The notes under the pieces: generated by a model | Database searches by the model: none | What the model saw: the letters and a program-made list of their open reading frames with translations, nothing else | What the model was told of the DNA's origin: nothing | Part shown: in pieces, positions 1 through 64,000 of the stretch | How the letters are laid out: every line of letters starts with the position of its first letter | Position numbering within the stretch: position 1 is the first letter of the stretch | Origin: Syntrophomonas sp. DTU019 | GTDB lineage: Bacteria; Bacillota; Syntrophomonadia; Syntrophomonadales; Syntrophomonadaceae | Length of the DNA stretch: 64,000 nt | Assembly: GCA_913757435.1 (NCBI GenBank) | Contig: CAJYDM010000002.1 | Location: forward strand, 186,001 to 250,000 | Direction of reading: 5' to 3' | Translations under genes and position numbers: made by a program

Positions 1-1927
1 CACCGGGGATGATCTCCACGAAGGCACCGAAATCCATGATGCGTTTAACTGTTCCCATATAGGTCTTGCCCACTTCAACTTCAGCGATGATGGACTCAAT
101 CAAGGTCTTGGCCTTTTGTGCAGCCTCACCGTCAGTGGCCATGATGTATAGGGTACCGTCGTCTTCAATGTCGATCTTGCATCCGGTCTCATCTACGATT
201 TTGTGTATTACTTTGCCCCCTGGGCCGATCACCTCACGGATTTTGTCAGTGGGGATCATCATCTTGGTCAGGCGCGGAGCATAGGGAGAAAGCTCCTTGT
301 TGGGCTCAGAGATCGCTTCCATCATCTTGCCCATAATAAACATACGGCCTTCTCTGGCCTGTGCCATGGCTGCCTCCACGATCTCCCGGCTCACCCCGCT
401 GATCTTGATATCCATTTGCAGGGCGGTCACACCGACTTCGGTGCCGGCCAGTTTGAAGTCCATGTCGCCTAAAGCGTCCTCAATGCCTTGAATATCACTT
501 AATATGGCGAATTTATCCTCGACTTTGACCAAACCCATAGCGATTCCGGAAACCGGGCGCTTGATGGGCACCCCGGCATGCATCAGGGAAATGGTGCTGC
601 CACACACACTGCCCATGGAACTGGAGCCATTGGATTCCAAGACCTCGGACACTACGCGAATGGTATAGGGAAATTCGCTCTCCGGGGGGATGACTGCCAA
701 CAACGCGCGTTCCGCTAGGGCACCATGCCCAATCTCTCTGCGGCCCGGGCCGCGCATCGGTCTTACTTCACCGACGCTGAACGGCGGGAAGTTGTAGTGA
801 TGGATGTAGCGCTTGGTATCTTCGATGCCCAGCCCGTCCAGGCGCTGTTCCTCGCTCATGCCGCCCAGGGTGGTCACTGACAGCACCTGGGTCTGACCGC
901 GGGTAAATAAACCGGAGCCATGCGGTCTGGGCAGGAAGCCCACTTCACAGCTGACCGGCCTGATCTCATTCAAGGTGCGCCCGTCTACCCGTTCTCCATC
1001 CTCCAGGGCCATTTTGCGCACGATTTCTTTCATCATGGCATCGACTATTGAGCCCACCTGTTTGATTTGTTCCGGGTAGATCTCAGCGAAATGTTCGATA
1101 ATACTGTCGTTAGCCTTGTCCATATCGACTTCGCGGGCCTTCTTGTCCGGGTTCCGCACCGCCTGATTGAGCAACTCGTAGGAGTAGGCTCGTACTGCTG
1201 CTTCCAGTTCTTCGTCCACCTTGGGGGCGATGACCTCCATTTTGGGCTGAGCCAGGGCGGCAATAATAGGCTCCTGAAAGGCTACGATTTTCTTAATCTC
1301 CTCATGGGCGAAGAAAATAGCATCGATCATGGTCTGTTCAGGCACCTCATTGGCGCTGCCCTCTACCATCATAATGGCCTCTTTGGTTCCCGCCACCGCC
1401 ATATGCAGATCTGATTGGCGGGACTGTTCCACCGTGGGATTGATAACCAGTTGCCCGTCGACCAGGCCTACAATTACCGCAGCCAGAGGGCCATTAAAGG
1501 GGATGTTGGAGATGCTCACGGCGAGTGAGGCTCCAATTATAGCAGTAACATCTGGGGTGTTGTCCTTGTCTACCGACATCACCGTGGCTACTATATGAAT
1601 GTCGTTTTTGAACCCTTTGGGGAACAAGGGGCGTATAGGCCGGTCGATCTGGCGAGCCGATAAGGTGGCCAGTTCAGTGGCACGGCCTTCGCGCTTGATG
1701 AACCCGCCCGGGATCTTGCCGGCGGCGTATTGCTTTTCTTCATAGTCTACTGTGAGGGGGAAGAAATCAATGCCTTCGCGGGGCTCTTTTGAGGCTGTGG
1801 CCGTAACCAATACAACGGTGTCACCGTACCTTACTAAAGCTGCGCCATTAGCCTGTTTGGCTACCTGCCCGATCTCCACGATCAGGGGCCGGCCTGCAAT
1901 TTCGGTTGTATATCTGTTGACGATAAT
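1..1927 (-). CDS. pnp: Polyribonucleotide nucleotidyltransferase (PNPase), 3' end beyond the window
   Basis: PNPase degrades RNA 3' to 5' by phosphorolysis. About 642 codons are present: two RNase PH-like units, a KH domain and the beginning of an S1 domain ([15 protein letters not shown] at the very edge), so roughly the last 60 to 90 residues lie outside. The conserved N-terminus ([20 protein letters not shown]) is intact, but no ATG, GTG or TTG exists in frame between it and the upstream stop at 1949-1951. A strong AGGAGG (1933-1938) is followed five bases later by ATT (1925-1927) and eight bases later by ATC, so I place the start at ATT. It lies downstream of rpsO, the usual rpsO-pnp pair. 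Identity is certain; the start is inferred. Confidence 0.93.
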
Positions 1928-1964
1928 CTTTTCCTCCTTCCTAATATGCTAAGCATATATAGTG

Positions 1965-1986
1965 AAAGAGCGGCATGCCGCTCTTT
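1965..1986 (-). terminator. Perfect palindrome between rpsO and pnp (partial terminator or processing stem)
   Basis: A perfect 22-base palindrome (AAAGAG, GGCATGCC core, CTCTTT) overlaps the rpsO stop codon. It is followed on the transcribed strand by CACTATATATG rather than a clean U-run, so as a terminator it would be leaky. A second small stem (ATATGC, loop TAA, GCATAT, 1945-1959) follows, just before the pnp ribosome-binding site. In other bacteria the rpsO-pnp junction carries a partial terminator and RNase processing stems; that role here is inferred. Confidence 0.55.
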
Positions 1987-2254
1987 ATCTGCGTAAACCC
2001 AACCGGGTAACGATGGCACGATACCGGTCAAAATTCTTGTTCTTCAGATAGTCCAATAAAGACCGCCTCTGGCCAACCATCTTAAGCAGTCCGCGGCGGG
2101 AGTGGAAATCCTTTTTATTGGCCTTGAGATGTTCATTCAGGTAGTTGATACGCTCGGTCAGAATAGCAATCTGCACTTCCGGGGAGCCGGTATCGCTCTC
2201 ATGCACCTGAAAGGTCTTGATCAGTTCCTGTTTTCTTTCCGGTGATAGTGACAC
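1985..2254 (-). CDS. rpsO: 30S ribosomal protein S15
   Basis: S15 binds 16S rRNA at the central-domain three-way junction and is a primary binder in 30S assembly. The protein ends with [20 protein letters not shown] and LGLRR, typical of S15. Two in-frame GTG codons exist. The first (2261-2263) abuts the Shine-Dalgarno sequence with no spacer. The second (2252-2254) lies eight bases after AGGAGG and gives [11 protein letters not shown] and exactly 89 residues, the usual family length, so I chose it. The gene has its own strong promoter inside the end of ribF and a long structured leader, and precedes pnp. Confidence 0.96.
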
Positions 2255-2263
2255 GTGTTTCAC

Positions 2264-2440
2264 CTCCTTTTTTGCCTAAATCGCCATAAACCAAGCACAG
2301 CGTCGGTGGCTCGCCGCCCTAGCCTATGGTTCTGTCTCACTATAAATGGAATTGCGGCCTGGAGGTGCTGGACCTCGCTTAGGCTCATATAATGAATTAT
2401 TCCAGTGAGATGCTGTATTTATACCTATGCTTTGATAGCC
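2264..2440 (-). promoter_or_regulatory. Structured rpsO 5' leader, candidate S15 autoregulatory RNA
   Basis: This is the untranslated stretch of about 180 bases between the promoter and rpsO. A long-range helix pairs 2399-2409 with 2336-2341 plus 2348-2352 (11 pairs interrupted by a six-base bulge). Inside it, 2381-2384 pairs with 2357-2360, capped by a hairpin 2372-2376/2362-2366 with a five-base loop. Nearer the gene, CCATA/TATGG (2284-2288 and 2325-2329) closes a GC-rich domain. S15 is known to repress its own mRNA through several unrelated leader structures in different phyla. Ligand binding here is inference from position and folding only. Confidence 0.55.
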
Positions 2441-2447
2441 AAGGTAA

Positions 2448-2476
2448 ATTGTAGCACAGTGAATTTAGATTGTAAA
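2448..2476 (-). promoter_or_regulatory. Sigma-A promoter of rpsO
   Basis: The transcribed strand has TTTACA (2471-2476), a 17-base spacer and TACAAT (2448-2453), with TGC immediately before the -10 box, which fits an extended -10 element. The -35 box lies just inside the 3' end of ribF and the -10 just after it. Transcription would start near 2441 and give a leader of about 190 bases before the chosen rpsO start. Confidence 0.75.
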
Positions 2477-3424
2477 CGCCAGACCGCTAGCATGGAAGGA
2501 CTTCAAGGTCTGTGCCGCCCTGTCCCGGTCCAGCCCGATCTGTTTGACCAGAGCTTCAATGCCCTCAAACTTCTGTTCATCGCGTAGCCGGGCGGTGAAA
2601 TAAAGCCGGAGCGTTTTGCCGTAGAGATCCCTCTCATAATCAATCAGGTGGGCCTCAATGGAAACCGGATATTCTGGATGAAAGGTGGGTTTGCTGCCGA
2701 TGTTGACCACCGCTTTGACCACCTCAGTTCCTATCCGGGCCCAGGCTGCATACACCCCTTTGCCCGGTATGACCAGATCCGGAGCAACTCCCAGGTTGGC
2801 GGTAGGGAAACCGATCTGCCGCCCCCTTTTCTCACCTTCGATCACCAACCCTTCCACCTTGGGTAAATAGCCCAGGAGCTGAGCCGCGTATTCGATGTCA
2901 CCAGCTTCAATGGCCTGGCGCACCAGCGTGCTGGATATGACCTCGCTGCCCTCTTTCACCGGTGGGATGACATGGACCTCAAACCCATACTGTTTGCCGA
3001 AGCTCTCCAGCATTTCCGGGGTGCCGGCGCCTTTAAAGCCAAAGGAGTAGTTGAAACCCACGAAGACCGCTTTTACCGCCAGTCGTTCAACTAAAATGCC
3101 CGCCGCAAACTGCTCCGGGGTCAAACGGGCAATTTCCGTGGAAAAGGAGTTGTATATCAACAGGTCCAGCCCCAGAGCCTCCAATAACTCTGATCTCATC
3201 TCCGGGGTGGCCAGCAGTTTTAATTCTCTATGGGGGAAAAGGACTTTGATCGGATGGGGTTCAAAGATAAAGGCCGCAGCAGTGCCATCATTATTCCGGG
3301 CGGCTCTTATCACATTGTTCATCAATTGCTGGTGACCGCGGTGCAGGCCGTCAAAATTGCCCAAGGCCAAATATAGCGGCCGGCCGTCACTTTTGTAATT
3401 ATCAATTTCTCTTACTATCTGCAT
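2465..3424 (-). CDS. ribF: Bifunctional riboflavin kinase / FAD synthetase
   Basis: RibF phosphorylates riboflavin to FMN and adenylates FMN to FAD. The N-terminal nucleotidyltransferase half carries GNFDGLHRGHQ, the HxGH-type signature. The C-terminal flavokinase half carries GRQIGFPTANL. Length is 319 residues, usual for the family. The frame can be extended upstream to a TTG overlapping the truB stop, but the ATG at 3422-3424 has a GGAAGGG sequence nine bases ahead and gives the expected N-terminus MQIVREIDNY. It follows truB by 26 bases, the common truB-ribF arrangement, and its 3' end carries the rpsO promoter. Confidence 0.95.
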   Translation of the reverse strand: MQIVREIDNYKSDGRPLYLALGNFDGLHRGHQQLMNNVIRAARNNDGTAAAFIFEPHPIKVLFPHRELKLLATPEMRSELLEALGLDLLIYNSFSTEIARLTPEQFAAGILVERLAVKAVFVGFNYSFGFKGAGTPEMLESFGKQYGFEVHVIPPVKEGSEVISSTLVRQAIEAGDIEYAAQLLGYLPKVEGLVIEGEKRGRQIGFPTANLGVAPDLVIPGKGVYAAWARIGTEVVKAVVNIGSKPTFHPEYPVSIEAHLIDYERDLYGKTLRLYFTARLRDEQKFEGIEALVKQIGLDRDRAAQTLKSFHASGLAFTI

Positions 3425-3450
3425 AACCCAAATCCCTTCCGGCCACGATT

Positions 3451-4353
3451 TCAATGGAACACGCGCAATGGTATCAAGCGGGGCTCACCATTATCGGCTT
3501 CAATCCGTCCGATGCCGGCAAGTTCACCCTGACGGTTGTGAATGCGCAGCTGCGGGATGTTTTCACGGTAATCCACCGGCAGGCTTCTGCCGTGCCATAG
3601 AGAGGTCTCTTCCTGTTCGCTGCGCAGCCGATATACCGGCCAGTCGCTCAAGGGGTAGTCCAGCGGCAAAAGCGCCTCCTGCAAATCCGCTGCACCTGAC
3701 AGCAAGGCTTCTAAAGCCAATGCCGCTTCAATTCTAAAAGGCCCGTCCTCAAGACGGCGAAGTCGGTTCATATAGGCTCCAGTACCCAGTCTCTCACCGA
3801 TATCGCGGCACAGGCTGCGTATGTAGGTGCCTGGTGAGCACAGTATATCCAGGGTCATCTCCGGCAGCGGCCCCTTGTAGCTGATCTCCACAAGGGTGAG
3901 ACGGTATATGTGCACCTGCCGGGGAGGCCGCTCCACCACCTGTCCCTTCCGGGCCAAATCGTAGAGACGCTGGCCTTGATGGTGCAAAGCCGAATACATC
4001 GGGGGAACCTGTTCTATCAGGCCGGTAAATCCCTGTATTATTGACTCCAGCCGGTCCATATCAAAATCGCTCCTGCCCGTCAGGGTCACCTCACCCCAGG
4101 CATCCTCGGTATCTGAGACCCCTCCCAGGCACATCCCGGCCTGGTAGCGTTTGCGGTTTTTCTCCATCACACTGATGATGCGGGTGGCATTGCCCACTGC
4201 TACCGGCAGAACCCCGGTGGCCATAGGATCCAGCGTGCCCAGGTGGCCGATTTTGCTCTTTTTGGGGAGCAGTCTTTTAAGGCGCCTTAATACATCGGTG
4301 GAGGTCATTTTCGCAGGTTTATCGATATTCAAGAACCCATGCAAACTCAGCAC
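3451..4353 (-). CDS. truB: tRNA pseudouridine(55) synthase
   Basis: TruB makes pseudouridine 55 in the T-loop of tRNAs. The catalytic motif GHLGTLDPMATGVLP is present near residue 37, with the nucleophilic Asp in TLDP, and a C-terminal RNA-binding (PUA-like) part completes 300 residues. The GTG start overlaps the nrnA stop by seven bases, suggesting translational coupling; its Shine-Dalgarno sequence (AAGGA) is close and a few residues of uncertainty remain. It lies within the nusA-infB-rbfA-nrnA-truB-ribF order. Confidence 0.95.
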   Translation of the reverse strand: MLSLHGFLNIDKPAKMTSTDVLRRLKRLLPKKSKIGHLGTLDPMATGVLPVAVGNATRIISVMEKNRKRYQAGMCLGGVSDTEDAWGEVTLTGRSDFDMDRLESIIQGFTGLIEQVPPMYSALHHQGQRLYDLARKGQVVERPPRQVHIYRLTLVEISYKGPLPEMTLDILCSPGTYIRSLCRDIGERLGTGAYMNRLRRLEDGPFRIEAALALEALLSGAADLQEALLPLDYPLSDWPVYRLRSEQEETSLWHGRSLPVDYRENIPQLRIHNRQGELAGIGRIEADNGEPRLIPLRVFH

Positions 4354-5309
4354 ACATCCTTAACCACTGCCAGTACCTGGGCTACTGCTTCCTCCAGGCT
4401 GCCGTTGATACTGGCTCCTGCAGCCAGGCGATGGCCCCCTCCGCCTAACCCACGTGCCAGACTGGCCACATCTATCCGGCCCCGGGAACGAAAACCCACT
4501 TTCACCTGCCCGGGAGCCACCTCTCTGAATAAAAGTCCCACTTCCACCCCGCTTATCATGCGGGCGTAGTTGATAATCCCTTCAGGGTGATAATCCAGGG
4601 CATCGGCCTGCTGGGCCTCCGCCAGGCTGATGCACATCCACGCCACCTGGCCGTTTTCACTTAAGTGCAGATGCTGCAGGGCAAATCTTAACAGCATAAC
4701 TTCCTGCAACGGTTTGGATTCAAACAGGTGGTTGCGGGCCAGTTCTACACTGGCACCGCTTCGCAGCAAATCTGCAGCTATCTCCATGGTGAGGCTGGTG
4801 GTATTGCTGTTCAAAAAGCGCCCGGTATCCATGATGATACCAACATAGAGACAGTTGGCCACCTCTGCGGTGATAGCTAGGGACATTTTTTTCAATAGCC
4901 GATACACGATTTCAGCACTGGCTGCGGCCTCTGTATCCACGAAATTGTAGTCTCCGAAAAGACTGTTGCCGAGGTGATGGTCGATGTTGATTACTTTTGC
5001 CGCTCCCTGAAGAGCCTCTCGAACAGACTGATCGACCCGGCATTGATCAGAGCAGTCCAGCCACACCGCAGTAAAACCGCTAGATTCCACTTTGTGAGGC
5101 TCTTTGATGTCCTCCCAGTGAGGCAGGTAATGGTATATTACCGGCACCGGGTTTTCCAGTATCATCTCCACCTTTTTGCCAAGTGCACGCAGGGCGCAGG
5201 CCATCCCCAGCATGGAGCCGATGCAGTCCCCATCAGGTATGGCATGCCCCACCAAGACTAGTTCATTATCCTGCAGCAGTTGGCTGGCTATGTCTTCGAG
5301 ACTGTTCAT
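4347..5309 (-). CDS. nrnA: DHH-family phosphoesterase, oligoribonuclease / pAp phosphatase (NrnA type)
   Basis: NrnA-type enzymes degrade oligoribonucleotides to mononucleotides and dephosphorylate 3'-phosphoadenosine 5'-phosphate. The DHH domain shows HAIPDGDCIGS near residue 22, a DCSDQ motif, and the eponymous INIDHHLGN. The C-terminal DHHA1 domain ends with the glycine-rich GGGGHRLAAGA. These are the metal and substrate motifs of the family, and the 320-residue length is typical. The ATG at 5307-5309 overlaps the rbfA TGA by one base (TGATG), preferred over the GTG one codon upstream. It sits between rbfA and truB as in many Firmicutes. Confidence 0.94.
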   Translation of the reverse strand: MNSLEDIASQLLQDNELVLVGHAIPDGDCIGSMLGMACALRALGKKVEMILENPVPVIYHYLPHWEDIKEPHKVESSGFTAVWLDCSDQCRVDQSVREALQGAAKVINIDHHLGNSLFGDYNFVDTEAAASAEIVYRLLKKMSLAITAEVANCLYVGIIMDTGRFLNSNTTSLTMEIAADLLRSGASVELARNHLFESKPLQEVMLLRFALQHLHLSENGQVAWMCISLAEAQQADALDYHPEGIINYARMISGVEVGLLFREVAPGQVKVGFRSRGRIDVASLARGLGGGGHRLAAGASINGSLEEAVAQVLAVVKDVC

Positions 5310-5677
5310 CACTCTTTCCTGCTGCCCTCTTCCTGTTTAATCTCATCCAGTAAGGAAGAGATGCGGATGCCGTGTTCAATGGACTTGTCCAGTCGGAATT
5401 CCAACTCCGGAGCATGGCGCAGCTGTATCCCCTGGGCCAATTCGGTACGCACAAAACCTTTAGCCTTTTCCAGGACCTTCATGATCTCCTGTTGTTTCTC
5501 TGCACCGCCCAGAATACTGATATTGATCCGGGCATGACCCAAATCGGGGCTGACATCAACCCGGGTGACCGACACCGTCGAAAAATCCACCCGGGGGTCC
5601 TTGATCTGATCCCGCAGAATCTGGGCCAAAACTCGCTGTATTTCTACTGACATTCTCTCCTGGCGTCGTTTGCTCAT
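5309..5677 (-). CDS. rbfA: Ribosome-binding factor A
   Basis: RbfA is a small KH-type factor that binds the immature 30S subunit near 16S helix 1 and assists late maturation. The sequence MSKRRQERMSVEIQRVLAQI followed by DPRVDFSTVSVTRVDVSPDL is the classic family pattern; 122 residues is the expected length. It follows infB by 39 bases and overlaps nrnA, so it probably belongs to the nusA-infB transcript. Confidence 0.96.
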   Translation of the reverse strand: MSKRRQERMSVEIQRVLAQILRDQIKDPRVDFSTVSVTRVDVSPDLGHARINISILGGAEKQQEIMKVLEKAKGFVRTELAQGIQLRHAPELEFRLDKSIEHGIRISSLLDEIKQEEGSRKE

Positions 5678-5716
5678 AACATTACCCCCTGTAATGGCAC
5701 TCCCTCAGCTTAGTTC

Positions 5717-8515
5717 TTATAATTCACGGGGTATTTCTTCGATGGTAAATGCCTCAATGACATCGCCTTCTTTGATATCGTTGAAATCTTTGATGCCCAT
5801 GCCGCATTCGTATCCTTCGGCCACCTCTTTAACATCGTCTTTAAATCGTTTTAAAGAGGACAGTTTGCCTTCGTAAATGATGACCCCATCGCGCAATACA
5901 CGCATCTCGGCATTGCGCAGGAATTTGCCCTCATTGACATAGCATCCCGCGATGGTGCCGATATTGGGCACCTTAAAGGTTGCCCGGACTGCGGCCCGGC
6001 CCAGGAATTTCTCCCGGTATTCCGGTTCCAAAAGACCCGCCATGGCCTTTTTGACCTCATCTATGGCCTCGTATATGACCCGGTAGAGGCGCACGTCGAT
6101 CTGCTCATCCTCCGCGTATTTGCGGGCTTTGGAGTCAGGACGCACATTGAAACCGATGATGATGGCATCCGAAGTCGAGGCCAGCATGACGTCGCTTTCG
6201 GTAATGGCTCCCACTCCGGAATGCAGAACAGTGACTTTGACCTCATCGGTGCTGAGCCTCAATAATGAGCCCGATAGAGCCTCCACCGAGCCCTGCACAT
6301 CGCCTTTGATTATAAGGCGCAGTTCTTTCAGCTCGTGTTCCTGGATGTGCTTGAAGAAATCATCCAGGGAGACCCGGCTGCTCTGGCGCTGTTCTTCGAT
6401 CTTCTTCTCGGTTAAACGCAGGCCGATCACTTCTTTGGCCACTTTCTCATCGCACACCTGCACCCGTCCCCCGGCTTCAGGGGGTTCAGACCACCCGGTG
6501 ATCTCCACTGGCATGGAGGGATATGCCAATTCCACCCGCTCGCCGCGATGATTGTTCATAGCCCTCACCTTGCACAGGCTGCTGCCACTCAATATATAAT
6601 CACCGATTTTCAGAGTACCTTTTTGCACCAGGACAGTAGCCACCGGTCCCCGGCCTTTGTCCAGTTTGCTCTCGATTACTACCCCTTCTGCGGCCCGGTC
6701 AGGATTTGACTTAATATCATGCATCTCTGCCACCAGTAACACCATTTCCAGGAGGTTGTCGATGCCCTCCCCGGTCTTGGCCGAAATGGGTACAAAGATG
6801 GTGTCTCCGCCCCATTCCTCGGGAACGATGCTGTATTCGGTGAGCTGCTGCATGACCCGATCCGGATTGGCACCGCTCTTATCAATCTTATTGACCGCCA
6901 CTAAGAAAGGCACCCCTGCGGCCCGAATGTGATTTATGGCTTCAACCGTCTGCGGCATAACACCATCATCGGCTGCCACCACCAGGATGACAAGGTCGGT
7001 CAGGTTGGCACCCCGAGCGCGCATGGCTGTAAATGCCTCGTGGCCGGGGGTATCGATAAAGGTGACCCGGTTGTTGTTGACTTTGACCTGATATGCCCCG
7101 ATATGCTGGGTGATGCCTCCGGCCTCTCCGGAGACCACATCAGAGTGGCGGATTCTATCCAACAGTGAGGTTTTGCCGTGGTCGACATGACCCATAACAG
7201 TGACTACCGGTGGGCGTGACACCAGGCTCTCTTCACTGTCAACAATCTCTTCCAAAATCTTCTCTTCCTCCGACACTGCCTTTTCCACCCTGACCTCATA
7301 GAGGCTGGCCAGGATTTCGGCAGTTTCGAAATCTATAGGCTGGTTGATGGAGGCCATTACCCCCAGCTCCATGAGCCGTTTTACAATGTCCGCCGAACTG
7401 CGCCGCAGCTGGTCAGCCAGTTCTCTGACCGTGATGGGGGCTTCGATGGTAATAACCTCCGGCGGCGGCAGAATGATCTCTTCCTTTTTACGTTTATGCT
7501 TGGTTTTCTTCTGCGGTCGGCTGTAATCCCGTTTGGGCTGATTTTGCCCAAAGCGGTTGTCGCCGGCTTTTTTAGCCGGGGCCTGGCCTGGTTTCGATGC
7601 AGTCCCGGGCTTGCCCCCCCGGGGAGCGCCTTTATCGCCATCCGTGGCCACCTTTTTGGGCCATGGTGCGGCAGCAGGCCGATTGCCCGCTTCCTGCGGC
7701 CGCGGCTGGTTGAAGCGGTCCCGCGCCTGTGGCGCGGACTGGGGCCGATTATGCGAAGGGTGTCCGTCCTGCGGTCTGCCGCCCTGACCCTGTGGCGGAC
7801 GTCCGCCTGATGGCCGCGATCTCGGGGCTTGGCCCGGTGGCTGCGACTGGGGGCGCTGCCCCTGTCCCTGCTGCTGCGACCTGCCAGCCTGGGGCTGAGG
7901 ACGACCTCCCTGGGGCTGACTCTGCCGAGGACGCTGCCCTTGCGGCTGCGGCCTGCCGCCCTGAGCCTGCCCTTGGGACTGGGGGCGGCCGCCTTGGGTT
8001 TGGGGAATGCCTCCCTGAGGCTGCTGCGGCCTGCCCTGAGTCTGTGGCTGAGTTTGCGGACGAGCGCCTTGCTCCTGCCCCTGGGCCTGGGGACGCGCGC
8101 CCGGCTGAACAGGACGGTCAGTCTTTGCTTGGCCCTGCCTGGCTGCCGGCCTATCCTCATTTCTGGGGGTGGGCTGTGGTTGGGCTCCGCCTGCACTGCC
8201 GGCTCCAGGGGGACGCCAGGTTTGGGGAGCACGTTCGGGCTGGGAAGACGGCTCTGGTGGCTGTTTTGGAGCAGCGCCGCGAGAGGGCTGTGGGGCGACA
8301 TCGCCTTTGGTTTTCGGTGGTGCCGGATCGCTCTGCGATCTGGTTTTGCCTTTTTCCGCTTCGGTCAGTTGTTTCCTAACCCAACTGGCCTGAGAATCCT
8401 CCACAGTGCTCATGTGGTTCTTCACATCCAGCCCCATTTTTTGGAGAATATCGACCATTTCTTTACTGGACTTACCCAGTTCTTTTGCTATTTCATGCAC
8501 TCTTATTTTGGCCAT
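5717..8515 (-). CDS. infB: Translation initiation factor IF-2
   Basis: IF-2 is the GTPase that brings initiator tRNA to the 30S subunit and promotes subunit joining. The 932 residues contain an N-terminal IF2_N module (1-52), a long disordered Gln/Gly/Pro/Arg-rich segment (about 58-340), a second IF2_N module (about 356-408), the G domain with GHVDHGKT (442-449), DTPGHEA and NKID, and the C-terminal domains ending in [12 protein letters not shown]. The start overlaps the ylxQ end by 13 bases with GGGGGTGG as a binding site. The linker is longer and more biased than the rest of the protein; the catalytic part looks ordinary. Confidence 0.97.
7496..8344 (-). repeat. Low-complexity Q/G/P/R-rich coding repeat within infB
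   Basis: This part of infB encodes IF-2 residues about 58-340, built from imperfect GGRPQPQ-, QGQ- and PQSQ-like units. The DNA is GC-rich and repetitive, which explains the long spurious reading frames on the opposite strand. IF-2 linkers are often disordered, so this is probably a flexible tether; length variation between strains is likely by slippage or recombination. Confidence 0.7.
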
Positions 8516-8844
8516 TCAACCACCCCCGTCGTATTTGGCTCATCTCCCGCAGCATAGACTTTCATTATTTGCCTGGCTATGCCTTCCTCATTCACTGTAA
8601 CAGCTACCCGGTAGGCCTTCCCTACTGCGTTGCCGAGGCGATACTTGTCGCCCGCAACCAGATAGGGGATGTGCTGCTTCTCACACCAGGCTACCAGGGA
8701 CTCCCGGGTTTTTTCCGCTATATCCTCACTTATAATCAATAAACAGGCTCTATTCCGAAGCAGACTATTCTTTACTGCCACCGCCCCCGATGAAACCGCT
8801 CCCGATCTCATCGCCAGGCCGAGCAGATTGTATAATTTGAGCAA
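8503..8844 (-). CDS. L7Ae-family ribosomal-like protein (YlxQ)
   Basis: A 113-residue member of the L7Ae/L30e/S12e family, whose members bind kink-turn RNA. The family pattern is visible in LLGLAMRSGAVSSG, LLIISEDIAEKT and the late LGNAVGKAYRVAVTV. It corresponds to YlxQ of Bacillus, always found between ylxR and infB; its exact target is not established. A TTG start with GTGAGGTA just ahead is used, and the 3' end overlaps the infB start by 13 bases, implying coupled translation. Confidence 0.9.
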   Translation of the reverse strand: MLKLYNLLGLAMRSGAVSSGAVAVKNSLLRNRACLLIISEDIAEKTRESLVAWCEKQHIPYLVAGDKYRLGNAVGKAYRVAVTVNEEGIARQIMKVYAAGDEPNTTGVVEWPK

Positions 8845-8856
8845 TACCTCACATCC

Positions 8857-9123
8857 TTACGAATTCATCCCTGCTATCTGGCTTTCGATGCTGGCCAGAA
8901 CCTCCGCGGGGATATCATGTTCCAGGGCCTTTTGGATGCTTTTTGATTTCACCGCTTTATTGAAGCACTGCAGGTTGGGACACACATAGGCTCCACGCCC
9001 GGCCTTTTTGCCGGTGGTATCCATAAAAATCTCACCTTCCGGCGACCTCACGATGCGGATCAGTTCCTTTTTTATTTTCATCTCCCGGCACCCCACACAC
9101 ATGCGTAGGGGGGGTTTACGCAT
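8857..9123 (-). CDS. rnpM: YlxR-family RNA-binding protein (RnpM)
   Basis: An 88-residue YlxR-family protein: RMCVGCREMKIKKELIRIVR near the N-terminus, then GRGAYVCPNLQCFNKAVKS, the family signature GRGAY(V/I)C. The frame continues upstream inside nusA, but the ATG at 9121-9123 overlaps the nusA TAA (ATGCGTAA), matches the family N-terminus and avoids a 116-base overlap. The family has been linked to RNase P RNA binding in Bacillus (name RnpM); that role is transferred, not seen here. Cys residues in CVGC and CPNLQC could coordinate metal, but this is unproven. Confidence 0.92.
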   Translation of the reverse strand: MRKPPLRMCVGCREMKIKKELIRIVRSPEGEIFMDTTGKKAGRGAYVCPNLQCFNKAVKSKSIQKALEHDIPAEVLASIESQIAGMNS

Positions 9124-10270
9124 CCTGACCATTTTCCTCATTCTCCATGTCTTCACCGGATTCCATGTCTTCGTCGAACTCCACGTCTTCCTCGAATGGG
9201 ACTTCATCCTGGTCGGGGTCATAATCATCAAATTCTGCCAGGTATTGGCTTTCGTTCTTGATGTCTACCTTCCAACCGGTCAGCTTGGCAGCCAGACGGG
9301 CATTCTGGCCTTCCTTGCCGATGGCCAGGGAGAGCTGGTAATCGGGTACTATCACCCGGGCCACTTTGTCTTCCTCACTGGGAATGACATTTATTACCTT
9401 GGATGGACTCAAAGCGTTGGCAATAAAGCGCCTGGGATCCTTATCATACCGAATGATATCGATCTTCTCCCCAGCCAGTTCGGATACTACATTCTGCACC
9501 CTGAAACCGCGTGGTCCCACGCAAGCCCCTACCGGATCCACCTTGTCATCATAGGAATGCACCGAGATCTTGGATCTGGAGCCGGCCTCCCGGGCAATGC
9601 TGCGGATCTCCACTATCCCATCGTAGATTTCGGGAACCTCCAGTTCAAACAGCCTCTTCAAGAAGGATGGGTGCGCCCTGGACAAGAAGATGTTAGGACC
9701 CTTGGGGGTATCCTTAACTTCATAGATATAAGCCTTGATGCGCTGCCCTACCTCGTATCTCTCTTGAGCAATCTGGTCGGAAGGCAGCATGATGCCTTCG
9801 GTGCGGCCCAGGCTGATATAGAGGGTCTTAGCCTCGAGGCGCTGCACCGTACCGGTTACGATCTCGCCTTCTCTTTCCCGGAACTCCTGGTAAATCAGGC
9901 TCCGTTCCGCTTCACGCAGCTTCTGTATTACTACCTGCTTGGCGGTCTGTGCGGCGATGCGCCCGAAATTGGTGGGGGTAGCCTCAACATAGACCATGTC
10001 TTCCACCCGGCATTCGGGGTAGAGTTCCTGGGCTTCGGGCAGGGTTATCTCCAGGCGTGGATCTTCTACCTGATCCACCACCCTCTTCTGGGAGTAAACA
10101 TGCACATCCCCGCTCCTCTCATCGAACTCCACGCTCACATTCTGAGCTACGCCGAAGTTCTTCTTATAAGCGGTATTTAAAGCCGATTTGATGGCATCTA
10201 TAAGGGCTTCTTTAGGAATCCCCCGTTCCCTCTCGATCTCATGTAGGGCTTGGATCAACTCGTTGGACAT
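9116..10270 (-). CDS. nusA: Transcription termination/antitermination factor NusA
   Basis: NusA binds RNA polymerase and nascent RNA and stimulates pausing and intrinsic termination. The 384 residues show the N-terminal polymerase-binding domain, an S1 domain, then two KH domains ([20 protein letters not shown] and [19 protein letters not shown]). The last 30 or so residues are very acidic (Asp/Glu-rich). No C-terminal acidic repeat domains of the E. coli type are present, as usual in Firmicutes. It lies 13 bases after rimP and overlaps rnpM by eight bases. Upstream of rimP there is an intrinsic terminator within the leader, suggesting autoregulation. Confidence 0.97.
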
Positions 10271-10283
10271 GGTGTTTCCTCCT

Positions 10284-10739
10284 CTAAAAGTCTGGGTGTA
10301 ATCTGATTATCGAGATCATATCACGTGGTATGGTCACCAGGTGGTTTTCCCGGTTTATTATGCTGATTTCTGTAGGGCTGAAACCCTGCAGAGTGCCCAC
10401 CATTTTGCGCGGTCCTTCATAAGCCTGCACAGTCTTAAGTCTGATGGTCTGTCCAGTAAAACGCTGCAAGTCGCGGTCGGTCTTTATGACCCGATTCAAC
10501 CCTGGCGAGGATACTTCCATATGGTCGTACTCGATCTCAGCCTCGTCGATGAGGCCTTTGACAGCCCGGCTGGCCTGGCTGCAGGCTTCCAGGTCGATGC
10601 CCTCTTCACGATCTATGTAAAGCCTCAGGATGCGGTCCCCGGCTTCACGCTGATATTCAATCTCCACCAATTCAAACCCCAGTTTTTCCAGGGGCCTTTG
10701 CAGCAGCGCCTCTAACCGGCTGGCTTTGTCCGTATTCAT
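10284..10739 (-). CDS. rimP: Ribosome maturation factor RimP
   Basis: RimP assists 30S maturation. Family motifs include LGFELVEIEYQRE, LRLYIDREEGIDLEAC and EVSSPGLNRVI, in a 151-residue protein of normal length. The ATG at 10737-10739 lies eight bases after GGAGG; the upstream TTG that opens the longer frame is inside that binding site and was rejected. It is the first gene of the rimP-nusA-rnpM-ylxQ-infB transcript, preceded by a promoter and a terminator-like hairpin. Confidence 0.95.
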   Translation of the reverse strand: MNTDKASRLEALLQRPLEKLGFELVEIEYQREAGDRILRLYIDREEGIDLEACSQASRAVKGLIDEAEIEYDHMEVSSPGLNRVIKTDRDLQRFTGQTIRLKTVQAYEGPRKMVGTLQGFSPTEISIINRENHLVTIPRDMISIIRLHPDF

Positions 10740-10777
10740 ACAATTTTCCTCCAAGTAGGCCTGAGCCCGGCATCATA

Positions 10778-10807
10778 CAATAGAAAAAGTGGGCAAAGAA
10801 CCCACTT
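10778..10807 (-). terminator. Intrinsic terminator in the rimP-nusA leader (candidate attenuator)
   Basis: On the transcribed strand, AAGTGGG and CCCACTT (10801-10807 and 10787-10793) form a seven-pair stem with a seven-base loop, followed by TTTCTATT. The U-tract is broken, which predicts a weak, factor-sensitive terminator. It lies downstream of a good promoter (10837-10866) and upstream of rimP, so transcripts from that promoter must read through it. It may also end transcripts from polC. Confidence 0.75.
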
Positions 10808-10836
10808 GAGTAACATACTATTACCAGCTCATTAAG

Positions 10837-10866
10837 AGTATAACACAATTTCAAGTTTCTATTCAA
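10837..10866 (-). promoter_or_regulatory. Sigma-A promoter for rimP-nusA-infB
   Basis: TTGAAT (10861-10866), an 18-base spacer and TATACT (10837-10842) on the transcribed strand, in the short gap between polC and rimP. Transcription would begin near 10830, leaving a leader of about 90 bases that contains the terminator hairpin before the rimP start. Confidence 0.65.
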
Positions 10867-10901
10867 CCGCTTTAAGGTCTAAATTACCGGGGTCAGCATG
10901 C

Positions 10902-13900
10902 TCAGGCAAACAAATTTAATTGCGCGCTCTCCGGCAGTCCCTCCAGGCAGCCATATTTGCGCAGCATCTCCAAAGTGGTCTTGTTGAGGTGGGTGCGCAT
11001 CTGCATCTCCTCAATCGATAAAAAGGGTGTGTCGCCGCGCAGTTTGACGATGCTCTGGGCGGCTGCTTCACCTACCCCGGGAAGGGCCGCAAATGGCAAT
11101 AAGAGGCCGTTGCCCTTGATCTGGAAGCGGCTGGCGTGGGACTCATAGATATCCACCGGATAAAAACAAAAGCCGCGCGCATACATTTCCAGGGCTACCT
11201 CCAGAATCGGCAAGAGCTTCTTATCCTTACCCTCTGCCTGCTGTCCTTTTTTCTCGATCTCCTGAATGCGTTTTAAGATGGGGTTATAACCTCCCAACAT
11301 GCTCTCGATCTCCATGTCCTGTGCGCGCACACTGAAAAAACTGGCATAGAAAGCCAGGGGGTAATGGACTTTGTACCAGGCTATGCGGAAGGCCATAGTC
11401 ACATAAGCCGCAGCATGAGCCTTGGGGAACATGTATTTGATCTTGCGGCAAGAATCCACATACCAACGGGGGGTATCGCAGCTGAGCATGATAGCTTCCT
11501 CTTCATGATCTACCCCTTTGCCTTTGCGCACCTTTTCCATTATCTTAAAGGCCTGCTTCGGTTCCATCCCCAACTGAATCAGATAGAGCATGATGTCGTC
11601 ACGGGTGCAGATAACATCTTTCAACTGCGCCTGCCCGGACTGCACCAGTTCCTGAGCATTGTTGAGCCATACATCGGTGCCGTGAGAAAGCCCGCATATC
11701 CTGATCAGTTCAGACATGGTAGAGGGACGGGTAGTCTCCAAAATCTGTCGCACGAAACGAGTGCCGAACTCGGGGATGCCAAAGGTGCCCACCGTGCTGT
11801 TGATGACCCCGGCATCCAAGCCCAAGGGTTCTAGACCAGAGAAGAGCTTCATGGTAGTCTTGTCCCCCAGCCTGACCGAATTGGCTTTGACACCGGTAAG
11901 ATCCTCCAGTTGCTTAATGACGGTGGGATCGTCATGGCCCAGAATATCCAGCTTCACCAGTTGATCACCGATGGCATGGTATTCAAAATGAGTGGTGATT
12001 ATCCCCGATTCTTTGTTGTCGGCAGGGTGCTGCAGGGGGGTAAATTCCAATATGTCACGGTCCTTGGGCACCACAATCAGTCCTCCAGGGTGCTGGCCGG
12101 TGGTTTTTCTAACCCCGGTAATGCCTTGAACCAGGCGGTTGATCTCGGAATTCTTGTAATTCAGGTCGCGCTCTTCGCTGTATTTTTTCACATAGCCGAA
12201 GGCGGTCTTGGTGGCGATGGTTTGAACTGTTCCAGCCCGGAAGACATTCTCTCTGCCGAACAGTTCCTCCACATACTGATGAGCCCGGGACTGGTATTCC
12301 CCGGAGAAATTCAGGTCAATATCCGGGACTTTGTCGCCTTCAAATCCCAGAAAGGTCTCAAAGGGAATATCAAACCCGTCCCGCAACAATTCCTGGCCGC
12401 AACGGGGACAGTTTTTATCCGGCAGGTCAGCGCCACAGGAGACCGCCGTCGAAGCAAATTCGGAATACGCACATGCCGGGCACAGGTAATGCGGCGCCAG
12501 TGGATTTATCTCGGTTATGCCGGTCAGATAAGCCACTAGAGATGAGCCCACCGAGCCGCGTGAGCCTACCACATAACCGTCCTGGTTGGACTTATTAACC
12601 AGCTTATGAGCGATCAGGTACAACACACTGAAGCCGTGTTCGGTAATGGATTGCAGTTCTTTTTTGGTGCGATTCTCAACCACCTCGGGCAACGGATTGC
12701 CGTAAATCTCTGCGACCCGCTTCCAGGCCAGGGCAGTTATCTCTTCACTGGCGCTCTCGATTTGAGGAGGATAAAAGCCATCCGGGACCGGCTGCACAGC
12801 CTCGATCATAGCGTTGACCCGGTGCGGGCCATCGATTACTACCTCCCGGGCGGCATCTTCCCCCAGATAGCTGAACTCATCCAGCATTTCCTGGGTGGTG
12901 CGCAGGTAGAGGGGCTTGTCGGATTCGGCATCATCGTAACCCTGGCCGGCTTGAATGATGGTGCGCAGGATGCCGTCATGGGGATCTAAGACATGCACAT
13001 CCCCGGTAGCTACTACTGGTTTGCCCAGTTCCCTGGCCAGCTCGATGATGCCCCGGTTTAAGTCCATGAGGGCCTTGTCATCGGCCACCAGCCCCTTATG
13101 AACCAGGAACTCATTGTTGCTTAATGGCTGTATCTCCAGGTAATCATAGAAGTCTGCGATACGGTGCAGTTCCTGTGCGGAAGCCCGGTTCAAAAAGGCT
13201 TGGTAGACCTCCCCGGCCTGACAGGCGCTGCCTACCAGCAACCCCTGACGCAATCGCTGCAGCTCTGCTCTGGGGATGCGGGGCCGGTTCTTATAAAAAT
13301 ACTGGAGATAGGAAAGGGTGATCAGAGTGTAGAGGTTTTTCAAACCCTGAGCATTCCGGGCCAGGATAATCACATGGTAAGCCCGCTCCTTGAGGTCATT
13401 TTCAAACAGGTAGCCCTCCACTCCGTAGATTACTTTGATGCGGTGCTTACGCGCGGCATTATAAGCATCGGGGAAGGCCTGCACACAGCCGTGGTCGGTT
13501 ATGGCGATGGCGGGATGGCCCCATTTAGCAGCCCGGGCCACCAACTCCCCCACTTCAGCCAGTCCATCCACAGCACTCATCTTGGTATGGGCGTGCAGTT
13601 CCAGCCTTTTTACCGGGGCTTCATCGAGCCGCTGCGGGGCCTCTATGTTGTCAATAGCAACCGCGAACAGGACGGCCTCTTTGGCATAAGGGTCGTAACG
13701 CACATCCCCGGCGGCTGACATCCACTGCCCTAGGGAGGCTTTATCATCTTCGGGTTTATCAAGAAATTGTTTTACTATCACGCTTCCGGAAAAATCGGTC
13801 AGATAGTATTCCACCGCGCAGCGCCCGCCGCGAAGGGGTCGCATTTCCTTTTGCCATAGCTGCCCTTCCACCTTGATATTCTGCTGACCTTCCTGGAGAT

Positions 13901-14516
13901 CGGCCATCCTCACCGGGGAGAATTTTCGCCTGGCTCTGGCAGCAGAGACGGTTTTTTTGCCTGCTCTTGCAGTAGTGTCATAGTTAAGCACCTGGATTTC
14001 AGCTACTGGGATCAGGGTTGGGGCAGGTCCCTGGTTTATCTGAAGGGACACCTCCAGCTTGACCCGACAAATGACCATGATTCCATAATTATCGCGGAAC
14101 CAGGCTGAAATCCGCTGGCAACATCCATTCTCCAGCAGTTGGTTATAGTATCCTTCATTGTCAATGATGAGATCCAGGCGGTGATTCTCCACCGCCCATG
14201 ACACTGATTGGGCATTCGGTCCCAAAAGCGGCATTATGTCTTGCCAGCGTTCCCCCACCATATCCCGCAGGGTAGCATCATCGCTGCACTGAACGCACAA
14301 TTCCACCTGCAGGCCATCCATAAGACCCTGCAGGTGCTGTATGGTATCTTCCAGGAGGCTGGTCTTTACGGGCTGCCTAACCTCAACCGACAGGCGCCAT
14401 AATTTCTGGGAAGGATAAACCTCCACCCGGTTTATAACAGCACCATGCCAGGCCTCGGCCTGGCAGAATCCTGCATGCTTATGTAACAGCGCAAAGAAAT
14501 CTGCGCTCGACTCCAA
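10902..14516 (-). CDS. polC: DNA polymerase III alpha subunit, PolC type, lacking the exonuclease domain
   Basis: PolC is the main replicative polymerase of Firmicutes. Order seen: N-terminal domain (1-200), OB domain (about 205-290), PHP domain (about 305-515), then the polymerase core with a zinc module (C679, C682, C694, C703, C706), the catalytic PDIDLNF (731-737) and the C-terminal helix-hairpin-helix part. Canonical PolC has a DnaQ-like 3'-5' exonuclease of about 190 residues inserted in the PHP domain. Here KVIYGVEGYLFEND (361-374) runs straight into HVIILARNAQGLKNL, so the insert is absent and the protein is 1204 rather than about 1440 residues. PHP metal ligands (ELHAH, ITDHG, E367, H381, GDVH) remain. 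The start is TTG with a GGAG four bases ahead, so the exact start is uncertain. Confidence 0.95.
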   Translation of the reverse strand: MESSADFFALLHKHAGFCQAEAWHGAVINRVEVYPSQKLWRLSVEVRQPVKTSLLEDTIQHLQGLMDGLQVELCVQCSDDATLRDMVGERWQDIMPLLGPNAQSVSWAVENHRLDLIIDNEGYYNQLLENGCCQRISAWFRDNYGIMVICRVKLEVSLQINQGPAPTLIPVAEIQVLNYDTTARAGKKTVSAARARRKFSPVRMADLQEGQQNIKVEGQLWQKEMRPLRGGRCAVEYYLTDFSGSVIVKQFLDKPEDDKASLGQWMSAAGDVRYDPYAKEAVLFAVAIDNIEAPQRLDEAPVKRLELHAHTKMSAVDGLAEVGELVARAAKWGHPAIAITDHGCVQAFPDAYNAARKHRIKVIYGVEGYLFENDLKERAYHVIILARNAQGLKNLYTLITLSYLQYFYKNRPRIPRAELQRLRQGLLVGSACQAGEVYQAFLNRASAQELHRIADFYDYLEIQPLSNNEFLVHKGLVADDKALMDLNRGIIELARELGKPVVATGDVHVLDPHDGILRTIIQAGQGYDDAESDKPLYLRTTQEMLDEFSYLGEDAAREVVIDGPHRVNAMIEAVQPVPDGFYPPQIESASEEITALAWKRVAEIYGNPLPEVVENRTKKELQSITEHGFSVLYLIAHKLVNKSNQDGYVVGSRGSVGSSLVAYLTGITEINPLAPHYLCPACAYSEFASTAVSCGADLPDKNCPRCGQELLRDGFDIPFETFLGFEGDKVPDIDLNFSGEYQSRAHQYVEELFGRENVFRAGTVQTIATKTAFGYVKKYSEERDLNYKNSEINRLVQGITGVRKTTGQHPGGLIVVPKDRDILEFTPLQHPADNKESGIITTHFEYHAIGDQLVKLDILGHDDPTVIKQLEDLTGVKANSVRLGDKTTMKLFSGLEPLGLDAGVINSTVGTFGIPEFGTRFVRQILETTRPSTMSELIRICGLSHGTDVWLNNAQELVQSGQAQLKDVICTRDDIMLYLIQLGMEPKQAFKIMEKVRKGKGVDHEEEAIMLSCDTPRWYVDSCRKIKYMFPKAHAAAYVTMAFRIAWYKVHYPLAFYASFFSVRAQDMEIESMLGGYNPILKRIQEIEKKGQQAEGKDKKLLPILEVALEMYARGFCFYPVDIYESHASRFQIKGNGLLLPFAALPGVGEAAAQSIVKLRGDTPFLSIEEMQMRTHLNKTTLEMLRKYGCLEGLPESAQLNLFA

Positions 14517-14558
14517 AATCTCCAGCCCCCTTTGGAAATCAGCTGACCAATCTGAACC

Positions 14559-15221
14559 CTAGTTCAACCGGTAGATACTCCTGATATTCTGCATCTCGCC
14601 CAGGCGTTCCACCACTTCTTCCACCGTAGTATTGGAAGGGATCTGTAAGAGCAGCTCTATCTCCAGGTCATCGCCCTCAAGGCGGTTGAGTTGTATGTTC
14701 TTCATCAATACGTTCATGTCGCCCAAAATTGAACCGATGACGCCCACCTGTCCGGGACGATCCTGGACCACCAACACGATGGCCTTATATTCGCGCCTTC
14801 CGGTGAAGCGATGTTCGAAGCGGATGAAGTAAATCAGTACAAACAGGATCAGGAGAGTGGTGGCCACGGCAGGAAGATATAACCCGGCTCCTACGGCCAG
14901 CCCGATACAGGCTACCACCCACAGACCAGCAGCGGTGGTCAGGCCTTGCACGGTGGAGCCTTCGCGCATTATGGTACCAGCCCCCAAAAAACCGATGCCG
15001 CTTACCACCTGGGCGGCGATACGCCCGGGGTCGGCATTGACGGTGTGGTAATACTGCAGGTAAATATCTATGGATACGATCATGGCCAAGGTGGAACCCA
15101 CACACACCAGGGTGTAAGTGCGCAGCCCGGCCGGGCGGCTCAGGCTTTCGCGCTCCAGTCCGATCAAGCCCCCCAGAATGCCAGCCAAGGCCAGTTTAAA
15201 AACAACCTCATAGATGGTCAT
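14559..15221 (-). CDS. MgtC/SapB-family membrane protein
   Basis: A 220-residue MgtC/SapB-family protein. The N-terminal two thirds are hydrophobic with about four or five membrane segments and carry the family motifs GGLIGLERE and GIGFLGAGTIMREG with LTTAAGLW. The C-terminal part, from about residue 145, looks like the soluble ACT-like domain (VVQDRPGQVGVIGSIL). Family members are linked to magnesium homeostasis and modulation of transporters or ATP synthase in pathogens; the function in free-living Firmicutes is unclear. It lies between proS and polC, an unusual place compared with Bacillus, where these two are adjacent. Confidence 0.9.
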   Translation of the reverse strand: MTIYEVVFKLALAGILGGLIGLERESLSRPAGLRTYTLVCVGSTLAMIVSIDIYLQYYHTVNADPGRIAAQVVSGIGFLGAGTIMREGSTVQGLTTAAGLWVVACIGLAVGAGLYLPAVATTLLILFVLIYFIRFEHRFTGRREYKAIVLVVQDRPGQVGVIGSILGDMNVLMKNIQLNRLEGDDLEIELLLQIPSNTTVEEVVERLGEMQNIRSIYRLN

Positions 15222-15247
15222 GCTCCCACATCCATTACCTTTATTGG

Positions 15248-16969
15248 TTAACCCATCTTAACCTGACTCGCCTGCTCGATAATAGCGACTACTTCGGCGG
15301 CTACCTGGTCAATAGCTATCAGATGGGTCTCGCCTTCCCATCTCTTCTTCAATTCCACCTGCTTTTCCTGCAAGGATTTGGGTCCGATAGTAATGCGCAG
15401 CGGGATGCCTATCAGGTCGGCATCCTTGAATTTAACTCCGGCACGCTGGTCGCGGTCATCGAGCAGGACCTCCACCCCCAGTTCTTGCAGCTGTTGATAT
15501 ATCCTCCAGGCGGCTTCCCACTGCTCGGCCTTATTGGCATTAACCGGCACAATAATGGCATGGTAAGGGGCGATGGGCATGGGCCAGATAATGCCGTCAG
15601 CATCGTTGTTCTGCTCCACCGCCGCCGCCATGGTGCGGGACACCCCAATGCCATAGCATCCCATAACAAAAGGCTTCTGCTGCCCATCCTTGTCGAGGTA
15701 GGTGGCATCCAGGGCTACAGAGTATTTAAGCCCCAGTTGGAAGATATGACCCACCTCTATACCGCGCATCTTCAACAGATGCCCCTGGCAATGAGGACAC
15801 GGGTCGCCGGCTTCAGCGGAACGCAGGTCCAAAACCGCAGTGGCGGTGAAATCGCGGCCATACTTGACCCGGCTGTAATGGAAATCATCGCGGTTGCAGC
15901 CGCAGCTTATAGCAGCCATTTGGGGCACTTCCAAATCAACATACAGGGGCACATCAAGTCCCACCGGCCCCAATGAGCCGAACCCGGCTCCACACCTTTC
16001 CCTGACCACAGCTTCATCGGCCATGAGCAATTCATTACAATTCAAAGCGTTTTTCAGTTTTATTTCATTCAGTTCACGGTCACCCCGCACCACTGCTGCC
16101 ACCAGCTCGCCGTCGGAGGTATAGAACAGGGTCTTGACCTGCTCTTGTGCAGCTATCTGCATATGTTCGGCCAGATCGTTTATGGTCCTCAATCCGGGAG
16201 TGCTGATGGTTATCATCTCCCCGCATTCCTCTGGCTCTGCCCCGGCTGCAGGGCTGCAAACTGCTTTTTCCACATTGGCTGCATAATCACAAGCGTCGCA
16301 ATAGACAATCTCCGATTCCCCGGTTTCCGCTAGGACCATGAATTCATGACTGGCGCTGCCGCCGATAGCTCCACTGTCGGCCTCAACCATGCGGTAGGAG
16401 AGCTGCAGGCGCTGATAGATACGGTTATAAGCCTGCCGCATCTTCTCGTACGAAATCTGCAAGCCTGCATGGTCCACATCGAAGGAATAGAGGTCCTTCA
16501 TGATGAATTCCCGGCCGCGCATCAATCCAAAGCGCGGTCTGATCTCATCTCGGTACTTATTCTGGATCTGATACAGCAGCAAGGGCAGGTCGCGATAGGA
16601 GTGAACATCGGCATTGACCAGAGTAGTAATTATCTCCTCATGAGTTGGTCCCAGGCAATAGGCACGGTCGTGACGATCACGAAGCCGCCACATCTCATCC
16701 CCATACACATCCCAGCGCCCTGATTGTTGCCACAGCTCAGCGGGCTGGACAATGGGCATCATAACCTCCTGACCGCCTGCCCGGTCCATCTCTTGGCGCA
16801 CGATTTCAGTGATCTTCTTGATCACTCGGTAACCCAGGGGGAGGTAAGTATACACCCCGGAGGTGGTCTTGCGTATAAACCCGGCACGCAACAACCATTG
16901 GTGGCTGACCACGTCTGCTTCGCTAGGCACCTCTCTCAAAGTGGGAAAAAACATTTGTGAACAGAGCAT
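15248..16969 (-). CDS. proS: Prolyl-tRNA synthetase, bacterial type with editing domain
   Basis: ProS charges tRNA-Pro. The 573 residues show class II motifs: motif 1 around SGVYTYLPLGYRVIKKI, motif 2 with RDEIRPRFGLMRGREFIMKD, and motif 3 near GCYGIGVSRTMAA. The insertion between motifs 2 and 3 (about residues 220-400) is the INS editing domain that hydrolyses Ala-tRNA-Pro, as in the bacterial type. The C-terminal anticodon-binding domain follows. It starts two bases after ispG stops on the same strand, so the two are co-transcribed; there is no room for a T-box leader. Confidence 0.97.
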   Translation of the reverse strand: MLCSQMFFPTLREVPSEADVVSHQWLLRAGFIRKTTSGVYTYLPLGYRVIKKITEIVRQEMDRAGGQEVMMPIVQPAELWQQSGRWDVYGDEMWRLRDRHDRAYCLGPTHEEIITTLVNADVHSYRDLPLLLYQIQNKYRDEIRPRFGLMRGREFIMKDLYSFDVDHAGLQISYEKMRQAYNRIYQRLQLSYRMVEADSGAIGGSASHEFMVLAETGESEIVYCDACDYAANVEKAVCSPAAGAEPEECGEMITISTPGLRTINDLAEHMQIAAQEQVKTLFYTSDGELVAAVVRGDRELNEIKLKNALNCNELLMADEAVVRERCGAGFGSLGPVGLDVPLYVDLEVPQMAAISCGCNRDDFHYSRVKYGRDFTATAVLDLRSAEAGDPCPHCQGHLLKMRGIEVGHIFQLGLKYSVALDATYLDKDGQQKPFVMGCYGIGVSRTMAAAVEQNNDADGIIWPMPIAPYHAIIVPVNANKAEQWEAAWRIYQQLQELGVEVLLDDRDQRAGVKFKDADLIGIPLRITIGPKSLQEKQVELKKRWEGETHLIAIDQVAAEVVAIIEQASQVKMG

Positions 16970-16971
16970 TA

Positions 16972-18066
16972 TTAAGCCTCCTCCTTATCTGCAGCCTTAA
17001 CGGCTTGACCTTCCTGTTTTAATAGAGCATCTATCTCCGCTAATAGCACCTCGGTCAAATGATTTTCCGGCACTTTGCGTACGATCTGGCCTTTTTTGAA
17101 CAACAACCCCACTTCCCGGCCTCCGGCCACACCAATATCGGCTTCTCTGGCCTCCCCGGGCCCGTTGACCACGCACCCCATCACCGCCACCTTGATGGGG
17201 GCAGAAATCTGGCGCAGGCAGTGATCAACCTGTTGAGCGGTCTTGATCAAGTCTATCTCACAGCGTCCGCAGGTGGGGCAGGATATCAATTCAGCTCCAT
17301 ATTGACGCATACCCAGGCCACGCAGAATCTCGTAGGCGGCCCAAACCTCCTCTATCGGGGAGGCGGTCAAAGATACCCGGATAGTATCCCCAATTCCTTC
17401 CGCCAGCAGAATGCCCAAGCCCAGGCTGGATTTGATCAGCCCTCTCTCCATGGTGCCGGCTTCGGTCACCCCGACGTGCAGGGGATAATCCACCATATCA
17501 CTGATAAGCCGGTAGGCCTCTACGGTAATCGGCACCGAAGAGGATTTCAGGGATATTTTCAGATGGTTGAAATTCATCGCTGCCAATATATTGACATGCT
17601 CCAAGGCGCTCTCCACCAAGGCCTTGGCAGAAGCCCCACCGAACTTATCGGCCAAGGACTTGTCAAGTGATCCGGCATTGACTCCGATGCGAATGGGAAT
17701 GCCCCGGTCCTGGCAGGCCACGACCACTTCCCGCACCTTATAGGCTGCCCCGATATTTCCCGGATTGAGGCGCAGCCCGTCACATCCCGAGGCAATGCTC
17801 TGTAAAGCCAGACGGTAATCAAAATGTATATCAGCGACCAGCGGTATGTTAATCTGTGACTTGATATCAGCTATAGCCTGGGCGGCAGTCTGATCCACCA
17901 CTGCCACCCTCACCACCTCGCAGCCGGCCTTCTCCAAAGCCTTGATCTGCGTTACCGTGGTTTCCACATCCCTGGTATCGGTGTTGCACATGGACTGCAC
18001 CACCACCGGGTGGCCGCCACCAATCATAATACCGCCCAGATCGACTATTCTGGTCAGCTTTCTCAT
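16972..18066 (-). CDS. ispG: 4-hydroxy-3-methylbut-2-enyl-diphosphate synthase (IspG/GcpE)
   Basis: IspG is the 4Fe-4S enzyme that converts methylerythritol cyclodiphosphate to HMBPP in the non-mevalonate isoprenoid pathway. The N-terminal TIM-barrel starts with GGGHPVVVQSMCNTDTRD, and the cluster cysteines are in SCPTCGRCEIDL and VMGCVVNGPGEA. The frame extends upstream into rseP, but the ATG at 18064-18066, four bases after the rseP stop and seven bases after AAGGGA, gives MRKLTRIVDLGG and 364 residues, normal for the family. It is clustered with dxr and uppS, which act in the same pathway. Confidence 0.96.
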   Translation of the reverse strand: MRKLTRIVDLGGIMIGGGHPVVVQSMCNTDTRDVETTVTQIKALEKAGCEVVRVAVVDQTAAQAIADIKSQINIPLVADIHFDYRLALQSIASGCDGLRLNPGNIGAAYKVREVVVACQDRGIPIRIGVNAGSLDKSLADKFGGASAKALVESALEHVNILAAMNFNHLKISLKSSSVPITVEAYRLISDMVDYPLHVGVTEAGTMERGLIKSSLGLGILLAEGIGDTIRVSLTASPIEEVWAAYEILRGLGMRQYGAELISCPTCGRCEIDLIKTAQQVDHCLRQISAPIKVAVMGCVVNGPGEAREADIGVAGGREVGLLFKKGQIVRKVPENHLTEVLLAEIDALLKQEGQAVKAADKEEA

Positions 18067-18070
18067 TACT

Positions 18071-19102
18071 CTATCCCTTAATAAGCCGCAGTATATCATT
18101 ATAGGTCACGAACACAATGATAAGCATCAGGAACATAAATCCCAGCCAGTGAATGAAGCCCTCTTTTTCCGGGTCGATAGGCTTACGGCGCAGAATCTCC
18201 GCCAGTGAGAATACCACCCGGGCACCATCCAGTGCCGGTATAGGCAGGAGATTCAATATCCCCAGGTTGATGGAGAGAAAAGCGATGAAAGACAAAAGGA
18301 AGATGGTCCCGTATTGTGAAGCCTCTCCCACCATCATGGTGATGCCTACCGGCCCTGCCAGATCACCGGCTGAAGCCCCGCCGCTGATCAACATCCACAA
18401 TCCCGAGAGCAGTGCCCCGGTCAGATAGAAGGTCTGCTGAAAGCCATAGGCTATGGATTGTATTATGCCCTGCTTTTCATATAACACCTGGCCCATCACC
18501 CCGATAGCGGGGGTGCCGGTCTGCGCATTGGGAACCGGCACCATCTGCAGATCGATGGTTTCGGCCTGGCGCTGCAGAGTCAGGGTTATTGCTTTACCGG
18601 GCTCTTTACTGCTCATGTGGGCGGTAATCTGCTCCCAGCTGGCGATAGGCTGTCCGTCGATGGCCAAAACCCGGTCACCGGGCATTACTCCTGCTGCAGC
18701 AGCCGGTTCACCTGCTATGACCTGGCCGATCACCGGTTCATTGGTAGGTGTGGGCAGGCCTATAAAAGCATAACTGTAAATAAAGATTAATAGCCCCAGG
18801 AAAAGGTTCATGGCCGGCCCGGCCACAGACACCGCGATCTTCTCCAGCGGGGTGCGGCGGCTATACCCCTTAGGGTCATCGTTATCCCCTGGTTCCTCCC
18901 CGGCCATACGCACAAATCCTCCTAATGGTATCAGACGCAGGGAATAGCTCACCCCGTTTTTACGGTGTGATATCAATGTGGGACCAAAACCCAAAGCAAA
19001 CTCATAGACCGGAATGCCTATGGCACGTGCGGTCAGGAAATGCCCCAGCTCGTGTACGAAAATCAACAAGCCCAGTACAATAATAGTGAGAAGTATGGTC
19101 AT
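18071..19102 (-). CDS. rseP: RIP metalloprotease RseP/RasP, site-2 protease
   Basis: A zinc intramembrane protease that trims membrane-bound regulators such as anti-sigma factors and signal-peptide remnants. It has an N-terminal membrane segment with HELGH at about residues 17-21, a PDZ domain (about 120-200, GDRVLAIDGQPI), and C-terminal membrane segments with the second zinc motif region (NLLPIPALDGARV). The 343-residue length is usual. It lies between dxr and ispG, the standard dxr-rseP-ispG-proS order of Clostridia. Confidence 0.95.
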   Translation of the reverse strand: MTILLTIIVLGLLIFVHELGHFLTARAIGIPVYEFALGFGPTLISHRKNGVSYSLRLIPLGGFVRMAGEEPGDNDDPKGYSRRTPLEKIAVSVAGPAMNLFLGLLIFIYSYAFIGLPTPTNEPVIGQVIAGEPAAAAGVMPGDRVLAIDGQPIASWEQITAHMSSKEPGKAITLTLQRQAETIDLQMVPVPNAQTGTPAIGVMGQVLYEKQGIIQSIAYGFQQTFYLTGALLSGLWMLISGGASAGDLAGPVGITMMVGEASQYGTIFLLSFIAFLSINLGILNLLPIPALDGARVVFSLAEILRRKPIDPEKEGFIHWLGFMFLMLIIVFVTYNDILRLIKG

Positions 19103-19139
19103 AATTGGCCTCCTTGCAGGATTGCGTCTACAATTACCA

Positions 19140-20315
19140 TTATACCCGTTTAGACAATTGTTGTATTATGTTTTGCGCCTCTCTCCGTGCCCAATGATCT
19201 GCGTCCAGGATGGTATCCAGATCGTCTGCCGGCAGGGGGAGGTGTCTTTCCATAACTTCAGCCACCGCAGTTACTATCGAATTGAAGGAAAGTCCCTCAT
19301 CCAGGAAAGCGGAGACCGCCACCTCATTGGCAGCATTCATCACCGCCGGCATGGTGCCCCCGGTTTTTCCGGCCTGATAGGCCAGGTCCAGAGCTGGAAA
19401 TCGTAACCGATCCGGCTTTTCGAAATGCAGTTCTCCCAGGCTGCATAGGTCCAGGCGCTGTACCGGGGACTCTTGTCGCTGAGGGTAGGTCAGGGCATAT
19501 TGAATGGGAATGCGCATATCATGCGGACCCAGGTGGGCTAAAAATGAACCGTCTACAAACTCCACCAGGGAGTGTACAATACTCTCCCGGTGCACCACCA
19601 CCTCGATATGGTCGTAGTCAGCAGCAAAGAGGTGGTGGGCTTCAATGACCTCCAGCCCTTTATTCATTAGGGTGGCTGAATCCACAGTGATTTTCGGCCC
19701 CATCATCCAGGTGGGGTGCTTTAATGTCATAGCCACAGTGACATTTTCTAATTGCATCGGTGAATAACTTCGAAATGGTCCACCTGAGGCGGTAAGCCAG
19801 ATTTTATGCAAATGCTCTCGCTCCCTTGCCAGGCACTGGAATATGGCGGAATGCTCACTGTCCACCGGCAGCAGCAAGATACCTTCATCCTCTACCCGGC
19901 GCATCACCAGGTCACCGGCTGCCACCAGGGTCTCTTTGTTGGCCAGGGCGACCCGCTTGCCTGCAGCAATAGCGGTCAAAGTCGGCTCAATGCCAATCGC
20001 CCCGCTCACTGCCACCAGGACTACATCGGCTTGAGGATGTGCGGCCAGTTCACACAAGCCCTGCATACCCTGGGAAAGCCGTATCCCCCCGTTCAACTGC
20101 TGCTGCAGGGCCTTATACGCCTTGTCCTCATGCACATTCACAGCCAGGGGCTGGCAGCGCCTGGCCTGCTCACACAGCAGGGCGGTTTCATTGTAGGCGG
20201 CTATGCCCACCAGCCTAAAGCGGTCCCGATGCCTTTCTATCACATCCAAGGCCTGGCGGCCAATGGAACCGGTCGATCCCAATACCACCACCCCGATTTT
20301 GCCATCACAACTCAT
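19140..20315 (-). CDS. dxr: 1-deoxy-D-xylulose 5-phosphate reductoisomerase
   Basis: DXR converts DXP to methylerythritol 4-phosphate with NADPH, the first committed step of the MEP pathway. GVVVLGSTGSIGRQALDVI is the NADPH-binding start, LANKETLVAAGDLV and LPVDSEHSAIFQC are substrate and metal motifs, and LTASGGPFR and MGPKITVDSATLMNKGLEVI complete the active site. 391 residues is typical. The start overlaps the preceding AI-2E family gene by 11 bases. Confidence 0.96.
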   Translation of the reverse strand: MSCDGKIGVVVLGSTGSIGRQALDVIERHRDRFRLVGIAAYNETALLCEQARRCQPLAVNVHEDKAYKALQQQLNGGIRLSQGMQGLCELAAHPQADVVLVAVSGAIGIEPTLTAIAAGKRVALANKETLVAAGDLVMRRVEDEGILLLPVDSEHSAIFQCLAREREHLHKIWLTASGGPFRSYSPMQLENVTVAMTLKHPTWMMGPKITVDSATLMNKGLEVIEAHHLFAADYDHIEVVVHRESIVHSLVEFVDGSFLAHLGPHDMRIPIQYALTYPQRQESPVQRLDLCSLGELHFEKPDRLRFPALDLAYQAGKTGGTMPAVMNAANEVAVSAFLDEGLSFNSIVTAVAEVMERHLPLPADDLDTILDADHWARREAQNIIQQLSKRV

Positions 20316-21429
20316 GATCTTTCCTCCAATTAAAGCGATCCAGCAGTCCAGCCCGGTGGCTGGCGATCACTAAGACCAATAATACTGGCCCTAGAATCAG
20401 CCCGGTCAGTCCGGCCAACTGCAGCCCTACATAAAGCGATATCAATGTGGCCAAGGGGTGCAGACCGATATTGTCTCCCACTATCTTGGGTTCCAATATC
20501 TGGCGTATTCCGGAGATAATCAGGTATATTATCAACAGACTGATGCCCAGGCGGGTCTCGTGTATCAAGAGGCTGTAAGCCGCCCAGGGCAGGAATATCA
20601 TCCCCGGTCCCAAAACCGGCATAATATCTAGAAATCCGACTAAAAGGCCGATAGTCAAAATATATTTTATGCCCAGCAATTTCAGGGATACCATAGTGAT
20701 TATCGTGGTTATGGTGATAAGGATGCCATAGGCACGGACGAACCCGGTCAGGGCTTTAAACAATTGAGTGACCACTTTGATGGTCTGGTAGCGGAAACTG
20801 TCTGGCAGGCTGTTTACGAAAAAAGTTCGGATCTTGGAACGGTCATTGATGATCAGATAGGTGGCCACAGTGGTGATGATCATGAAAACCAGCATCCCCG
20901 GCAGCATCAACAAGAACTGGGTGAGCCCGTCTATAGTGCCGTTCATCATTCTGGTGAGGGATTCCAGGCCTTTTTGCAGGTTATTCTCTATAGCAGTCTG
21001 GGCCGCCATAGGCAGATTGAGCTGCCCATAGAACCATTCAAAATTGCTGACTGCATCCATCAACTGGCTGGCGGCCTGGTCGGAATAACGGACTATAAGT
21101 GGATAAAGGCGGTTTATCTCGCTGATCACTACTGAAACCACTAATGAGAGCAGGTATACGAAAGCCCCTACCACCAGCAACAGGCTGGCCGCGGTGGCCA
21201 GAGCCCGGTTCAGTCTAACCCGCACTTCAAAAAATATCACCAGGGGCTCGATCAACACCGCCAATAAAACCGCGATAATAAAGGGAAGGAAGACCTGGGG
21301 GAGCTTGACTAGAACGGTAATCAATGCCGGAGCAACCAGAGACATAAAAAGATATATCATTACTAAAATCAGTACCACAATGCCTAGCTTAATAAAGGTC
21401 TTAATATATTTAAGCAGTTCTGGATCCAA
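20305..21429 (-). CDS. AI-2E family transporter-like membrane protein (YtvI type)
   Basis: A 374-residue polytopic protein of the AI-2E exporter/YtvI/YdiK family, many of whose members are transporters of unknown substrate. It shows several long hydrophobic segments (around residues 10-60, 65-95, 145-170, 215-320), an amphipathic region between them, and a late GLQLAGLTGLILGPVLLVLV typical of the family end. I chose TTG at 21427-21429, six or seven bases after AAGGGAGGG; the longer frame opens at a GTG upstream of that site. It is inserted between cdsA and dxr, which are adjacent in Bacillus. No substrate can be inferred. Confidence 0.85.
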   Translation of the reverse strand: MDPELLKYIKTFIKLGIVVLILVMIYLFMSLVAPALITVLVKLPQVFLPFIIAVLLAVLIEPLVIFFEVRVRLNRALATAASLLLVVGAFVYLLSLVVSVVISEINRLYPLIVRYSDQAASQLMDAVSNFEWFYGQLNLPMAAQTAIENNLQKGLESLTRMMNGTIDGLTQFLLMLPGMLVFMIITTVATYLIINDRSKIRTFFVNSLPDSFRYQTIKVVTQLFKALTGFVRAYGILITITTIITMVSLKLLGIKYILTIGLLVGFLDIMPVLGPGMIFLPWAAYSLLIHETRLGISLLIIYLIISGIRQILEPKIVGDNIGLHPLATLISLYVGLQLAGLTGLILGPVLLVLVIASHRAGLLDRFNWRKDHEL

Positions 21430-21462
21430 CTGGGACCCTCCCTTGTGAAATGATGACACGGG

Positions 21463-22260
21463 TTACATCATCAGGCGAAAACCGTAGTATACCAGAGGCA
21501 AAACCAAGAGGAAGCTGTCGAAGCGGTCCAAAACGCCGCCATGTCCGGGAATAATATGACCGCTGTCTTTTACCCCGAAATAACGCTTTATAGAGGACAT
21601 GAACAGATCCCCCAACTGGGCGGCCAGGCTGGCTAACAGTGCTAATATTACAAGATATGCACTCTTATCAGGGGTTAGGGTAGTAAAATATGCAAAAACC
21701 AGGGCGGTGATAACACAGAATAATAAGCTCCCCATAGCACCCTCCCAGGTCTTTTTGGGGCTGAGCTGAGGGGCCAGTCTCCTTTTGCCCCACATCATCC
21801 CCACCGCGTAACCCCCTACGTCACTGGCCCAGGTTAAGAGTAGGGCTAATAGCATGATCAAAAAGGGATCTGGCAGATGCAGCATGCGCAGTGCATATTG
21901 CAAGGTGAGGCCAAGGTAGGCCGGTCCGAAAAGGTTGATAGCAACCTCGGCGACGGAGAGGCGTGGATAGTATACGACTACCATGGACACCATCACCAGC
22001 ATCACAGCCATTAAACCGGCCCATAACCATTCCTGGTCAAGCAGGGGGGAGGCCCATAATAAAAGCATGAGGCCGTAACCCGGCACCCACATGACCTCAA
22101 CCGCTTTTTGTCGCAGCATACGACCATACTCATACAAGGAAGCGACTGCCATGAGCAGAAATAGCCCTTTCCATAAGGCTCCGCCCTGATAGAGGCAGAA
22201 TATTATGATTGCCACCCCAACCAGGGCGCTGATGACCCTGGTCCTAAGCATGGTCTTCAC
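21463..22260 (-). CDS. cdsA: Phosphatidate cytidylyltransferase
   Basis: CdsA makes CDP-diacylglycerol from phosphatidate and CTP at the membrane, the branch point for phospholipid synthesis. The protein has about seven hydrophobic segments in 265 residues and the C-terminal signature SSIKRYFGVKDSGHIIPGHG followed by GVLDRFDS, with SPKKTWEGAMGS earlier; the Asp residues are the metal-binding ones. It overlaps the uppS end by 17 bases, as in the usual frr-uppS-cdsA order. Confidence 0.96.
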   Translation of the reverse strand: MKTMLRTRVISALVGVAIIIFCLYQGGALWKGLFLLMAVASLYEYGRMLRQKAVEVMWVPGYGLMLLLWASPLLDQEWLWAGLMAVMLVMVSMVVVYYPRLSVAEVAINLFGPAYLGLTLQYALRMLHLPDPFLIMLLALLLTWASDVGGYAVGMMWGKRRLAPQLSPKKTWEGAMGSLLFCVITALVFAYFTTLTPDKSAYLVILALLASLAAQLGDLFMSSIKRYFGVKDSGHIIPGHGGVLDRFDSFLLVLPLVYYGFRLMM

Positions 22261-22981
22261 CCTGCCGGCTTAACCCGCCAAAACGACGGTCACGGCCTTT
22301 ATATGCGGCTATGGCCTCCATGAGGTCTGATTCTGTGAAATCGGGCCAAAGCCGCTCAGTCACCCAAATTTCGGTATAGGCGATCTGCCATAACAAGAAG
22401 TTGCTGAGGCGCATCTCCCCTGCGGTGCGGATCAACAGATCCGGATCGGGCAGTTGGGAAGTGAACAAAAATGAAGAAAAAAGGTCCTCGTCGATAGCAT
22501 CTACCGACAGTTGTCCTGATGCCACCAGTGCAGCCGCCTTTCTGGCCGCAGTCAGGATCTCGTTGCGGGCTCCGTAGTTGAGGGCGATATTGAAGTTCAG
22601 TCCGCTGTTGTGGCGAGTTTTTCTCAAGGCATCTTGCAGTTGCAATCGGCATCTCTGCGGCAGAGAATAGTAGTCCCCCAGGATATTTACCTTAACGTTG
22701 TTGTCATGTAATTCCTGCAGTTCTTTGAGAAGATATTCCACCAGCAAGTTCATGAGATAATCCACTTCTTCACTGGGACGTCTCCAATTCTCGGTGGAGA
22801 AGGCGAAGACCGTCAGATAAGGTATGTTCAACTCGCCCATTGTCTTGACCACACGCTTTAAGGCACTCATGCCAGCTCTGTGCCCCATGGTCCGGGGCAT
22901 CAGCCGTTTTTGAGCCCAGCGCCCATTGCCGTCCATTATCACCGCGATATGGCGCGGCATATCCTCGCTCCCAGGCGCCAC
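22244..22981 (-). CDS. uppS: Isoprenyl (undecaprenyl diphosphate) synthase
   Basis: A cis-prenyltransferase making the undecaprenyl carrier for peptidoglycan. It has HIAVIMDGNGRWAQKR with the catalytic Asp, GHRAGMSALKRVV, FSTENWRRPSEEV and the C-terminal PDLLIRTAGEMRLSNFLLWQ with LWPDF, all family motifs. 245 residues. The GTG start (22979-22981) is preceded by AAGGGA; an internal ATG seven codons later is an alternative. It begins the lipid and isoprenoid gene run, preceded by a GC-rich hairpin and a possible promoter. Confidence 0.95.
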   Translation of the reverse strand: MAPGSEDMPRHIAVIMDGNGRWAQKRLMPRTMGHRAGMSALKRVVKTMGELNIPYLTVFAFSTENWRRPSEEVDYLMNLLVEYLLKELQELHDNNVKVNILGDYYSLPQRCRLQLQDALRKTRHNSGLNFNIALNYGARNEILTAARKAAALVASGQLSVDAIDEDLFSSFLFTSQLPDPDLLIRTAGEMRLSNFLLWQIAYTEIWVTERLWPDFTESDLMEAIAAYKGRDRRFGGLSRQGEDHA

Positions 22982-23006
22982 AGTATCCCTTCTCTCCTAA
23001 ACGATA

Positions 23007-23027
23007 ATACCCCCGTTAGGGGGGTAT
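23007..23027 (-). promoter_or_regulatory. GC-rich hairpin in the uppS leader (possible terminator)
   Basis: An eight-pair stem, ATACCCCC and GGGGGTAT, with a five-base loop lies between frr and uppS. The transcribed strand continues with TATCGTTTAGG, which is a poor U-tract, so termination would be inefficient. It sits downstream of a TATAAT box at 23043-23048. It could end frr transcripts, act as a leader attenuator, or stabilise the uppS message. Confidence 0.45.
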
Positions 23028-23042
23028 AAAAACTTACTCAAT

Positions 23043-23071
23043 ATTATAACCGCCGCAGACTGGAAATAAAA
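23043..23071 (-). promoter_or_regulatory. Possible promoter for the uppS run
   Basis: A perfect TATAAT (23043-23048) lies in the frr-uppS gap on the transcribed strand. The matching -35 position (TTTTAT, about 17 bases upstream) is weak. It is plausible as a secondary promoter for uppS-cdsA and the genes behind, but not strongly supported. Confidence 0.35.
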
Positions 23072-23078
23072 CCCGTAT

Positions 23079-23636
23079 CTAGACCTCCATGATCTCCTTT
23101 TCTTTGGCCTGCAGGATGGTGTCTACATTCTTGATGTAACGGTCGGTGAGTTTTTGCACCTCATCGATGCCCTTCTTGTTCTCATCCTCGGTAAGGAGTT
23201 TCTCCTTCTCACCCGCTTTCAGCATATCATTAGCTTCACGGCGGATGTTGCGCACCGCCACCCGAGCCTCTTCAGCCCTTTTCTTGACCACTTTGGCCAA
23301 CTCCTTGCGCCGCTCCCCGGTGAGCTGCGGCACCGCGATGCGGATCACGTTGCCATCATTGCTGGGGGTTATGCCCAGGTCAGATTTCATTATGGCTTTT
23401 TCGATATCGGCTATCATTGATTTGTCCCAGGGCTGTATCACCAGGAGGCGAGCCTCTGGCACGGTTATATTAGCTAACTGATTGACCGGGGTCATTACCC
23501 CGTAGTAGTCCACACTCAGTTTTTCCACCATGGCGGGGTTGGCACGCCCGGCCCGCATCGCAGCCAGATCCTTAGTCAGATGCTCCAGGCTCTTTTTCAT
23601 GCGGTCTTCAGCATCATTGATTATGTCTCTGATCAT
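23079..23636 (-). CDS. frr: Ribosome recycling factor
   Basis: RRF splits post-termination ribosomes together with EF-G. The 185 residues show MKKSLEHLTKDLAAMRAGRA at the N-terminal helix, YYGVMTPVNQLANITVPEAR in the head domain and a long C-terminal helix region ending with LQAKEKEIMEV. Length and motifs match the family exactly. It lies six bases after pyrH. Confidence 0.97.
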   Translation of the reverse strand: MIRDIINDAEDRMKKSLEHLTKDLAAMRAGRANPAMVEKLSVDYYGVMTPVNQLANITVPEARLLVIQPWDKSMIADIEKAIMKSDLGITPSNDGNVIRIAVPQLTGERRKELAKVVKKRAEEARVAVRNIRREANDMLKAGEKEKLLTEDENKKGIDEVQKLTDRYIKNVDTILQAKEKEIMEV

Positions 23637-23642
23637 TGGATT

Positions 23643-25039
<1,397 letters not shown>

Positions 25040-25095
25040 TGTCGATTCCTCCTATTTCCGGTGTATCTTGAAAATCTATGCAATAAGTAATAATC

Positions 25096-25133
25096 AAAAA
25101 GGAGGGGTGTAGGAACAACCCCCAGCACCCCTC
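25096..25133 (-). terminator. Intrinsic terminator between rpsB and tsf
   Basis: GAGGGGTG and CACCCCTC (25126-25133 and 25102-25109) form a perfect eight-pair stem with a 16-base loop, followed by CTTTTTGATT on the transcribed strand. This is a convincing terminator shape six bases after the rpsB stop. With no obvious promoter before tsf, it probably acts as a partial terminator setting the S2 to EF-Ts ratio. Confidence 0.75.
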
Positions 25134-25139
25134 ACTCCG

Positions 25140-25838
25140 TTATGCGTTTACCTGTTCCCCTTGCCTGCCTTCCAGAACAGCATCCGCGATTCTGGAGGAT
25201 ATTAATTTCACGGCTCGGATGGCATCGTCGTTGCCGGGGATAACATAATCGATTTCATCAGGATCGCAGTTGGTGTCAACTATCGCCACCACTGGTATGT
25301 TGAGCTTTCTGGCTTCTGCTACCGCGATCTTTTCCTTGCGAGGATCCACCACAAAAACGGCTCCGGGCAGGCGTTCCATGTCCTTGATACCGCCCAGGAA
25401 GCGTTCCAAACGCTCCTTTTCGTTGAGCAGGCGGGCAATCTCCTTCTTAGTCAGGACTTCCATGGAACCATCGGCCTGCATCCTTTCCAATTCCTTCAAG
25501 CGCAGGACCCGTTTACGAATGGTCTTGTAATTGGTCAGCATGCCCCCCAGCCAGCGCTGGTTGACAAAATGCATCCCGCAGCGGTTGGCTTCTTCCCGAA
25601 TGGTTTCCTGGGCCTGTTTCTTGGTGCCTACGAATAAGACCCCTTTACCTTCCGCGGATACGCTTTTCACAAAATTGTAAGCGTCGTCGAATTTCCGTAC
25701 CGTCTGTTGCAAATCGATGATGTAAATCCCGTTTCTCTCCATATAAATATAGGTAGCCATCTTGGGATTCCATCTGCGTGTCTGGTGTCCGAAATGCACC
25801 CCTGCCTCGAGGAGTTGCTTCATAGTAATTACTGACAC
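25140..25838 (-). CDS. rpsB: 30S ribosomal protein S2
   Basis: S2 completes the 30S body near S1 and the mRNA exit. [20 protein letters not shown] and the second signature [20 protein letters not shown] with [20 protein letters not shown] are clear. 232 residues. The GTG start lies eight bases after AGGAGG. It follows the swrB-like gene, as in Bacillus, but has its own promoter and a leader of about 105 bases. Confidence 0.97.
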
Positions 25839-25950
25839 CTAGAACACCTCCTTTCAGTTTTATTCCTCCGCTGTTTCATCCCCGCCGACCACTTACTTAA
25901 TGGTAAGCACTAATCAGCAGATCCTGCAGCGTGTGTAATTACCAAAAATT

Positions 25951-25979
25951 AATATAACATAAGCGTGATGCTTTGGCAA
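25951..25979 (-). promoter_or_regulatory. Sigma-A promoter of rpsB-tsf-pyrH-frr
   Basis: TTGCCA (25974-25979), a 17-base spacer and TATATT (25951-25956) preceded by TGT, an extended -10. Transcription would start near 25944, giving about 105 untranslated bases before rpsB; these contain a small CTTAC/GTAAG stem. The remaining gap up to 26076 shows only a weak AGGGG/CCCCT stem (25993-26025) without a U-tract and no gene. Confidence 0.75.
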
Positions 25980-26076
25980 TATTCGATTCTGAAGGGGCTT
26001 TACCGGAGGTTTAGTAGGCACCCCTAAATTAATCTACATTGCTATATTGTTGTGACAATCGCCGCCGATTATACCT

Positions 26077-26649
26077 TCAAGTGGCTTTGTCGAGCCTTTT
26101 TTTCCGGGTCAGGTTAAGTATCAACTCAACCTCTCCTTGACCGCGGGAAAGCAGCTGAGCTATCTGTTTGGGCTTCAAGCCCTGATTGTGAAGCTGGTTG
26201 ACCGCCAGAGTGGGATGCATCTTCCGGTAGTACTCACCGTCACGGTCTTCAGGAATGTCTGCTGTGAGCTGCTGGGGTGGTCGCGGTAAATCGCTGGACA
26301 GCGTATTCCAGGCCTGATCACTATTTTGCTCCTCAGCTTCTGGACACTCCTCCATTGACAATTCCCGGTAAAACTGCAACCGCGGATCCGGCCCAGCTTG
26401 CGGTATTTCGGGAGATGGCGGCATCGTTTCCCGGGCTGCCTGAAAGCGCTGTTCGAAATCATCCAAGACTCGTTTGGATAGATCCACGGCATTGCTCAGC
26501 ATGGCCTCCATGTCCTGACTGACTATGCGCGCTTCGTTGATAAGATCCTCCAACTGCCGGGCTGTAGTACGGAGCCCTTCCTGCCTGGCCCACCACAACC
26601 AGCCCGCAAAAAGCAGCAATAGGCTTCCTAAGGCCGTCATTTGCCACAT
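26077..26649 (-). CDS. SwrB-like (DUF6115-type) membrane-anchored protein
   Basis: A 190-residue protein with one N-terminal membrane segment (LGSLLLLFAGWLWWA), a charged, probably coiled region to about residue 75, a Pro-rich linker, and a C-terminal helix-turn-helix-like module (LAVNQLHNQGLKPKQIAQLL then SRGQGEVELILNL). This layout and the position between sigD and rpsB match SwrB of Bacillus, which promotes assembly of the flagellar export apparatus. Sequence similarity to SwrB proper is confined to the general architecture, so the role is inferred. It has a weakly spaced AGGAG before the ATG. Confidence 0.7.
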   Translation of the reverse strand: MWQMTALGSLLLLFAGWLWWARQEGLRTTARQLEDLINEARIVSQDMEAMLSNAVDLSKRVLDDFEQRFQAARETMPPSPEIPQAGPDPRLQFYRELSMEECPEAEEQNSDQAWNTLSSDLPRPPQQLTADIPEDRDGEYYRKMHPTLAVNQLHNQGLKPKQIAQLLSRGQGEVELILNLTRKKRLDKAT

Positions 26650-26663
26650 AAAGGGATCAACTC

Positions 26664-26984
26664 CTAAATCTTAATGTCGATAGTATTGCCCTTATGATAG
26701 TCCCTAAAAATCGCCTGATCCTGGTCCTGCCTGGCTTCATCGCCTCCACGGCGCTCACCCTGCTGTTGTCGGTCCTGGTGTTTGGATTCCTTTTTCTGCA
26801 TGGTTTTGGCTTCGGGATCGTTTGACTCCTGTACCGTATGGCGCTGGGCAACCGTCTGAGCGGTGATCAGTTGAGAGAACTCGCTCTGCCGTTGGTTGGC
26901 CGAAGTCCCTTGAGCCTGTTGGATGCGCGCTATTTCGCCTACTTTTTGAACCAGAACCTGCATATCCACACTGCGGATACTCAT
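26664..26984 (-). CDS. Small uncharacterised protein of the motility cluster
   Basis: A 106-residue hydrophilic protein I cannot assign. The N-terminal part (MSIRSVDMQVLVQKVGEIAR) is mildly hydrophobic and helix-prone. From about residue 50 the protein is very rich in Gln, Lys, Arg, Asp and Glu (KKESKHQDRQQQGERRGG) and probably disordered, ending in KGNTIDIKI. The ATG at 26982-26984 has GGAGGG six bases ahead and is preferred over an upstream start overlapping the FapA gene. No signal peptide, membrane segment or Cys is visible. Its place between the FapA and swrB-like genes suggests a motility link, no more. Confidence 0.75.
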   Translation of the reverse strand: MSIRSVDMQVLVQKVGEIARIQQAQGTSANQRQSEFSQLITAQTVAQRHTVQESNDPEAKTMQKKESKHQDRQQQGERRGGDEARQDQDQAIFRDYHKGNTIDIKI

Positions 26985-26998
26985 CTGTGTCCCTCCGT

Positions 26999-28405
26999 TC
27001 AACGCAGCGGCACTACCCGCACTTCTCCCCGTTCCATAGCAAAGGCAGAATATTTAATGGGATCGTTTACTATGTAAATCGACTTGCCGATACTGATCCT
27101 GACCCCCGGGTAGGCCAAATCATGCGCCTTTACCTGAGCGTTCTGACTGCTCTCGAATTCGTCTTCCAGAAACTCCATGCGCTTTTCCATTTCATCCAAT
27201 TCCTGTCGCAAGACCTTGCATGATTCCAGCAATTTCATCAATGATAACTTCTGTTTGTCACTAAGGGTTTCGGGATTATTGAGCAAGCGCTGGTAATTCT
27301 TCAAGCCCTGGTTGATATTGGAGAGGGTCTGCTTTTTCTCCCTGCGCTCCTTGAGGATGCGCTGGTACTCATCACGATAATGTGGATTTACACCTACCTC
27401 CACCACGGTCTGGGTGGCCAGCTGCGAACCAAGTATTTTAGACTCCACCTCCCGGGCGGCCTGTATGAGCCCTCCCACGATCAGAGCCTTTTTGTCAGTA
27501 ACCTTCACCATGCTGCCCGCCTTGACCTGAGATTGTATGATGGCCTCTTTAACGAATACCGACATACCTGCTTCCAGGCGGGCGTTTTCCACAAAACGGG
27601 CGGTGATATTACCCTGGGCTTTGACAAATCCTTTGAGCCCGCCGCCAATCCCTCCCCTTACCAGGATGCTGCCACAGGCTATTACCTCGGCGCCTTCAAC
27701 CGAACCCCCTATTTCTATATCACCCTCGGCCTTGACTTTGAACCCGGTCATAACATTGCCCAGAATGCGTACCGTGCCTACGAAATCGATGTCTCCGCTG
27801 GAGTAATCCACATCGCCCCGCACAGTAAAAACCGGGCTCACCTCGACGCTGTTGCCAATAATACTGGCATGGCCGTCAGTTAGCGCAAAAAGGTAATGGC
27901 CGCTGGGATCGAGTCTGGTGTTTTTACCGGCAGATAGTATCACGTCTTTGCCTTTGCGGGCCACCAGCGGCACCCCGGTCACATCCATGCCCGGTACCCC
28001 TTCGGTCATAGGGATTTTCTCAGCCAACAATTCACCGCTGCGCACATTGTTAATAAGCCCCAAATCCTTAAAATCAACTGTTCCGTTTTCATCCATGCGG
28101 GGTCCATTTCTCATATCCGCTCCGGGGAAATGGTATATTATCTTGGCCGCTTCGCCGTGGCGGGGCTCCTGACCGCTGGCCACCAACAAGGTCTTCCCCC
28201 AGTTGTAGTCTTTCAGGGCTTCTAGCAGCCGCTTTTCATCAATACCAAAAACCACCCGGCTGTTGGTAAGTGCCTGCATGGCCTTGTCACGGGTGCACGG
28301 GTTTCCATCTCCAACAGGGGCGGTTATGGTCAAATAAGCGTTCATGCGATTGGGGTCAATGACCACTAAGGCCTCACCGTCAACCGTAGAGCCGATACTC
28401 TGCAT
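26999..28405 (-). CDS. FapA (DUF342) family protein
   Basis: A 468-residue DUF342/FapA protein. The N-terminal domain is followed, from about residue 130 to 330, by a region of short repeating beta turns (GDVDYSSGDIDFVGTVRILG, GDIEIGGSVEGAEVIACGS), which resembles the right-handed beta-helix (polymer-forming) fold. A coiled coil of about 80 residues (ERREKKQTLSNINQGLKN onward) and a short C-terminal domain with GVRISIGKSIYIV follow. Family members are often encoded in flagellar or surface loci; no reaction is known. It lies between sigD and the small unknown gene. Confidence 0.85.
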   Translation of the reverse strand: MQSIGSTVDGEALVVIDPNRMNAYLTITAPVGDGNPCTRDKAMQALTNSRVVFGIDEKRLLEALKDYNWGKTLLVASGQEPRHGEAAKIIYHFPGADMRNGPRMDENGTVDFKDLGLINNVRSGELLAEKIPMTEGVPGMDVTGVPLVARKGKDVILSAGKNTRLDPSGHYLFALTDGHASIIGNSVEVSPVFTVRGDVDYSSGDIDFVGTVRILGNVMTGFKVKAEGDIEIGGSVEGAEVIACGSILVRGGIGGGLKGFVKAQGNITARFVENARLEAGMSVFVKEAIIQSQVKAGSMVKVTDKKALIVGGLIQAAREVESKILGSQLATQTVVEVGVNPHYRDEYQRILKERREKKQTLSNINQGLKNYQRLLNNPETLSDKQKLSLMKLLESCKVLRQELDEMEKRMEFLEDEFESSQNAQVKAHDLAYPGVRISIGKSIYIVNDPIKYSAFAMERGEVRVVPLR

Positions 28406-28422
28406 AGTCCTCTTCCTCTATA

Positions 28423-29196
28423 CTATGATACCAGATGCTTTCTCTTGCTGAGGCTGCCGCGCATCCTCATAATAGCCTTGGTATGCAGCTGTGAGATCCT
28501 CGATTCGGATAAACTCAACACTGCCCCGATCTCTTTTAATGTCAGACCCTCATAATAATACAGTCCTATTACAGTCTTTTCCTTCTCCGGCAAACGGGCT
28601 ATGGTTTGGGCCAATAGCTCTTTGACCTCGCCTAATTGCAGCAGTTCCACAGCATCCCCGGCGTTTTCATCCTCCAGCATATCAACGATGCGCTTTTTGC
28701 GGTTGTCCCCGTCCTCCCCGGGAATGAAATCATCCAGCGATATTATGGTGGAAGCCGCCACCTCGCGCAATAAGGCTGTGAAGTCATTCAGACTGAGTCC
28801 CATTTCCTTCGCTACCTCGGCATCGGTAGCAGATCTCCCCAATCTGCTCTCCAGGGCGTTATAAGTCCGCTCCAACTCTTTGCCTTTCTGTCTCACTGAT
28901 ACCGGCACCCAATCCATGGACCTGAGTCCATCGATTATAGAACCACGGATACGGGTTATGGCATAGGTCTCAAATTTGATGTTGCGCTTGTGGTCGAATT
29001 TTTCAATGGCGTCGATGAGTCCTTCAATCCCATAGGAAATCAGTTCATCCACTTCCACCACTGAGGACAGGTTGATAGCCAGCCTGTTGGCCACATACTT
29101 GACCAGATGTGCATAGTGCACAATCAATTCGTCCCTGGCTTCCAGTACATGCCCCTCTTTGTACTGCAGCCAAACCGTGCTCATGTCTCTCTTCAT
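28423..29196 (-). CDS. sigD: RNA polymerase sigma factor SigD/FliA (sigma-28)
   Basis: The flagellar sigma factor that transcribes late motility genes such as flagellin. Region 2 includes YVANRLAINLSSVVEVDELI, ELISYGIEGLIDAIEKFD and RSMDWVPVSVR, the FliA/WhiG type; region 4 includes LTLKEIGAVLSLSESRISQL. The start is taken at ATG 29194-29196, one base after the cheD stop; an upstream ATG overlapping cheD and a downstream one at 29184 are possible. It stands near the end of the motility cluster, as in Bacillus. No FlgM anti-sigma gene is in the window. Confidence 0.94.
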   Translation of the reverse strand: MKRDMSTVWLQYKEGHVLEARDELIVHYAHLVKYVANRLAINLSSVVEVDELISYGIEGLIDAIEKFDHKRNIKFETYAITRIRGSIIDGLRSMDWVPVSVRQKGKELERTYNALESRLGRSATDAEVAKEMGLSLNDFTALLREVAASTIISLDDFIPGEDGDNRKKRIVDMLEDENAGDAVELLQLGEVKELLAQTIARLPEKEKTVIGLYYYEGLTLKEIGAVLSLSESRISQLHTKAIMRMRGSLSKRKHLVS

Positions 29197-29197
29197 T

Positions 29198-29686
29198 TTA
29201 AATGACTCTCTCCCCATTACCGAGTGTTTTGATCAACAACTCCCCTGTAGCAGGATCGAAAACGATGGTGCGGCCCATACTGCCGCCGACATCTTTGGCT
29301 ACCATCTTGATGTTGTGCTTTTTGAGGTTTTCCTCCACTGCCTGCACATTGCGCAAACCAATCTTCATGATGTCACTTTCGCCCAAAAATTTGAACATCT
29401 GTGCGCCCCCGGCTATTTTAGCGATGAGGCGATTGGTGGCAATACCATCCTGGCGCAGGTCTCCTAAGACCATGTCTAAGGCCATGTCAGCAAATTTGGC
29501 CTGGTTGTGGGAAATCCCCCGGGAAAGCTCCCCCGAGGGCAGCATGATGTGCGCTAAGGCACCGACCTGCCCCCTGGTATCCCACAGGCAGATGCCTATG
29601 CAAGAACCCAGCCCGGCGGTAATCAGTTTGTCCGGAGCTCGGGCTATCTTATAATCGGCCATGCCTACTTTGACGAAACTACCCAT
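29198..29686 (-). CDS. cheD: Chemoreceptor glutamine deamidase CheD
   Basis: CheD deamidates receptor glutamines and stimulates CheC. The catalytic Cys and motif are in ITAGLGSCIGICLWD, and the His is in GALAHIMLPSGE; KIAGGAQMF and NVQAVEENLKKHNIKMVAKD follow. 162 residues is normal. It overlaps the cheC stop by one base (TAATG), so the two are probably translationally coupled, which suits their direct interaction. Confidence 0.96.
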   Translation of the reverse strand: MGSFVKVGMADYKIARAPDKLITAGLGSCIGICLWDTRGQVGALAHIMLPSGELSRGISHNQAKFADMALDMVLGDLRQDGIATNRLIAKIAGGAQMFKFLGESDIMKIGLRNVQAVEENLKKHNIKMVAKDVGGSMGRTIVFDPATGELLIKTLGNGERVI

Positions 29687-30309
29687 TATTCATTCACTCC
29701 CAGCGCAGAGAGTATAGTGTCTAAGGCTTCCGGCTCGGGCAGCATGAAGAAATGCCCAACCACCTTATGTTCTTCCTTCTTAAAACAGGTTTCCAGGAGA
29801 AGAACATGGTCGGCTACTTCGCCAAACTTGGCTAATATTGCATCCAGAACAGAGCCTGCCATATCGATGGCCAGGGCTGGTACTGAAGGTATAAAGGTGA
29901 GGCCGGTGAAAACCGCCAGAGCGTTGAGGTAAGTGGCCGCGATAATGTTGCCCATCTCGCGCATGGCTGACAACTCCAGTTCGCCCAGGGTGTCAGCCCT
30001 GGTAGTACCAATCTGCTGGCCCAACAGTAGATCCACGAGTACGACTGCCTCCTCAAAAGGCAGCATAAAGAGAATATTGGAACTGACTGATCCACCCACA
30101 TTGAGGTATACCCCGATGATATGCCGGTCTGCGCCCCCTACCAGTTCGGGAACGGCATCAAAAGCCAGGATTTTTACCCGGGGGACGTTCATATCGATTT
30201 TGGCTTGGATCAGCTGAGCCAGAGCGGTGGCTGCATTGCCAGCGCCGATATTGCCTATCTCTCGTAGCGCGTCTAGCTGCATACTGGAAAGATCACCGAT
30301 GTACACCAA
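29686..30309 (-). CDS. cheC: CheY-P phosphatase CheC
   Basis: CheC removes the phosphate from CheY-P. Two copies of the CheC/FliY phosphatase pattern (E, two residues, N, then P about 22 later) are present: REIGNIGAGNAATALAQLI followed by NVPRV, and REMGNIIAATYLNALAVF followed by FIPSVP, so both sites look intact. I used TTG at 30307-30309, six bases after AGGTGG and ten bases after the cheW stop; the longer frame opens inside cheW. Length is about 207 residues. Forms a gene pair with cheD. Confidence 0.94.
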   Translation of the reverse strand: MVYIGDLSSMQLDALREIGNIGAGNAATALAQLIQAKIDMNVPRVKILAFDAVPELVGGADRHIIGVYLNVGGSVSSNILFMLPFEEAVVLVDLLLGQQIGTTRADTLGELELSAMREMGNIIAATYLNALAVFTGLTFIPSVPALAIDMAGSVLDAILAKFGEVADHVLLLETCFKKEEHKVVGHFFMLPEPEALDTILSALGVNE

Positions 30310-30319
30310 TTTATTCCAC

Positions 30320-30790
30320 CTACCTAATATTATCATTAATGAGAATTTTGTAAATATTAAGCAGAATCAAAATCCTGCCCTCCAGCTTGGCTATACCGAT
30401 GATATGCTCGGCATTTATACCTTCGTACACACGGTCTGTGGCTTCAATTTCTTGGCAGTTGAGGTGCAGAACCTCAGAGACTTTGTCGACTATTACCGCT
30501 GCTTTAATATCATCAAGTTGAAATACTATGATGCGCTGCTCATCAGTGCTGTCCGGTGCGGATAGCTTGAACTTGGTGTGCAGGTTGAACAAGGGGATGA
30601 TATTGCCGCGCAGGTTTATGACCCCCTCCACCCAGGGTTCGGTACGGGGGATGCGGGTCACTTTTTGCAGCTTGATAATCTCCTGGACATTGATAATATC
30701 TACCGCGTATTCTTCCGCGCCGAGTTGAAATGCAACTACCTGTCTCTCTTCCTCGACCGCGTTTTCAACTGCCTGGTTTATAACCTGCAT
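30320..30790 (-). CDS. cheW: Chemotaxis coupling protein CheW
   Basis: CheW couples CheA to chemoreceptors. The protein has VAFQLGAEEYAVDIINVQEI, ITRIP-like RIPRTEPWVEGVINLRGNII and IIVDKVSEV-type strands (VIVDKVSEVLHL), a single CheW domain of 156 residues. The ATG follows AAAGGAGG by about eight bases. It lies 13 bases after cheA. Confidence 0.96.
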   Translation of the reverse strand: MQVINQAVENAVEEERQVVAFQLGAEEYAVDIINVQEIIKLQKVTRIPRTEPWVEGVINLRGNIIPLFNLHTKFKLSAPDSTDEQRIIVFQLDDIKAAVIVDKVSEVLHLNCQEIEATDRVYEGINAEHIIGIAKLEGRILILLNIYKILINDNIR

Positions 30791-30803
30791 TGATTGACCT
30801 CCT

Positions 30804-32825
30804 TTAAAACAGGCTGGCTATATCCAATATCAAATGCACATTGCCGTCTCCGGCCACGATAGCTCCGGCCAGGCCTGGTATGCCGGCCAGAAGCCTGCCT
30901 AGCGACTTGATCACGATTTCATGCTGCCCAATCAAGGCATCGACCACCAACCCCACCTGGCGGTCAGCCTTGCGCACCACCACCACATAGATGGATTCAC
31001 CAGCCGCTGAGTCACCAGGCACATCCAAGAGGCGGCGCAAACGATACAAGGGCAGAACCCTGCCGCGTATCAAGATCACTTCCTGATTCTGCACCATTTT
31101 GATATCCTGTTCCGATATCATAGTGGTTTCATCCACATTGCTCAAAGGGATGGCATAGATCTCCTCACCTAACGAAACCGTCAAGGCCTGGATAATTGCC
31201 AAAGTAAGAGGCAGTTTAATGGTGAAGCAAGTCCCCTGGCCCGGTTTGGAAACGACCGAGATTTCTCCGCCTATGCCCTCCATTTTGGCCTTGACCACAT
31301 CCAGTCCGACTCCCCGACCGGATACGTCTGTAATCTCGGCGGCGGTGCTGAATCCAGGAGTGAACACCAGGCGGAAGGCCTCCTCCGGCGTCATCATTTC
31401 AGCTTCGCGGCTGCTGATCAACTCCTTTTTCACCGCCTTTTCCAAGACCCGTTCCAGGTCGATGCCCCGCCCGTCATCTTCTACCTCAATGAAGACATTG
31501 TTGCCCTCATGTCGGGCCATTAGTTTGACTGTGCCCCGTGCCAGTTTGCCTTTCTGCCTTCGTTCCGCAGGCAGTTCCAGGCCATGGTCAAGAGCGTTGC
31601 GCAACAGGTGGATCAAGGGGTCGCCGATCTCATCGATCACGGTGCGGTCCAATTCAGTCTCCTGCCCCTCAACTATGAAATCGATCTCTTTACCCAGTTC
31701 TTTAGCCAGATCCCGGACCATGCGGGGGAAGCGGTTGAATACCTGCTCGATCGGAACCATCCGTACCTTCATAACCACACTTTGCAGCTCTGTGGTAATG
31801 CGGTCCACCTGTTCTACGGTATCTTCCAATTCATTGTTTTTGCTGATCAGACCAATCTGTTCCAGGCGCCCCTTGTGCATTACCAGTTCGCCCACCAGAT
31901 TCATCATCTCGTCCAATTTTTCTATGTCCACCCGCACTTTTTGTTTGAACTTCTGGGTGCGCTGGCCATTGTCCTGAGCCCGTACCTCTGAGTCTGGACT
32001 GGTTTCGGCTTCCTCCAGCGGAACAGCCGGGCCTGTCTCCAAATCCAGCCGGGTAATCTCTTTTAAGGAACTGACCCTGACCTCAGAAATGCCATTGACC
32101 CGGCGCAACACTTCTTCATTGTCCATCTGGCTGATCAACAACAGGGAGAAACTGCTATCGAATTTACCTTCCTCGAGGTCCTGTACCGGTGGTACAGCCT
32201 TGGTGATCTCCCCTTCAGTCTCCAAGGCTTTGAATACCATGAAGGAACGCACCGACTTCATGGCACAGTCGGGATCTATTTCAACTTCCAGCAGCAGCAC
32301 CTTAAATCCCCTTTTGAAGGCTTCTTCTATGACCACCTGATCATAGCCGTTTATCTCTAGGGCGGCAGGCGGTTCCGGCTGTTCTTCTGTTTGTGAGAAC
32401 TTGGCCGCGGTTTCGGCCACGGCGGCTAACTCCCGGCTGCCGTCCTTGATGGCTTCCAGGACTTCTACCAGGTCAGAGTTGTCATGTCTTCCCATATGGC
32501 CCTCTTCGATGCCCTCCACCATCAACTGGATGCGGTCAAAACACTTGAACAAGACATCAGTGACCTGGCTGTCGACTTGCAGCACCTGTTCTTTGACGCC
32601 GCTTAATACATCTTCCATGTGGTGAGTCAGGTCGGCCAGGTCCTCAAAACCCATGGTCGAGGACATGCCTTTAAGGGTGTGGGCAGCACGGAAGATCTCA
32701 TTTAAGGCCGCAGCGTTGTGGGGCTGCTGTTCCAGGATTAACAGGCATTGGTTGAGGTTGGAGAGGTGCTCACGGCTCTCTTCCAGAAACACATCCAGAT
32801 ACTGCGACATATCTATTGTAGTCAA
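30804..32825 (-). CDS. cheA: Chemotaxis histidine kinase CheA
   Basis: CheA phosphorylates CheY and CheB in response to receptors. Domains: P1 Hpt with the phospho-His in IFRAAHTLKGMSS (H49), P2 response-regulator binding region (about 175-270), P3 dimerisation (about 290-360), P4 ATPase with LRNALDHGLELP, DDGRGIDLE and GRGVGLDVVK, and the C-terminal CheW-like P5. 673 residues. The start is TTG, eight bases after GGAGG; a later ATG (codon 6) is less well placed. All catalytic motifs are present. Confidence 0.97.
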   Translation of the reverse strand: MTTIDMSQYLDVFLEESREHLSNLNQCLLILEQQPHNAAALNEIFRAAHTLKGMSSTMGFEDLADLTHHMEDVLSGVKEQVLQVDSQVTDVLFKCFDRIQLMVEGIEEGHMGRHDNSDLVEVLEAIKDGSRELAAVAETAAKFSQTEEQPEPPAALEINGYDQVVIEEAFKRGFKVLLLEVEIDPDCAMKSVRSFMVFKALETEGEITKAVPPVQDLEEGKFDSSFSLLLISQMDNEEVLRRVNGISEVRVSSLKEITRLDLETGPAVPLEEAETSPDSEVRAQDNGQRTQKFKQKVRVDIEKLDEMMNLVGELVMHKGRLEQIGLISKNNELEDTVEQVDRITTELQSVVMKVRMVPIEQVFNRFPRMVRDLAKELGKEIDFIVEGQETELDRTVIDEIGDPLIHLLRNALDHGLELPAERRQKGKLARGTVKLMARHEGNNVFIEVEDDGRGIDLERVLEKAVKKELISSREAEMMTPEEAFRLVFTPGFSTAAEITDVSGRGVGLDVVKAKMEGIGGEISVVSKPGQGTCFTIKLPLTLAIIQALTVSLGEEIYAIPLSNVDETTMISEQDIKMVQNQEVILIRGRVLPLYRLRRLLDVPGDSAAGESIYVVVVRKADRQVGLVVDALIGQHEIVIKSLGRLLAGIPGLAGAIVAGDGNVHLILDIASLF

Positions 32826-32858
32826 TCGTTACACCTCCGGCTTTCCGTAACATTTTAC

Positions 32859-33920
32859 CTATAAAAGCTGCATGATGGTGTTAGCTATCAACGGCAGGGG
32901 CACTACCTGGTCTACCTGTCCGGTCTCCACGGCTGCCCTGGGCATGCCGTAAACCACGCAGGTAGACTGATGTTCGGCTATGGTCCGGGCCTTTTTGGCT
33001 CGCACTTTGAGCATCCCCTCGGCTCCGTCAAGCCCCATGCCGGTCATAATCACACAGACCATCTGTGACCAGAATTGTTCTGCCACCGATTCCAAGAGCA
33101 CATCGAAGGCTGGTCGGCAGCCATGACGTGGTGGCGATTGGTCCAGTTTCACCAAGAGTTCTCGTTTGTCGCTAGGACCAGTGGCCAACACTTTTAGATG
33201 GTAATCCCCCGGCGCCACGTAGGCGCATCCAGGCAGGATTTTTTCCCCGGCTTCAGCCTCCTTGACCCGCAGCGCCGAGACCTGGTCGAGGCGTTCCGCC
33301 AACGAACGGGTGAACCCGGCTGGCATGTGCTGTACTATGAGGACGGCGGCATTCAGATTGCCGGGCAGTTTAGGCACCACCTGGTGAAGGGCTTTGGGGC
33401 CCCCGGTAGAGGTGCCGATCAGTATCAATTTGTTCAATCCCAGGCTTATTCCTGGCAAATGGCGGCGTTGCAATCGGGTCGGATCCTCGCGGCGCAAGGG
33501 GATGCCATTTAATTTCCCCGCCGTTCCCGCAGCGATCTTCACCTTATTAACTATATCGGTGCTTGGGCCTGTAACATCCAGCAAAATTTGTAAGGACGGC
33601 TTGGCTACAAAATCTACCGCTCCAAATTCCAGGGCTTTCATGGTGGCTTGAGCAGCCTGGTTGTTCACCACGCTGAGCATGACAACCGGAACCGGCCTGG
33701 TCTGCATTATGGCCTTCAAGGCCGACAGACCATCCATCACTGGCATCTCTATATCCATAGTGACTACCTGGGGATTAAGGGTCTCGATCTTCTCCAGGGC
33801 TTCACGACCGTTGCTGGCAGTGCCAACTACCTCCAATTGAGGATCGTGATTTAAGAGATCGGTGATCAATCGGCGCATATAGGCGGAATCGTCCACTACT
33901 AATACTCTGATTTTGGTCAT
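32859..33920 (-). CDS. cheB: Protein-glutamate methylesterase CheB
   Basis: CheB demethylates chemoreceptors when phosphorylated. The N-terminal receiver has VVDDSAYMRR and VTMDIEMPVMDG (Asp about 56). The C-terminal esterase has the Ser motif GTSTGGPKAL, the His in VQHMPAGFT and the Asp in MTGMGLDGAEG. 353 residues. The ATG at 33918-33920 has GAGGGA seven bases before it; a TTG two codons upstream is less likely. No cheR is found in the window, so the opposing methyltransferase must be elsewhere. Confidence 0.96.
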   Translation of the reverse strand: MTKIRVLVVDDSAYMRRLITDLLNHDPQLEVVGTASNGREALEKIETLNPQVVTMDIEMPVMDGLSALKAIMQTRPVPVVMLSVVNNQAAQATMKALEFGAVDFVAKPSLQILLDVTGPSTDIVNKVKIAAGTAGKLNGIPLRREDPTRLQRRHLPGISLGLNKLILIGTSTGGPKALHQVVPKLPGNLNAAVLIVQHMPAGFTRSLAERLDQVSALRVKEAEAGEKILPGCAYVAPGDYHLKVLATGPSDKRELLVKLDQSPPRHGCRPAFDVLLESVAEQFWSQMVCVIMTGMGLDGAEGMLKVRAKKARTIAEHQSTCVVYGMPRAAVETGQVDQVVPLPLIANTIMQLL

Positions 33921-33932
33921 ATGCAAATCCCT

Positions 33933-34592
33933 CTATCCTTCTAGCAATCCCCTCTTGATCAGTAGCCGCTGTCGGGTAAAAACATAATGGGCGATTTTAT
34001 CACGGTCACTTTCTTTGATATCTTGGTATTGAAGTCCGGCGCGTACTTTGGCCAGGCTGTCTGTTCCGTTAAATACACGTACGGTTTTGGCTTTGCAGTT
34101 GACAACTTCGGTTTCAGGCAGGAATAGTTCCAAAAAGAGTATCTGGCCTACTTTGAGCGGAGTCTGACTGGCCATCAGTATTCCTCCGGCACTGATATTG
34201 ATGGTCTTGGCCGCATGTGCGCTAAAATCATTGTTATTGTCACTGAGCAGGCGAAACCTCACCTCCAGGTCTGCCTCCACCCGCACATGCCGGCGATGCT
34301 GCTCCACCGGATACACTTTTAGAGGCCGCTCCACCACGATCACCGGCACCGGTAGGAACCGACGCTCCACAATCCTGGTCTCAAAGCCGAAATAACTGTG
34401 CTTCTGTAGGAATCGCACCTGTAATCGCTGTTTATTGTGCATAGGCAGCAGTGCACCCTGCCACATGGGCATGGAAAGTGCTATATATCCCCTGCTCACT
34501 TCCTCTATGCGGACCGGAACATACTCCAGTTTCTGGTTGATCGATATACCAACTTCCAGGCGCATATTGAGTCTTAAATCGCTGCTTCGCAT
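33933..34592 (-). CDS. PilZ-domain flagellar brake protein (YcgR/MotI-like)
   Basis: A 219-residue protein with an N-terminal YcgR-N-like beta domain and a C-terminal PilZ domain. The c-di-GMP-binding features are visible: the Arg-rich loop EQHRRHVRVEADLEVRFR and the NISAGGI motif (consensus D/NxSxxG). Such proteins slow the motor when c-di-GMP is high. It lies between flhG and cheB, within the motility cluster, which supports a motor role. In Bacillus the homologue is encoded elsewhere. Confidence 0.9.
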   Translation of the reverse strand: MRSSDLRLNMRLEVGISINQKLEYVPVRIEEVSRGYIALSMPMWQGALLPMHNKQRLQVRFLQKHSYFGFETRIVERRFLPVPVIVVERPLKVYPVEQHRRHVRVEADLEVRFRLLSDNNNDFSAHAAKTINISAGGILMASQTPLKVGQILFLELFLPETEVVNCKAKTVRVFNGTDSLAKVRAGLQYQDIKESDRDKIAHYVFTRQRLLIKRGLLEG

Positions 34593-34600
34593 GAAGCCCC

Positions 34601-35512
34601 CTAATTGTTGTCCCGCATGAACCGGGTAATTTTCTGAAAGAATTTTTTTATTCCGCTACCGCGGGGATCAGCAGGTGCTGCCGCTCCATCCAAATTGATC
34701 AGACGCCGGGCTATCTGCTGAATGCTCTTGGCAGGATTGCTTTTGGGGTAAGCCTCCAAAAGGGCTTTTTGCTGCCGGACCACATCCCCCACCAGACTGT
34801 CAGCAGGGATGCTTCCCAGCATCCTGATGTCTACCTCCAGGAATTGACGGCAGACCAGGCGGAATTTTTCAGCTACCATCAGCCCTTCGTTGTGGTCGCC
34901 GACCTGATTGATGACCACCGCTAGGGCCCCCTGGTACTGTTGCTTGGCTATCGTTTTGATGCAGCCATAAGCGTCGGTCAACGAGGTGGGCTCAGGGGTG
35001 GTGATGATTATGACCTCATCGGCGGCTAATAGAAAACTTATCACATTTTTGGATATGCCCGCCCCGGTATCGATTATCATGTAATCATAATCTCCGTCCA
35101 ACTTGCCGATTTCGGTCATGATCCGCTTCAGTTCAGCATCGCTTAGGTTGGCCAATTCGTTAATGCCGGAACCCCCGGGGATTAACTTCAAGCCCAGTGG
35201 TCCGTTGATGATGATTTCTTTTATACTCTTGCGTCCCTGCACCAGGTGTTGCACATGATATTGGGGAGAAAGCCCCAACATTACGTCGATATTGGCTAAC
35301 CCCAGATCGGCATCCAGCAGTATCACCCTTTTACCCTCCCTGCACAGGGAAAGAGACAGGTTTAATGCCAGGGTGCTCTTGCCCACCCCACCTTTGCCAC
35401 TGCTGACCACTATGGTGCGAGTCTTGCGCAGGTTGCCCAACATTTCCGCCTCGATCTGCTGCCGCACCCCTTGGGCCATCTTTCGTAATTTGTCAGCCTG
35501 GTCGCTGATCAT
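34601..35512 (-). CDS. flhG: MinD-like ATPase FlhG (flagellar number regulator)
   Basis: FlhG controls flagellar placement and number with FlhF. It has an N-terminal extension with a likely FlhF-activating helix (QADKLRKMAQGVRQQI), the deviant Walker A VSSGKGGVGKST, LLDADLGLANIDVMLG and DYMIIDTGAGIS. 303 residues. The ATG at 35510-35512 overlaps the flhF TGA by one base and has GGGGGA six bases ahead, so I preferred it to the TTG one codon upstream. Adjacent to flhF, as usual. Confidence 0.95.
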   Translation of the reverse strand: MISDQADKLRKMAQGVRQQIEAEMLGNLRKTRTIVVSSGKGGVGKSTLALNLSLSLCREGKRVILLDADLGLANIDVMLGLSPQYHVQHLVQGRKSIKEIIINGPLGLKLIPGGSGINELANLSDAELKRIMTEIGKLDGDYDYMIIDTGAGISKNVISFLLAADEVIIITTPEPTSLTDAYGCIKTIAKQQYQGALAVVINQVGDHNEGLMVAEKFRLVCRQFLEVDIRMLGSIPADSLVGDVVRQQKALLEAYPKSNPAKSIQQIARRLINLDGAAAPADPRGSGIKKFFQKITRFMRDNN

Positions 35513-36657
35513 CAACCGTCCCCCTTTAAGAGCATACTGGCAATACCTACGGGGTCCGGAACTTCTATATCATCAGGCACGTTTTGACCGGTAGTGAAGT
35601 ACGCCAGGGGGCGCTTGATCTCATTAAGAACATTGATGATCTGTCCATAACGGCAGGTCTCGTCCAATTTGGTGAATATGAGTTTGTTAATGGGCATGAC
35701 CGCAAATTGCCGGTAGATATTAATTAAATCCTGAGTATTGGTAGTCACACTCAGCACTAGTATAATCTCATCAGGATTGGCTATTTCGACATAGTGGCAC
35801 AGTTCTGCCATATGCTCCTGGTTATTGGGACTGCGCCCCGCAGTATCCACAAAAATGATGTCATGTTCTTTGAACTGCTCCAGTGCACCTTGTAAGTCCA
35901 GGGGAGTGAAGGCCACATTTATCGGTATGCCGATAATATCAGCAAAGGTGCGCAACTGTTCAGCCGCAGATATACGGTAAGTATCAAGAGTAATCAGAGC
36001 CACCTGCTTGTTCTCCAGAAACGTCATATTAGCAGCCAGTTTAGCTATAGTGGTGGTTTTGCCCACTCCGGTCGGGCCAACCACAAAAATGAGGTGTCCT
36101 TTTGTCCCCGGCGCAAGTATTATTGGGGCTATATCCTGCATGTATTCCTGCAGGGTATGCAGGCAAACATCCCGGACCCAGCGTTCATCTCCAGACTCTG
36201 GCAGGCGCGCTTCCACGCTGGCCGCAATTTCCCGCGCGATGCCACGGTCGACATTGTTTTGGATGAGAATGTCATAGAAATGGCGCACTGGTTCGGCCAT
36301 GCCTTTAAGCCGGTCGACCTCAAACAGCCGCGTCTGGATCTCTGCCATCATGGCCTTCATCTGCTGCATCTCTTCCATCAGTACTAGTTCCGAAGCCGTG
36401 ACCGCTGGAATCGGGCTGCAGCCGGCTGGCGGGTCTGGATCCGGTTTTAAGGTGCGCTGCCGGCCCCGGTCAGAATTAACCTGCAGGGTGTCATCAGCTG
36501 CCACGGTGACTTCCACCTCACGAGGAGCAAACCAGCCCTTGAGGCCTCTGGGCCTAACCTGCCGGGTCTGCAATATGATAGCATCTGGGCCCAGCTCCTG
36601 TTTGGCCATTTGCAATGCGGTCTGGAAATCCCGGGCTACATACTTTTTTATCTTCAT
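35512..36657 (-). CDS. flhF: SRP-family GTPase FlhF
   Basis: FlhF directs flagellar placement and early basal body assembly. N-terminal basic domain (MKIKKYVARDFQTALQMAKQ), linker, then the NG domains with [32 protein letters not shown] and VDTAGRSPNNQ. 381 residues. The ATG overlaps the flhA stop (ATGA), and the 3' end overlaps flhG, so flhA, flhF and flhG are coupled. Confidence 0.96.
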   Translation of the reverse strand: MKIKKYVARDFQTALQMAKQELGPDAIILQTRQVRPRGLKGWFAPREVEVTVAADDTLQVNSDRGRQRTLKPDPDPPAGCSPIPAVTASELVLMEEMQQMKAMMAEIQTRLFEVDRLKGMAEPVRHFYDILIQNNVDRGIAREIAASVEARLPESGDERWVRDVCLHTLQEYMQDIAPIILAPGTKGHLIFVVGPTGVGKTTTIAKLAANMTFLENKQVALITLDTYRISAAEQLRTFADIIGIPINVAFTPLDLQGALEQFKEHDIIFVDTAGRSPNNQEHMAELCHYVEIANPDEIILVLSVTTNTQDLINIYRQFAVMPINKLIFTKLDETCRYGQIINVLNEIKRPLAYFTTGQNVPDDIEVPDPVGIASMLLKGDG

Positions 36658-38717
36658 ACCGAAATCATCCCTATCACTTCAACATTGGCATCACTGTCGA
36701 CTTCGTTATATGACAAAACCACCAGATTAGAAATAAAGCGGTCTAATAAGCGTTTGAAATACAGCCTCAAGACAGGGGCACAGATCAAGATGGGGGACTG
36801 CCCGCGCAGGCTCAGTTCCTCTTGCAGGCGCGAGATGCGCTCCATCATCTTTTGGGCCACATCGGGATCTACGGCCAGATAAGAGCCGAATTCACTCTGC
36901 TGTACCGAATCGCGCAGGGTCTCCTCCAGGCCGGGATCAAGGGTCAAAACTGCCAGTTTGCCCTGATCGTTGGCATACTGGCGGGTGATCTGGCGCTTCA
37001 AGCCCTGGCGCACATACTCTGTCAACAGATCGGTATCCTTGGTGATCTTGGCAAAGTCAGCCAGGGTTTCCAGGATGGTGATCATATCGCGGATCGAGAC
37101 CTGCTCTTTGAGCAGGTTGGCCAGGACCCGCTGGATGTCGCCGATACTCATCAAGTCAGGGATCAGTTCCTCGATAACCGCAGAATGGCTCTCTTTAATG
37201 AAATTGATAATATTCTGTATCTCCTGGCGGCCTAACAGTTCGAAGGCGTGGGCCTTTATCACCGAGGTCAGATGGGTGGCCAATACTGAAGGGGGATCGA
37301 CTACAGTGTACCCGGTAAGTTCTGTCTGTTCTTTATATATGGTGCTTACCCAGCGGGCAGGCAGGCCAAAGGCCGGTTCTATCGTGTCTATCCCCGGAAG
37401 ATCGACATCGTTTTCAATCCCCGGCCCGATAGCCAGGTAGTTTTCCAATAGCAGCTCACCGTGAGCGATTTCTATGCCTTTGATCTTAATGGAATAAGAA
37501 TTAGGTTTAAGCTGCATATTGTCACGGATACGCACCGGTGGGACGATGAATCCCAGCTCTACCGCGCACTGCCGACGTATCATGACAATACGGTCCAACA
37601 GATCCCCACCCTGGTCCGAATCCACCAGCGGTATCAATGCATAGCCCAGTTCCAATTCCATCTTCTCCACCTGCAGCAATTCGATTACATTCTCCGGCTT
37701 GCGGATCTGCTCGGCTTCTACGAATGCTTCGTTTTCAGCCTCAGGCTCGGCTTCGGCCTGCTGGCGGCTGAGGTAGAAGTATAGACCACCGCACAAGATG
37801 CCCAAGGAATACATAGGCAGCTTGGGCAGTCCTACAGTTCCCAGGGCTATCAGTATCAAGGCCGACATGCCCAGGGCGCGGGGATAATTGAAGAGCTGTT
37901 TGCTCAATTCCTGCCCGAGCGAATTGGTGGAGGCACTGCGGGTTACCACTATGCCGGTGGCGGTGGATATCAACAAGGCCGGGATCTGGGTGACCAATCC
38001 ATCACCGACCGTCAGTATGGTGTATACCTGCATTGATTCCGCCATGGACAGTCCCCGTTGGGCTACCCCGATGATGAATCCCCCCACGATATTAATAATT
38101 ATTATGATGATGCCGGCGATGGCATCCCCTTTGACAAATTTGCTGGCCCCGTCCATGGCTCCGTAGAAATCGGATTCCCGCTGCACCTTCTGGCGGCGGT
38201 CGCGGGCGGTCTGCTCGTTTATCAAACCGGCGTTGAGGTCAGCGTCGATAGCCATCTGCTTGCCTGGCATGGCATCCAGGGTGAAGCGTGCCGCCACCTC
38301 AGATACCCGTTCGGCGCCTCGGGTGATGACGATGAATTGTATTACCACCAGGATGAGAAAGATGACCATCCCCACCACCATATTGCCGCCTACTACGAAA
38401 TTTCCGAAAGCATCCACCACTTGCCCGGCATGGGCGTCGAGCAGTATCAGACGAGTAGTGGAAACATTGAGGGACAAGCGGAACAATGTCATCACTAGGA
38501 GCAGGGAAGGGAACACCGAGAACTCCAGGGGGTCCACGTTGAACATGGAGACCATCAGAATGACCAGGGCAAAGGTAATATTGAAAGTCAATAGTATATC
38601 CAGTAAAAGGGGGGTCAAAGGAATGATCATCATCATCACGATGGTGACCACCAGCATAGCCACTAAGACGTCGCTATTGGCCATCAAACGGCTTTTCCAG
38701 GCTTGTTCCGCGGCCAC
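36654..38717 (-). CDS. flhA: Flagellar export gate protein FlhA
   Basis: FlhA is the nonameric export gate ring with a large cytoplasmic docking domain. The first about 330 residues hold eight membrane segments and the conserved loop around VARFTLDAMPGKQMAIDADL; the rest is the soluble domain. I use GTG at 38715-38717, seven bases after GGGAGG; the frame opens five codons earlier at a TTG that overlaps that site. 687 residues. It follows flhB by 15 bases. Confidence 0.95.
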   Translation of the reverse strand: MAAEQAWKSRLMANSDVLVAMLVVTIVMMMIIPLTPLLLDILLTFNITFALVILMVSMFNVDPLEFSVFPSLLLVMTLFRLSLNVSTTRLILLDAHAGQVVDAFGNFVVGGNMVVGMVIFLILVVIQFIVITRGAERVSEVAARFTLDAMPGKQMAIDADLNAGLINEQTARDRRQKVQRESDFYGAMDGASKFVKGDAIAGIIIIIINIVGGFIIGVAQRGLSMAESMQVYTILTVGDGLVTQIPALLISTATGIVVTRSASTNSLGQELSKQLFNYPRALGMSALILIALGTVGLPKLPMYSLGILCGGLYFYLSRQQAEAEPEAENEAFVEAEQIRKPENVIELLQVEKMELELGYALIPLVDSDQGGDLLDRIVMIRRQCAVELGFIVPPVRIRDNMQLKPNSYSIKIKGIEIAHGELLLENYLAIGPGIENDVDLPGIDTIEPAFGLPARWVSTIYKEQTELTGYTVVDPPSVLATHLTSVIKAHAFELLGRQEIQNIINFIKESHSAVIEELIPDLMSIGDIQRVLANLLKEQVSIRDMITILETLADFAKITKDTDLLTEYVRQGLKRQITRQYANDQGKLAVLTLDPGLEETLRDSVQQSEFGSYLAVDPDVAQKMMERISRLQEELSLRGQSPILICAPVLRLYFKRLLDRFISNLVVLSYNEVDSDANVEVIGMISV

Positions 38718-38732
38718 TCCTATTCCTCCCAA

Positions 38733-39845
38733 CTACAAGGCCATTCTCTTGTGACGGTATACAAAGGCCAGCACTTCGGCCACCGCCTGATATAACTCCT
38801 CCGGTACCTGAGCCCCTATCTCCACACTGTAAAACAGCGTTCGCGCCAGGGGCGGGTTTTCCACCACATCCACTTGATGTTCACGGGCGATTTCTCTGAT
38901 CTTCTGGGCTATGAAATCCTGGCCTTTGGCGGTCATCAGCGGAGCCTGCATGGTTTCGGGCTCATATTTCAAAACCACTGCGAAATGAGTAGGGTTGGTG
39001 ATTACCACATCTGCTTTAGGGACTTCGGCCATCATGCGGCGCATGGCGTATTCACGCTGCACCTGTTTTTGCCGGGCTTTGAGCTGAGGGTCACCTTCGC
39101 TCTGCTTGTATTCCTGCTTGATGTCATATTTACTCATCTTCAGTGACTGTTCGTATTCATACCATTGATAGAAATAATCCGCCACACCGATTATGACAAA
39201 AACCAGCCCTACCTTTAAGGCCATTTCAAATATCATTTGGCTCAAAACCTTGACTATGGCCAGGGTGTCCATATCGACAAAACGTGGAAACACCTCGAAT
39301 TGCCCCCTTAAGGTGGCATATACAATCCAGGCGGTGATCACCACTTTAGCAATAGATTTGGCCAGTTCCACCAAGGCCCGTTTGGAAAAGATGCGCTTAA
39401 AACCAGACAAGGGATTGATGCGATCCAGCTTGGGAGCCAGCGGCTCGGCACTGAACACAAAACCCACCTGCACAAAGCTGACCAGCAAGGCAGCTGCAAA
39501 GGTGGCCCCCAGGATGGGCATAGTGAGCTGGGCCATGACCAGCATCACCTCACCCAGCAGGAAATAGGCATATTCAGGGGTGAAATCGTACCAGCCCCGG
39601 CTTAGAAGATAGGTGGCGGAAAACTGCCGCAGGGTTGATACCATGTGAGGCAGGGTAGCGAAGGTGACCAGTGTTCCAGCGGCTAGTATCACCGCCGCGT
39701 TGAGGTCGCTGCTTTTAAATACCTGCCCTCTCTTTCGGGCCTCTTCCCGCTTTTTGGGAGTGGCTGATTCAGTCCTCTCCCCAGTGCCCTGATCTTCGGC
39801 AAAAAGCTGCAGATTGAAAAAGTATCCTTTTAAGTACTGATCCAC
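38733..39845 (-). CDS. flhB: Flagellar export switch protein FlhB
   Basis: FlhB switches export specificity from rod/hook to filament proteins. It has a polar N-terminus (TERTESATP-type: GERTESATPKKREEARKRGQ), four membrane segments, then the cytoplasmic domain with the autocleavage site NPTH at residues 284-287 (VVITNPTHFAVVLKYEPE). 370 residues. The GTG start lies nine bases after GAGG. The cleavage motif is intact. Confidence 0.96.
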   Translation of the reverse strand: MDQYLKGYFFNLQLFAEDQGTGERTESATPKKREEARKRGQVFKSSDLNAAVILAAGTLVTFATLPHMVSTLRQFSATYLLSRGWYDFTPEYAYFLLGEVMLVMAQLTMPILGATFAAALLVSFVQVGFVFSAEPLAPKLDRINPLSGFKRIFSKRALVELAKSIAKVVITAWIVYATLRGQFEVFPRFVDMDTLAIVKVLSQMIFEMALKVGLVFVIIGVADYFYQWYEYEQSLKMSKYDIKQEYKQSEGDPQLKARQKQVQREYAMRRMMAEVPKADVVITNPTHFAVVLKYEPETMQAPLMTAKGQDFIAQKIREIAREHQVDVVENPPLARTLFYSVEIGAQVPEELYQAVAEVLAFVYRHKRMAL

Positions 39846-39851
39846 GGTCGA

Positions 39852-40613
39852 TTACCTCATTAAACCCATCATTCCGTCCACATAAGCGAAGAACCTGGAA
39901 AACAGCATATCGAACAACCACAGGTAAACCGGCAGCATCAATAGTAAGCAACCCAGACCCATCAATATCTTCAATGGCAGCCCTACGATGAATACATTCA
40001 TTTGTGGTACGGTACGGGCGATGAAGCCCATGGCCACATCGCTGATAAGGATAGCCACCACCAGCGGGGCCGACACCTTTAAGGCGATCACAAACATCTC
40101 TGCACCTATGGAAAACAGGCTCTGATAAAAAGCGCCCTCCAGTTTCATGCCCAGTACCGGTATGACCCGATAACTTTGGGCCACCGCCTGCAGCAAATAA
40201 TGGTGTCCGTTGACCGCCAGATAAAACAGCAGGGCTATGGCCTGGGTGAGGTTGCCCATCAGGGGGATCTGCATACCCGATTGCGGGTCGATCACGTTTA
40301 CAATCGCAAATCCCATCTGCATGTCCATCATCTGCCCGGCCAACTGAATAGCGGCAAACAGCATATAGGCCACTAAGCCGATGGTATAGCCCACCAATAC
40401 CTCCATAACCACCGCTCCCAGCATATACAGGGGATTGGCTATTTCCACCCCCTGGGTGATGGGGAGAAAATAAGCCATCATCGCAGATAAGGCCAGAACC
40501 AGTATGATTTTGACCTGGGCCGGCATTTGCCGACTGCTGAATATCGGGGCGCTGAGAAACAATCCCGAAACCCGGGCCAATACCAGTAGAAAACCTTCAA
40601 CTGTAAAGCCCAT
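39852..40613 (-). CDS. fliR: Flagellar export protein FliR
   Basis: FliR is a membrane component of the export gate core together with FliP and FliQ. A 253-residue, very hydrophobic protein with about six membrane segments and the conserved parts GLFLSAPIFSSRQMPAQVKI and MQMGFAIVNVIDPQSG. It precedes flhB by six bases in the fliP-fliQ-fliR-flhB-flhA order. Confidence 0.95.
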   Translation of the reverse strand: MGFTVEGFLLVLARVSGLFLSAPIFSSRQMPAQVKIILVLALSAMMAYFLPITQGVEIANPLYMLGAVVMEVLVGYTIGLVAYMLFAAIQLAGQMMDMQMGFAIVNVIDPQSGMQIPLMGNLTQAIALLFYLAVNGHHYLLQAVAQSYRVIPVLGMKLEGAFYQSLFSIGAEMFVIALKVSAPLVVAILISDVAMGFIARTVPQMNVFIVGLPLKILMGLGCLLLMLPVYLWLFDMLFSRFFAYVDGMMGLMR

Positions 40614-40626
40614 ACCGCTCCCCTCT

Positions 40627-40899
40627 CTAGATGGTCACCATCTGAGGTATGGCAGCTATCAGACTGTGGGTGAAATTGACCAGAATGTTCAGCATCCAGG
40701 GGCCAAAAATGAGCACCACCAGCAAAACCACCACGATCTTGGGGACGAACACCAGTGTCATTTCCTGAATCTGGGTGGTGGCCTGTAAGATACTTATCAA
40801 AAGACCAGTCAACAGAGCCGCACCCAGAATGGGGGCAGAAACCAGCAATACCGTCAATACCGCTTCATGGGCAATCCCCAGCACAATATCTTCGTACAC
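40627..40899 (-). CDS. fliQ: Flagellar export protein FliQ
   Basis: A 90-residue protein with two membrane segments; export gate core component. LLISILQATTQIQEMTLVFV with PKIV following is the highly conserved FliQ central stretch. GTG start with GGAGG about nine bases ahead. Lies between fliP and fliR. Confidence 0.95.
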   Translation of the reverse strand: MYEDIVLGIAHEAVLTVLLVSAPILGAALLTGLLISILQATTQIQEMTLVFVPKIVVVLLVVLIFGPWMLNILVNFTHSLIAAIPQMVTI

Positions 40900-40916
40900 T
40901 TGTATAGGACCTCCGT

Positions 40917-41708
40917 TTATCTAAAACTCAATACCAGAGACTGTATCACCAGATCCCACCCATCTACCAGTACGAATAACAGTATCTTGAATGGCAGGGA
41001 TATCATCATCGGGGGCAGCATCATCATGCCCATAGACATCAGGGCGCTGGCCACCACCATGTCGATTACCAAAAAGGGAATGAAAATAATGAAGCCTATC
41101 TGGAAGGCTGTCTTAAGTTCACTGATGATAAAAGAAGGAATCAAGACATAATTAGGAATGTCATTGAAATTTCTAGGGCGCTCCATATTGGACAGGTTGA
41201 CGAACAAGGCCAGGTCCTTTTCCCGGGTCTGTTTGAACATAAACTCGCGCAGCGGATCCATACCCTGAGTAAAAGCGGTCTGCTGGTCGATTTCGCCCTT
41301 CATCAGCGGCTGCACCGCATGACTGTTAACATCTTGCAGGACCGGTGCCATCACGAAGAAGGTAAGAAATATTGCCAGGCCGATCAAGATCTGATTGGGC
41401 GGCATCTGATTGGTGGCTAAAGAGCTGCGCACAAAAGACAACACCACTATAATGCGGGTGAAAGAGGTAAGCATTATCAAAATAGCCGGTGCCAGCGATA
41501 GTACTGTTAAAAGCATCACCAGTTGCAGGGCTGAAGAGAATCCCTGAGGACTGGCTGGATCCTCGCCGCCTATCTGCAGGTCGATATTGGGGAGTTGCAG
41601 TGGCTCTGCCAGGACTGGCTGGGCAAACCATAATAGCAAGACTGCAGCTCCCAGGCTTGACAGCATTATGATGGGCACCCGCCTTGCGGTTTGGTTAGAA
41701 AAAATCAT
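40917..41708 (-). CDS. fliP: Flagellar export protein FliP
   Basis: FliP is the main pore-forming protein of the export gate. It has a cleavable-looking signal peptide (AAVLLLWFAQPVLAEP) and family motifs LTSFTRIIVVLSFVRSSLAT, NQMPPNQILIGLAIFLTFF and VIDMVVASALMSMGMMMLPP. About 263 residues. GTG at 41709-41711 and ATG at 41706-41708 are adjacent; the ATG is better spaced from AAGTGAG. Confidence 0.95.
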   Translation of the reverse strand: MIFSNQTARRVPIIMLSSLGAAVLLLWFAQPVLAEPLQLPNIDLQIGGEDPASPQGFSSALQLVMLLTVLSLAPAILIMLTSFTRIIVVLSFVRSSLATNQMPPNQILIGLAIFLTFFVMAPVLQDVNSHAVQPLMKGEIDQQTAFTQGMDPLREFMFKQTREKDLALFVNLSNMERPRNFNDIPNYVLIPSFIISELKTAFQIGFIIFIPFLVIDMVVASALMSMGMMMLPPMMISLPFKILLFVLVDGWDLVIQSLVLSFR

Positions 41709-41717
41709 CACCGTTTC

Positions 41718-42329
41718 TCACTTAGGCCCCTTTTCGGCGTTTTGATCGATCATGTCTTGCAAACGGCTGGCTTGTTCAGACATCAACTGACTGAACTGCG
41801 GTTTTCTTCCCGACCGCCACCCCCTATTTGATAGGGCTTGATTCAATAGTTTGACCAGTGGTGAGGTCTGAACAGGAGTTTCTGGAAGAGGCTCCTGGCT
41901 GATCTGTTCCAACAGCTTGGGATTGTCGGTCTCAAACAACAAGTTGATTTGGTGTTCGGTGATACCCAGCCCGTACAGGCGACCTCCTACTTCGCACAAA
42001 GCTATGCCGCGGTTCTGCCCCAGAACAACCTCGTCCACAATGTGTACAAACACCCCTTGTGAGCGGGCCCTTGCGCTGCTATTCAGATAGCGGATGACCC
42101 AGGCGGAAGCTGCTATCAACAGCAGAAGAAAGAACACCAGTTTGATGAATTCCCACCACAAGTTGTTCTGTTCTGGGGCACTAGTCTGTCCGCGCTCCAG
42201 TTCCTCCTCAACCGCACTGAAATCTTCCACCCCCATGGCGAGAGGTGTAAACAGCTGCACACAGCAAAAGGCCAGCAGCATGATGAGGAGCACCTTACGC
42301 ACCCGGAATGAGATGCTGATCAGTTTCAT
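41718..42329 (-). CDS. fliO: Flagellar assembly protein FliO (FliZ of Bacillus)
   Basis: FliO helps assemble FliP in the membrane. About 203 residues: an N-terminal signal-like segment (KVLLIMLLAFCCVQLFTPLA), a short outside stretch, a second membrane segment (LVFFLLLLIAASAWVIRYL) and a cytoplasmic domain with VHIVDEVVLGQNRGIALCEV and GITEHQINLL. This is the Firmicutes form with signal peptide. The ATG overlaps the cheY stop. Confidence 0.9.
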   Translation of the reverse strand: MKLISISFRVRKVLLIMLLAFCCVQLFTPLAMGVEDFSAVEEELERGQTSAPEQNNLWWEFIKLVFFLLLLIAASAWVIRYLNSSARARSQGVFVHIVDEVVLGQNRGIALCEVGGRLYGLGITEHQINLLFETDNPKLLEQISQEPLPETPVQTSPLVKLLNQALSNRGWRSGRKPQFSQLMSEQASRLQDMIDQNAEKGPK

Positions 42330-42694
42330 CACCTCTCCAAGGCCTTGCCCACCGCTTCCAGAACGCGTTCAGGCTGGAAGGGCTTTACTATGAAGTCTAA
42401 GGCCCCGGCCTGTATGGCATCGATTACCATGGCCTGTTGTCCCATGGCGCTGCACATGATGACGCGGGCTTTGGAATCGAAGGCCCGAATTTGTTTGACC
42501 GCAGAGATGCCATCCATTTCTGGCATGGTTATATCCATGGTGACTAAGTCCGGCTTCAGTTCCTTGTATTTTTCCAGTGCGGTCATACCGTTTTCAGCCT
42601 CTCCCACCACTGTGTAGCCGTTTTTGTTGAGGATGTCCTTGATCATCATCCTCATAAAAGCTGCATCGTCTACCACCAACACGTTTTTTGACAT
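42329..42694 (-). CDS. cheY: Chemotaxis response regulator CheY
   Basis: A stand-alone receiver domain of 121 residues. Acidic pocket VVDDAAFMR (D9, D10), phospho-acceptor D54 in LVTMDITMPEMDG, Ser/Thr in VIMCSAMGQ and Lys in FIVKPFQPERV. CheY-P binds the switch proteins FliM and FliY, whose genes lie immediately upstream. It sits between fliY and fliO, as in Bacillus. Confidence 0.97.
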   Translation of the reverse strand: MSKNVLVVDDAAFMRMMIKDILNKNGYTVVGEAENGMTALEKYKELKPDLVTMDITMPEMDGISAVKQIRAFDSKARVIMCSAMGQQAMVIDAIQAGALDFIVKPFQPERVLEAVGKALER

Positions 42695-42711
42695 AATGCG
42701 CCTCCTCGCCT

Positions 42712-43860
42712 CTACTGTAGTTTATTCACTCTGTCCATAGGACTAATGATTGCGGTGATCCTTATACCATAGTTCTCATCGATGACCACAACCTCACCCC
42801 TGGCGATGAGTTTCCCATTGACGATCAGGTCCACCGGCTCACCCGCCATCTTATCGAGTTGTATTATGGAGCCCTGCTGGAGTTCCAGTACATCTTTGAT
42901 GCTCTTGCGGGTCTTGCCCAGCTCTACCGCTACGTCCAGGGGGACATCTAATATGAGTCCGATATTTTGCGGCATAGAACCGAGAGACAGTTCATGCAGG
43001 GAAGCAAATTGTACCGGCTGCACGGTAAGCTCTGGCGGGGCTGGCTTTACCTGCGGGGCGGAGGCCGCGAACCCCACCTGTGGAGAGACGGCGGGCTGCT
43101 GTACCACTGCCTGGTCATAAGCCATGGGCTGGGGCGGTTCATAGGAATTGTTTTTAACTGTCGGGCCTGCTGCCTCTTCCAGGAACTCCGCCGGGGGGCT
43201 GTTCCCGGTAAGCAGGTCCATCATGTGCTTGACCGACTCGATCGGAATGATCTGTATGAGCTCGCTTTCCAACAAGTTCTCGATGGACATCTGAAACCTT
43301 ACAGTGACCAGTTCTTGGAACCTGGTATTGAAACCCAGGGGCTCTTGACCCAGATCGACCACTGTCAAATGTGGCGGAGATATATCGATACGGGTGTTGA
43401 ACATGGTCGACAGACTGGTGGTAGCAGAGCCCATCATCTGGTTCATGGCTTCTCCCACCGCACTCAGTTCGATTTCAGTAAGATTAGGGCGCGGCCTGCC
43501 CGGCTCTAAGCCCATCATCAGGTCAGCAATTAGACAGGCATCCTCGGTCTTGACCACAAACACGTTGGAACCGTATAGGCCTTCCCGGTAATGCACTTCC
43601 ACGATCAGATAAGGTTTGGCAAAATCGGTCTGCACCATTTCCGGGGTGCTTATCTTGACTGCCGGGGTGGTGATCGAAACCTTCCGCTGCAACAAAGTGG
43701 AAAGTATAGTCGCCGCGGTGCCCATGGAGATATTGCCGATTTCTCCCAGAACATCACGTTCATAATCAGATAACAGGGCAGCTATGGTGGTCTCGGTTTT
43801 TTTAGGTCCGCCCGCCAAAAGCGCGTCTATTTCCTGTTGGGACAAAATGCCGTCATTCAT
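42712..43860 (-). CDS. fliY: Flagellar switch phosphatase FliY (FliN-type C-terminus)
   Basis: FliY is both a motor switch component and a CheY-P phosphatase. Order: N-terminal CheY-P-binding peptide ILSQQEIDALLAGG like that of FliM, a CheC-like domain with two E-xx-N sites (LGEIGNISMGTAATIL and VGEAMNQMMGSATT), a variable Pro/Gln linker (about 215-295), and a C-terminal FliN domain (LDVPLDVAVELGKTRKSIKD). 382 residues from the ATG at 43858-43860, eight bases after AGGAGG; the longer frame starts far inside fliM. Overlaps fliM by eight bases. Confidence 0.95.
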   Translation of the reverse strand: MNDGILSQQEIDALLAGGPKKTETTIAALLSDYERDVLGEIGNISMGTAATILSTLLQRKVSITTPAVKISTPEMVQTDFAKPYLIVEVHYREGLYGSNVFVVKTEDACLIADLMMGLEPGRPRPNLTEIELSAVGEAMNQMMGSATTSLSTMFNTRIDISPPHLTVVDLGQEPLGFNTRFQELVTVRFQMSIENLLESELIQIIPIESVKHMMDLLTGNSPPAEFLEEAAGPTVKNNSYEPPQPMAYDQAVVQQPAVSPQVGFAASAPQVKPAPPELTVQPVQFASLHELSLGSMPQNIGLILDVPLDVAVELGKTRKSIKDVLELQQGSIIQLDKMAGEPVDLIVNGKLIARGEVVVIDENYGIRITAIISPMDRVNKLQ

Positions 43861-44845
43861 CGTCATTTCCCTCCTTAATAATCTGGGAAACTTGCACTGC
43901 ATTGCGATTTTCAAAAATGCCGGGCTTGGCCAGAAACTTCGTCTTCTGGCCAATCACAACTTCTAACGGTTCTTTGATATTCCGTTCTAAAGAGATTACA
44001 TCCCCCACCCCCAGTTCCAACAGGTCCCTTACAGTGATGCTGGTCCTGCCCAATATCACTTTGATCGGTATCAAGGTTTTCTCCAGCTTCTGCTGTATAG
44101 CCGCTTGATGCGCCGGGGTGCCGGATTTGGTGGTGGTAGAGTAGTAATAGCTGACACTCAGTCGGTCCATGATAGGTTCTAAGACCAGGAACGGTATGCA
44201 GATGTTTATCATGCCTACCACATTGACCATTTTAGCCTCCAAAGAGACAATCATCATGATCTCCGATGGTGATACCAATTGGGTAAACTGCGGATTGGTC
44301 TCCATTCTTTCCAGGGACGGATCAAGTTCGATAATGCCCCCCCAGGGTTCCTCGAAGTAGTCCAGCATGCGCTGCACGATGCGTTCAATAACGCTTTGCT
44401 CAATTTCCGTTAATGCCCTGACCTTGGACAGGGTGCTCCCGGGCCCACCCAGGAGACGATCCAAAAGGGCAAAGCCCAAATCGGGGTTTATCTCCATAAT
44501 GGCGTTGCCTTCCAGCGGATACAGGGAAAATATGTTCAGGATAGTCGGATTGGGAATAGAGCGGATAAATTCCTCATAGCTCAATTGCTCCACCGACAAC
44601 ATTTCTATCTGTACCGGAGTGCGCAGTTGAGCGGACAGATAAGTGGACAGCGAACGCGCATAGTTATCATATATGACCTGCAGGGTGTTAATCTGGTCTT
44701 TGGAGAATTTGCTGGGTCTTCGAAAATCGTAGACCCGAATACGCTTGCGATGCTGCTCTTGCTTGAGTTCGTCCGCATCTACCGAGCCGGTGCTCAAGGC
44801 TGATAAGAGGGCATCGATTTCATTTTGTGACAGTACCTCGCTCAC
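43853..44845 (-). CDS. fliM: Flagellar motor switch protein FliM
   Basis: FliM forms the C-ring and binds CheY-P through its N-terminal peptide, here VLSQNEIDALLSALSTG. The CheC-like middle domain lacks the paired phosphatase sites, and the C-terminal FliN-like domain has IKVILGRTSITVRDLLELG and VIGQKTKFLAKPG. 330 residues. GTG start with GGGAGG seven bases before. Overlap with fliY suggests coupled synthesis of switch proteins. Confidence 0.96.
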   Translation of the reverse strand: MSEVLSQNEIDALLSALSTGSVDADELKQEQHRKRIRVYDFRRPSKFSKDQINTLQVIYDNYARSLSTYLSAQLRTPVQIEMLSVEQLSYEEFIRSIPNPTILNIFSLYPLEGNAIMEINPDLGFALLDRLLGGPGSTLSKVRALTEIEQSVIERIVQRMLDYFEEPWGGIIELDPSLERMETNPQFTQLVSPSEIMMIVSLEAKMVNVVGMINICIPFLVLEPIMDRLSVSYYYSTTTKSGTPAHQAAIQQKLEKTLIPIKVILGRTSITVRDLLELGVGDVISLERNIKEPLEVVIGQKTKFLAKPGIFENRNAVQVSQIIKEGNDDE

Positions 44846-44872
44846 TGAAGATCCTCCCTCAGGTCTGATCGG

Positions 44873-45337
44873 CTATTGCATGATGAATTTGGTAAAATAC
44901 ACATTCTTAATTACCTCGGCCCCCAGTGTGGCATTAATCTGATCGGTTATCTCCGCCTTGAGGTTGTCACGGTTGCGGTTGTCCAAATCAGCCACCGTCT
45001 TGGCAGCCAAAGTGTTCAATATGGTGTCTTTAATTACAGCCATGTTTTTATTGACAGCCTCTTTTTTCTTCTCTTCGGTCTCAACAGTCACTTCCACCTT
45101 TAGAAAGCGGGTCCCGTTGACATCGTTGATGTTGGTGGTGAACTCCCCTACCGATAACAGAGCTCCCAGCTTAACCTCGCTGCTGGTTTCTTTGGCCGGT
45201 AAGATCGGAGCTAAAACGCGGTTCATAATCAGATAGGAAGCACCCATGGCCACCAGAAAGAACACCAATCCGACAACTATGATTTTCAGGTCAAACCCAG
45301 TCTTGGCCTTGTCGTCCAGGCCGCTTTCGTCCGCCAT
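44873..45337 (-). CDS. fliL: Flagellar basal body-associated protein FliL
   Basis: FliL associates with the stators around the basal body. One membrane segment (IIVVGLVFFLVAMGASYLIM) then an extracellular domain with FTTNINDVNGTRFLKVEVTV and the family end KNVYFTKFIMQ. 154 residues from the ATG at 45335-45337, seven bases after AAGGAGG. Located between flbD and fliM. Confidence 0.94.
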   Translation of the reverse strand: MADESGLDDKAKTGFDLKIIVVGLVFFLVAMGASYLIMNRVLAPILPAKETSSEVKLGALLSVGEFTTNINDVNGTRFLKVEVTVETEEKKKEAVNKNMAVIKDTILNTLAAKTVADLDNRNRDNLKAEITDQINATLGAEVIKNVYFTKFIMQ

Positions 45338-45358
45338 CAAACTTCCTCCTTAAAACCT

Positions 45359-45553
45359 TTACTTTTTTAATGTGGTGAATATAGCGCGTTTCAATTTGAT
45401 GATCCTGGCCGCAATCTGGGCGACACTCTCCTTAACCACCAGTTTGCGCCCGGTGGTTAAGGTTACCACCGTATCCGGGGTGGCTTCCATCAACTCGATC
45501 AGCTCTACATTTACCGCCAGCACTTCACCATTTAGACGGGTCAGATATATCAT
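45359..45553 (-). CDS. flbD: FlbD/SwrD family protein
   Basis: A 64-residue FlbD-family protein: MIYLTRLNGEVLAVNVELIE, TPDTVVTLTTGRKLVVKESV, then a basic C-terminus. In Bacillus the homologue SwrD raises flagellar power output; mechanism is not settled. Located between flgE and fliL exactly as swrD is. Confidence 0.93.
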   Translation of the reverse strand: MIYLTRLNGEVLAVNVELIELMEATPDTVVTLTTGRKLVVKESVAQIAARIIKLKRAIFTTLKK

Positions 45554-45611
45554 GCTTCACCTCATAGCCGGGCTGTTCCGGGGGACAAGCCCCCTGAACA
45601 GTCTCGGCGGC

Positions 45612-47000
45612 TTATCGCTTCAGATTTACCAGTTCCTGCAGCATCTCGTCCGAGGTGGTTATGACCCGGGAATTGGCCTGAAATCCCCTTTGGGTAACGA
45701 TCATATCGGTGAATTCCTCGGACAGATCGACATTAGACATCTCCAGACTGCTGGGCAGTATGGCGCCCATGCCTTTGCTGCCCGGTCCCCCGATGACCGG
45801 GTCACCAGAATTGCTGGACTGTTGAAAGAGGTTGCCCCCCATCTGCTGCAGGCCCGAGGGATTTTGAAAGTTGGCCAGGGCTACCCGGGCCAGACTCATT
45901 ATGGTGCCATTGTCATAGACCCCCTGTATAGTGCCGTCGATTCCCACACTATAGCTTAGCAGACTGCCCATGGCGTAGCCGTTCTGATTTGCCACCCAGG
46001 CGCTGGACTGTGTATTGTACTGGGTCAGGGCGCTGAAATCGATGTCTAACACCAGATCCTCAGCCCCCTGTGAGGAGCGGTCTACACTCAACTGCAAGAC
46101 TGCGTTTTCCGGCATGACTATGGCTCCATCCTCATTGAACTGCAGGTTGTAAGCCCGGAGCATACGGGTGCCTCCGGCAGGGACATCACCGGCTGAAAGG
46201 TCGATGGCCTCAAAGTCGGTTCCCTGATCATAACCTGCCATATTCTCGAAACCCGGATCTAAGGAGATATCACAGGCCCAATCCGTGACTGGCGGCGGAC
46301 CGTTTTCCACTTCATGCTTGAAAAAGCGGAAATACAGGGTCATCTCATTGCCCAGGGAGTCGTATACTGTCTTGGAAGTAATGACAAGGTCATCCCCAAA
46401 AGGGTGTTGCGTCCCATCGGTGGGGTCGATAGCCGCACCATTGATCTGCGGGATCAACAGAGTGGAATCCAAATTGCCGGCAAAGGCAGCATTTTCAGTG
46501 GCCTTGGGAGCTATGGTCTGAAAAGCTGAGATATTGATATCCTGAGCAGGCTTGATGGTGTCGATATTGCCGTTTAAGTCGGCCACCCAGCCCTGCACCC
46601 GGTAACCGTTGGAAGTGCTGACCAGGTTGCCCAGGGTGTCAAAATCGAAATTGCCTGCCCGGCTGTAGCAGATCTGTCCGCCGTTGTTGAGCATAAAATA
46701 TCCGCTGCCGTCGATGGCCATATCGGTGGATTTATTGGTAGAGGTGGCCGGAGACGGCGTATGGATCTGATCAATGCTGCTGATGGCCATACCCAGGCCG
46801 ATGCTCATAGGGTTGGTGCCGCCTCTGGCATCTGTAGCCAGCGATGCCCCGCGCATGGTCTGGTAGAGGGCGTCTTTGAAAACCACCCGGCTTTTCTTGT
46901 AACCCACGGTATTTACGTTGGCAATGTTATTGCCGATAACATCCATCCGGGTCTGATGGTTTCTCAAACCAGACACGGCTGAATACATAGATCGCATCAT
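45612..47000 (-). CDS. flgE: Flagellar hook protein FlgE
   Basis: FlgE forms the hook. N-terminal rod-type motif MYSAVSGLRNHQTRMDVIGN then NIANVNTVGYKKSR; the middle FlgE D2-like domain; and the C-terminal ANSRVITTSDEMLQELVNLK. 462 residues. AGGAGG lies nine bases before the ATG. It follows two tandem stem-loops after the TIGR02530-like gene, which could tune its high expression. FlgG and FlgF are not in the window. Confidence 0.94.
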   Translation of the reverse strand: MMRSMYSAVSGLRNHQTRMDVIGNNIANVNTVGYKKSRVVFKDALYQTMRGASLATDARGGTNPMSIGLGMAISSIDQIHTPSPATSTNKSTDMAIDGSGYFMLNNGGQICYSRAGNFDFDTLGNLVSTSNGYRVQGWVADLNGNIDTIKPAQDINISAFQTIAPKATENAAFAGNLDSTLLIPQINGAAIDPTDGTQHPFGDDLVITSKTVYDSLGNEMTLYFRFFKHEVENGPPPVTDWACDISLDPGFENMAGYDQGTDFEAIDLSAGDVPAGGTRMLRAYNLQFNEDGAIVMPENAVLQLSVDRSSQGAEDLVLDIDFSALTQYNTQSSAWVANQNGYAMGSLLSYSVGIDGTIQGVYDNGTIMSLARVALANFQNPSGLQQMGGNLFQQSSNSGDPVIGGPGSKGMGAILPSSLEMSNVDLSEEFTDMIVTQRGFQANSRVITTSDEMLQELVNLKR

Positions 47001-47032
47001 GTTTCATGACCTCCTTTAACAAAGAATTGTTA

Positions 47033-47081
47033 GGATGCTTCCATCACTCCGCATCCAGGGCTTCCCCAAGAGGTCCAGCCC
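47033..47081 (-). promoter_or_regulatory. Two tandem stem-loops upstream of flgE
   Basis: GGGCT/AGCCC (47058-47062 and 47077-47081) and GGATGC/GCATCC (47033-47038 and 47051-47056) form two adjacent hairpins in the 80-base gap before flgE. The second is followed by TAACAATTCTTTG, not a clean U-run. They could be partial terminators, RNase-processing or stabilising stems. No promoter was recognised in the gap. Confidence 0.4.
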
Positions 47082-47458
47082 TAAATGATAACTGCACTAT
47101 CGATGTTGGTAAAAACGTTCTGCTTAATATTGGAATCATCTACCGCGGTGATCACGGTGTTGTTCTTGATGCTGACTACCAGTGCCAGGCGGTCCATGAT
47201 AATCAGCGAATCCCGGGAACCCTTACTTCTGGCCTGGGTGACTGCCTCTTGAATCCGCTCCACATCTTGCGGGCTCAGCTTGATGTTGCGCGATTGCAAG
47301 CGTTCTTGAGCATGTTTGGAGAACTTCAGCCCGCGGCTAATCTCCTTCTCCAGAACTTGATCGAACCCTGCCGTCCTGTTGTGACTTACACCGGGTTGCC
47401 TGTTTACCCTACCCAGAGGCTGAATCGGTTGAGTGGGAAATATTGGTCCTTCAATCAT
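47081..47458 (-). CDS. TIGR02530-type flagellar operon protein
   Basis: A 125-residue protein of the conserved flagellar operon family TIGR02530. The diagnostic part is LKFSKHAQERLQSRNIKLSP followed by a strand-rich end with DRLALVVSIKNNTVITAVDD. No signal peptide or membrane segment. It overlaps flgD by eight bases and precedes flgE. Function unknown; it is absent from the Bacillus subtilis operon but common in Clostridia. Confidence 0.88.
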   Translation of the reverse strand: MIEGPIFPTQPIQPLGRVNRQPGVSHNRTAGFDQVLEKEISRGLKFSKHAQERLQSRNIKLSPQDVERIQEAVTQARSKGSRDSLIIMDRLALVVSIKNNTVITAVDDSNIKQNVFTNIDSAVII

Positions 47459-47996
47459 CGGAATCCTCCGTATCAGCCCCCAAAAGTGTGGCCAGTTGGT
47501 CGAGTTTGTCCAGGGCCTTAGCGTAAAAGGCAGTTTCCATACCGACCGACCTGCCCAATTGGGTGATGTTTTCCATGGGTATTCTCTGCCCTTGAATCAC
47601 CAGCAAGGGAGCACCCTGTCCGACTTCCACCGAATCGACAATTCCAACCAAAGTCTGTAGTTCGCCATCCTCATTCAGGGAGTAATAGGCGACCTCTCGC
47701 CCTACCATCTGTCCGGCCTGCTGCAGCATCATGCCAGGGAGCCACTGATTGCTGATGGTGTCTACCAGCCCATTCACAGTGGTGTTGAGGTTTTGCATCT
47801 GTTCCAGTGAGCTGAAGGTGGCCATCTGGGCGATGAACTCCTTGTCCTCCATAGGCTCCAGGGGGTTTTGGTAGCGGAGTTGAGTCACCAGCAGCTTGAG
47901 GAAATCATCTTTTCCCATGATAGGTTTAGCCGAATTATTTACGGTCTTGGTTGCCTGGCCCGTATACTGGGTAGCCGCAGTTGCATCTACTGTCAT
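47451..47996 (-). CDS. flgD: Flagellar hook cap/assembly protein FlgD
   Basis: FlgD caps the growing hook. GKDDFLKLLVTQLRYQNPLE with PMEDKEFIAQMATFSSLEQM is the highly conserved N-terminal motif. The C-terminal half is short: 181 residues, lacking the full FLN/tudor-like region of E. coli FlgD, as in Bacillus. ATG at 47994-47996 lies seven bases after AGGAGG; the longer frame starts at a TTG inside fliK. Confidence 0.93.
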   Translation of the reverse strand: MTVDATAATQYTGQATKTVNNSAKPIMGKDDFLKLLVTQLRYQNPLEPMEDKEFIAQMATFSSLEQMQNLNTTVNGLVDTISNQWLPGMMLQQAGQMVGREVAYYSLNEDGELQTLVGIVDSVEVGQGAPLLVIQGQRIPMENITQLGRSVGMETAFYAKALDKLDQLATLLGADTEDSDD

Positions 47997-48007
47997 CTCT
48001 TCACCTC

Positions 48008-49348
48008 CTAAATCAGCCAATTCATCTGGCCTTCGGCATGGTATCGGTGATATTGGTCCGCTGTCAGGCTTGACTCCGGGGCTGCTTCCATGTCAGCTGC
48101 AGAGGCTTCATCATCAAGGTCAAAGGGGAGGTGTTCCAAACCATCCCGGCCGCCCCAATTGCCTCGATTCCAGTTGCCAGCTGCGCCAAAATCGGCTTGA
48201 TTGCCAACCTGCACCTCAACCTCAGTGCGGTCCACCTTTAGGCCCTGGTTTTCCAGGTTGTGGCGCAAGCTGCTCAGACTCGATTCGAGCACCTGCTTGA
48301 CCTGATGGTTGTCAGTCACGAAGCGGGCTGTGACCAGGCCGTCTTCGAACAACACCTTGATCGATAATTTTCCTAAAGAGTCCGGCACAAGATCGATAGT
48401 CATCTCCGCCCCGTTCATTTTCACCATCAGCCTGGCCCGATCGACGATCTGCTCAAACAGATCTTCCACCTGCACCGCATTCTGAGCTGAAGCTGCCGGG
48501 GTTGGGGTAGACCGTGCCATAATACGGATCCCTGGCTGGTTTTCCCGGACGCTTACGATCGGGTCGGGACCGGTCTGAGTTTCAGGCCTGGCGGTGTTCT
48601 CCTGATCCGTCTGGACCGTCTCAGGAAGCTTCAAGGCTGCCAGACGGTGGTTCTCAAACTCCATCAGTTTCCTGGCCTGCCCGGAGGCATGCTGAGCTGC
48701 GGGCTGCTGTTGACCGTTATGTGGCCCGGCCTTCAGCTTCAAGAATGCATGGCTCCGATGTTCCCGGCTCATCAACCTGATCCTGTCCGTTTTCGCCTCG
48801 CTTTCCTCAGCATTTTGCACATCTTGCTCTGCGCCAGGGAAGGTCTTGTGCGGTTCTGCACCTGAGAACTCGACGGCTGGCTCGACAGATGCCAGAGCAA
48901 ATATTACAGAGCTGGCCGAAGCCTGCTGAGGCTGTACGGCAGCCTTTGTTGATCCGTCTGGCACAGCTCCGGGGAGCAGTTCCTGCATCTCTGCATGAGT
49001 TTCCAAGATCGGTGGTAAGGCCTGTTCCATTCCTGTACCGCTTTCACTCGGCAACTGCGCCGGGAGCGCTTCTGCCACCGCCTCAACCGGTGCAATAGAT
49101 GTCTCCTTAGTCTTGGCCTGTTCCAGAGCCGGCTCCACAACATTCGGTCCGCTTTGATCTACAGTGACCTGGGCCTTCTTACCTTCGAGCTGCTTTTTAG
49201 GCTGATGGGCAGCAGTTTTCAAATGCTGCTTGAATCTGTTTTGTGCCTGGTGCGGTGAGCCAGGGGAAGATTTCTTATCCCTGGCCAACGCCGGGCAATG
49301 ATCGGGTATGGACGAGGATACCTGGAGTACACTACTTTGCAAATACAT
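48008..49348 (-). CDS. fliK: Flagellar hook-length control protein FliK
   Basis: FliK measures the hook and triggers the export switch by contacting FlhB. The first about 300 residues are low-complexity, rich in Gln, Ala, Glu and Pro, as expected for a ruler region. The C-terminal Flg_hook domain is clear: MTIDLVPDSLGKLSIKVLFE with VTARFVTDNHQVKQVLESSL and LRHNLENQGLKV. 446 residues. ATG follows AAAGGAGG closely. Confidence 0.92.
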   Translation of the reverse strand: MYLQSSVLQVSSSIPDHCPALARDKKSSPGSPHQAQNRFKQHLKTAAHQPKKQLEGKKAQVTVDQSGPNVVEPALEQAKTKETSIAPVEAVAEALPAQLPSESGTGMEQALPPILETHAEMQELLPGAVPDGSTKAAVQPQQASASSVIFALASVEPAVEFSGAEPHKTFPGAEQDVQNAEESEAKTDRIRLMSREHRSHAFLKLKAGPHNGQQQPAAQHASGQARKLMEFENHRLAALKLPETVQTDQENTARPETQTGPDPIVSVRENQPGIRIMARSTPTPAASAQNAVQVEDLFEQIVDRARLMVKMNGAEMTIDLVPDSLGKLSIKVLFEDGLVTARFVTDNHQVKQVLESSLSSLRHNLENQGLKVDRTEVEVQVGNQADFGAAGNWNRGNWGGRDGLEHLPFDLDDEASAADMEAAPESSLTADQYHRYHAEGQMNWLI

Positions 49349-49381
49349 TCACCTCCTTTGTTATAAAATCTTAGGGTCAAT

Positions 49382-49408
49382 AAGGTGCCTTGAAGCGAAA
49401 GACACCTT
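49382..49408 (-). promoter_or_regulatory. Strong stem-loop between the motE-like gene and fliK
   Basis: The transcribed strand can fold AAGGTGTCTT against AAGGCACCTT (ten pairs including one G-U) around a seven-base loop. It is followed by ATTGACCC, with no U-run, so it looks like an RNA-stabilising or processing stem rather than a full terminator. Confidence 0.4.
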
Positions 49409-49425
49409 AGGCCTAAACCGGAATT

Positions 49426-49980
49426 CTAAGGCTGTGTGACCAGCATTTTGGAGGTTATGGCTGCCGCCTGGTCACGATCCATAAAAGGCAGTATTTCAGC
49501 CGCAGTCTCTTTTGGCATGGCCGACAGAATACCTATGATATCATCATCTTTGAGGCGGGACAGGATGTCGGCCGCGTCTTTGGGCTTCATACTGGCGAAA
49601 TAAGAGCCCATATCCTTATAAGTGGCCTGTTTGCCCGCTACTTCCGATTGCAGGTTTAAAACCTCTTCATTAAGCCGGGCCAGCTCAGCTTTTAAGTAGG
49701 CTTCGCTGTCCTGGCTCTGCCTTAGGGCGGTATCGGCAGCCGACAGGCTGGTCTCCAATTCACTGATCTTATCTGCCTTATCGGCCAATTGCTGCTGCAA
49801 CAACAACAGTTCGTCTCCGCTGGCAGGGGCGGTTGAATGTCCCACCAGGGGAAGGCCTGAAAGGGCTGGAGGTACAGCGATGACTCCCAATCTGACCAAA
49901 AAAAGCCCCGCTCCGGCCATAATCACCATTGTCAGCAGACCTAGCGCGAATATTTTTACTGTCTTTACACTTTTCGTCAT
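49426..49980 (-). CDS. MotE-like (YlxF) flagellar protein with MgtE-N-like domain
   Basis: A 184-residue protein with an N-terminal membrane segment (FALGLLTMVIMAGAGLFLV), a coiled coil of about 70 residues (LLLQQQLADKADKISELETS onward), and a C-terminal MgtE-N-like module (MKPKDAADILSRLKDDDII then MPKETAAEILPFMDRDQAAA). It corresponds to YlxF, between fliJ and fliK in Bacillus, and resembles MotE, a chaperone of MotC in other phyla. Function in Firmicutes is uncertain. Confidence 0.85.
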   Translation of the reverse strand: MTKSVKTVKIFALGLLTMVIMAGAGLFLVRLGVIAVPPALSGLPLVGHSTAPASGDELLLLQQQLADKADKISELETSLSAADTALRQSQDSEAYLKAELARLNEEVLNLQSEVAGKQATYKDMGSYFASMKPKDAADILSRLKDDDIIGILSAMPKETAAEILPFMDRDQAAAITSKMLVTQP

Positions 49981-49995
49981 GAAGAAGCTCCTGCT

Positions 49996-50451
49996 TTACA
50001 CCTGATGGAGATTTTTACGGAAATGGCCTGAGGTGGCCAACTCATCAATTAGCTTCTGCTCTTCATGCATGGCCTCTTTCAGATACTCCTGCCATTGGCG
50101 CTGTTTAAGTTTTTCCAGAGTATTGGTTTCCCGGGCCCGCTCCAACAACAGGCTGCGGGCTGAATCCACCACGGTGTCCGCCTCTTGTAAATGCTCTTTC
50201 ACCTCGGTTTTGCGTTGCTGCAAAAGGGGCAGGTACTGGCGCCGGGTCACTAGGATAGAGAATGCTGCCGTGTCCTGATTCTGCTCGCGGATACTGCTCT
50301 CGATCTCCTGCACCCGATCGGCCAGTTGGTCGAGACGGCGGGCGATCTCAGTACGAACCTGCAAGCTGGCCTGCAGGTTTTCCCTGGCTATGTCCTCCTG
50401 CCGTACGGAGATATCGAGTTTGGTCTGCAGCCTGAAGTCGAAAGCTTTCAT
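49996..50451 (-). CDS. fliJ: Flagellar export chaperone FliJ
   Basis: FliJ is a coiled-coil stalk within the FliI ATPase ring. MKAFDFRLQTKLDISVRQED is the family start, followed by about 140 residues of almost continuous heptad-like helix. 151 residues from the ATG one base after the fliI stop; the longer frame starts in fliI. Position downstream of fliI supports the call. Confidence 0.92.
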   Translation of the reverse strand: MKAFDFRLQTKLDISVRQEDIARENLQASLQVRTEIARRLDQLADRVQEIESSIREQNQDTAAFSILVTRRQYLPLLQQRKTEVKEHLQEADTVVDSARSLLLERARETNTLEKLKQRQWQEYLKEAMHEEQKLIDELATSGHFRKNLHQV

Positions 50452-50452
50452 A

Positions 50453-51781
50453 TCACACCTGCCTGTAAGCAATATTTTTCAAGGCTTCAATGGTGTCAGC
50501 CAGTTGCGCCTCTTCATGTATATCCTGGCGCAGAAAAGCCTGACACTGCCCGATTACAGCGATAGCCTCATCAATGCGTGGATTGGCACCCTCTTTATAG
50601 GCCCCGATATCGATCAGATCCCTGGCCTCCTCGTAAGTAGCCAGAATGCTGCGGAAATAATTGGCCGCCTGCATGTGGTCGGCGTCGACTAAATCTATCA
50701 TCACCCGGCTGATGCTCTGCAGTATATCAATAGCTGGATATATGTTCTGCGCGGCAATGCTCCTGCTCAACACCACATGTCCGTCCACTATCCCCCGGAC
50801 CGCATCGGTGATAGGCTCATTGATGTCATCGCCCTCCACCAGCACCGAATACAGTCCGGTGATGCTGCCCCGGGCTGCAGTACCGGCGCGCTCCAGAAGT
50901 TTAGGCAGCAAGGCGAATACTGAGGGGGTAAAACCCCGGGTGGCGGGGGGCTCACCGATGGCCAGGCCCACCTCGCGCTGCGCCAGGGCAAATCTGGTCA
51001 GAGAATCCATCAACAAAAGCACATCAAAACCCTGATCGCGGTAGTATTCGGCAATACTGGTGGCTACGAAAGCCCCTTTGAGCCTGACCAGGGCGGGTTG
51101 ATCGGAGGTTGCCACCACCACTACGGAACGGGCCAGACCGTCTGGGCCTAGATCCTTCTCCAGAAACTCGCGCACCTCGCGGCCGCGCTCCCCGATTAAG
51201 GCGATGACATTTATATCGGCTTCAGTATTCCTGGCCGCCATGCCTATCAGGGTGCTCTTGCCCACCCCGCTGCCAGCGAATATCCCGATGCGCTGGCCGC
51301 GTCCCAAGGTATTCAAGCCATCGATGGCCCTGATCCCTACCGGCAAGACTTCCTTGATGCGGGTGCGACTGAGTGGATTGGGGGGCTGGTTCATGACCGG
51401 GTAAGTAGCTTCCGCCTTAATTCTCCCCAGGCCATCGATAGGCTCTCCCAGTCCATCCAACACCCGCCCCTTGAGGTCCATACCTACATTGACGCGCAGG
51501 GTTTTGCCGCTGGCAATCAGCTCACTGCCGGGGCCGATGCCTTCCAGTTCGCCCAGCGGCATTAACAGGCTGCGATCGTTTTTGAAGCCCACCACTTCCG
51601 CGGCTGTCAGCGGCTGGTGGGGATTGTTGCTCGCTACATAACACAATTCTCCCAGGCTCAGTTGCGGGCCCACAGCTTCCAGGGTAAGGCCGATGGCCTG
51701 CGAAATCCTGCCCTTAAGCTGACACAACTGGGCGTTCCGTATAGTATGCAAATGGCGGTCAAAAACGGCCTTGTCAATCAT
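50453..51781 (-). CDS. fliI: Flagellum-specific ATPase FliI
   Basis: FliI energises export. Walker A is GIFAGSGVGKSTLIGM, Walker B region DVLLLMDSLTRFALAQREVG, and SITGLYSVLVEGDDINEPI is the F1-beta-like C-terminal signature region. 442 residues from the ATG at 51779-51781, overlapping the fliH stop by eight bases; the longer frame runs into fliH and would add an unlikely extension. Confidence 0.96.
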   Translation of the reverse strand: MIDKAVFDRHLHTIRNAQLCQLKGRISQAIGLTLEAVGPQLSLGELCYVASNNPHQPLTAAEVVGFKNDRSLLMPLGELEGIGPGSELIASGKTLRVNVGMDLKGRVLDGLGEPIDGLGRIKAEATYPVMNQPPNPLSRTRIKEVLPVGIRAIDGLNTLGRGQRIGIFAGSGVGKSTLIGMAARNTEADINVIALIGERGREVREFLEKDLGPDGLARSVVVVATSDQPALVRLKGAFVATSIAEYYRDQGFDVLLLMDSLTRFALAQREVGLAIGEPPATRGFTPSVFALLPKLLERAGTAARGSITGLYSVLVEGDDINEPITDAVRGIVDGHVVLSRSIAAQNIYPAIDILQSISRVMIDLVDADHMQAANYFRSILATYEEARDLIDIGAYKEGANPRIDEAIAVIGQCQAFLRQDIHEEAQLADTIEALKNIAYRQV

Positions 51782-52592
51782 CTCCAGACCCGTCCTGAAT
51801 GAGCTGTGCCATGTTGGTAAGCCGGGTCTCGATCCTGGCATCGACCATGCCGGCGTCACCTTCCACGGTGCAACCGCCCTCCTTAATACGGTTATCGGGT
51901 ATAACCCGGAGATTGATTAACTCCCCTTCCGGGCCGCAATGAAACACCGCAGGGGCACAGTCTAAGACTCGTTCCAATTCTGCAGGATTGACACGAACAG
52001 TGATATTATCAGGATTGTCCAGCAAAGCGATGGCTTCGCGGATCACACTCAGGATAACTTCAGGATTAGTCTTGACCTCCGCAGCCACTACCTTGTTGGC
52101 AATGGCCAGGGTCAGCCGCAGGATGTCGGTTTCACAGTCCTTAATGGTTTTGAGCTTCTGGATTCTGGCCTCTTCCAGGCAAGCCCGGCTGGTCTCTTGG
52201 GCCAGAGCCTGCAGGTCAGCCATCTCCCGGCGGGCCTTTTCTATCCCTTCCTGGTAGCCGTCTTCCTCAGCCTGGGCTTTTATCTGCTGGGCTGCCTGTG
52301 AGGCTTGTATATGAATCAATTCGGCCTCATCACGGGCCGCTTCTATTATGCTCCGAGCTTCCTCGCGGGCCTTTTCCAGCAAATCGACGATCATGGCCTC
52401 AGTCTCCTGCAATACCTTTTGGCTCTCCATTTGCAGGGTGGATAAATGTTCGCGCTCCTTTTCCGCAGCTATCTCCAGCCCGGTTTTTATAGGCTGCGGG
52501 CCATCCAGGCGGCCTATAACGGCCAGCTCTATCACTTTGGGGTTGGAGCGCTGTAATGCACTGCCTTTGATAATATTAGACAATGATCTCAT
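51774..52592 (-). CDS. fliH: Flagellar assembly protein FliH
   Basis: FliH is the peripheral stalk and negative regulator of FliI. 272 residues: N-terminal variable part, a long charged coiled coil (about 40-150, EKAREEARSIIEAARDEAEL), and a C-terminal domain resembling the ATPase delta/E subunit (VRVNPAELERVLDCAP, EGDAGMVDARIETRL). Start overlaps fliG by 17 bases, stop overlaps fliI by eight. Confidence 0.92.
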   Translation of the reverse strand: MRSLSNIIKGSALQRSNPKVIELAVIGRLDGPQPIKTGLEIAAEKEREHLSTLQMESQKVLQETEAMIVDLLEKAREEARSIIEAARDEAELIHIQASQAAQQIKAQAEEDGYQEGIEKARREMADLQALAQETSRACLEEARIQKLKTIKDCETDILRLTLAIANKVVAAEVKTNPEVILSVIREAIALLDNPDNITVRVNPAELERVLDCAPAVFHCGPEGELINLRVIPDNRIKEGGCTVEGDAGMVDARIETRLTNMAQLIQDGSGDD

Positions 52593-53586
52593 CTCCTCCG
52601 CCGCGTGCCACCACTATCTCCCCGGTCTCCTCCAGGCGCCGGATCACATTGACGATGCGCTGCTGAGCTTCTTCCACATCTCTAAGCCGCACCGGACCCA
52701 TGAATTCTATATCTTCTTTCAGCATCTCTGCAGCCCGGTTAGACATATTGCTAAATATCTTGTTGGCCACTTCAATGCTGCTGCCTTTCAAAGCCAGGGC
52801 TAGTTCCTGCGATTCCACATCGCGCAGGAAACGCTGTATGGAACGGTCATCTATGGTCACGATATCCTCGAACACGAACATCAATTTCTTAATCTGTTCG
52901 GCCAGTTCCGGATCCTGCACTTCCAGGGCTTCCATAATAGTCTTTTCAGTACCCCGGTCGACCAGGTTGAGGATCTGTACCACCGATTTTACCCCCCCGG
53001 CGCTGGTCAATTCCTGCGGGCCAATGGAGGAAAGTTTGCGTTCTAAGACGTTCTCCACCTCTTTGATCACTTCCGGAGAGGTGGTATCCATGATGGCAAT
53101 GCGCTTGGCTACCTCGGACTGAAGCTCCGGGGTCAAAGAGCTGAGGATGGCGGAGGCCTTATCAGGTTCCAGGTAGGCCAGGATAAGGGCAATGGTCTGG
53201 GGATGTTCACCCTGTATAAAATTCAAGAGATGGGCTGCTTCGGTCTTGCGCATAAAGTCAAAGGGTCGCACCTGTAAGGAGGCCGAGATACGCGAGATAA
53301 TCTGCACAGTCTTCTCTTCACCGTAAGCCTTTTCCAATATCTGTTTGGCATAGGCGATACCGCCCTGGCTGATGAAATGCCGGGCCAGGCACATTTCAAA
53401 AAACTCTCGAAAGATGTCGTCCATGCGTTCTGAAGAGATGTGACTGATATTAGCGATCTCCAGAGTCAACTGCTCGATTTCATCCTCGCTCATATGTTTG
53501 AATATCTGGGCCGATTTTTCTGGTCCCAGAAAAATTAGGAAGTTGGCAGCCTTCTGCCTTCCGCTGAGGGTCTTTTTGGCTACCAT
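52576..53586 (-). CDS. fliG: Flagellar motor switch protein FliG
   Basis: FliG transmits torque from the stators to the rotor. N domain LSGRQKAANFLIFLGPEKSA; middle domain with EHPQTIALILAYLEPDKAS; C-terminal torque domain with FVFEDIVTIDDRSIQRFLRD and SNRAAEMLKEDIEFMGPVRL. The charged torque-helix residues are in place. 336 residues from the ATG at 53584-53586, behind AGAGGTG; a GTG three codons upstream is the alternative. Confidence 0.96.
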   Translation of the reverse strand: MVAKKTLSGRQKAANFLIFLGPEKSAQIFKHMSEDEIEQLTLEIANISHISSERMDDIFREFFEMCLARHFISQGGIAYAKQILEKAYGEEKTVQIISRISASLQVRPFDFMRKTEAAHLLNFIQGEHPQTIALILAYLEPDKASAILSSLTPELQSEVAKRIAIMDTTSPEVIKEVENVLERKLSSIGPQELTSAGGVKSVVQILNLVDRGTEKTIMEALEVQDPELAEQIKKLMFVFEDIVTIDDRSIQRFLRDVESQELALALKGSSIEVANKIFSNMSNRAAEMLKEDIEFMGPVRLRDVEEAQQRIVNVIRRLEETGEIVVARGGGDEIIV

Positions 53587-53597
53587 GGTTTTCACCT

Positions 53598-55214
53598 CTA
53601 ACCTTCTAACAGCCAGGATTTGATCACCTGGGCTGCGTTTTCGGGGTTGCTCTCCACCAGTTTATCGATCTCTTCTTTGATCTTCTGATTCTCACGCTCA
53701 GAGGGAGTCATGTTTTTGTCGATCAGTTTTTCTAAACTGAGTTCATCATCCACCACAGCTTCAAAGCCGCTTATGGGAAGGCCGGTTTCAACCTCCGACA
53801 GCGGGCTTTTACCCCTCATGCTCACAAATACTGCCAGACAGGCCAGTAAGGCCAACCCGGCTAGAGCCCAGGGCATCCAGCTTTTCTTCATGAGCGCCTC
53901 CACTGGATTGGGATTTGCACTCTCCGGCACGGGCAAGGGCTGAAAATCTATAAAGGCCACCGAAATATTTTCCTCCAGGCTGACATTCTCGTTGGCCCGG
54001 TTTTCACGCAATCCAGAGGCAGTAGCCACGATGTTACGGATGGTGTTTATCCTATCCGCCTCAGTCGACCCCAGTTTCAGATTCTGTGTCGCCGCATTAT
54101 TTACTAGAACCGATATGGTGAGATAATCGTATTTGACCTCACCGGGCGCATAGCGGGTAACCGTCTCGGTCTTGTCGATCTCATAATTGCGTGATGTCTG
54201 GGACTTATCGAAACTGCCTGCGCTGGTATCGACCTCCGTGTATTGCGGCACGTTGGTATCAGTCCCTGGGGCCGCCGCCGTCAGCGGGGAGTTGCCGGAT
54301 TCCTTGATGACCTCTTCGCTGCGTACAAAAGGCCCCCCGGGATCATGGCTGTAGATTTCGGTGCGTTCTTCGCGGTCATTGAAATTTATCTCTGCATTGA
54401 CCCTTACTACGGAATTATCTACCCCTAAGGTCTTGTCCAGCATGCTCTGTATGGCGGTCTGTTTCTCTTTTTCATATTCCTTTTTCAGCGCCATTTGCAT
54501 CTGCAGTTGTGTGGATGCGGCCAAGGAAGAGGAGGGCAGGGTGTCGGACAGCAGAGTACCGTATTGGTCCACTATCACCACATTTTCTGCCTTGAGCCGC
54601 TCCACGCTGTTGGCCACCAGATTGGTAACCGCTTGAACCTCCTGCGGACTGAGGCTGTGTCCGGGTTCGGTGTTGATCACTACTGAGGCTTTGGCGGGTT
54701 CTTCCTGATCGGAGAACAGGGATTGTTCAGGCAGTGCCAGGTTCACCTTGGCAGCCTTGACTTTGTCCAGGCGTTGAATGGTGCGGGCCAATTCCCCCTG
54801 CAGGGCTTCCAGATACTTAACCCTTTTATCAGTCTGGGTCTCGCCAAAATTAGTGCTGGTACGGAATAGTTCAAAGCCCGACTCTCCCTGGGGCAAATTC
54901 TGCTCGGCCAGTTTCAAGCGGGTATTGTACTTTACTTGAGTTGGTACCAGTATGGTGCCGCCATTGTCCTCCAGACGGTAGGGGGTGCCTGCTTCCTCCA
55001 GTTTGGCCACTATGGCGCCGGCATCCTTATCACTGAGCTGGGTGTAGAGCGGTTCATAATCCGGCCGGGTAAAACTGACCCAGGCAACCCCAACAATACA
55101 TAACGCTAAGGTCAGCAAGCCTACGGTGAGGACTTTGCGGTTCAAGCTCATCTCTTGCCACAACCCTCTTATACCAGCCAGTAATTGTTTGGCGGTGCTT
55201 ATGAAGGTTTCCAT
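53598..55214 (-). CDS. fliF: Flagellar MS-ring protein FliF
   Basis: FliF forms the MS ring that seeds assembly. Two membrane segments (about residues 27-47 and 444-465) bracket the periplasm-side domains with YEPLYTQLSDKDAGAIVAKL, GFELFRTSTNFGETQTDKRV and ELARTIQRLDKVKAAKVNLA. The C-terminal tail that binds FliG is present (NPENAAQVIKSWLLEG). 538 residues. Confidence 0.96.
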   Translation of the reverse strand: METFISTAKQLLAGIRGLWQEMSLNRKVLTVGLLTLALCIVGVAWVSFTRPDYEPLYTQLSDKDAGAIVAKLEEAGTPYRLEDNGGTILVPTQVKYNTRLKLAEQNLPQGESGFELFRTSTNFGETQTDKRVKYLEALQGELARTIQRLDKVKAAKVNLALPEQSLFSDQEEPAKASVVINTEPGHSLSPQEVQAVTNLVANSVERLKAENVVIVDQYGTLLSDTLPSSSLAASTQLQMQMALKKEYEKEKQTAIQSMLDKTLGVDNSVVRVNAEINFNDREERTEIYSHDPGGPFVRSEEVIKESGNSPLTAAAPGTDTNVPQYTEVDTSAGSFDKSQTSRNYEIDKTETVTRYAPGEVKYDYLTISVLVNNAATQNLKLGSTEADRINTIRNIVATASGLRENRANENVSLEENISVAFIDFQPLPVPESANPNPVEALMKKSWMPWALAGLALLACLAVFVSMRGKSPLSEVETGLPISGFEAVVDDELSLEKLIDKNMTPSERENQKIKEEIDKLVESNPENAAQVIKSWLLEG

Positions 55215-55235
55215 CTATCTTTGCTCTCCTGTGTT

Positions 55236-55541
55236 CTACATCTGCATGCGCATGATTTCCTGGTAGGACTCCACCAGGCGGTTGCGTATCTCGATAGTCA
55301 GCTGCAAGGCCAGGCTGGCCTTTTCATATGCAATCATGGTGTTGTGCAGGAAATCTTCATTGCCCAACGCCAGTTGCTGGGCGCTCAGCGATGCCTCTTG
55401 CTGCATCTTGTCAACCTGGCCTAATGCCTCTTGCAAATTATTCCAAAAGCTGCTGTCCGTGGCTTGCAGAGCTGTTTTGCTGGCAGCGCTGGAAACAGCG
55501 GGACTCGATAAAATGTTCAAACCGATAGGATCAACCGCCAT
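55236..55541 (-). CDS. fliE: Flagellar hook-basal body complex protein FliE
   Basis: FliE links the MS ring to the rod. 101 residues with a variable start and the conserved LSAQQLALGNEDFLHNTMIA and KASLALQLTIEIRNRLVESY ending in QEIMRMQM. Small size and position between flgC and fliF are typical. Confidence 0.94.
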   Translation of the reverse strand: MAVDPIGLNILSSPAVSSAASKTALQATDSSFWNNLQEALGQVDKMQQEASLSAQQLALGNEDFLHNTMIAYEKASLALQLTIEIRNRLVESYQEIMRMQM

Positions 55542-55555
55542 GCTTCACCTCTCCT

Positions 55556-56017
55556 CTACCTGCCTATGCTCAAGGCGCGCTGAGCCATAGCCCGAGTAGC
55601 TTCGATCACCTTGGCATTGGCCTCATAGGCCCGGGTGGCAGAGATCATATTAACCATCTCTTCAACCACGTTGACATTAGGATATGTGACGTAGCCCTGC
55701 TCATCAGCATCGGGGTGTCCGGGTTCATACACCCGTTTAAAGGGGGCCGCCTGCTCATCCAGAGAGCGGATACCCTTGACCCTGACCCCTCCCCCGCTGC
55801 TGGCTGACATGCTCCGCTGCAAAACACTGGCAAAGCTGCTCCTTGGGGTGCTGCCCGGCCGGGATTCAAAAAGCACCACCTGCCTGCGGTAAGGGCCACT
55901 GCCTCCAGCCACTCGCGTGGTCTCAGCATTGGCCAGGTTGTTGGCGATGGTGTCCAGACGCAGCCTCTGTGCGGTCAGGCCGCTGGCGCTGATATCTATT
56001 CCATCCAAAAAGCTCAT
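55556..56017 (-). CDS. flgC: Flagellar basal-body rod protein FlgC
   Basis: Proximal rod protein. N-terminus SFLDGIDISASGLTAQRLRL then DTIANNLANAETTR; C-terminus YPNVNVVEEMVNMISATRAY with EANAKVIEATRAMAQRAL, the standard rod/hook terminal helices. 153 residues. Follows flgB by three bases. Confidence 0.96.
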   Translation of the reverse strand: MSFLDGIDISASGLTAQRLRLDTIANNLANAETTRVAGGSGPYRRQVVLFESRPGSTPRSSFASVLQRSMSASSGGGVRVKGIRSLDEQAAPFKRVYEPGHPDADEQGYVTYPNVNVVEEMVNMISATRAYEANAKVIEATRAMAQRALSIGR

Positions 56018-56020
56018 GAC

Positions 56021-56443
56021 TTACCCCCTTCCGGTTATAGCGAGGCGCAATAGACGGATCTCATTGCTCATGCTCTGGCTGAGAGCCTCGTAGAGGAGAT
56101 TGTTCTTGGTCAGGAGAGCCATTTCATTATCAATATCCACGTTGTTGCCGTCATTGCGGTACGATAAAGCGGTAATGCGATCGACCACTATACCGCCACC
56201 CGCGCTGCTGCGGCCGGCTTGTCCCTGAACGTGCCTGGGATCGGTATTAGTCAGCCTTTTGGTCCCTGGTCCTAAAAGCCTAGCCTCTTGCAGGTTCTTG
56301 GCGAACAACACCTCACTGCGTTTAAAGCCCGGGGTGTCGGCATTGGCAATATTGTTGGCAGTGACTTCTTTCGCACGCCAAGTTATGTCCATTGCTCTAT
56401 TCAAGAGGGACTGAGTTCCTGAATTGAATACTCCATTGAGCAA
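56021..56443 (-). CDS. flgB: Flagellar basal-body rod protein FlgB
   Basis: Proximal rod protein and first gene of the motility cluster. LLNRAMDITWRAKEVTANNI then ANADTPGFKRSEVLF is the family core. I chose TTG at 56441-56443, seven bases after AAAGGGG, giving 140 residues, normal for FlgB; the longer frame starts further upstream without a good binding site and would add an implausible hydrophobic leader. Confidence 0.93.
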   Translation of the reverse strand: MLNGVFNSGTQSLLNRAMDITWRAKEVTANNIANADTPGFKRSEVLFAKNLQEARLLGPGTKRLTNTDPRHVQGQAGRSSAGGGIVVDRITALSYRNDGNNVDIDNEMALLTKNNLLYEALSQSMSNEIRLLRLAITGRG

Positions 56444-56550
56444 TATATCACCCCTTTGATGCAATATCAGAACTAAACCAATGCTTCTACTCAACCCAAC
56501 AAAATTCCTGCATTTATTAGCAAAAACATCACATAAATCCGTAATTTTAC

Positions 56551-56580
56551 ATTATCTTTTGAGTGTTGGTATTCTGTCCA
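56551..56580 (-). promoter_or_regulatory. Candidate promoter of the motility cluster
   Basis: TGGACA (56575-56580), an 18-base spacer and GATAAT (56551-56556) on the transcribed strand: each box has one mismatch to the sigma-A consensus. It lies about 100 bases before flgB, in the 294-base codY-flgB gap, the natural place for the fla/che promoter. No sigma-D consensus (TAAA and GCCGATAA) was found in the gap. Confidence 0.5.
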
Positions 56581-56587
56581 GAAAATA
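56573..56587. promoter_or_regulatory. CodY-box-like site over the -35 of the motility promoter
   Basis: The 15-base site (TCTGTCCAGAAAATA on the + strand) matches the CodY box AATTTTCWGAAAATT at 10 of 15 positions, with one half-site nearly perfect. It covers the candidate -35 box and lies about 150 bases downstream of codY. Five mismatches is at the edge of what CodY is known to accept, so this is a hypothesis. Confidence 0.35.
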
Positions 56588-56591
56588 ACAC

Positions 56592-56613
56592 GGGACCGGT
56601 TAGAACCGGTCCC
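56592..56613 (-). terminator. Stem-loop after codY, probable terminator
   Basis: GGGACCGGT and ACCGGTCCC form a perfect nine-pair stem with a four-base loop. The transcribed strand continues GTGTTATTTTC, a delayed and weak U-tract. It is the strongest hairpin in the codY-flgB gap and probably ends the topA-codY transcript. Weaker stems (GTCCC/GGGAC and ATCCC/GGGAT) lie closer to codY; the rest of the gap holds no gene. Confidence 0.5.
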
Positions 56614-56737
56614 TGACCAAAAACCCTGATATTATCTTATTTATGTGAACAGATCCCTCTTCTGTGGGATTGCAACTTACTATCCGAATGCACCAAAGAG
56701 CCTCAAACTACCAGAGCTGGTCCCAGGTTCGGAGGGA

Positions 56738-57523
56738 CTATTTTCTTAACCCTTCAAACAGATAGTCATTCAATACTTTGATATAAGTGCCCTTCATACC
56801 CAGGGAACGCGATTCGATTACCCCGGCGCTTTCAAATTTACGCAAAGCACTGACAATAACCGAGCGGGTGATTCCCACTTTATCAGCGATGCGGCTGGCC
56901 ACCAGTAATCCTTCGGTGCCGTTTAGTTCAGCGATGATATGCTCAATAGCGCCTTTCTCCGAATAAGACAAGGTAGCCAGGGCAATCTGCACTGAGGCTT
57001 TCTTGCGGGCTTGATCTTCGACTCGTTCCGAGGTCATGCGCATGATCTCGTTGGCCACTACTATGGCTCCATATTCAGCCAGGACGATATCCTCATCAAT
57101 GAATGGATTGCAATCGGTTCTGACCAAAATCAAGGTGCCGATGCGCTTGGCACCTCCGAATACCGGGGTGATAGACCAGATCCGCTTCGAGCAGTCACAG
57201 TCCCCGTGGTTGTAATTGAAGATGCACTTGCGCCCCTTTTCCAGGACCACATTAGTCTGGGTCTCCTGAATGTTGGTGAACTCCTGGTTGAAGCTCTCCG
57301 GGAAGCGCTCCGCATGGTAGATCAACTTCTGTACATCCTCACAGGTAGTATCGGGGTGAAAGGCGTAACCCGTGATCTGCCCGCGCCGCCCCACGATAAA
57401 GACGCTGCACTCCAGGTTGACAGACAGCACCTCGCAGATCTCATAGAAATTAACCGGATTGCCCCCGATCTTCTGCAGGGTTTTGTTGATGGAGCGCGAT
57501 TTTTCTAAAAGTGTTCTGCCCAT
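56738..57523 (-). CDS. codY: GTP- and branched-chain amino acid-sensing repressor CodY
   Basis: CodY represses stationary-phase genes when GTP and isoleucine/valine are abundant. N-terminal GAF domain (about 1-155) with CSVFIVGRRGQITGYAF and GTLILVRTDCNPF; C-terminal winged helix with VASRIADKVGITRSVIVSAL and ESRSLGMKGTYIKVL, almost identical to the Bacillus DNA-binding part. 261 residues. The GAF loop carries Cys100, Cys109 and Cys111 in KCIFNYNHGDCDC, absent from the Bacillus protein. It ends the trmFO-xerC-hslVU-codY run and precedes flgB, as in Bacillus. Confidence 0.96.
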   Translation of the reverse strand: MGRTLLEKSRSINKTLQKIGGNPVNFYEICEVLSVNLECSVFIVGRRGQITGYAFHPDTTCEDVQKLIYHAERFPESFNQEFTNIQETQTNVVLEKGRKCIFNYNHGDCDCSKRIWSITPVFGGAKRIGTLILVRTDCNPFIDEDIVLAEYGAIVVANEIMRMTSERVEDQARKKASVQIALATLSYSEKGAIEHIIAELNGTEGLLVASRIADKVGITRSVIVSALRKFESAGVIESRSLGMKGTYIKVLNDYLFEGLRK

Positions 57524-57536
57524 TGATCATGACCTC

Positions 57537-58928
57537 CTACAATATAAATCTGCTCAAATCCTCGTCCTGCACGATCTTCTCCAGGCGCTGGCTCACAAAC
57601 CCCTGGTCAATAGCCAGACTCTGCCCCTGCATATAGGGAGCGTGGAACAACAGGTCTTCCAAAACCCTTTCCATGATGGTATGCAGGCGACGAGCTCCGA
57701 TATTCTCTGTGCGTTCATTGACATCGGCGGCCACAGCGGCGAGATAGTCGATGGCTTCGGGGGTGAAGGAAATACTGACCTCTTCCGCCGACAAGAGCAC
57801 AGTATACTGTTTCAGCAGTGAATTGTCCGGCTCAGTCAATATGCGTTTCAAATCTTCCTTACCTAGATTCTGCAGCTCCACCCGAATGGGGAAGCGGCCC
57901 TGCAGTTCCGGGATAAGGTCTGAAGGTTTGCTGACATGGAAGGCTCCGGCGGCAATAAACAATATGTGATCGGTCTTGACCGGCCCGTATTTGGTCATGA
58001 TGGTGGAACCCTCCACTACCGGCAATATATCCCGCTGAACCCCGCCGCGAGACACATCAGGCCCGTAGCCCCCATCACGACCGGCAATCTTGTCGATCTC
58101 ATCCAGAAAAATGATGCCATCTTGTTCAGCCCGGGTAACGGCCTGGCGGTTCACTTCGTCCATATCGATCAATCGTCCCGCCTCTTCATGGGTCAGCAAG
58201 CGACGGGCTTCCGCGATGGTCATCTTTCTTTTCTTGCGTTTTTTGGGCATCATATTGCCGAACATGTCCTGCAGGTTGACCCCCATCTCCTCAACCCCGC
58301 TCCCGGTAAAAACCTCCAGCATAGATGGGGTCTTCTCCTCCACTTCGATCTCCACGATGCGGTCTTCCATCTCCAGACGGTTTATCTTCTGGCGCAATAT
58401 GGCGCGCTGATCCTCAACCGATTTGGGCTCCGGCTCTTCTTCCGGGGCAGGTTGCTTCTGCGCCCCGCCCAACAACATTTCAAAGGGATTAATGGCTGCC
58501 AGGTTCTTATGCTTGCGCGGCAGGAGATATTCGGCGATGCGTTCCTCTGCCAGCAACCGGGCGCGGTCAGCTACTTCCTCCATCTTCTCCGCTTTGACCA
58601 TGCGGATGGCGGTCTCCACCAGGTCCCTGACCATGGAGTCCACATCCCGTCCCACATAGCCCACTTCAGTGAATTTGGTTGCCTCCACTTTTACGAAGGG
58701 GGCTTTGACCATTTTGGCCAGACGGCGGGCTATTTCCGTCTTGCCCACTCCGGTGGGACCAATCATGATGATATTTTTAGGATAGATCTCATCCTGCCAC
58801 TCAAGGCTCAGCAACTTGCGCCGGTAGCGGTTGCGCAATGCTACCGCCACGGCTCTCTTGGCTTCCTGCTGCCCCACAATGTACTTATCCAGTTCGGCTA
58901 CGATTTCTTTAGGGGTAAGATTCTGCAT
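57537..58928 (-). CDS. hslU: ATP-dependent protease ATPase subunit HslU (ClpY)
   Basis: HslU is the AAA+ unfoldase of the HslUV protease. MTPKEIV-type start ([20 protein letters not shown]), Walker [16 protein letters not shown], Walker [14 protein letters not shown]-domain between about 110 and 240 and the sensor 2 region ([20 protein letters not shown]). The C-terminus ends in DLSRFIL, the tail that inserts into HslV. 463 residues; 13 bases upstream of codY. Confidence 0.96.
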
Positions 58929-58951
58929 GTTGTCCTCCTAACTGACCGATC

Positions 58952-59485
58952 TTATTCGATGGTCTCCACGGTGATGTGATGATTGGTAAATATGCAGATA
59001 TCTGCAGCGATGGATAGGGCCTCACGAGCAATCTCCCCAGCATCCAGGTCGGTATGTTTGACCAGCGCACGGGCTGCTGCCAGGGCATAAGCTCCCCCCG
59101 AACCGATAGCGGTGACTCCGTCATCCGGTTCGATCAACTCCCCATTTCCTGAAATCAACAGCATTTTCTCCCGATCGGCCACGATAAGCAGGGCTTCCAG
59201 CTTCCTTAAGATCTTATCATTGCGCCAGTCCCGGGCAAGTTCTACCCCGGCCCGGGTGAGGTTGCCGCCGTGTTGTTTGAGCTTTTCTTCAAAGCGCGAG
59301 AACAAGGTAAAGGCATCAGCGACTGAACCGGCAAAACCGGCGATGATGCGCCCTTCATAAAGACGCCGCACCTTATTGGCGGTCTGCTTCATGACCGTGT
59401 TCTGGCCGAAAGTGACCTGACCATCACCGGCAATGGCTGTTGTTCCGTTTTTTCTCACAGCTACAATGGTCGTACCTTTAAACAT
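58952..59485 (-). CDS. hslV: ATP-dependent protease peptidase subunit HslV (ClpQ)
   Basis: HslV is the peptidase dodecamer of Hsl[22 protein letters not shown] then [19 protein letters not shown] are diagnostic. The catalytic Thr would be exposed after removing the first four residues (MFKG), giving TTIVAVR. 177 residues. AGGAGG lies six bases before the ATG. Confidence 0.96.
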
Positions 59486-59488
59486 ATG

Positions 59489-60394
59489 CTACCTCCTGGG
59501 AAGAGTCCGATTATGGACCCGTTTTATATCTTCTTTGGTGAGATGGGTATAAATCTGGGTTGTGGACAGCTTGACATGGCCCAGAAGTTCTTGCACCGAG
59601 CGCAGGTCAGCTCCCCGGTTCAAGAGGTGGGTGGCAAAGGTATGCCTTAGTGTATGGGGGCTGACCTTAGTATTGATGGCCAGTGCCTCCACGTATTTAT
59701 TGATAATATTCCGCACTCCCCGCATCGATAATTGTGCCCCGAAGCGGTTCACCCACAAAGCCTGGGTCCCCTGGCCTTTAGTAATCAGTTTGTCCCGGGC
59801 TTTGAGATAATGCTGCACCCATTGGGCAGCAGCCTTTCCCAGGGGCACGATGCGATCCTTGCCCCCCTTGCCCTTTACCTTGACCACGCCTGACTGAAAA
59901 TTGATATCGGCAGCACTAAGCCCCACCAATTCAGATACACGTATGCCGGTGGCATACAACAGTTCCAGGAGTGCCCGGTCTCTTAAGCCCAGAGGTGTGG
60001 AGGTGTCAGGGGCTTCGATCAACTGCGTGACTTCAAGGGGGTATAGAAAATTGGGCAGGCGCTGCTCCTGTTTGGGGGTGGAAACGGCAGCGATGGGGTT
60101 GCTGGGCAGGATATTCTCCCGGCACAGGTAGCGCACCAGGGAGCGCAGAGCAGCCAGTTTGCGGGCCAATGTGGAGCGGCGCAGACCCTGCCGCTGCAAC
60201 CAGGCCAGATAATCCCGTACCGCTCTGTGGTCGATCAGGGTCACGCTCAGCTCCCCATAATCCACAGCCTGGCGCTGGGCTAGGAATTGAAAGAATTGAT
60301 CCAGATCGGTCCGGTAGCTGATCAGGGTCAGCCGGGAAGCATTCTTGACCACCCGCAGATAGTTTAAAAAATCCTCAATATATTGTGAAATCAT
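59489..60394 (-). CDS. xerC: Tyrosine recombinase XerC
   Basis: XerC resolves chromosome dimers at dif with XerD. N-terminal SAM-like DNA-binding domain (1-90), then the catalytic domain: Arg in LLYATGIRVSEL, Lys in KVKGKGGKDR, HxxR in SPHTLRHTFATHLL, His in ELLGHVKLSTTQ and the Tyr in IYTHLTKED. 301 residues. Position between trmFO and hslV is the conserved Firmicutes location of this housekeeping recombinase, so it is not a phage integrase. Confidence 0.95.
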   Translation of the reverse strand: MISQYIEDFLNYLRVVKNASRLTLISYRTDLDQFFQFLAQRQAVDYGELSVTLIDHRAVRDYLAWLQRQGLRRSTLARKLAALRSLVRYLCRENILPSNPIAAVSTPKQEQRLPNFLYPLEVTQLIEAPDTSTPLGLRDRALLELLYATGIRVSELVGLSAADINFQSGVVKVKGKGGKDRIVPLGKAAAQWVQHYLKARDKLITKGQGTQALWVNRFGAQLSMRGVRNIINKYVEALAINTKVSPHTLRHTFATHLLNRGADLRSVQELLGHVKLSTTQIYTHLTKEDIKRVHNRTLPRR

Positions 60395-60421
60395 TGTCTT
60401 TCACCCGATTTTGCTTATCTA

Positions 60422-60443
60422 AGCACAAATGCTAGCACAAATG
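60422..60443. repeat. Short tandem duplication between trmFO and xerC
   Basis: AGCACAAATG occurs twice (60422-60431 and 60434-60443), separated by CT, forming a 12-base direct duplication in the 57-base trmFO-xerC gap. No function is apparent. Confidence 0.6.
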
Positions 60444-60451
60444 GGCGACTT

Positions 60452-61762
60452 TTACAATGTGTTTTGCAACAATTCAGAAAACTCATGCATATGCTTGAGG
60501 GACCTAGTCATATAGGCCAAATTTCTTTGCTTTTTGTCCTTAATTTTTCCGGGCAGAGCTGGAAGTAGGCCGAAATTGGCGTTCATGGGCTGAAATTTAG
60601 CATTAGCAGCGCTGCTGATATGTTTTATCAAAGCCCCCAGCATAGTGGTTTCAGGCAGTTCCAGGGGCTTTTTTCCCTGCATCCAACGTGCCAGGCATAA
60701 GCCCGCCCATAGACCACTGGCGGCAGATTCCATATACCCTTCCACCCCGGTCAGCTGTCCGGCTATAAACAGTCCCGGGCGAGTGGTGAATTGCAGATCA
60801 GGGCTAAGACAGCGGGGGCTGTTGATATAAGTGTTGCGGTGCATCACCCCATAGCGAACAAACTCAGCATTTTTAAGACCAGGTATGAGGCGCAGCACTC
60901 GGTCCTGTTCCCCCCAACGCAGGCGGGTCTGAAAACCGACCAGACCCCATAATTGCCCTTCCTTATCCTCCTGCCGCAGCTGCACTACCGCATACGGCCG
61001 AGGGCCGCCCTCGACCGGGCTTAAACCCACCGGCCGCATGGGGCCGAAGCGCAGCGTGTCTACTCCGCGCTGGGCTATGAATTCGATAGGCATGCAACCC
61101 TCGAATACCATCTCCCGGTCAGCCGCATGCGGCTCCAAAGCGTCGGCTGCTACCAATTGTTCATAAAAGCACAGGTATTCCTCCCTGGTCATGGGACAAT
61201 TGTAGTAATCGGCACTGCCTTTGCCATAGCGGGAGGCCTTATAAACGATGCTTTCATCCAAGCTGACCCGGGTAACGGTGGGGGCCACAGCATCATAAAA
61301 ATACAGATTTTCTGCACCGCTGATCTCCTGCAGGGCTTTCGCCAGAGGAGCGGAGGTCAACGGTCCGGTGCAGATGATGCAGGGCGCCTGCGGGATGGTC
61401 GTGATCTCTTCGCGACGCACCGTTATTAAGGGGTGGGCTTCGATTTGTTCAGTTACCATCCGGGAAAAACGGCTGCGATCCACGGCCAGGGCAGAGCCGG
61501 CCGGCACCCGGGTCGCCTGGGCACAAGGCAGCAACAGAGAGCCCAGGATGGTCATTTCCGCTTTGAGCAGACCCTGGGCAGTATCGGAATGTTCTGATTT
61601 AAGGGAGTTGCTGCACACCAACTCGGCCAGGTCTCCCCCCTGGTGCACGGGGGTCTGCTTATCCGGGCGCATCTCCCAAATAGTAACCCGAATGCCCTGC
61701 CGGGCAAGAGCGTATGCCGCCTCGCACCCCGCCAGGCCACCACCGATTATATCTGCATGCAC
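60452..61762 (-). CDS. trmFO: Methylenetetrahydrofolate-tRNA-(uracil-5-)-methyltransferase TrmFO
   Basis: TrmFO methylates U54 of tRNA using methylenetetrahydrofolate and FAD, as in most Firmicutes. FAD-binding ADIIGGGLAGCEAAYALA, the redox Cys in LAELVCSNSLKSEH, and the second Cys in VFEGCMPIEFIAQRG. The C-terminal VEGYMESAASGLWAG is a second FAD site. 436 residues. GTG start, weak binding site. Confidence 0.95.
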   Translation of the reverse strand: MHADIIGGGLAGCEAAYALARQGIRVTIWEMRPDKQTPVHQGGDLAELVCSNSLKSEHSDTAQGLLKAEMTILGSLLLPCAQATRVPAGSALAVDRSRFSRMVTEQIEAHPLITVRREEITTIPQAPCIICTGPLTSAPLAKALQEISGAENLYFYDAVAPTVTRVSLDESIVYKASRYGKGSADYYNCPMTREEYLCFYEQLVAADALEPHAADREMVFEGCMPIEFIAQRGVDTLRFGPMRPVGLSPVEGGPRPYAVVQLRQEDKEGQLWGLVGFQTRLRWGEQDRVLRLIPGLKNAEFVRYGVMHRNTYINSPRCLSPDLQFTTRPGLFIAGQLTGVEGYMESAASGLWAGLCLARWMQGKKPLELPETTMLGALIKHISSAANAKFQPMNANFGLLPALPGKIKDKKQRNLAYMTRSLKHMHEFSELLQNTL

Positions 61763-61775
61763 TTAGCGGCTCATC

Positions 61776-63842
61776 TCATTTCTTAACGTATTTGCACTCC
61801 TGATTCTGGCATACGGCCTTTTTGGATTTATCCGAACCGAGCTTCTCTACCATGACCTGCCCACATTGCGGGCATAGTTCACCGGTGGGCTGATGCCAGG
61901 AGACCAGTTTGCACTCCGGATAATTGCTGCAGCCATAAAAGCGGCGGCCTTTCTTGCTCTTTAAGCCTACGATATTTCCGCCGCACCAAGGGCAGACGAT
62001 ACCGGTCCCTTCATTTATTGATTCGGTGTGGCGGCAGTCGGGGAAGCCTGAACAGGCCATGAATTTTCCGAAACGGCCGTGTTTGATGAATAGCGGGCGG
62101 CCGCACTGGGGGCATTCTTTACCGGCCTCTTCGTCCTTGAGCTCTACTTTGCCGATCAATTCCTTGGCCTTTTCCAGATCCACGGCAAAGGGTTCATAGA
62201 ATTCCGCCACCACCTCACGCCAATCCAGCTTGCCCTCCTCGATCTGATCCAGTTCTTCCTCCATGTGGGCGGTAAAATCCACGTCCATGATTTTAGGGAA
62301 ATTGGCTTTGAGGAGATCGACCACAATTGTCCCCAGCTCAGTCGGGGCAAATTGGCGGTTTTGGCGCTCAACATAATTGCGCTTTAGGATGGTATCGATA
62401 ATCGGGGCATAAGTACTGGGACGGCCGATATTATTATCCTCTAAGAACTTTACCAGACTGGCCTCAGTGAAGCGCGGCGGGGGCTGGGTGAAATGCTGCT
62501 GGGCATCCAGTCCTTTTAAGCTTAAGGCCTGATTCTCTTTCAAAGCCGGCAGAGGTTTACTGCTGTCTTCCTCGTCGTTGTCATTATATACCTTCTTATA
62601 ACCCGGGAACTTCAATTGGGATGAGGTCGCCCTGAGCCCGTAGTCCCCGGCCTTGATATCTATAGTTACACTGTCATATACCGCCGGGGTCATCTGACTG
62701 GCAACGAAGCGTTCCCAGATCAATTTATAGAGCCGGTATTGGTCGCGGCTGAGACTGTTCTTGACGCTCTCCGGAGTGCGAGATACCAGGGTGGGACGTA
62801 TAGCTTCGTGAGCGTCTTGAGCGCCTTTCTTGCTCTTGTATTCGTTGGGCTTGGCAGGGGCATAGTCGGCACCGTACTGAGAGCTGATAAACTGCAAAGC
62901 TTCCTGCTGCGCCACGCTGGCGACGCGGGTGGAGTCAGTCCTTAAATAGGTGATAAGGCCGATGGTCTCTTTACCGATTTCCAGTCCTTCATACAGCTCC
63001 TGGGCCACTTTCATGGTGCGCTTGGAATAGAAATTTAGCTGTTTACTGGCCTCCTGCTGCATAGTGCTGGTAGTAAAAGGCGGGCTGGGTTTCTTCCGTT
63101 TCTCTTTGTTCTCGATCTTGGACACCAGAAAGGAAGCCGCCTCAAGGTCATTGACTACCCGCTCTTTGTGGTCCGCGTTGCCGATCTCCAGTTTGTTGTC
63201 CTGGTAAGAGTTCAGTTTGGCAATGATATGGTGCTTTTTATTGTCAGCCAGCTCGGCGTTAATGGTCCAGTATTCTTCACTCACGAAAGCCCGGATTTCT
63301 TCTTCGCGCTCGCAGATGAGGCGCACCACCACCGATTGCACCCGGCCCGCACTCAGGCCCTTGCGCACCTTGCTCCACAGCAAGGGGCTCAAGTTGTAAC
63401 CCACCAGACGGTCTAAGACCCGTCGGGCCTGTTGCGCATTGACCCGGTCCAGATCGATTGGGCGCGAATTCTTGATGGCCTGCATCACGGCATCTTTGGT
63501 GATTTCGTGAAACTCGATGCGGCATTTGCTGCCTGCAGGTATTTTCATGGCGTTCTGCAGATGCCAGGCAATGGCCTCCCCTTCCCGGTCAGGGTCAGTT
63601 GCCAGTAAGACCCGGGTGGCTTTGGAAGATTCGTCTTTTATTTCTTTAAGAATGTCCCCTTTGCCGCGGATGGTGATGTATTGGGGTTCAAACGATTTAT
63701 CCACATCAATGCCCAACTTGCTTTTGGGCAAATCCTTAATATGGCCTACCGAGGCCTTTATCTTATAGGTTTTCCCCAGAAATTTTCCTAATGTCTTGGC
63801 CTTGGCGGCCGATTCCACAATGACCAGGGTGCTGCCCGCCAA
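61776..63842 (-). CDS. topA: DNA topoisomerase I
   Basis: Type IA topoisomerase relaxing negative supercoils. Toprim domain at the start (VIVESAAKAKTLGKFLGKTY, ATDPDREGEAIAWHL), catalytic Tyr in GLITYLRTDSTRVAS, and three C-terminal zinc ribbons (CPQCGRPLF...CSGFPDC, CPWCGGN...CSNYPEC, CPQCGQV...CQNQEC). 688 residues. Lies between dprA and trmFO, as in Bacillus. Confidence 0.97.
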   Translation of the reverse strand: MAGSTLVIVESAAKAKTLGKFLGKTYKIKASVGHIKDLPKSKLGIDVDKSFEPQYITIRGKGDILKEIKDESSKATRVLLATDPDREGEAIAWHLQNAMKIPAGSKCRIEFHEITKDAVMQAIKNSRPIDLDRVNAQQARRVLDRLVGYNLSPLLWSKVRKGLSAGRVQSVVVRLICEREEEIRAFVSEEYWTINAELADNKKHHIIAKLNSYQDNKLEIGNADHKERVVNDLEAASFLVSKIENKEKRKKPSPPFTTSTMQQEASKQLNFYSKRTMKVAQELYEGLEIGKETIGLITYLRTDSTRVASVAQQEALQFISSQYGADYAPAKPNEYKSKKGAQDAHEAIRPTLVSRTPESVKNSLSRDQYRLYKLIWERFVASQMTPAVYDSVTIDIKAGDYGLRATSSQLKFPGYKKVYNDNDEEDSSKPLPALKENQALSLKGLDAQQHFTQPPPRFTEASLVKFLEDNNIGRPSTYAPIIDTILKRNYVERQNRQFAPTELGTIVVDLLKANFPKIMDVDFTAHMEEELDQIEEGKLDWREVVAEFYEPFAVDLEKAKELIGKVELKDEEAGKECPQCGRPLFIKHGRFGKFMACSGFPDCRHTESINEGTGIVCPWCGGNIVGLKSKKGRRFYGCSNYPECKLVSWHQPTGELCPQCGQVMVEKLGSDKSKKAVCQNQECKYVKK

Positions 63843-63870
63843 TCATCTCACCTCTCCTGTGTTTGTTAAT

Positions 63871-64000
63871 CTAGCCAATCTTTACATAGTAATTGCCCGG
63901 CAATGATTGTACTATACCTTCTAGCTCCAGCTTTAGCAAGGCTAAGCTTAATTCTCCAGGGTTTAGTCCGCTCACTCGCAGCAGTTCGTCGCGGTGGCAG
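63871..64000 (-). CDS. dprA: DNA processing protein DprA, C-terminal end only
   Basis: Only the last 42 codons are in the window, ending at TAG 63871-63873; the start lies beyond 64000. The frame reads RDELLRVSGLNPGELSLALL then KLELEGIVQSLPGNYYVKIG, the winged-helix end typical of DprA (single-strand DNA-binding RecA loader). Position just before topA supports it. Confidence 0.85.
   Translation of the reverse strand, partial: CHRDELLRVSGLNPGELSLALLKLELEGIVQSLPGNYYVKIG

Follow-up and report, generated by a model that had tools for sequence, protein, structure and literature searches.

A conserved terminator hairpin in the rimP-nusA leader of a Syntrophomonas genome: a candidate NusA-responsive attenuator linked to nusA

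Organization of the locus

The window—the whole stretch of 64,000 nucleotides analyzed here, from Syntrophomonas sp. DTU019—carries on its minus strand, in this order, polC, a promoter-like site, a short leader, a hairpin, a U-tract, a Shine-Dalgarno sequence, rimP, nusA, ylxR, a gene for an L7Ae-type protein, and infB; all features described below lie on that strand. NusA is essential and general, and the setting of its level is therefore a basic question. The upstream co-directional gene, polC (10902–14516, stop at 10902), is identified by Pfam as encoding a PolC-type polymerase. The rimP gene (10284–10739, ATG at 10739; RimP_N 67 bits, RimP C-terminal domain 37.5 bits) has a Shine-Dalgarno sequence GGAGG, read from the sequence at 10748–10752, 8 nt before its ATG. 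nusA (9116–10270, ATG at 10270) encodes 384 amino acids with Pfam NusA_N, S1, and KH domains, and YlxR, the L7Ae-type protein, and IF2 are also Pfam-confirmed in the operon. Within infB (7600–8300), Q, G, R, and P abound in the long stretch before the GTPase domain, where PQGGRPQ-like units recur.

Terminator hairpin and interrupted U-tract

Folding and conservation both define a terminator hairpin, AAGUGGGU-UCUUU-GCCCACUU, at 10787–10807, which forms the core of the element discussed below as the rimP-leader or nusA-leader. The preliminary description had counted a seven-pair stem; the stem is there, with seven Watson-Crick pairs, and reaches eight when the closing U.G is counted. It is followed at 10778–10786 by the U-tract UUUCUAUUG, interrupted by a C and an A, and then by rimP and nusA as the preliminary description had said, with 47 nt between the stem end (10787) and the rimP ATG (10739). 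The predicted folding energy is -11.1 kcal/mol (z -4.6; 0 of 200 shuffles equal it), and by itself the hairpin is not clearly weak.

The pattern GTGGGN{3,10}CCCACTYTTTCT has a single match genome-wide, at the rimP leader, and the reversed control pattern has none. Terminator scores are weakly above chance, with 19 sites in 11 kb against 11.1 +- 3.5 in shuffles. Consensus scans alone are insufficient here; the element stands out from chance because it is conserved across relatives.

Other structures were considered and rejected. No antiterminator or riboswitch is predicted on an alignment of 41 leaders, for which RNAalifold gives the terminator stem alone. A long-range stem joining the 5' leader to the bases before the Shine-Dalgarno sequence is predicted in the window only (z -1.75; 13 of 200 shuffles equal it), and a small leader hairpin is another prediction confined to it. 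Inspected by eye, neither structure persists in relatives. Searched against Rfam, the window gives no match at gathering score; the weaker matches recorded all fall well short of theirs.

Promoter-like site, leader, and conservation in close relatives

A sigma-70-type promoter-like site, TTGAAT-N18-TATACT with a TG before the -10 box, lies at 10837–10866 and is recognized from the sequence together with the leaders of relatives; the -10 box predicts a transcription start at about 10833–10830. This is the site at which a promoter had been proposed, and the coordinates given for it hold. Its consensus score is at chance level: the 11 kb scanned contains 8 such sites, where shuffled sequence gives 7.5 +- 2.7. 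The site is corroborated by its conservation. For this comparison 59 loci were found via NusA, of which 40 from Syntrophomonadaceae and near relatives, with the window, make up 41 leaders (L001–L042 without the truncated L015); L043–L060, from other groups, were handled apart. The 41 leaders are mostly labeled Syntrophomonas or Syntrophomonadaceae, with some Thermosyntropha or just Bacillota/Firmicutes.

The comparison of leaders that had been suggested as a check places the hairpin at a fixed distance from the -10 box, which lies 30–36 nt before GTGGG in all 41 leaders. The -10 box reads TATACT in 32 of the 41, and TTGAAT stands at a spacing of 18 in 26. A TG is also found in 41/41, which is not independent evidence because the script used always returns a best -10 box and favors TG. 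GTGGG, CCCACT, and the following TTTCT-N-TTG are invariant in 39/39 leaders, with one T/C stem-base position between them; for this column count the more divergent L040 and L041 had been set aside beforehand. The flanks of the hairpin diverge among leaders while the core is kept. Covariation carries little information, as one of the eight stem pairs changes on both sides in the 41-leader alignment.

Upstream of the hairpin, the leader contains an AAUA block (10819–10822), found at the matching position in 31/41 leaders against a shuffle mean of 10.2 and a maximum of 18 (200 shuffles), counted over related sequences. In related leaders the block lies 16–19 nt before GTGGG, and no structure of its own is predicted across the alignment (window 10833–10808). 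It may resemble the mycobacterial RNA bound by the NusA KH domains, a likeness that we keep as a lead.

Distribution within and beyond the phylum

In a sample of the same phylum (31 genomes, 30 loci found via NusA_N), 27 of the 30 loci carry GTGG..CCAC some 500–700 nt before nusA; two others (L068, L077) have CCCGC variants, and L084 has none. Across the phylum, AGTGGGN{2,8}CCCACTYTTT occurs in 292 of 398 genomes, against 14/398 for the reversed control as read from the table, and the remaining 106 are without this exact pattern. All 30 loci among the matches listed lie directly upstream of rimP-nusA; these include several per family and are not a random draw, and L147 and L159 match in antisense only.

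For sampling beyond the phylum we used a strict core, G-N-GGG..C-Y-Y-N-C with a pair at N and at least five T in the next nine bases. It was defined after viewing the hairpins of the own phylum and does not capture looser forms (L075; L108, L111, L117). Upstream of nusA it is found in 27 of 29 own-phylum loci (the window left out), 19 of 27 usable Nitrospirota-seeded loci (absent from 8), and 22 of 29 Verrucomicrobiota-seeded loci (absent from 7), and it becomes rarer among Pseudomonadota-seeded loci (9/30, absent from 21) and in the phylum of G034 (3/30, absent from 27); the coding control stretch gives 0/145. These counts cover related, non-independent sequences, and the phylum names of the seeded sets are inferred from the seed loci. 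Three Nitrospirota-seeded loci of 30 (L249, L266, L267) were dropped for short upstream sequence or no nusA match, and three samplings, the own phylum's (31 to 30) among them, had one genome each without a NusA locus.

A looser core, searched in antisense over the same stretch, matches in 7/29 own-phylum, 3/30 Pseudomonadota-seeded, 1/29 Verrucomicrobiota-seeded, and 0/30 G034-phylum loci. Such antisense matches are expected because the stem is near-palindromic; the 118 coding stretches of those four sets contain no match to the looser core.

In the phylum of G034, 9 of 29 scanned loci (L191–L195, L197–L199, L202) have a terminator-like hairpin at about -570 from nusA with other stems, AGCAAGACU..GGUCUUGCU together with UUCUUAUUGA, and AAAGGAAGGC..GCCUUCCUUU. 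It looks as if the stem sequence had been replaced within the lineage.

Stem sequence and position of the U-tract break

Among the 80 strict hairpins, 75 have U as the second base of GUGGG, paired with A in 51 cases and with G in 24; the other five have C-G. That the 5' arm stays the same while its partner varies hints at recognition of the 5'-arm sequence but does not prove it, because U.G is also an ordinary intermediate between U-A and C-G, and these genomes share ancestry. The same arrangement offers a direct mutational handle on sequence recognition.

The U-tract also differs in a regular way. In 22 of 27 own-phylum hairpins and 40 of 41 Syntrophomonadaceae-type leaders, the fourth base of the tract, counted from two bases past the partner arm CCCRC, is something other than U. 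Every one of the 50 strict hairpins from the Pseudomonadota-, Verrucomicrobiota-, and Nitrospirota-seeded sets has U there, as do 3/3 of the G034 phylum. A U-tract broken this early is characteristic of the phylum to which the window belongs.

Linkage to nusA and alternative explanations

We read the element as a factor-stimulated attenuator of the rimP-nusA-infB operon by which NusA would limit its own production, and we put the probability of this reading at roughly 80%. The preliminary description had held that the leader arrangement would allow such feedback; the existence of the known rimP-leader and the hairpin's persistence beside nusA both lend this support.

Gene neighborhoods suggest that the element follows nusA, staying there in lineages where no rimP was found. 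The hairpin lies no more than 200 nt from nusA in 22 of the 29 Verrucomicrobiota-seeded genomes, and a RimP_N profile that matches 10 of 14 control genomes matches 0 of these 29, though such a search could miss a divergent RimP. In Pelagibacterales the hairpin stands 70–72 nt upstream of nusA in all four usable loci (L057 starts at nusA and is unusable), IF2 comes after nusA in L049, and a search of one such genome, of unstated completeness, gave no RimP_N. Two near-identical hairpins make the same point: that of L250 precedes Pfam-confirmed rimP and nusA, and that of L246 lies 52 nt before nusA with no rimP between them at the locus. Apparently, then, rimP is not the gene that the element follows.

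A separate observation concerns L084 (genome G009) of the own phylum, which has an MgtC-family gene before nusA and in which no RimP match and no leader hairpin or core was found; some lineages, then, do without the element.

Because the element persists beside nusA in genomes that gave no RimP match, the candidates for its regulator reduce to NusA (or IF2), and an attenuator governed by RimP, IF2, YlxR, or NusG instead of NusA seems unlikely to us. The infB gene follows nusA in all 20 Verrucomicrobiota regions fetched (of 22 hairpin-positive genomes; L187 and L095 were left out), so gene linkage does not separate NusA from IF2, for which we know of no termination activity. Naville & Gautheret 2010 (PMC2965389) propose NusA as the best-candidate regulator of the rimP-leader and leave RimP possible; the Verrucomicrobiota-seeded genomes and L246 speak against RimP. 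NusG-dependent terminators of B. subtilis also carry interrupted U-tracts, according to PMC8060035, but NusG is absent from the operon genes identified and would give no feedback on nusA.

Somewhat less probable again is that the hairpin merely terminates polC, with the promoter 3' of polC incidental or unused. The hairpin does lie 95 nt past the polC stop, and polC adjoins in 36 of the 41 relatives' loci; however, the -10 box is upstream of the hairpin and conserved with it. Among the 30 phylum-wide matches listed, polC is within about 1.5 kb in 16 and is not found at that distance in 14 (two of them on contigs cut just upstream). In L162 (PMT-type protein) and L246 (FKBP-type protein) the upstream gene is divergent, so the hairpin there cannot terminate it, and in Pelagibacterales the gene before the hairpin encodes, in the three loci read, a TrmB-type methyltransferase. 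Judged by these neighborhoods, polC is not the gene that the element follows, and the ending of polC transcripts, which the preliminary description had also ascribed to the stem, would be at most a side effect.

To see in the inverted repeat not an RNA hairpin but an operator, bound as DNA by a dimeric repressor, is highly improbable, for although both arms are conserved in sequence beyond pairing and the repeat with its YTTT tail often matches both strands, the spacer between GUGGG and its partner varies (4 to 8 in the own phylum, 4 to 11 in the Nitrospirota-seeded set), U.G partners are frequent (24/80), and the repeat is downstream of the predicted start.

Proposed mechanism

The anatomy of the element, its conservation, and its linkage to nusA are direct observations; for NusA dependence and feedback in this organism we reason by analogy with B. 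subtilis. On the attenuator reading, RNA polymerase would start near 10830 and make a leader of about 23 nt, after which the GUGGG..CCCAC hairpin and the imperfect U-tract would be transcribed. Plentiful NusA would help the hairpin form in the exit channel, leading to termination near 10780; with NusA scarce, polymerase would read through into rimP-nusA-infB. No antiterminator RNA would be required.

Generic stimulation by NusA does not explain the strong conservation of the stem sequence. We offer, tentatively and with rather less than even odds in mind, a fuller account: the GUGGG arm may be read by NusA or the NusA-polymerase complex on nascent RNA, and the nusA-leader may be ancestral to several phyla and independent of rimP. 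The U-tract break of the Bacillota might then tune the need for NusA, and the AAUA block of Syntrophomonadaceae might be a second contact, possibly with the KH domains.

Comparison with known systems

The element and its mechanism are already known, and the window is a well-resolved further member of the rimP-leader. What appears to be new, from comparison of the sequences, is the link of the element to nusA independent of rimP and the phylum-typical U-tract break; we found no report of either in the open-licence literature, in searches not worded for either. Nor did the open-licence literature searched contain a later explanation of the conserved rimP-leader stem.

Mondal 2016 is reportedly the primary paper on the autoregulatory attenuator of B. 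subtilis nusA. In that organism, as the review PMC12288461 describes it, NusA is autoregulated by termination in its own leader, so that NusA-stimulated termination limits nusA; the preliminary description had pointed to autogenous attenuation of this operon in Bacillus. What is demonstrated there would apply to the window by inference. The same review and PMC8060035 report broken U-tracts as a feature of NusA-dependent terminators. An interrupted U-tract and/or a weak hairpin would mark autoregulation of the B. subtilis type, and the window has the interrupted U-tract. For E. coli, PMC2965389 cites repression of the operon by NusA.

The gammaproteobacterial rimP leader of Rfam (RF01770) occupies the same genomic place and gives a weak same-strand match in the window, scoring 13.5 bits where the gathering score is 47. 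In contrast to that family, no second upstream terminator or antiterminator appears in the leader alignment.

The closest likeness is to the rimP-leader of PMC2965389, which places rimP at the top of its ranking of genes with a predicted attenuator and takes the conserved stem to call for a protein that reads it. Like the rimP-leader as described there, the element of the window is a terminator with a G-rich 5' arm, a C-rich 3' arm, and a T-stretch, and it lies 5' of the rimP-nusA-infB operon. The described stem, GGGc(...)gCCC, corresponds to GGGU-loop-GCCC in the window, with U.G instead of c-g; the distance from the gene start, 47 nt, falls within the described 4–130 nt; and, as described, there is no larger conserved structure or antiterminator, the stem standing alone on 41 leaders. 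Unlike the element outlined in that text, the core seen in relatives is longer (AGUGGG..CCCACU) and also occurs right beside nusA without an intervening rimP; this favors the name nusA-leader.

Follow-up and report, generated by a model that had tools for sequence, protein, structure and literature searches.

A PolC-type DNA polymerase III alpha subunit without the DnaQ-like exonuclease domain in a Syntrophomonadaceae bacterium: a family-wide and repeatedly arisen variant

The window, that is, the whole 64,000-nucleotide stretch of DNA analysed, carries polC on the minus strand at positions 10902-14516. The open reading frame starts with TTG, has no internal stops and encodes a PolC-type DNA polymerase III alpha subunit of 1204 amino acids. 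The product exceeded the cut-offs of two curated PolC models (NF001688, 1475 bits against a cut-off of 873; TIGR01405, 1362 against 1043), and it aligned with G. kaustophilus PolC (3f2b) and with full-length E. faecium PolC (9qpc; PMC12592400). As judged by the curated models and these alignments, the product is a genuine replicative PolC. Its gene order is ordinary. The neighbours, with names that we read from their translations, are presumably proS, ispG, rseP, dxr, uppS, frr and pyrH on one side and rimP, nusA and infB on the other. Between polC and proS, a gene at 14559-15221 on the minus strand reads in translation as an MgtC/SapB-like membrane protein.

Pfam matches in the product comprised the PHP, polymerase, finger and helix-hairpin-helix domains, and the PolC domain order was present from an OB domain N-terminal to PHP through the polymerase core and helix-hairpin-helix region to a C-terminal clamp motif; all features below lie on the minus strand. 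The N-terminal domain (residues about 1-200; 13917-14516) is fast-evolving and had no Pfam match. It is conserved within the family, as matches begin at residue 4-22 in most Syntrophomonadaceae and near residue 200 in most PolCs from outside it. The OB domain (residues about 204-290; 13647-13907) was assigned from a beta-rich AlphaFold model (model residues 1-90) with structural matches to RPA-type OB folds. The first part of the PHP domain (residues 305-371; 13404-13604; PF02811) ends with strand 3 and carries H308, H310, D317, H342 and E367. The second part (residues 380-560; 12837-13379) carries H381, C432, D506 and H508; PF02811 matched as far as residue 461 and the ligand positions were checked beyond it. 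The polymerase active-site motif PDID (residues 731-734; 12315-12326) was invariant in 129/129 aligned PolCs, and the third catalytic Asp, D857 within KLDIL (residues 855-859; 11940-11954), was kept in all motif variants seen. A tandem helix-hairpin-helix region (residues 1119-1195; 10932-11162; PF14579) is followed by the sliding-clamp binding motif QLNLF (residues 1199-1203; 10908-10922), of the QLSLF type common to PolCs with and without the exonuclease domain.

The DnaQ-like exonuclease domain (Exo), whose insertion into PHP is a hallmark of typical although not of all PolCs, was not found in this product. The Pfam scan gave no PF00929 match at E <= 1 anywhere in the protein, and the alignment with 9qpc broke at query residues 373/376 and skipped about 205 target residues (431 to 636). 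Thus the claim of a sequence-only reading of this DNA, that the PolC has no proofreading Exo, was borne out, and the alignment with other PolCs that it had called for, made here with 3f2b and 9qpc, showed the gap against the full-length 9qpc. At the exact position of Exo in other PolCs, an 8-residue turn (residues 372-379; 13380-13403) links PHP strands 3 and 4. The reading had also joined the segment VEGYLFEND (366-374) directly to the following PHP strand. The PHP domain is indeed closed; HVIIL, however, is reached through LKERAY (375-380). In 180 PolC sequences the length of the stretch equivalent to residues 366-382 was sharply bimodal, 16-31 or 209-221 residues, with two outliers of 43 and 88 residues, both low-complexity linkers without exonuclease motifs. 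Exo is thus a module with fixed borders, either present or absent. An AlphaFold2 model of residues 203-676, built with 41 natural sequences, had a mean pLDDT of 91.7; at the junction a short turn connects its strands 159-169 and 178-184 (model positions), in a hairpin with block pLDDT > 90. The nearest solved structure by both sequence and fold was 3f2b.

A search of 1 kb around the junction for short repeats as a deletion scar yielded a single direct pair of 17 nt and a single inverted pair, both away from the junction. Beyond the junction itself, no residues distinctly marked Exo-less PolCs relative to Exo-bearing ones. Loss of the insert during assembly was ruled out, because the closed junction is common to the whole of the Syntrophomonadaceae in independent assemblies, including that of the isolate Syntrophomonas wolfei subsp. 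methylbutyratica JCM 14075; the bimodal lengths argue likewise. Exo was located neither elsewhere in the frame, where PF00929 had no match, nor beside the gene, the sole PF00929 gene of the genome lying about 50 kb away. Both circumstances named in advance as refuting the reading were therefore excluded. The polC of this Syntrophomonadaceae bacterium lacks the DnaQ-like Exo of about 200 residues.

The named relatives were Syntrophomonas and other Syntrophomonadaceae. PolC was matched in 50/54 genomes of the family (27 of the 28 good ones), and the matches covering the junction ran through it without an insert. In an even draw across the phylum, a PolC match was obtained in 148/199 genomes, which were classed as 84 Exo-less, 57 Exo-bearing and 7 fragments by match start and frame length, with an alignment check for about 120. 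Exo-less PolCs therefore make up 84/141 (60%) of the decidable PolC-bearing species and occur in 40/68 families, 38 of them wholly Exo-less; 28 families were wholly Exo-bearing and 2 mixed. One genome (G370) has two PolC genes, both apparently Exo-less (C5:40551-43400 and C16:26551-29493). The sequence-only reading had implied that the state is rare, and this was not supported: Exo-less PolC was first reported in 2013, in Clostridia and Negativicutes, in a survey that put it at 6% of PolCs and 16% of PolC + DnaE1 systems (Timinskas et al., PMC3919608), and it is common in the phylum. The difference from 60% is probably one of sampling, as the present draw includes many uncultured species. The draw also differs from the statement of a 2026 survey that PolC of Clostridia has an active DnaQ domain in most cases (PMC12926913). 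Searching the literature for Syntrophomonas together with PolC returned nothing relevant. Exo-less PolC is thus a known variant, and what is new here is its presence throughout the family, its frequency in the phylum and its repeated origin.

PolC trees were computed from the core sequences, without the insert columns, and were unrooted. The fewest changes of state were 8 with 129 rows (FastTree), 5 with 57 rows and 6 with 38 rows under a mixture model (bootstrap range 5-7). Forcing the Exo-less rows together cost 229 log-likelihood units, and a single Exo-less clade was ruled out by the AU test (p 2e-42). Exo-less PolCs are not one clade; at least 5-8 changes of state separate them from the Exo-bearing ones. 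The insertion site of Exo is identical throughout, and Exo and core distances were correlated (Mantel r 0.76; largest of 999 permutations 0.31). In one genome (G148), the Exo-less PolC L176 groups with the Exo-bearing L158 and L165, the latter from its own family (f20), and carries about 37 residues of low-complexity linker; it appears to be the clearest recent loss. The joint evolution of Exo and core, together with this nested case, argues for loss rather than repeated gain. On an unrooted tree, one old insertion followed by recurrent loss fits best and is the simplest reading; DnaE has no Exo at the insertion place of PolC and gives no polarity for gain against loss. Transfer of the PolC gene may have contributed. 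Another Exo-less PolC (L154; G115:C9:11500-16190), from a genome with no PF00929 hit, has at its junction an Ala/Pro/Glu-rich low-complexity linker of about 80 residues, which is possibly a relic of recent loss. Among the Exo-bearing PolCs, L175 (G239:C25:13200-17720; 1299-residue frame, 46% identity) is very divergent and sits on a long branch.

The nine PHP ligand positions of the product, H308, H310, D317, H342, E367, H381, C432, D506 and H508, are intact (HHDHEHCDH) and agree with the pattern HHDHEH[C/H]DH given in PMC12926913. The metal ligands had been described as kept, and the site is indeed intact; the list given was incomplete, and D341, which it included, is conserved but is not among the nine. 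When the 180 PolC sequences were aligned, all nine ligands were intact in 130/130 Exo-less PolCs and in 44/50 Exo-bearing ones, the other 6 having D506N. In our own reading, D506 is the equivalent of D226 of M. tuberculosis DnaE1. The PHP exonuclease of that enzyme, whose site holds three zincs, is abolished by mutation of D23 or D226, with D226N as the catalytic mutant, and PHP exonuclease activity is absent from G. kaustophilus PolC, in which one PHP ligand is changed (PMC5636811). The Exo insertion point corresponds to a loop lining the groove to the PHP site in M. tuberculosis DnaE1 (PMC5636811), and we infer that removal of Exo could open the PHP site. The full-length DnaE1 of the same genome (C1:1072634) also has all nine ligands (HHDHEHCDH), as does a second DnaE1-like polymerase with a 996-residue frame (L003; G000:C1:545704-546795 and beyond). 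A DnaE2-like protein (L004; G000:C4:27260-28333 and beyond) has Asn at the eighth ligand (HHDHEHCNH).

The explanation we favour, with reasonable rather than firm confidence, is that proofreading depends on PHP, probably with zinc, in PolC and/or its partner DnaE1. Under this explanation, Exo would have been lost from the lineage of a working replicative PolC and PHP strands 3 and 4 re-closed by a short turn. The three-metal PHP site of PolC would excise misincorporated nucleotides, in the manner of M. tuberculosis DnaE1; DnaE1 at the same fork would do so with its own PHP site, in addition or instead, and mismatch repair, for which MutS is encoded in the genome, would act as a backup. Exo would have been dispensable because clostridial PolCs still had an intact PHP site at the time of loss; in Bacilli, the PHP site is broken and Exo is retained. 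The intact ligands in 44/50 Exo-bearing PolCs indicate that conservation is not specific to the Exo-less state; the ligands could have a role in folding. The D506N cases, all Bacilli-like rows, are probably one lineage and one event, and the either-or pattern consequently rests on few independent points. That no residues beyond the junction clearly set Exo-less PolCs apart also counts against this explanation. No demonstration of exonuclease activity of a PolC PHP domain was found in the literature examined.

Other explanations were weighed against PHP-dependent proofreading. The function of Exo could have moved to a separate gene, with a stand-alone DnaQ-like exonuclease proofreading in trans. 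The genome encodes one such candidate, a 207-residue DEDDh exonuclease (L006:1465-2088; G000:C2:146250-146870), which is its only PF00929 protein (E 1e-14) and has intact DxE, HNAxFD and HRAxDD motifs. TIGR01405 and NF001688 also matched it through their Exo region, and its best NCBIfam match was PRK09182, below the cut-off. This gene counts against PHP-dependent proofreading, since it may provide help in trans. However, clear homologs occurred in only 6/54 family genomes and 2/4 members of the genus, and one of them (L055, in G014) is degenerate, reading DVATTG. The protein shares only 25% identity with a PolC Exo domain, and its neighbours, an ArsR-like regulator and an AddA-like nuclease as read from sequence, are non-replication genes. 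At E 0.1, PF00929 had no hit in 17/28 family genomes that were >= 90% complete, a PolC-Exo profile had none in 16/28 good family genomes, and PF00929 had none anywhere in three Exo-less genomes outside the family (G145, G148 and G115); as a positive control, the same model found Exo inside PolC in 13/13 Exo-bearing genomes. Absence from draft assemblies carries less weight than presence, but G037 and G145 each consist of one contig and are 98-99% complete. Transfer of Exo to a conserved separate gene was ruled out, because a stand-alone DEDDh exonuclease is missing from most of the family, and we regard proofreading in trans as improbable. The genome search for such an enzyme proposed by the sequence-only reading thus returned one gene, but not one conserved across the family.

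It is also conceivable that DnaE1 does most of the replication of both strands and that PolC has a limited role in which proofreading is not needed, a possibility raised by Timinskas et al. (2013, PMC3919608). The genome does encode a DnaE1 whose nine PHP ligands are all present, no PolC match was obtained in about a quarter of the phylum genomes sampled, and the 2013 survey notes Clostridia that contain DnaE1 alone and the co-occurrence of Exo-less PolC with DnaE1 (PMC3919608). Relaxed constraint, however, left no sign in the polymerase site, clamp motif or PHP ligands of PolC, and PolC was kept in 27/28 good family genomes, so that a marginal PolC seems rather unlikely. Weaker proofreading, with reliance on nucleotide selection and mismatch repair, would agree with the absence of Exo, the putative nature of a PolC PHP exonuclease and the presence of MutS. 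It would leave the full set of ligands in 130/130 Exo-less PolCs unexplained unless they serve the fold, and the state is old and widespread, which argues against a short-lived mutator; we consider it improbable. The sequence-only reading had left PHP proofreading, a separate exonuclease and lower fidelity side by side; the comparative data favour the PHP domain and weaken a conserved separate DnaQ-type exonuclease.

Extended to the phylum, PHP-dependent proofreading leads to a more tentative proposal, for which the chances are a little short of even. In most PolC-bearing lineages the PHP three-metal site would proofread and Exo, inserted once long ago, would have disappeared on many occasions, so that PolC would switch repeatedly between two unrelated proofreaders and never be without both. 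Reviews and drug-target studies present PolC as a polymerase that contains its own DnaQ exonuclease. If Exo is missing from most species of the main PolC phylum, the enzymes of B. subtilis and E. faecium are atypical. Repeated losses of Exo provide natural pairs for asking whether the PolC PHP domain proofreads, and the interest lies in this natural experiment rather than in a single gene.

Compared with known systems, the gene belongs with the Exo-less PolC subclass of Timinskas et al. (2013, PMC3919608): it has no Exo insertion, a host of the Clostridia/Negativicutes, as judged from its named Syntrophomonas relatives, and a DnaE1 partner, and it shares the enzyme class, the missing insert, the PolC + DnaE1 setting and the conserved PHP site. 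When that survey appeared, no system with PolC + DnaE1 had yet been characterised; the present draw differs in the higher share of Exo-less PolCs and in their several origins. Canonical PolCs (B. subtilis; E. faecium 9qpc) likewise have the N-terminal domain, OB, PHP, polymerase core, helix-hairpin-helix and QLxLF clamp motif, but differ in the roughly 200 residues of DEDDh Exo inside the PHP domain, and the Bacilli type also in having Asn as the eighth PHP ligand (ATGNVH). The G. kaustophilus construct 3f2b has a closed PHP domain without Exo, as here; there, Exo was deleted to obtain crystals (PMC12592400) and one of the PHP ligands is altered, whereas the present PolC is naturally closed and naturally has an intact site. 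M. tuberculosis DnaE1 (PMC5636811) shares the intact nine-ligand PHP site and the absence of an embedded DnaQ domain. It is a DnaE1 and not a PolC, and its PHP activity has been shown experimentally, whereas that of PolC is predicted.
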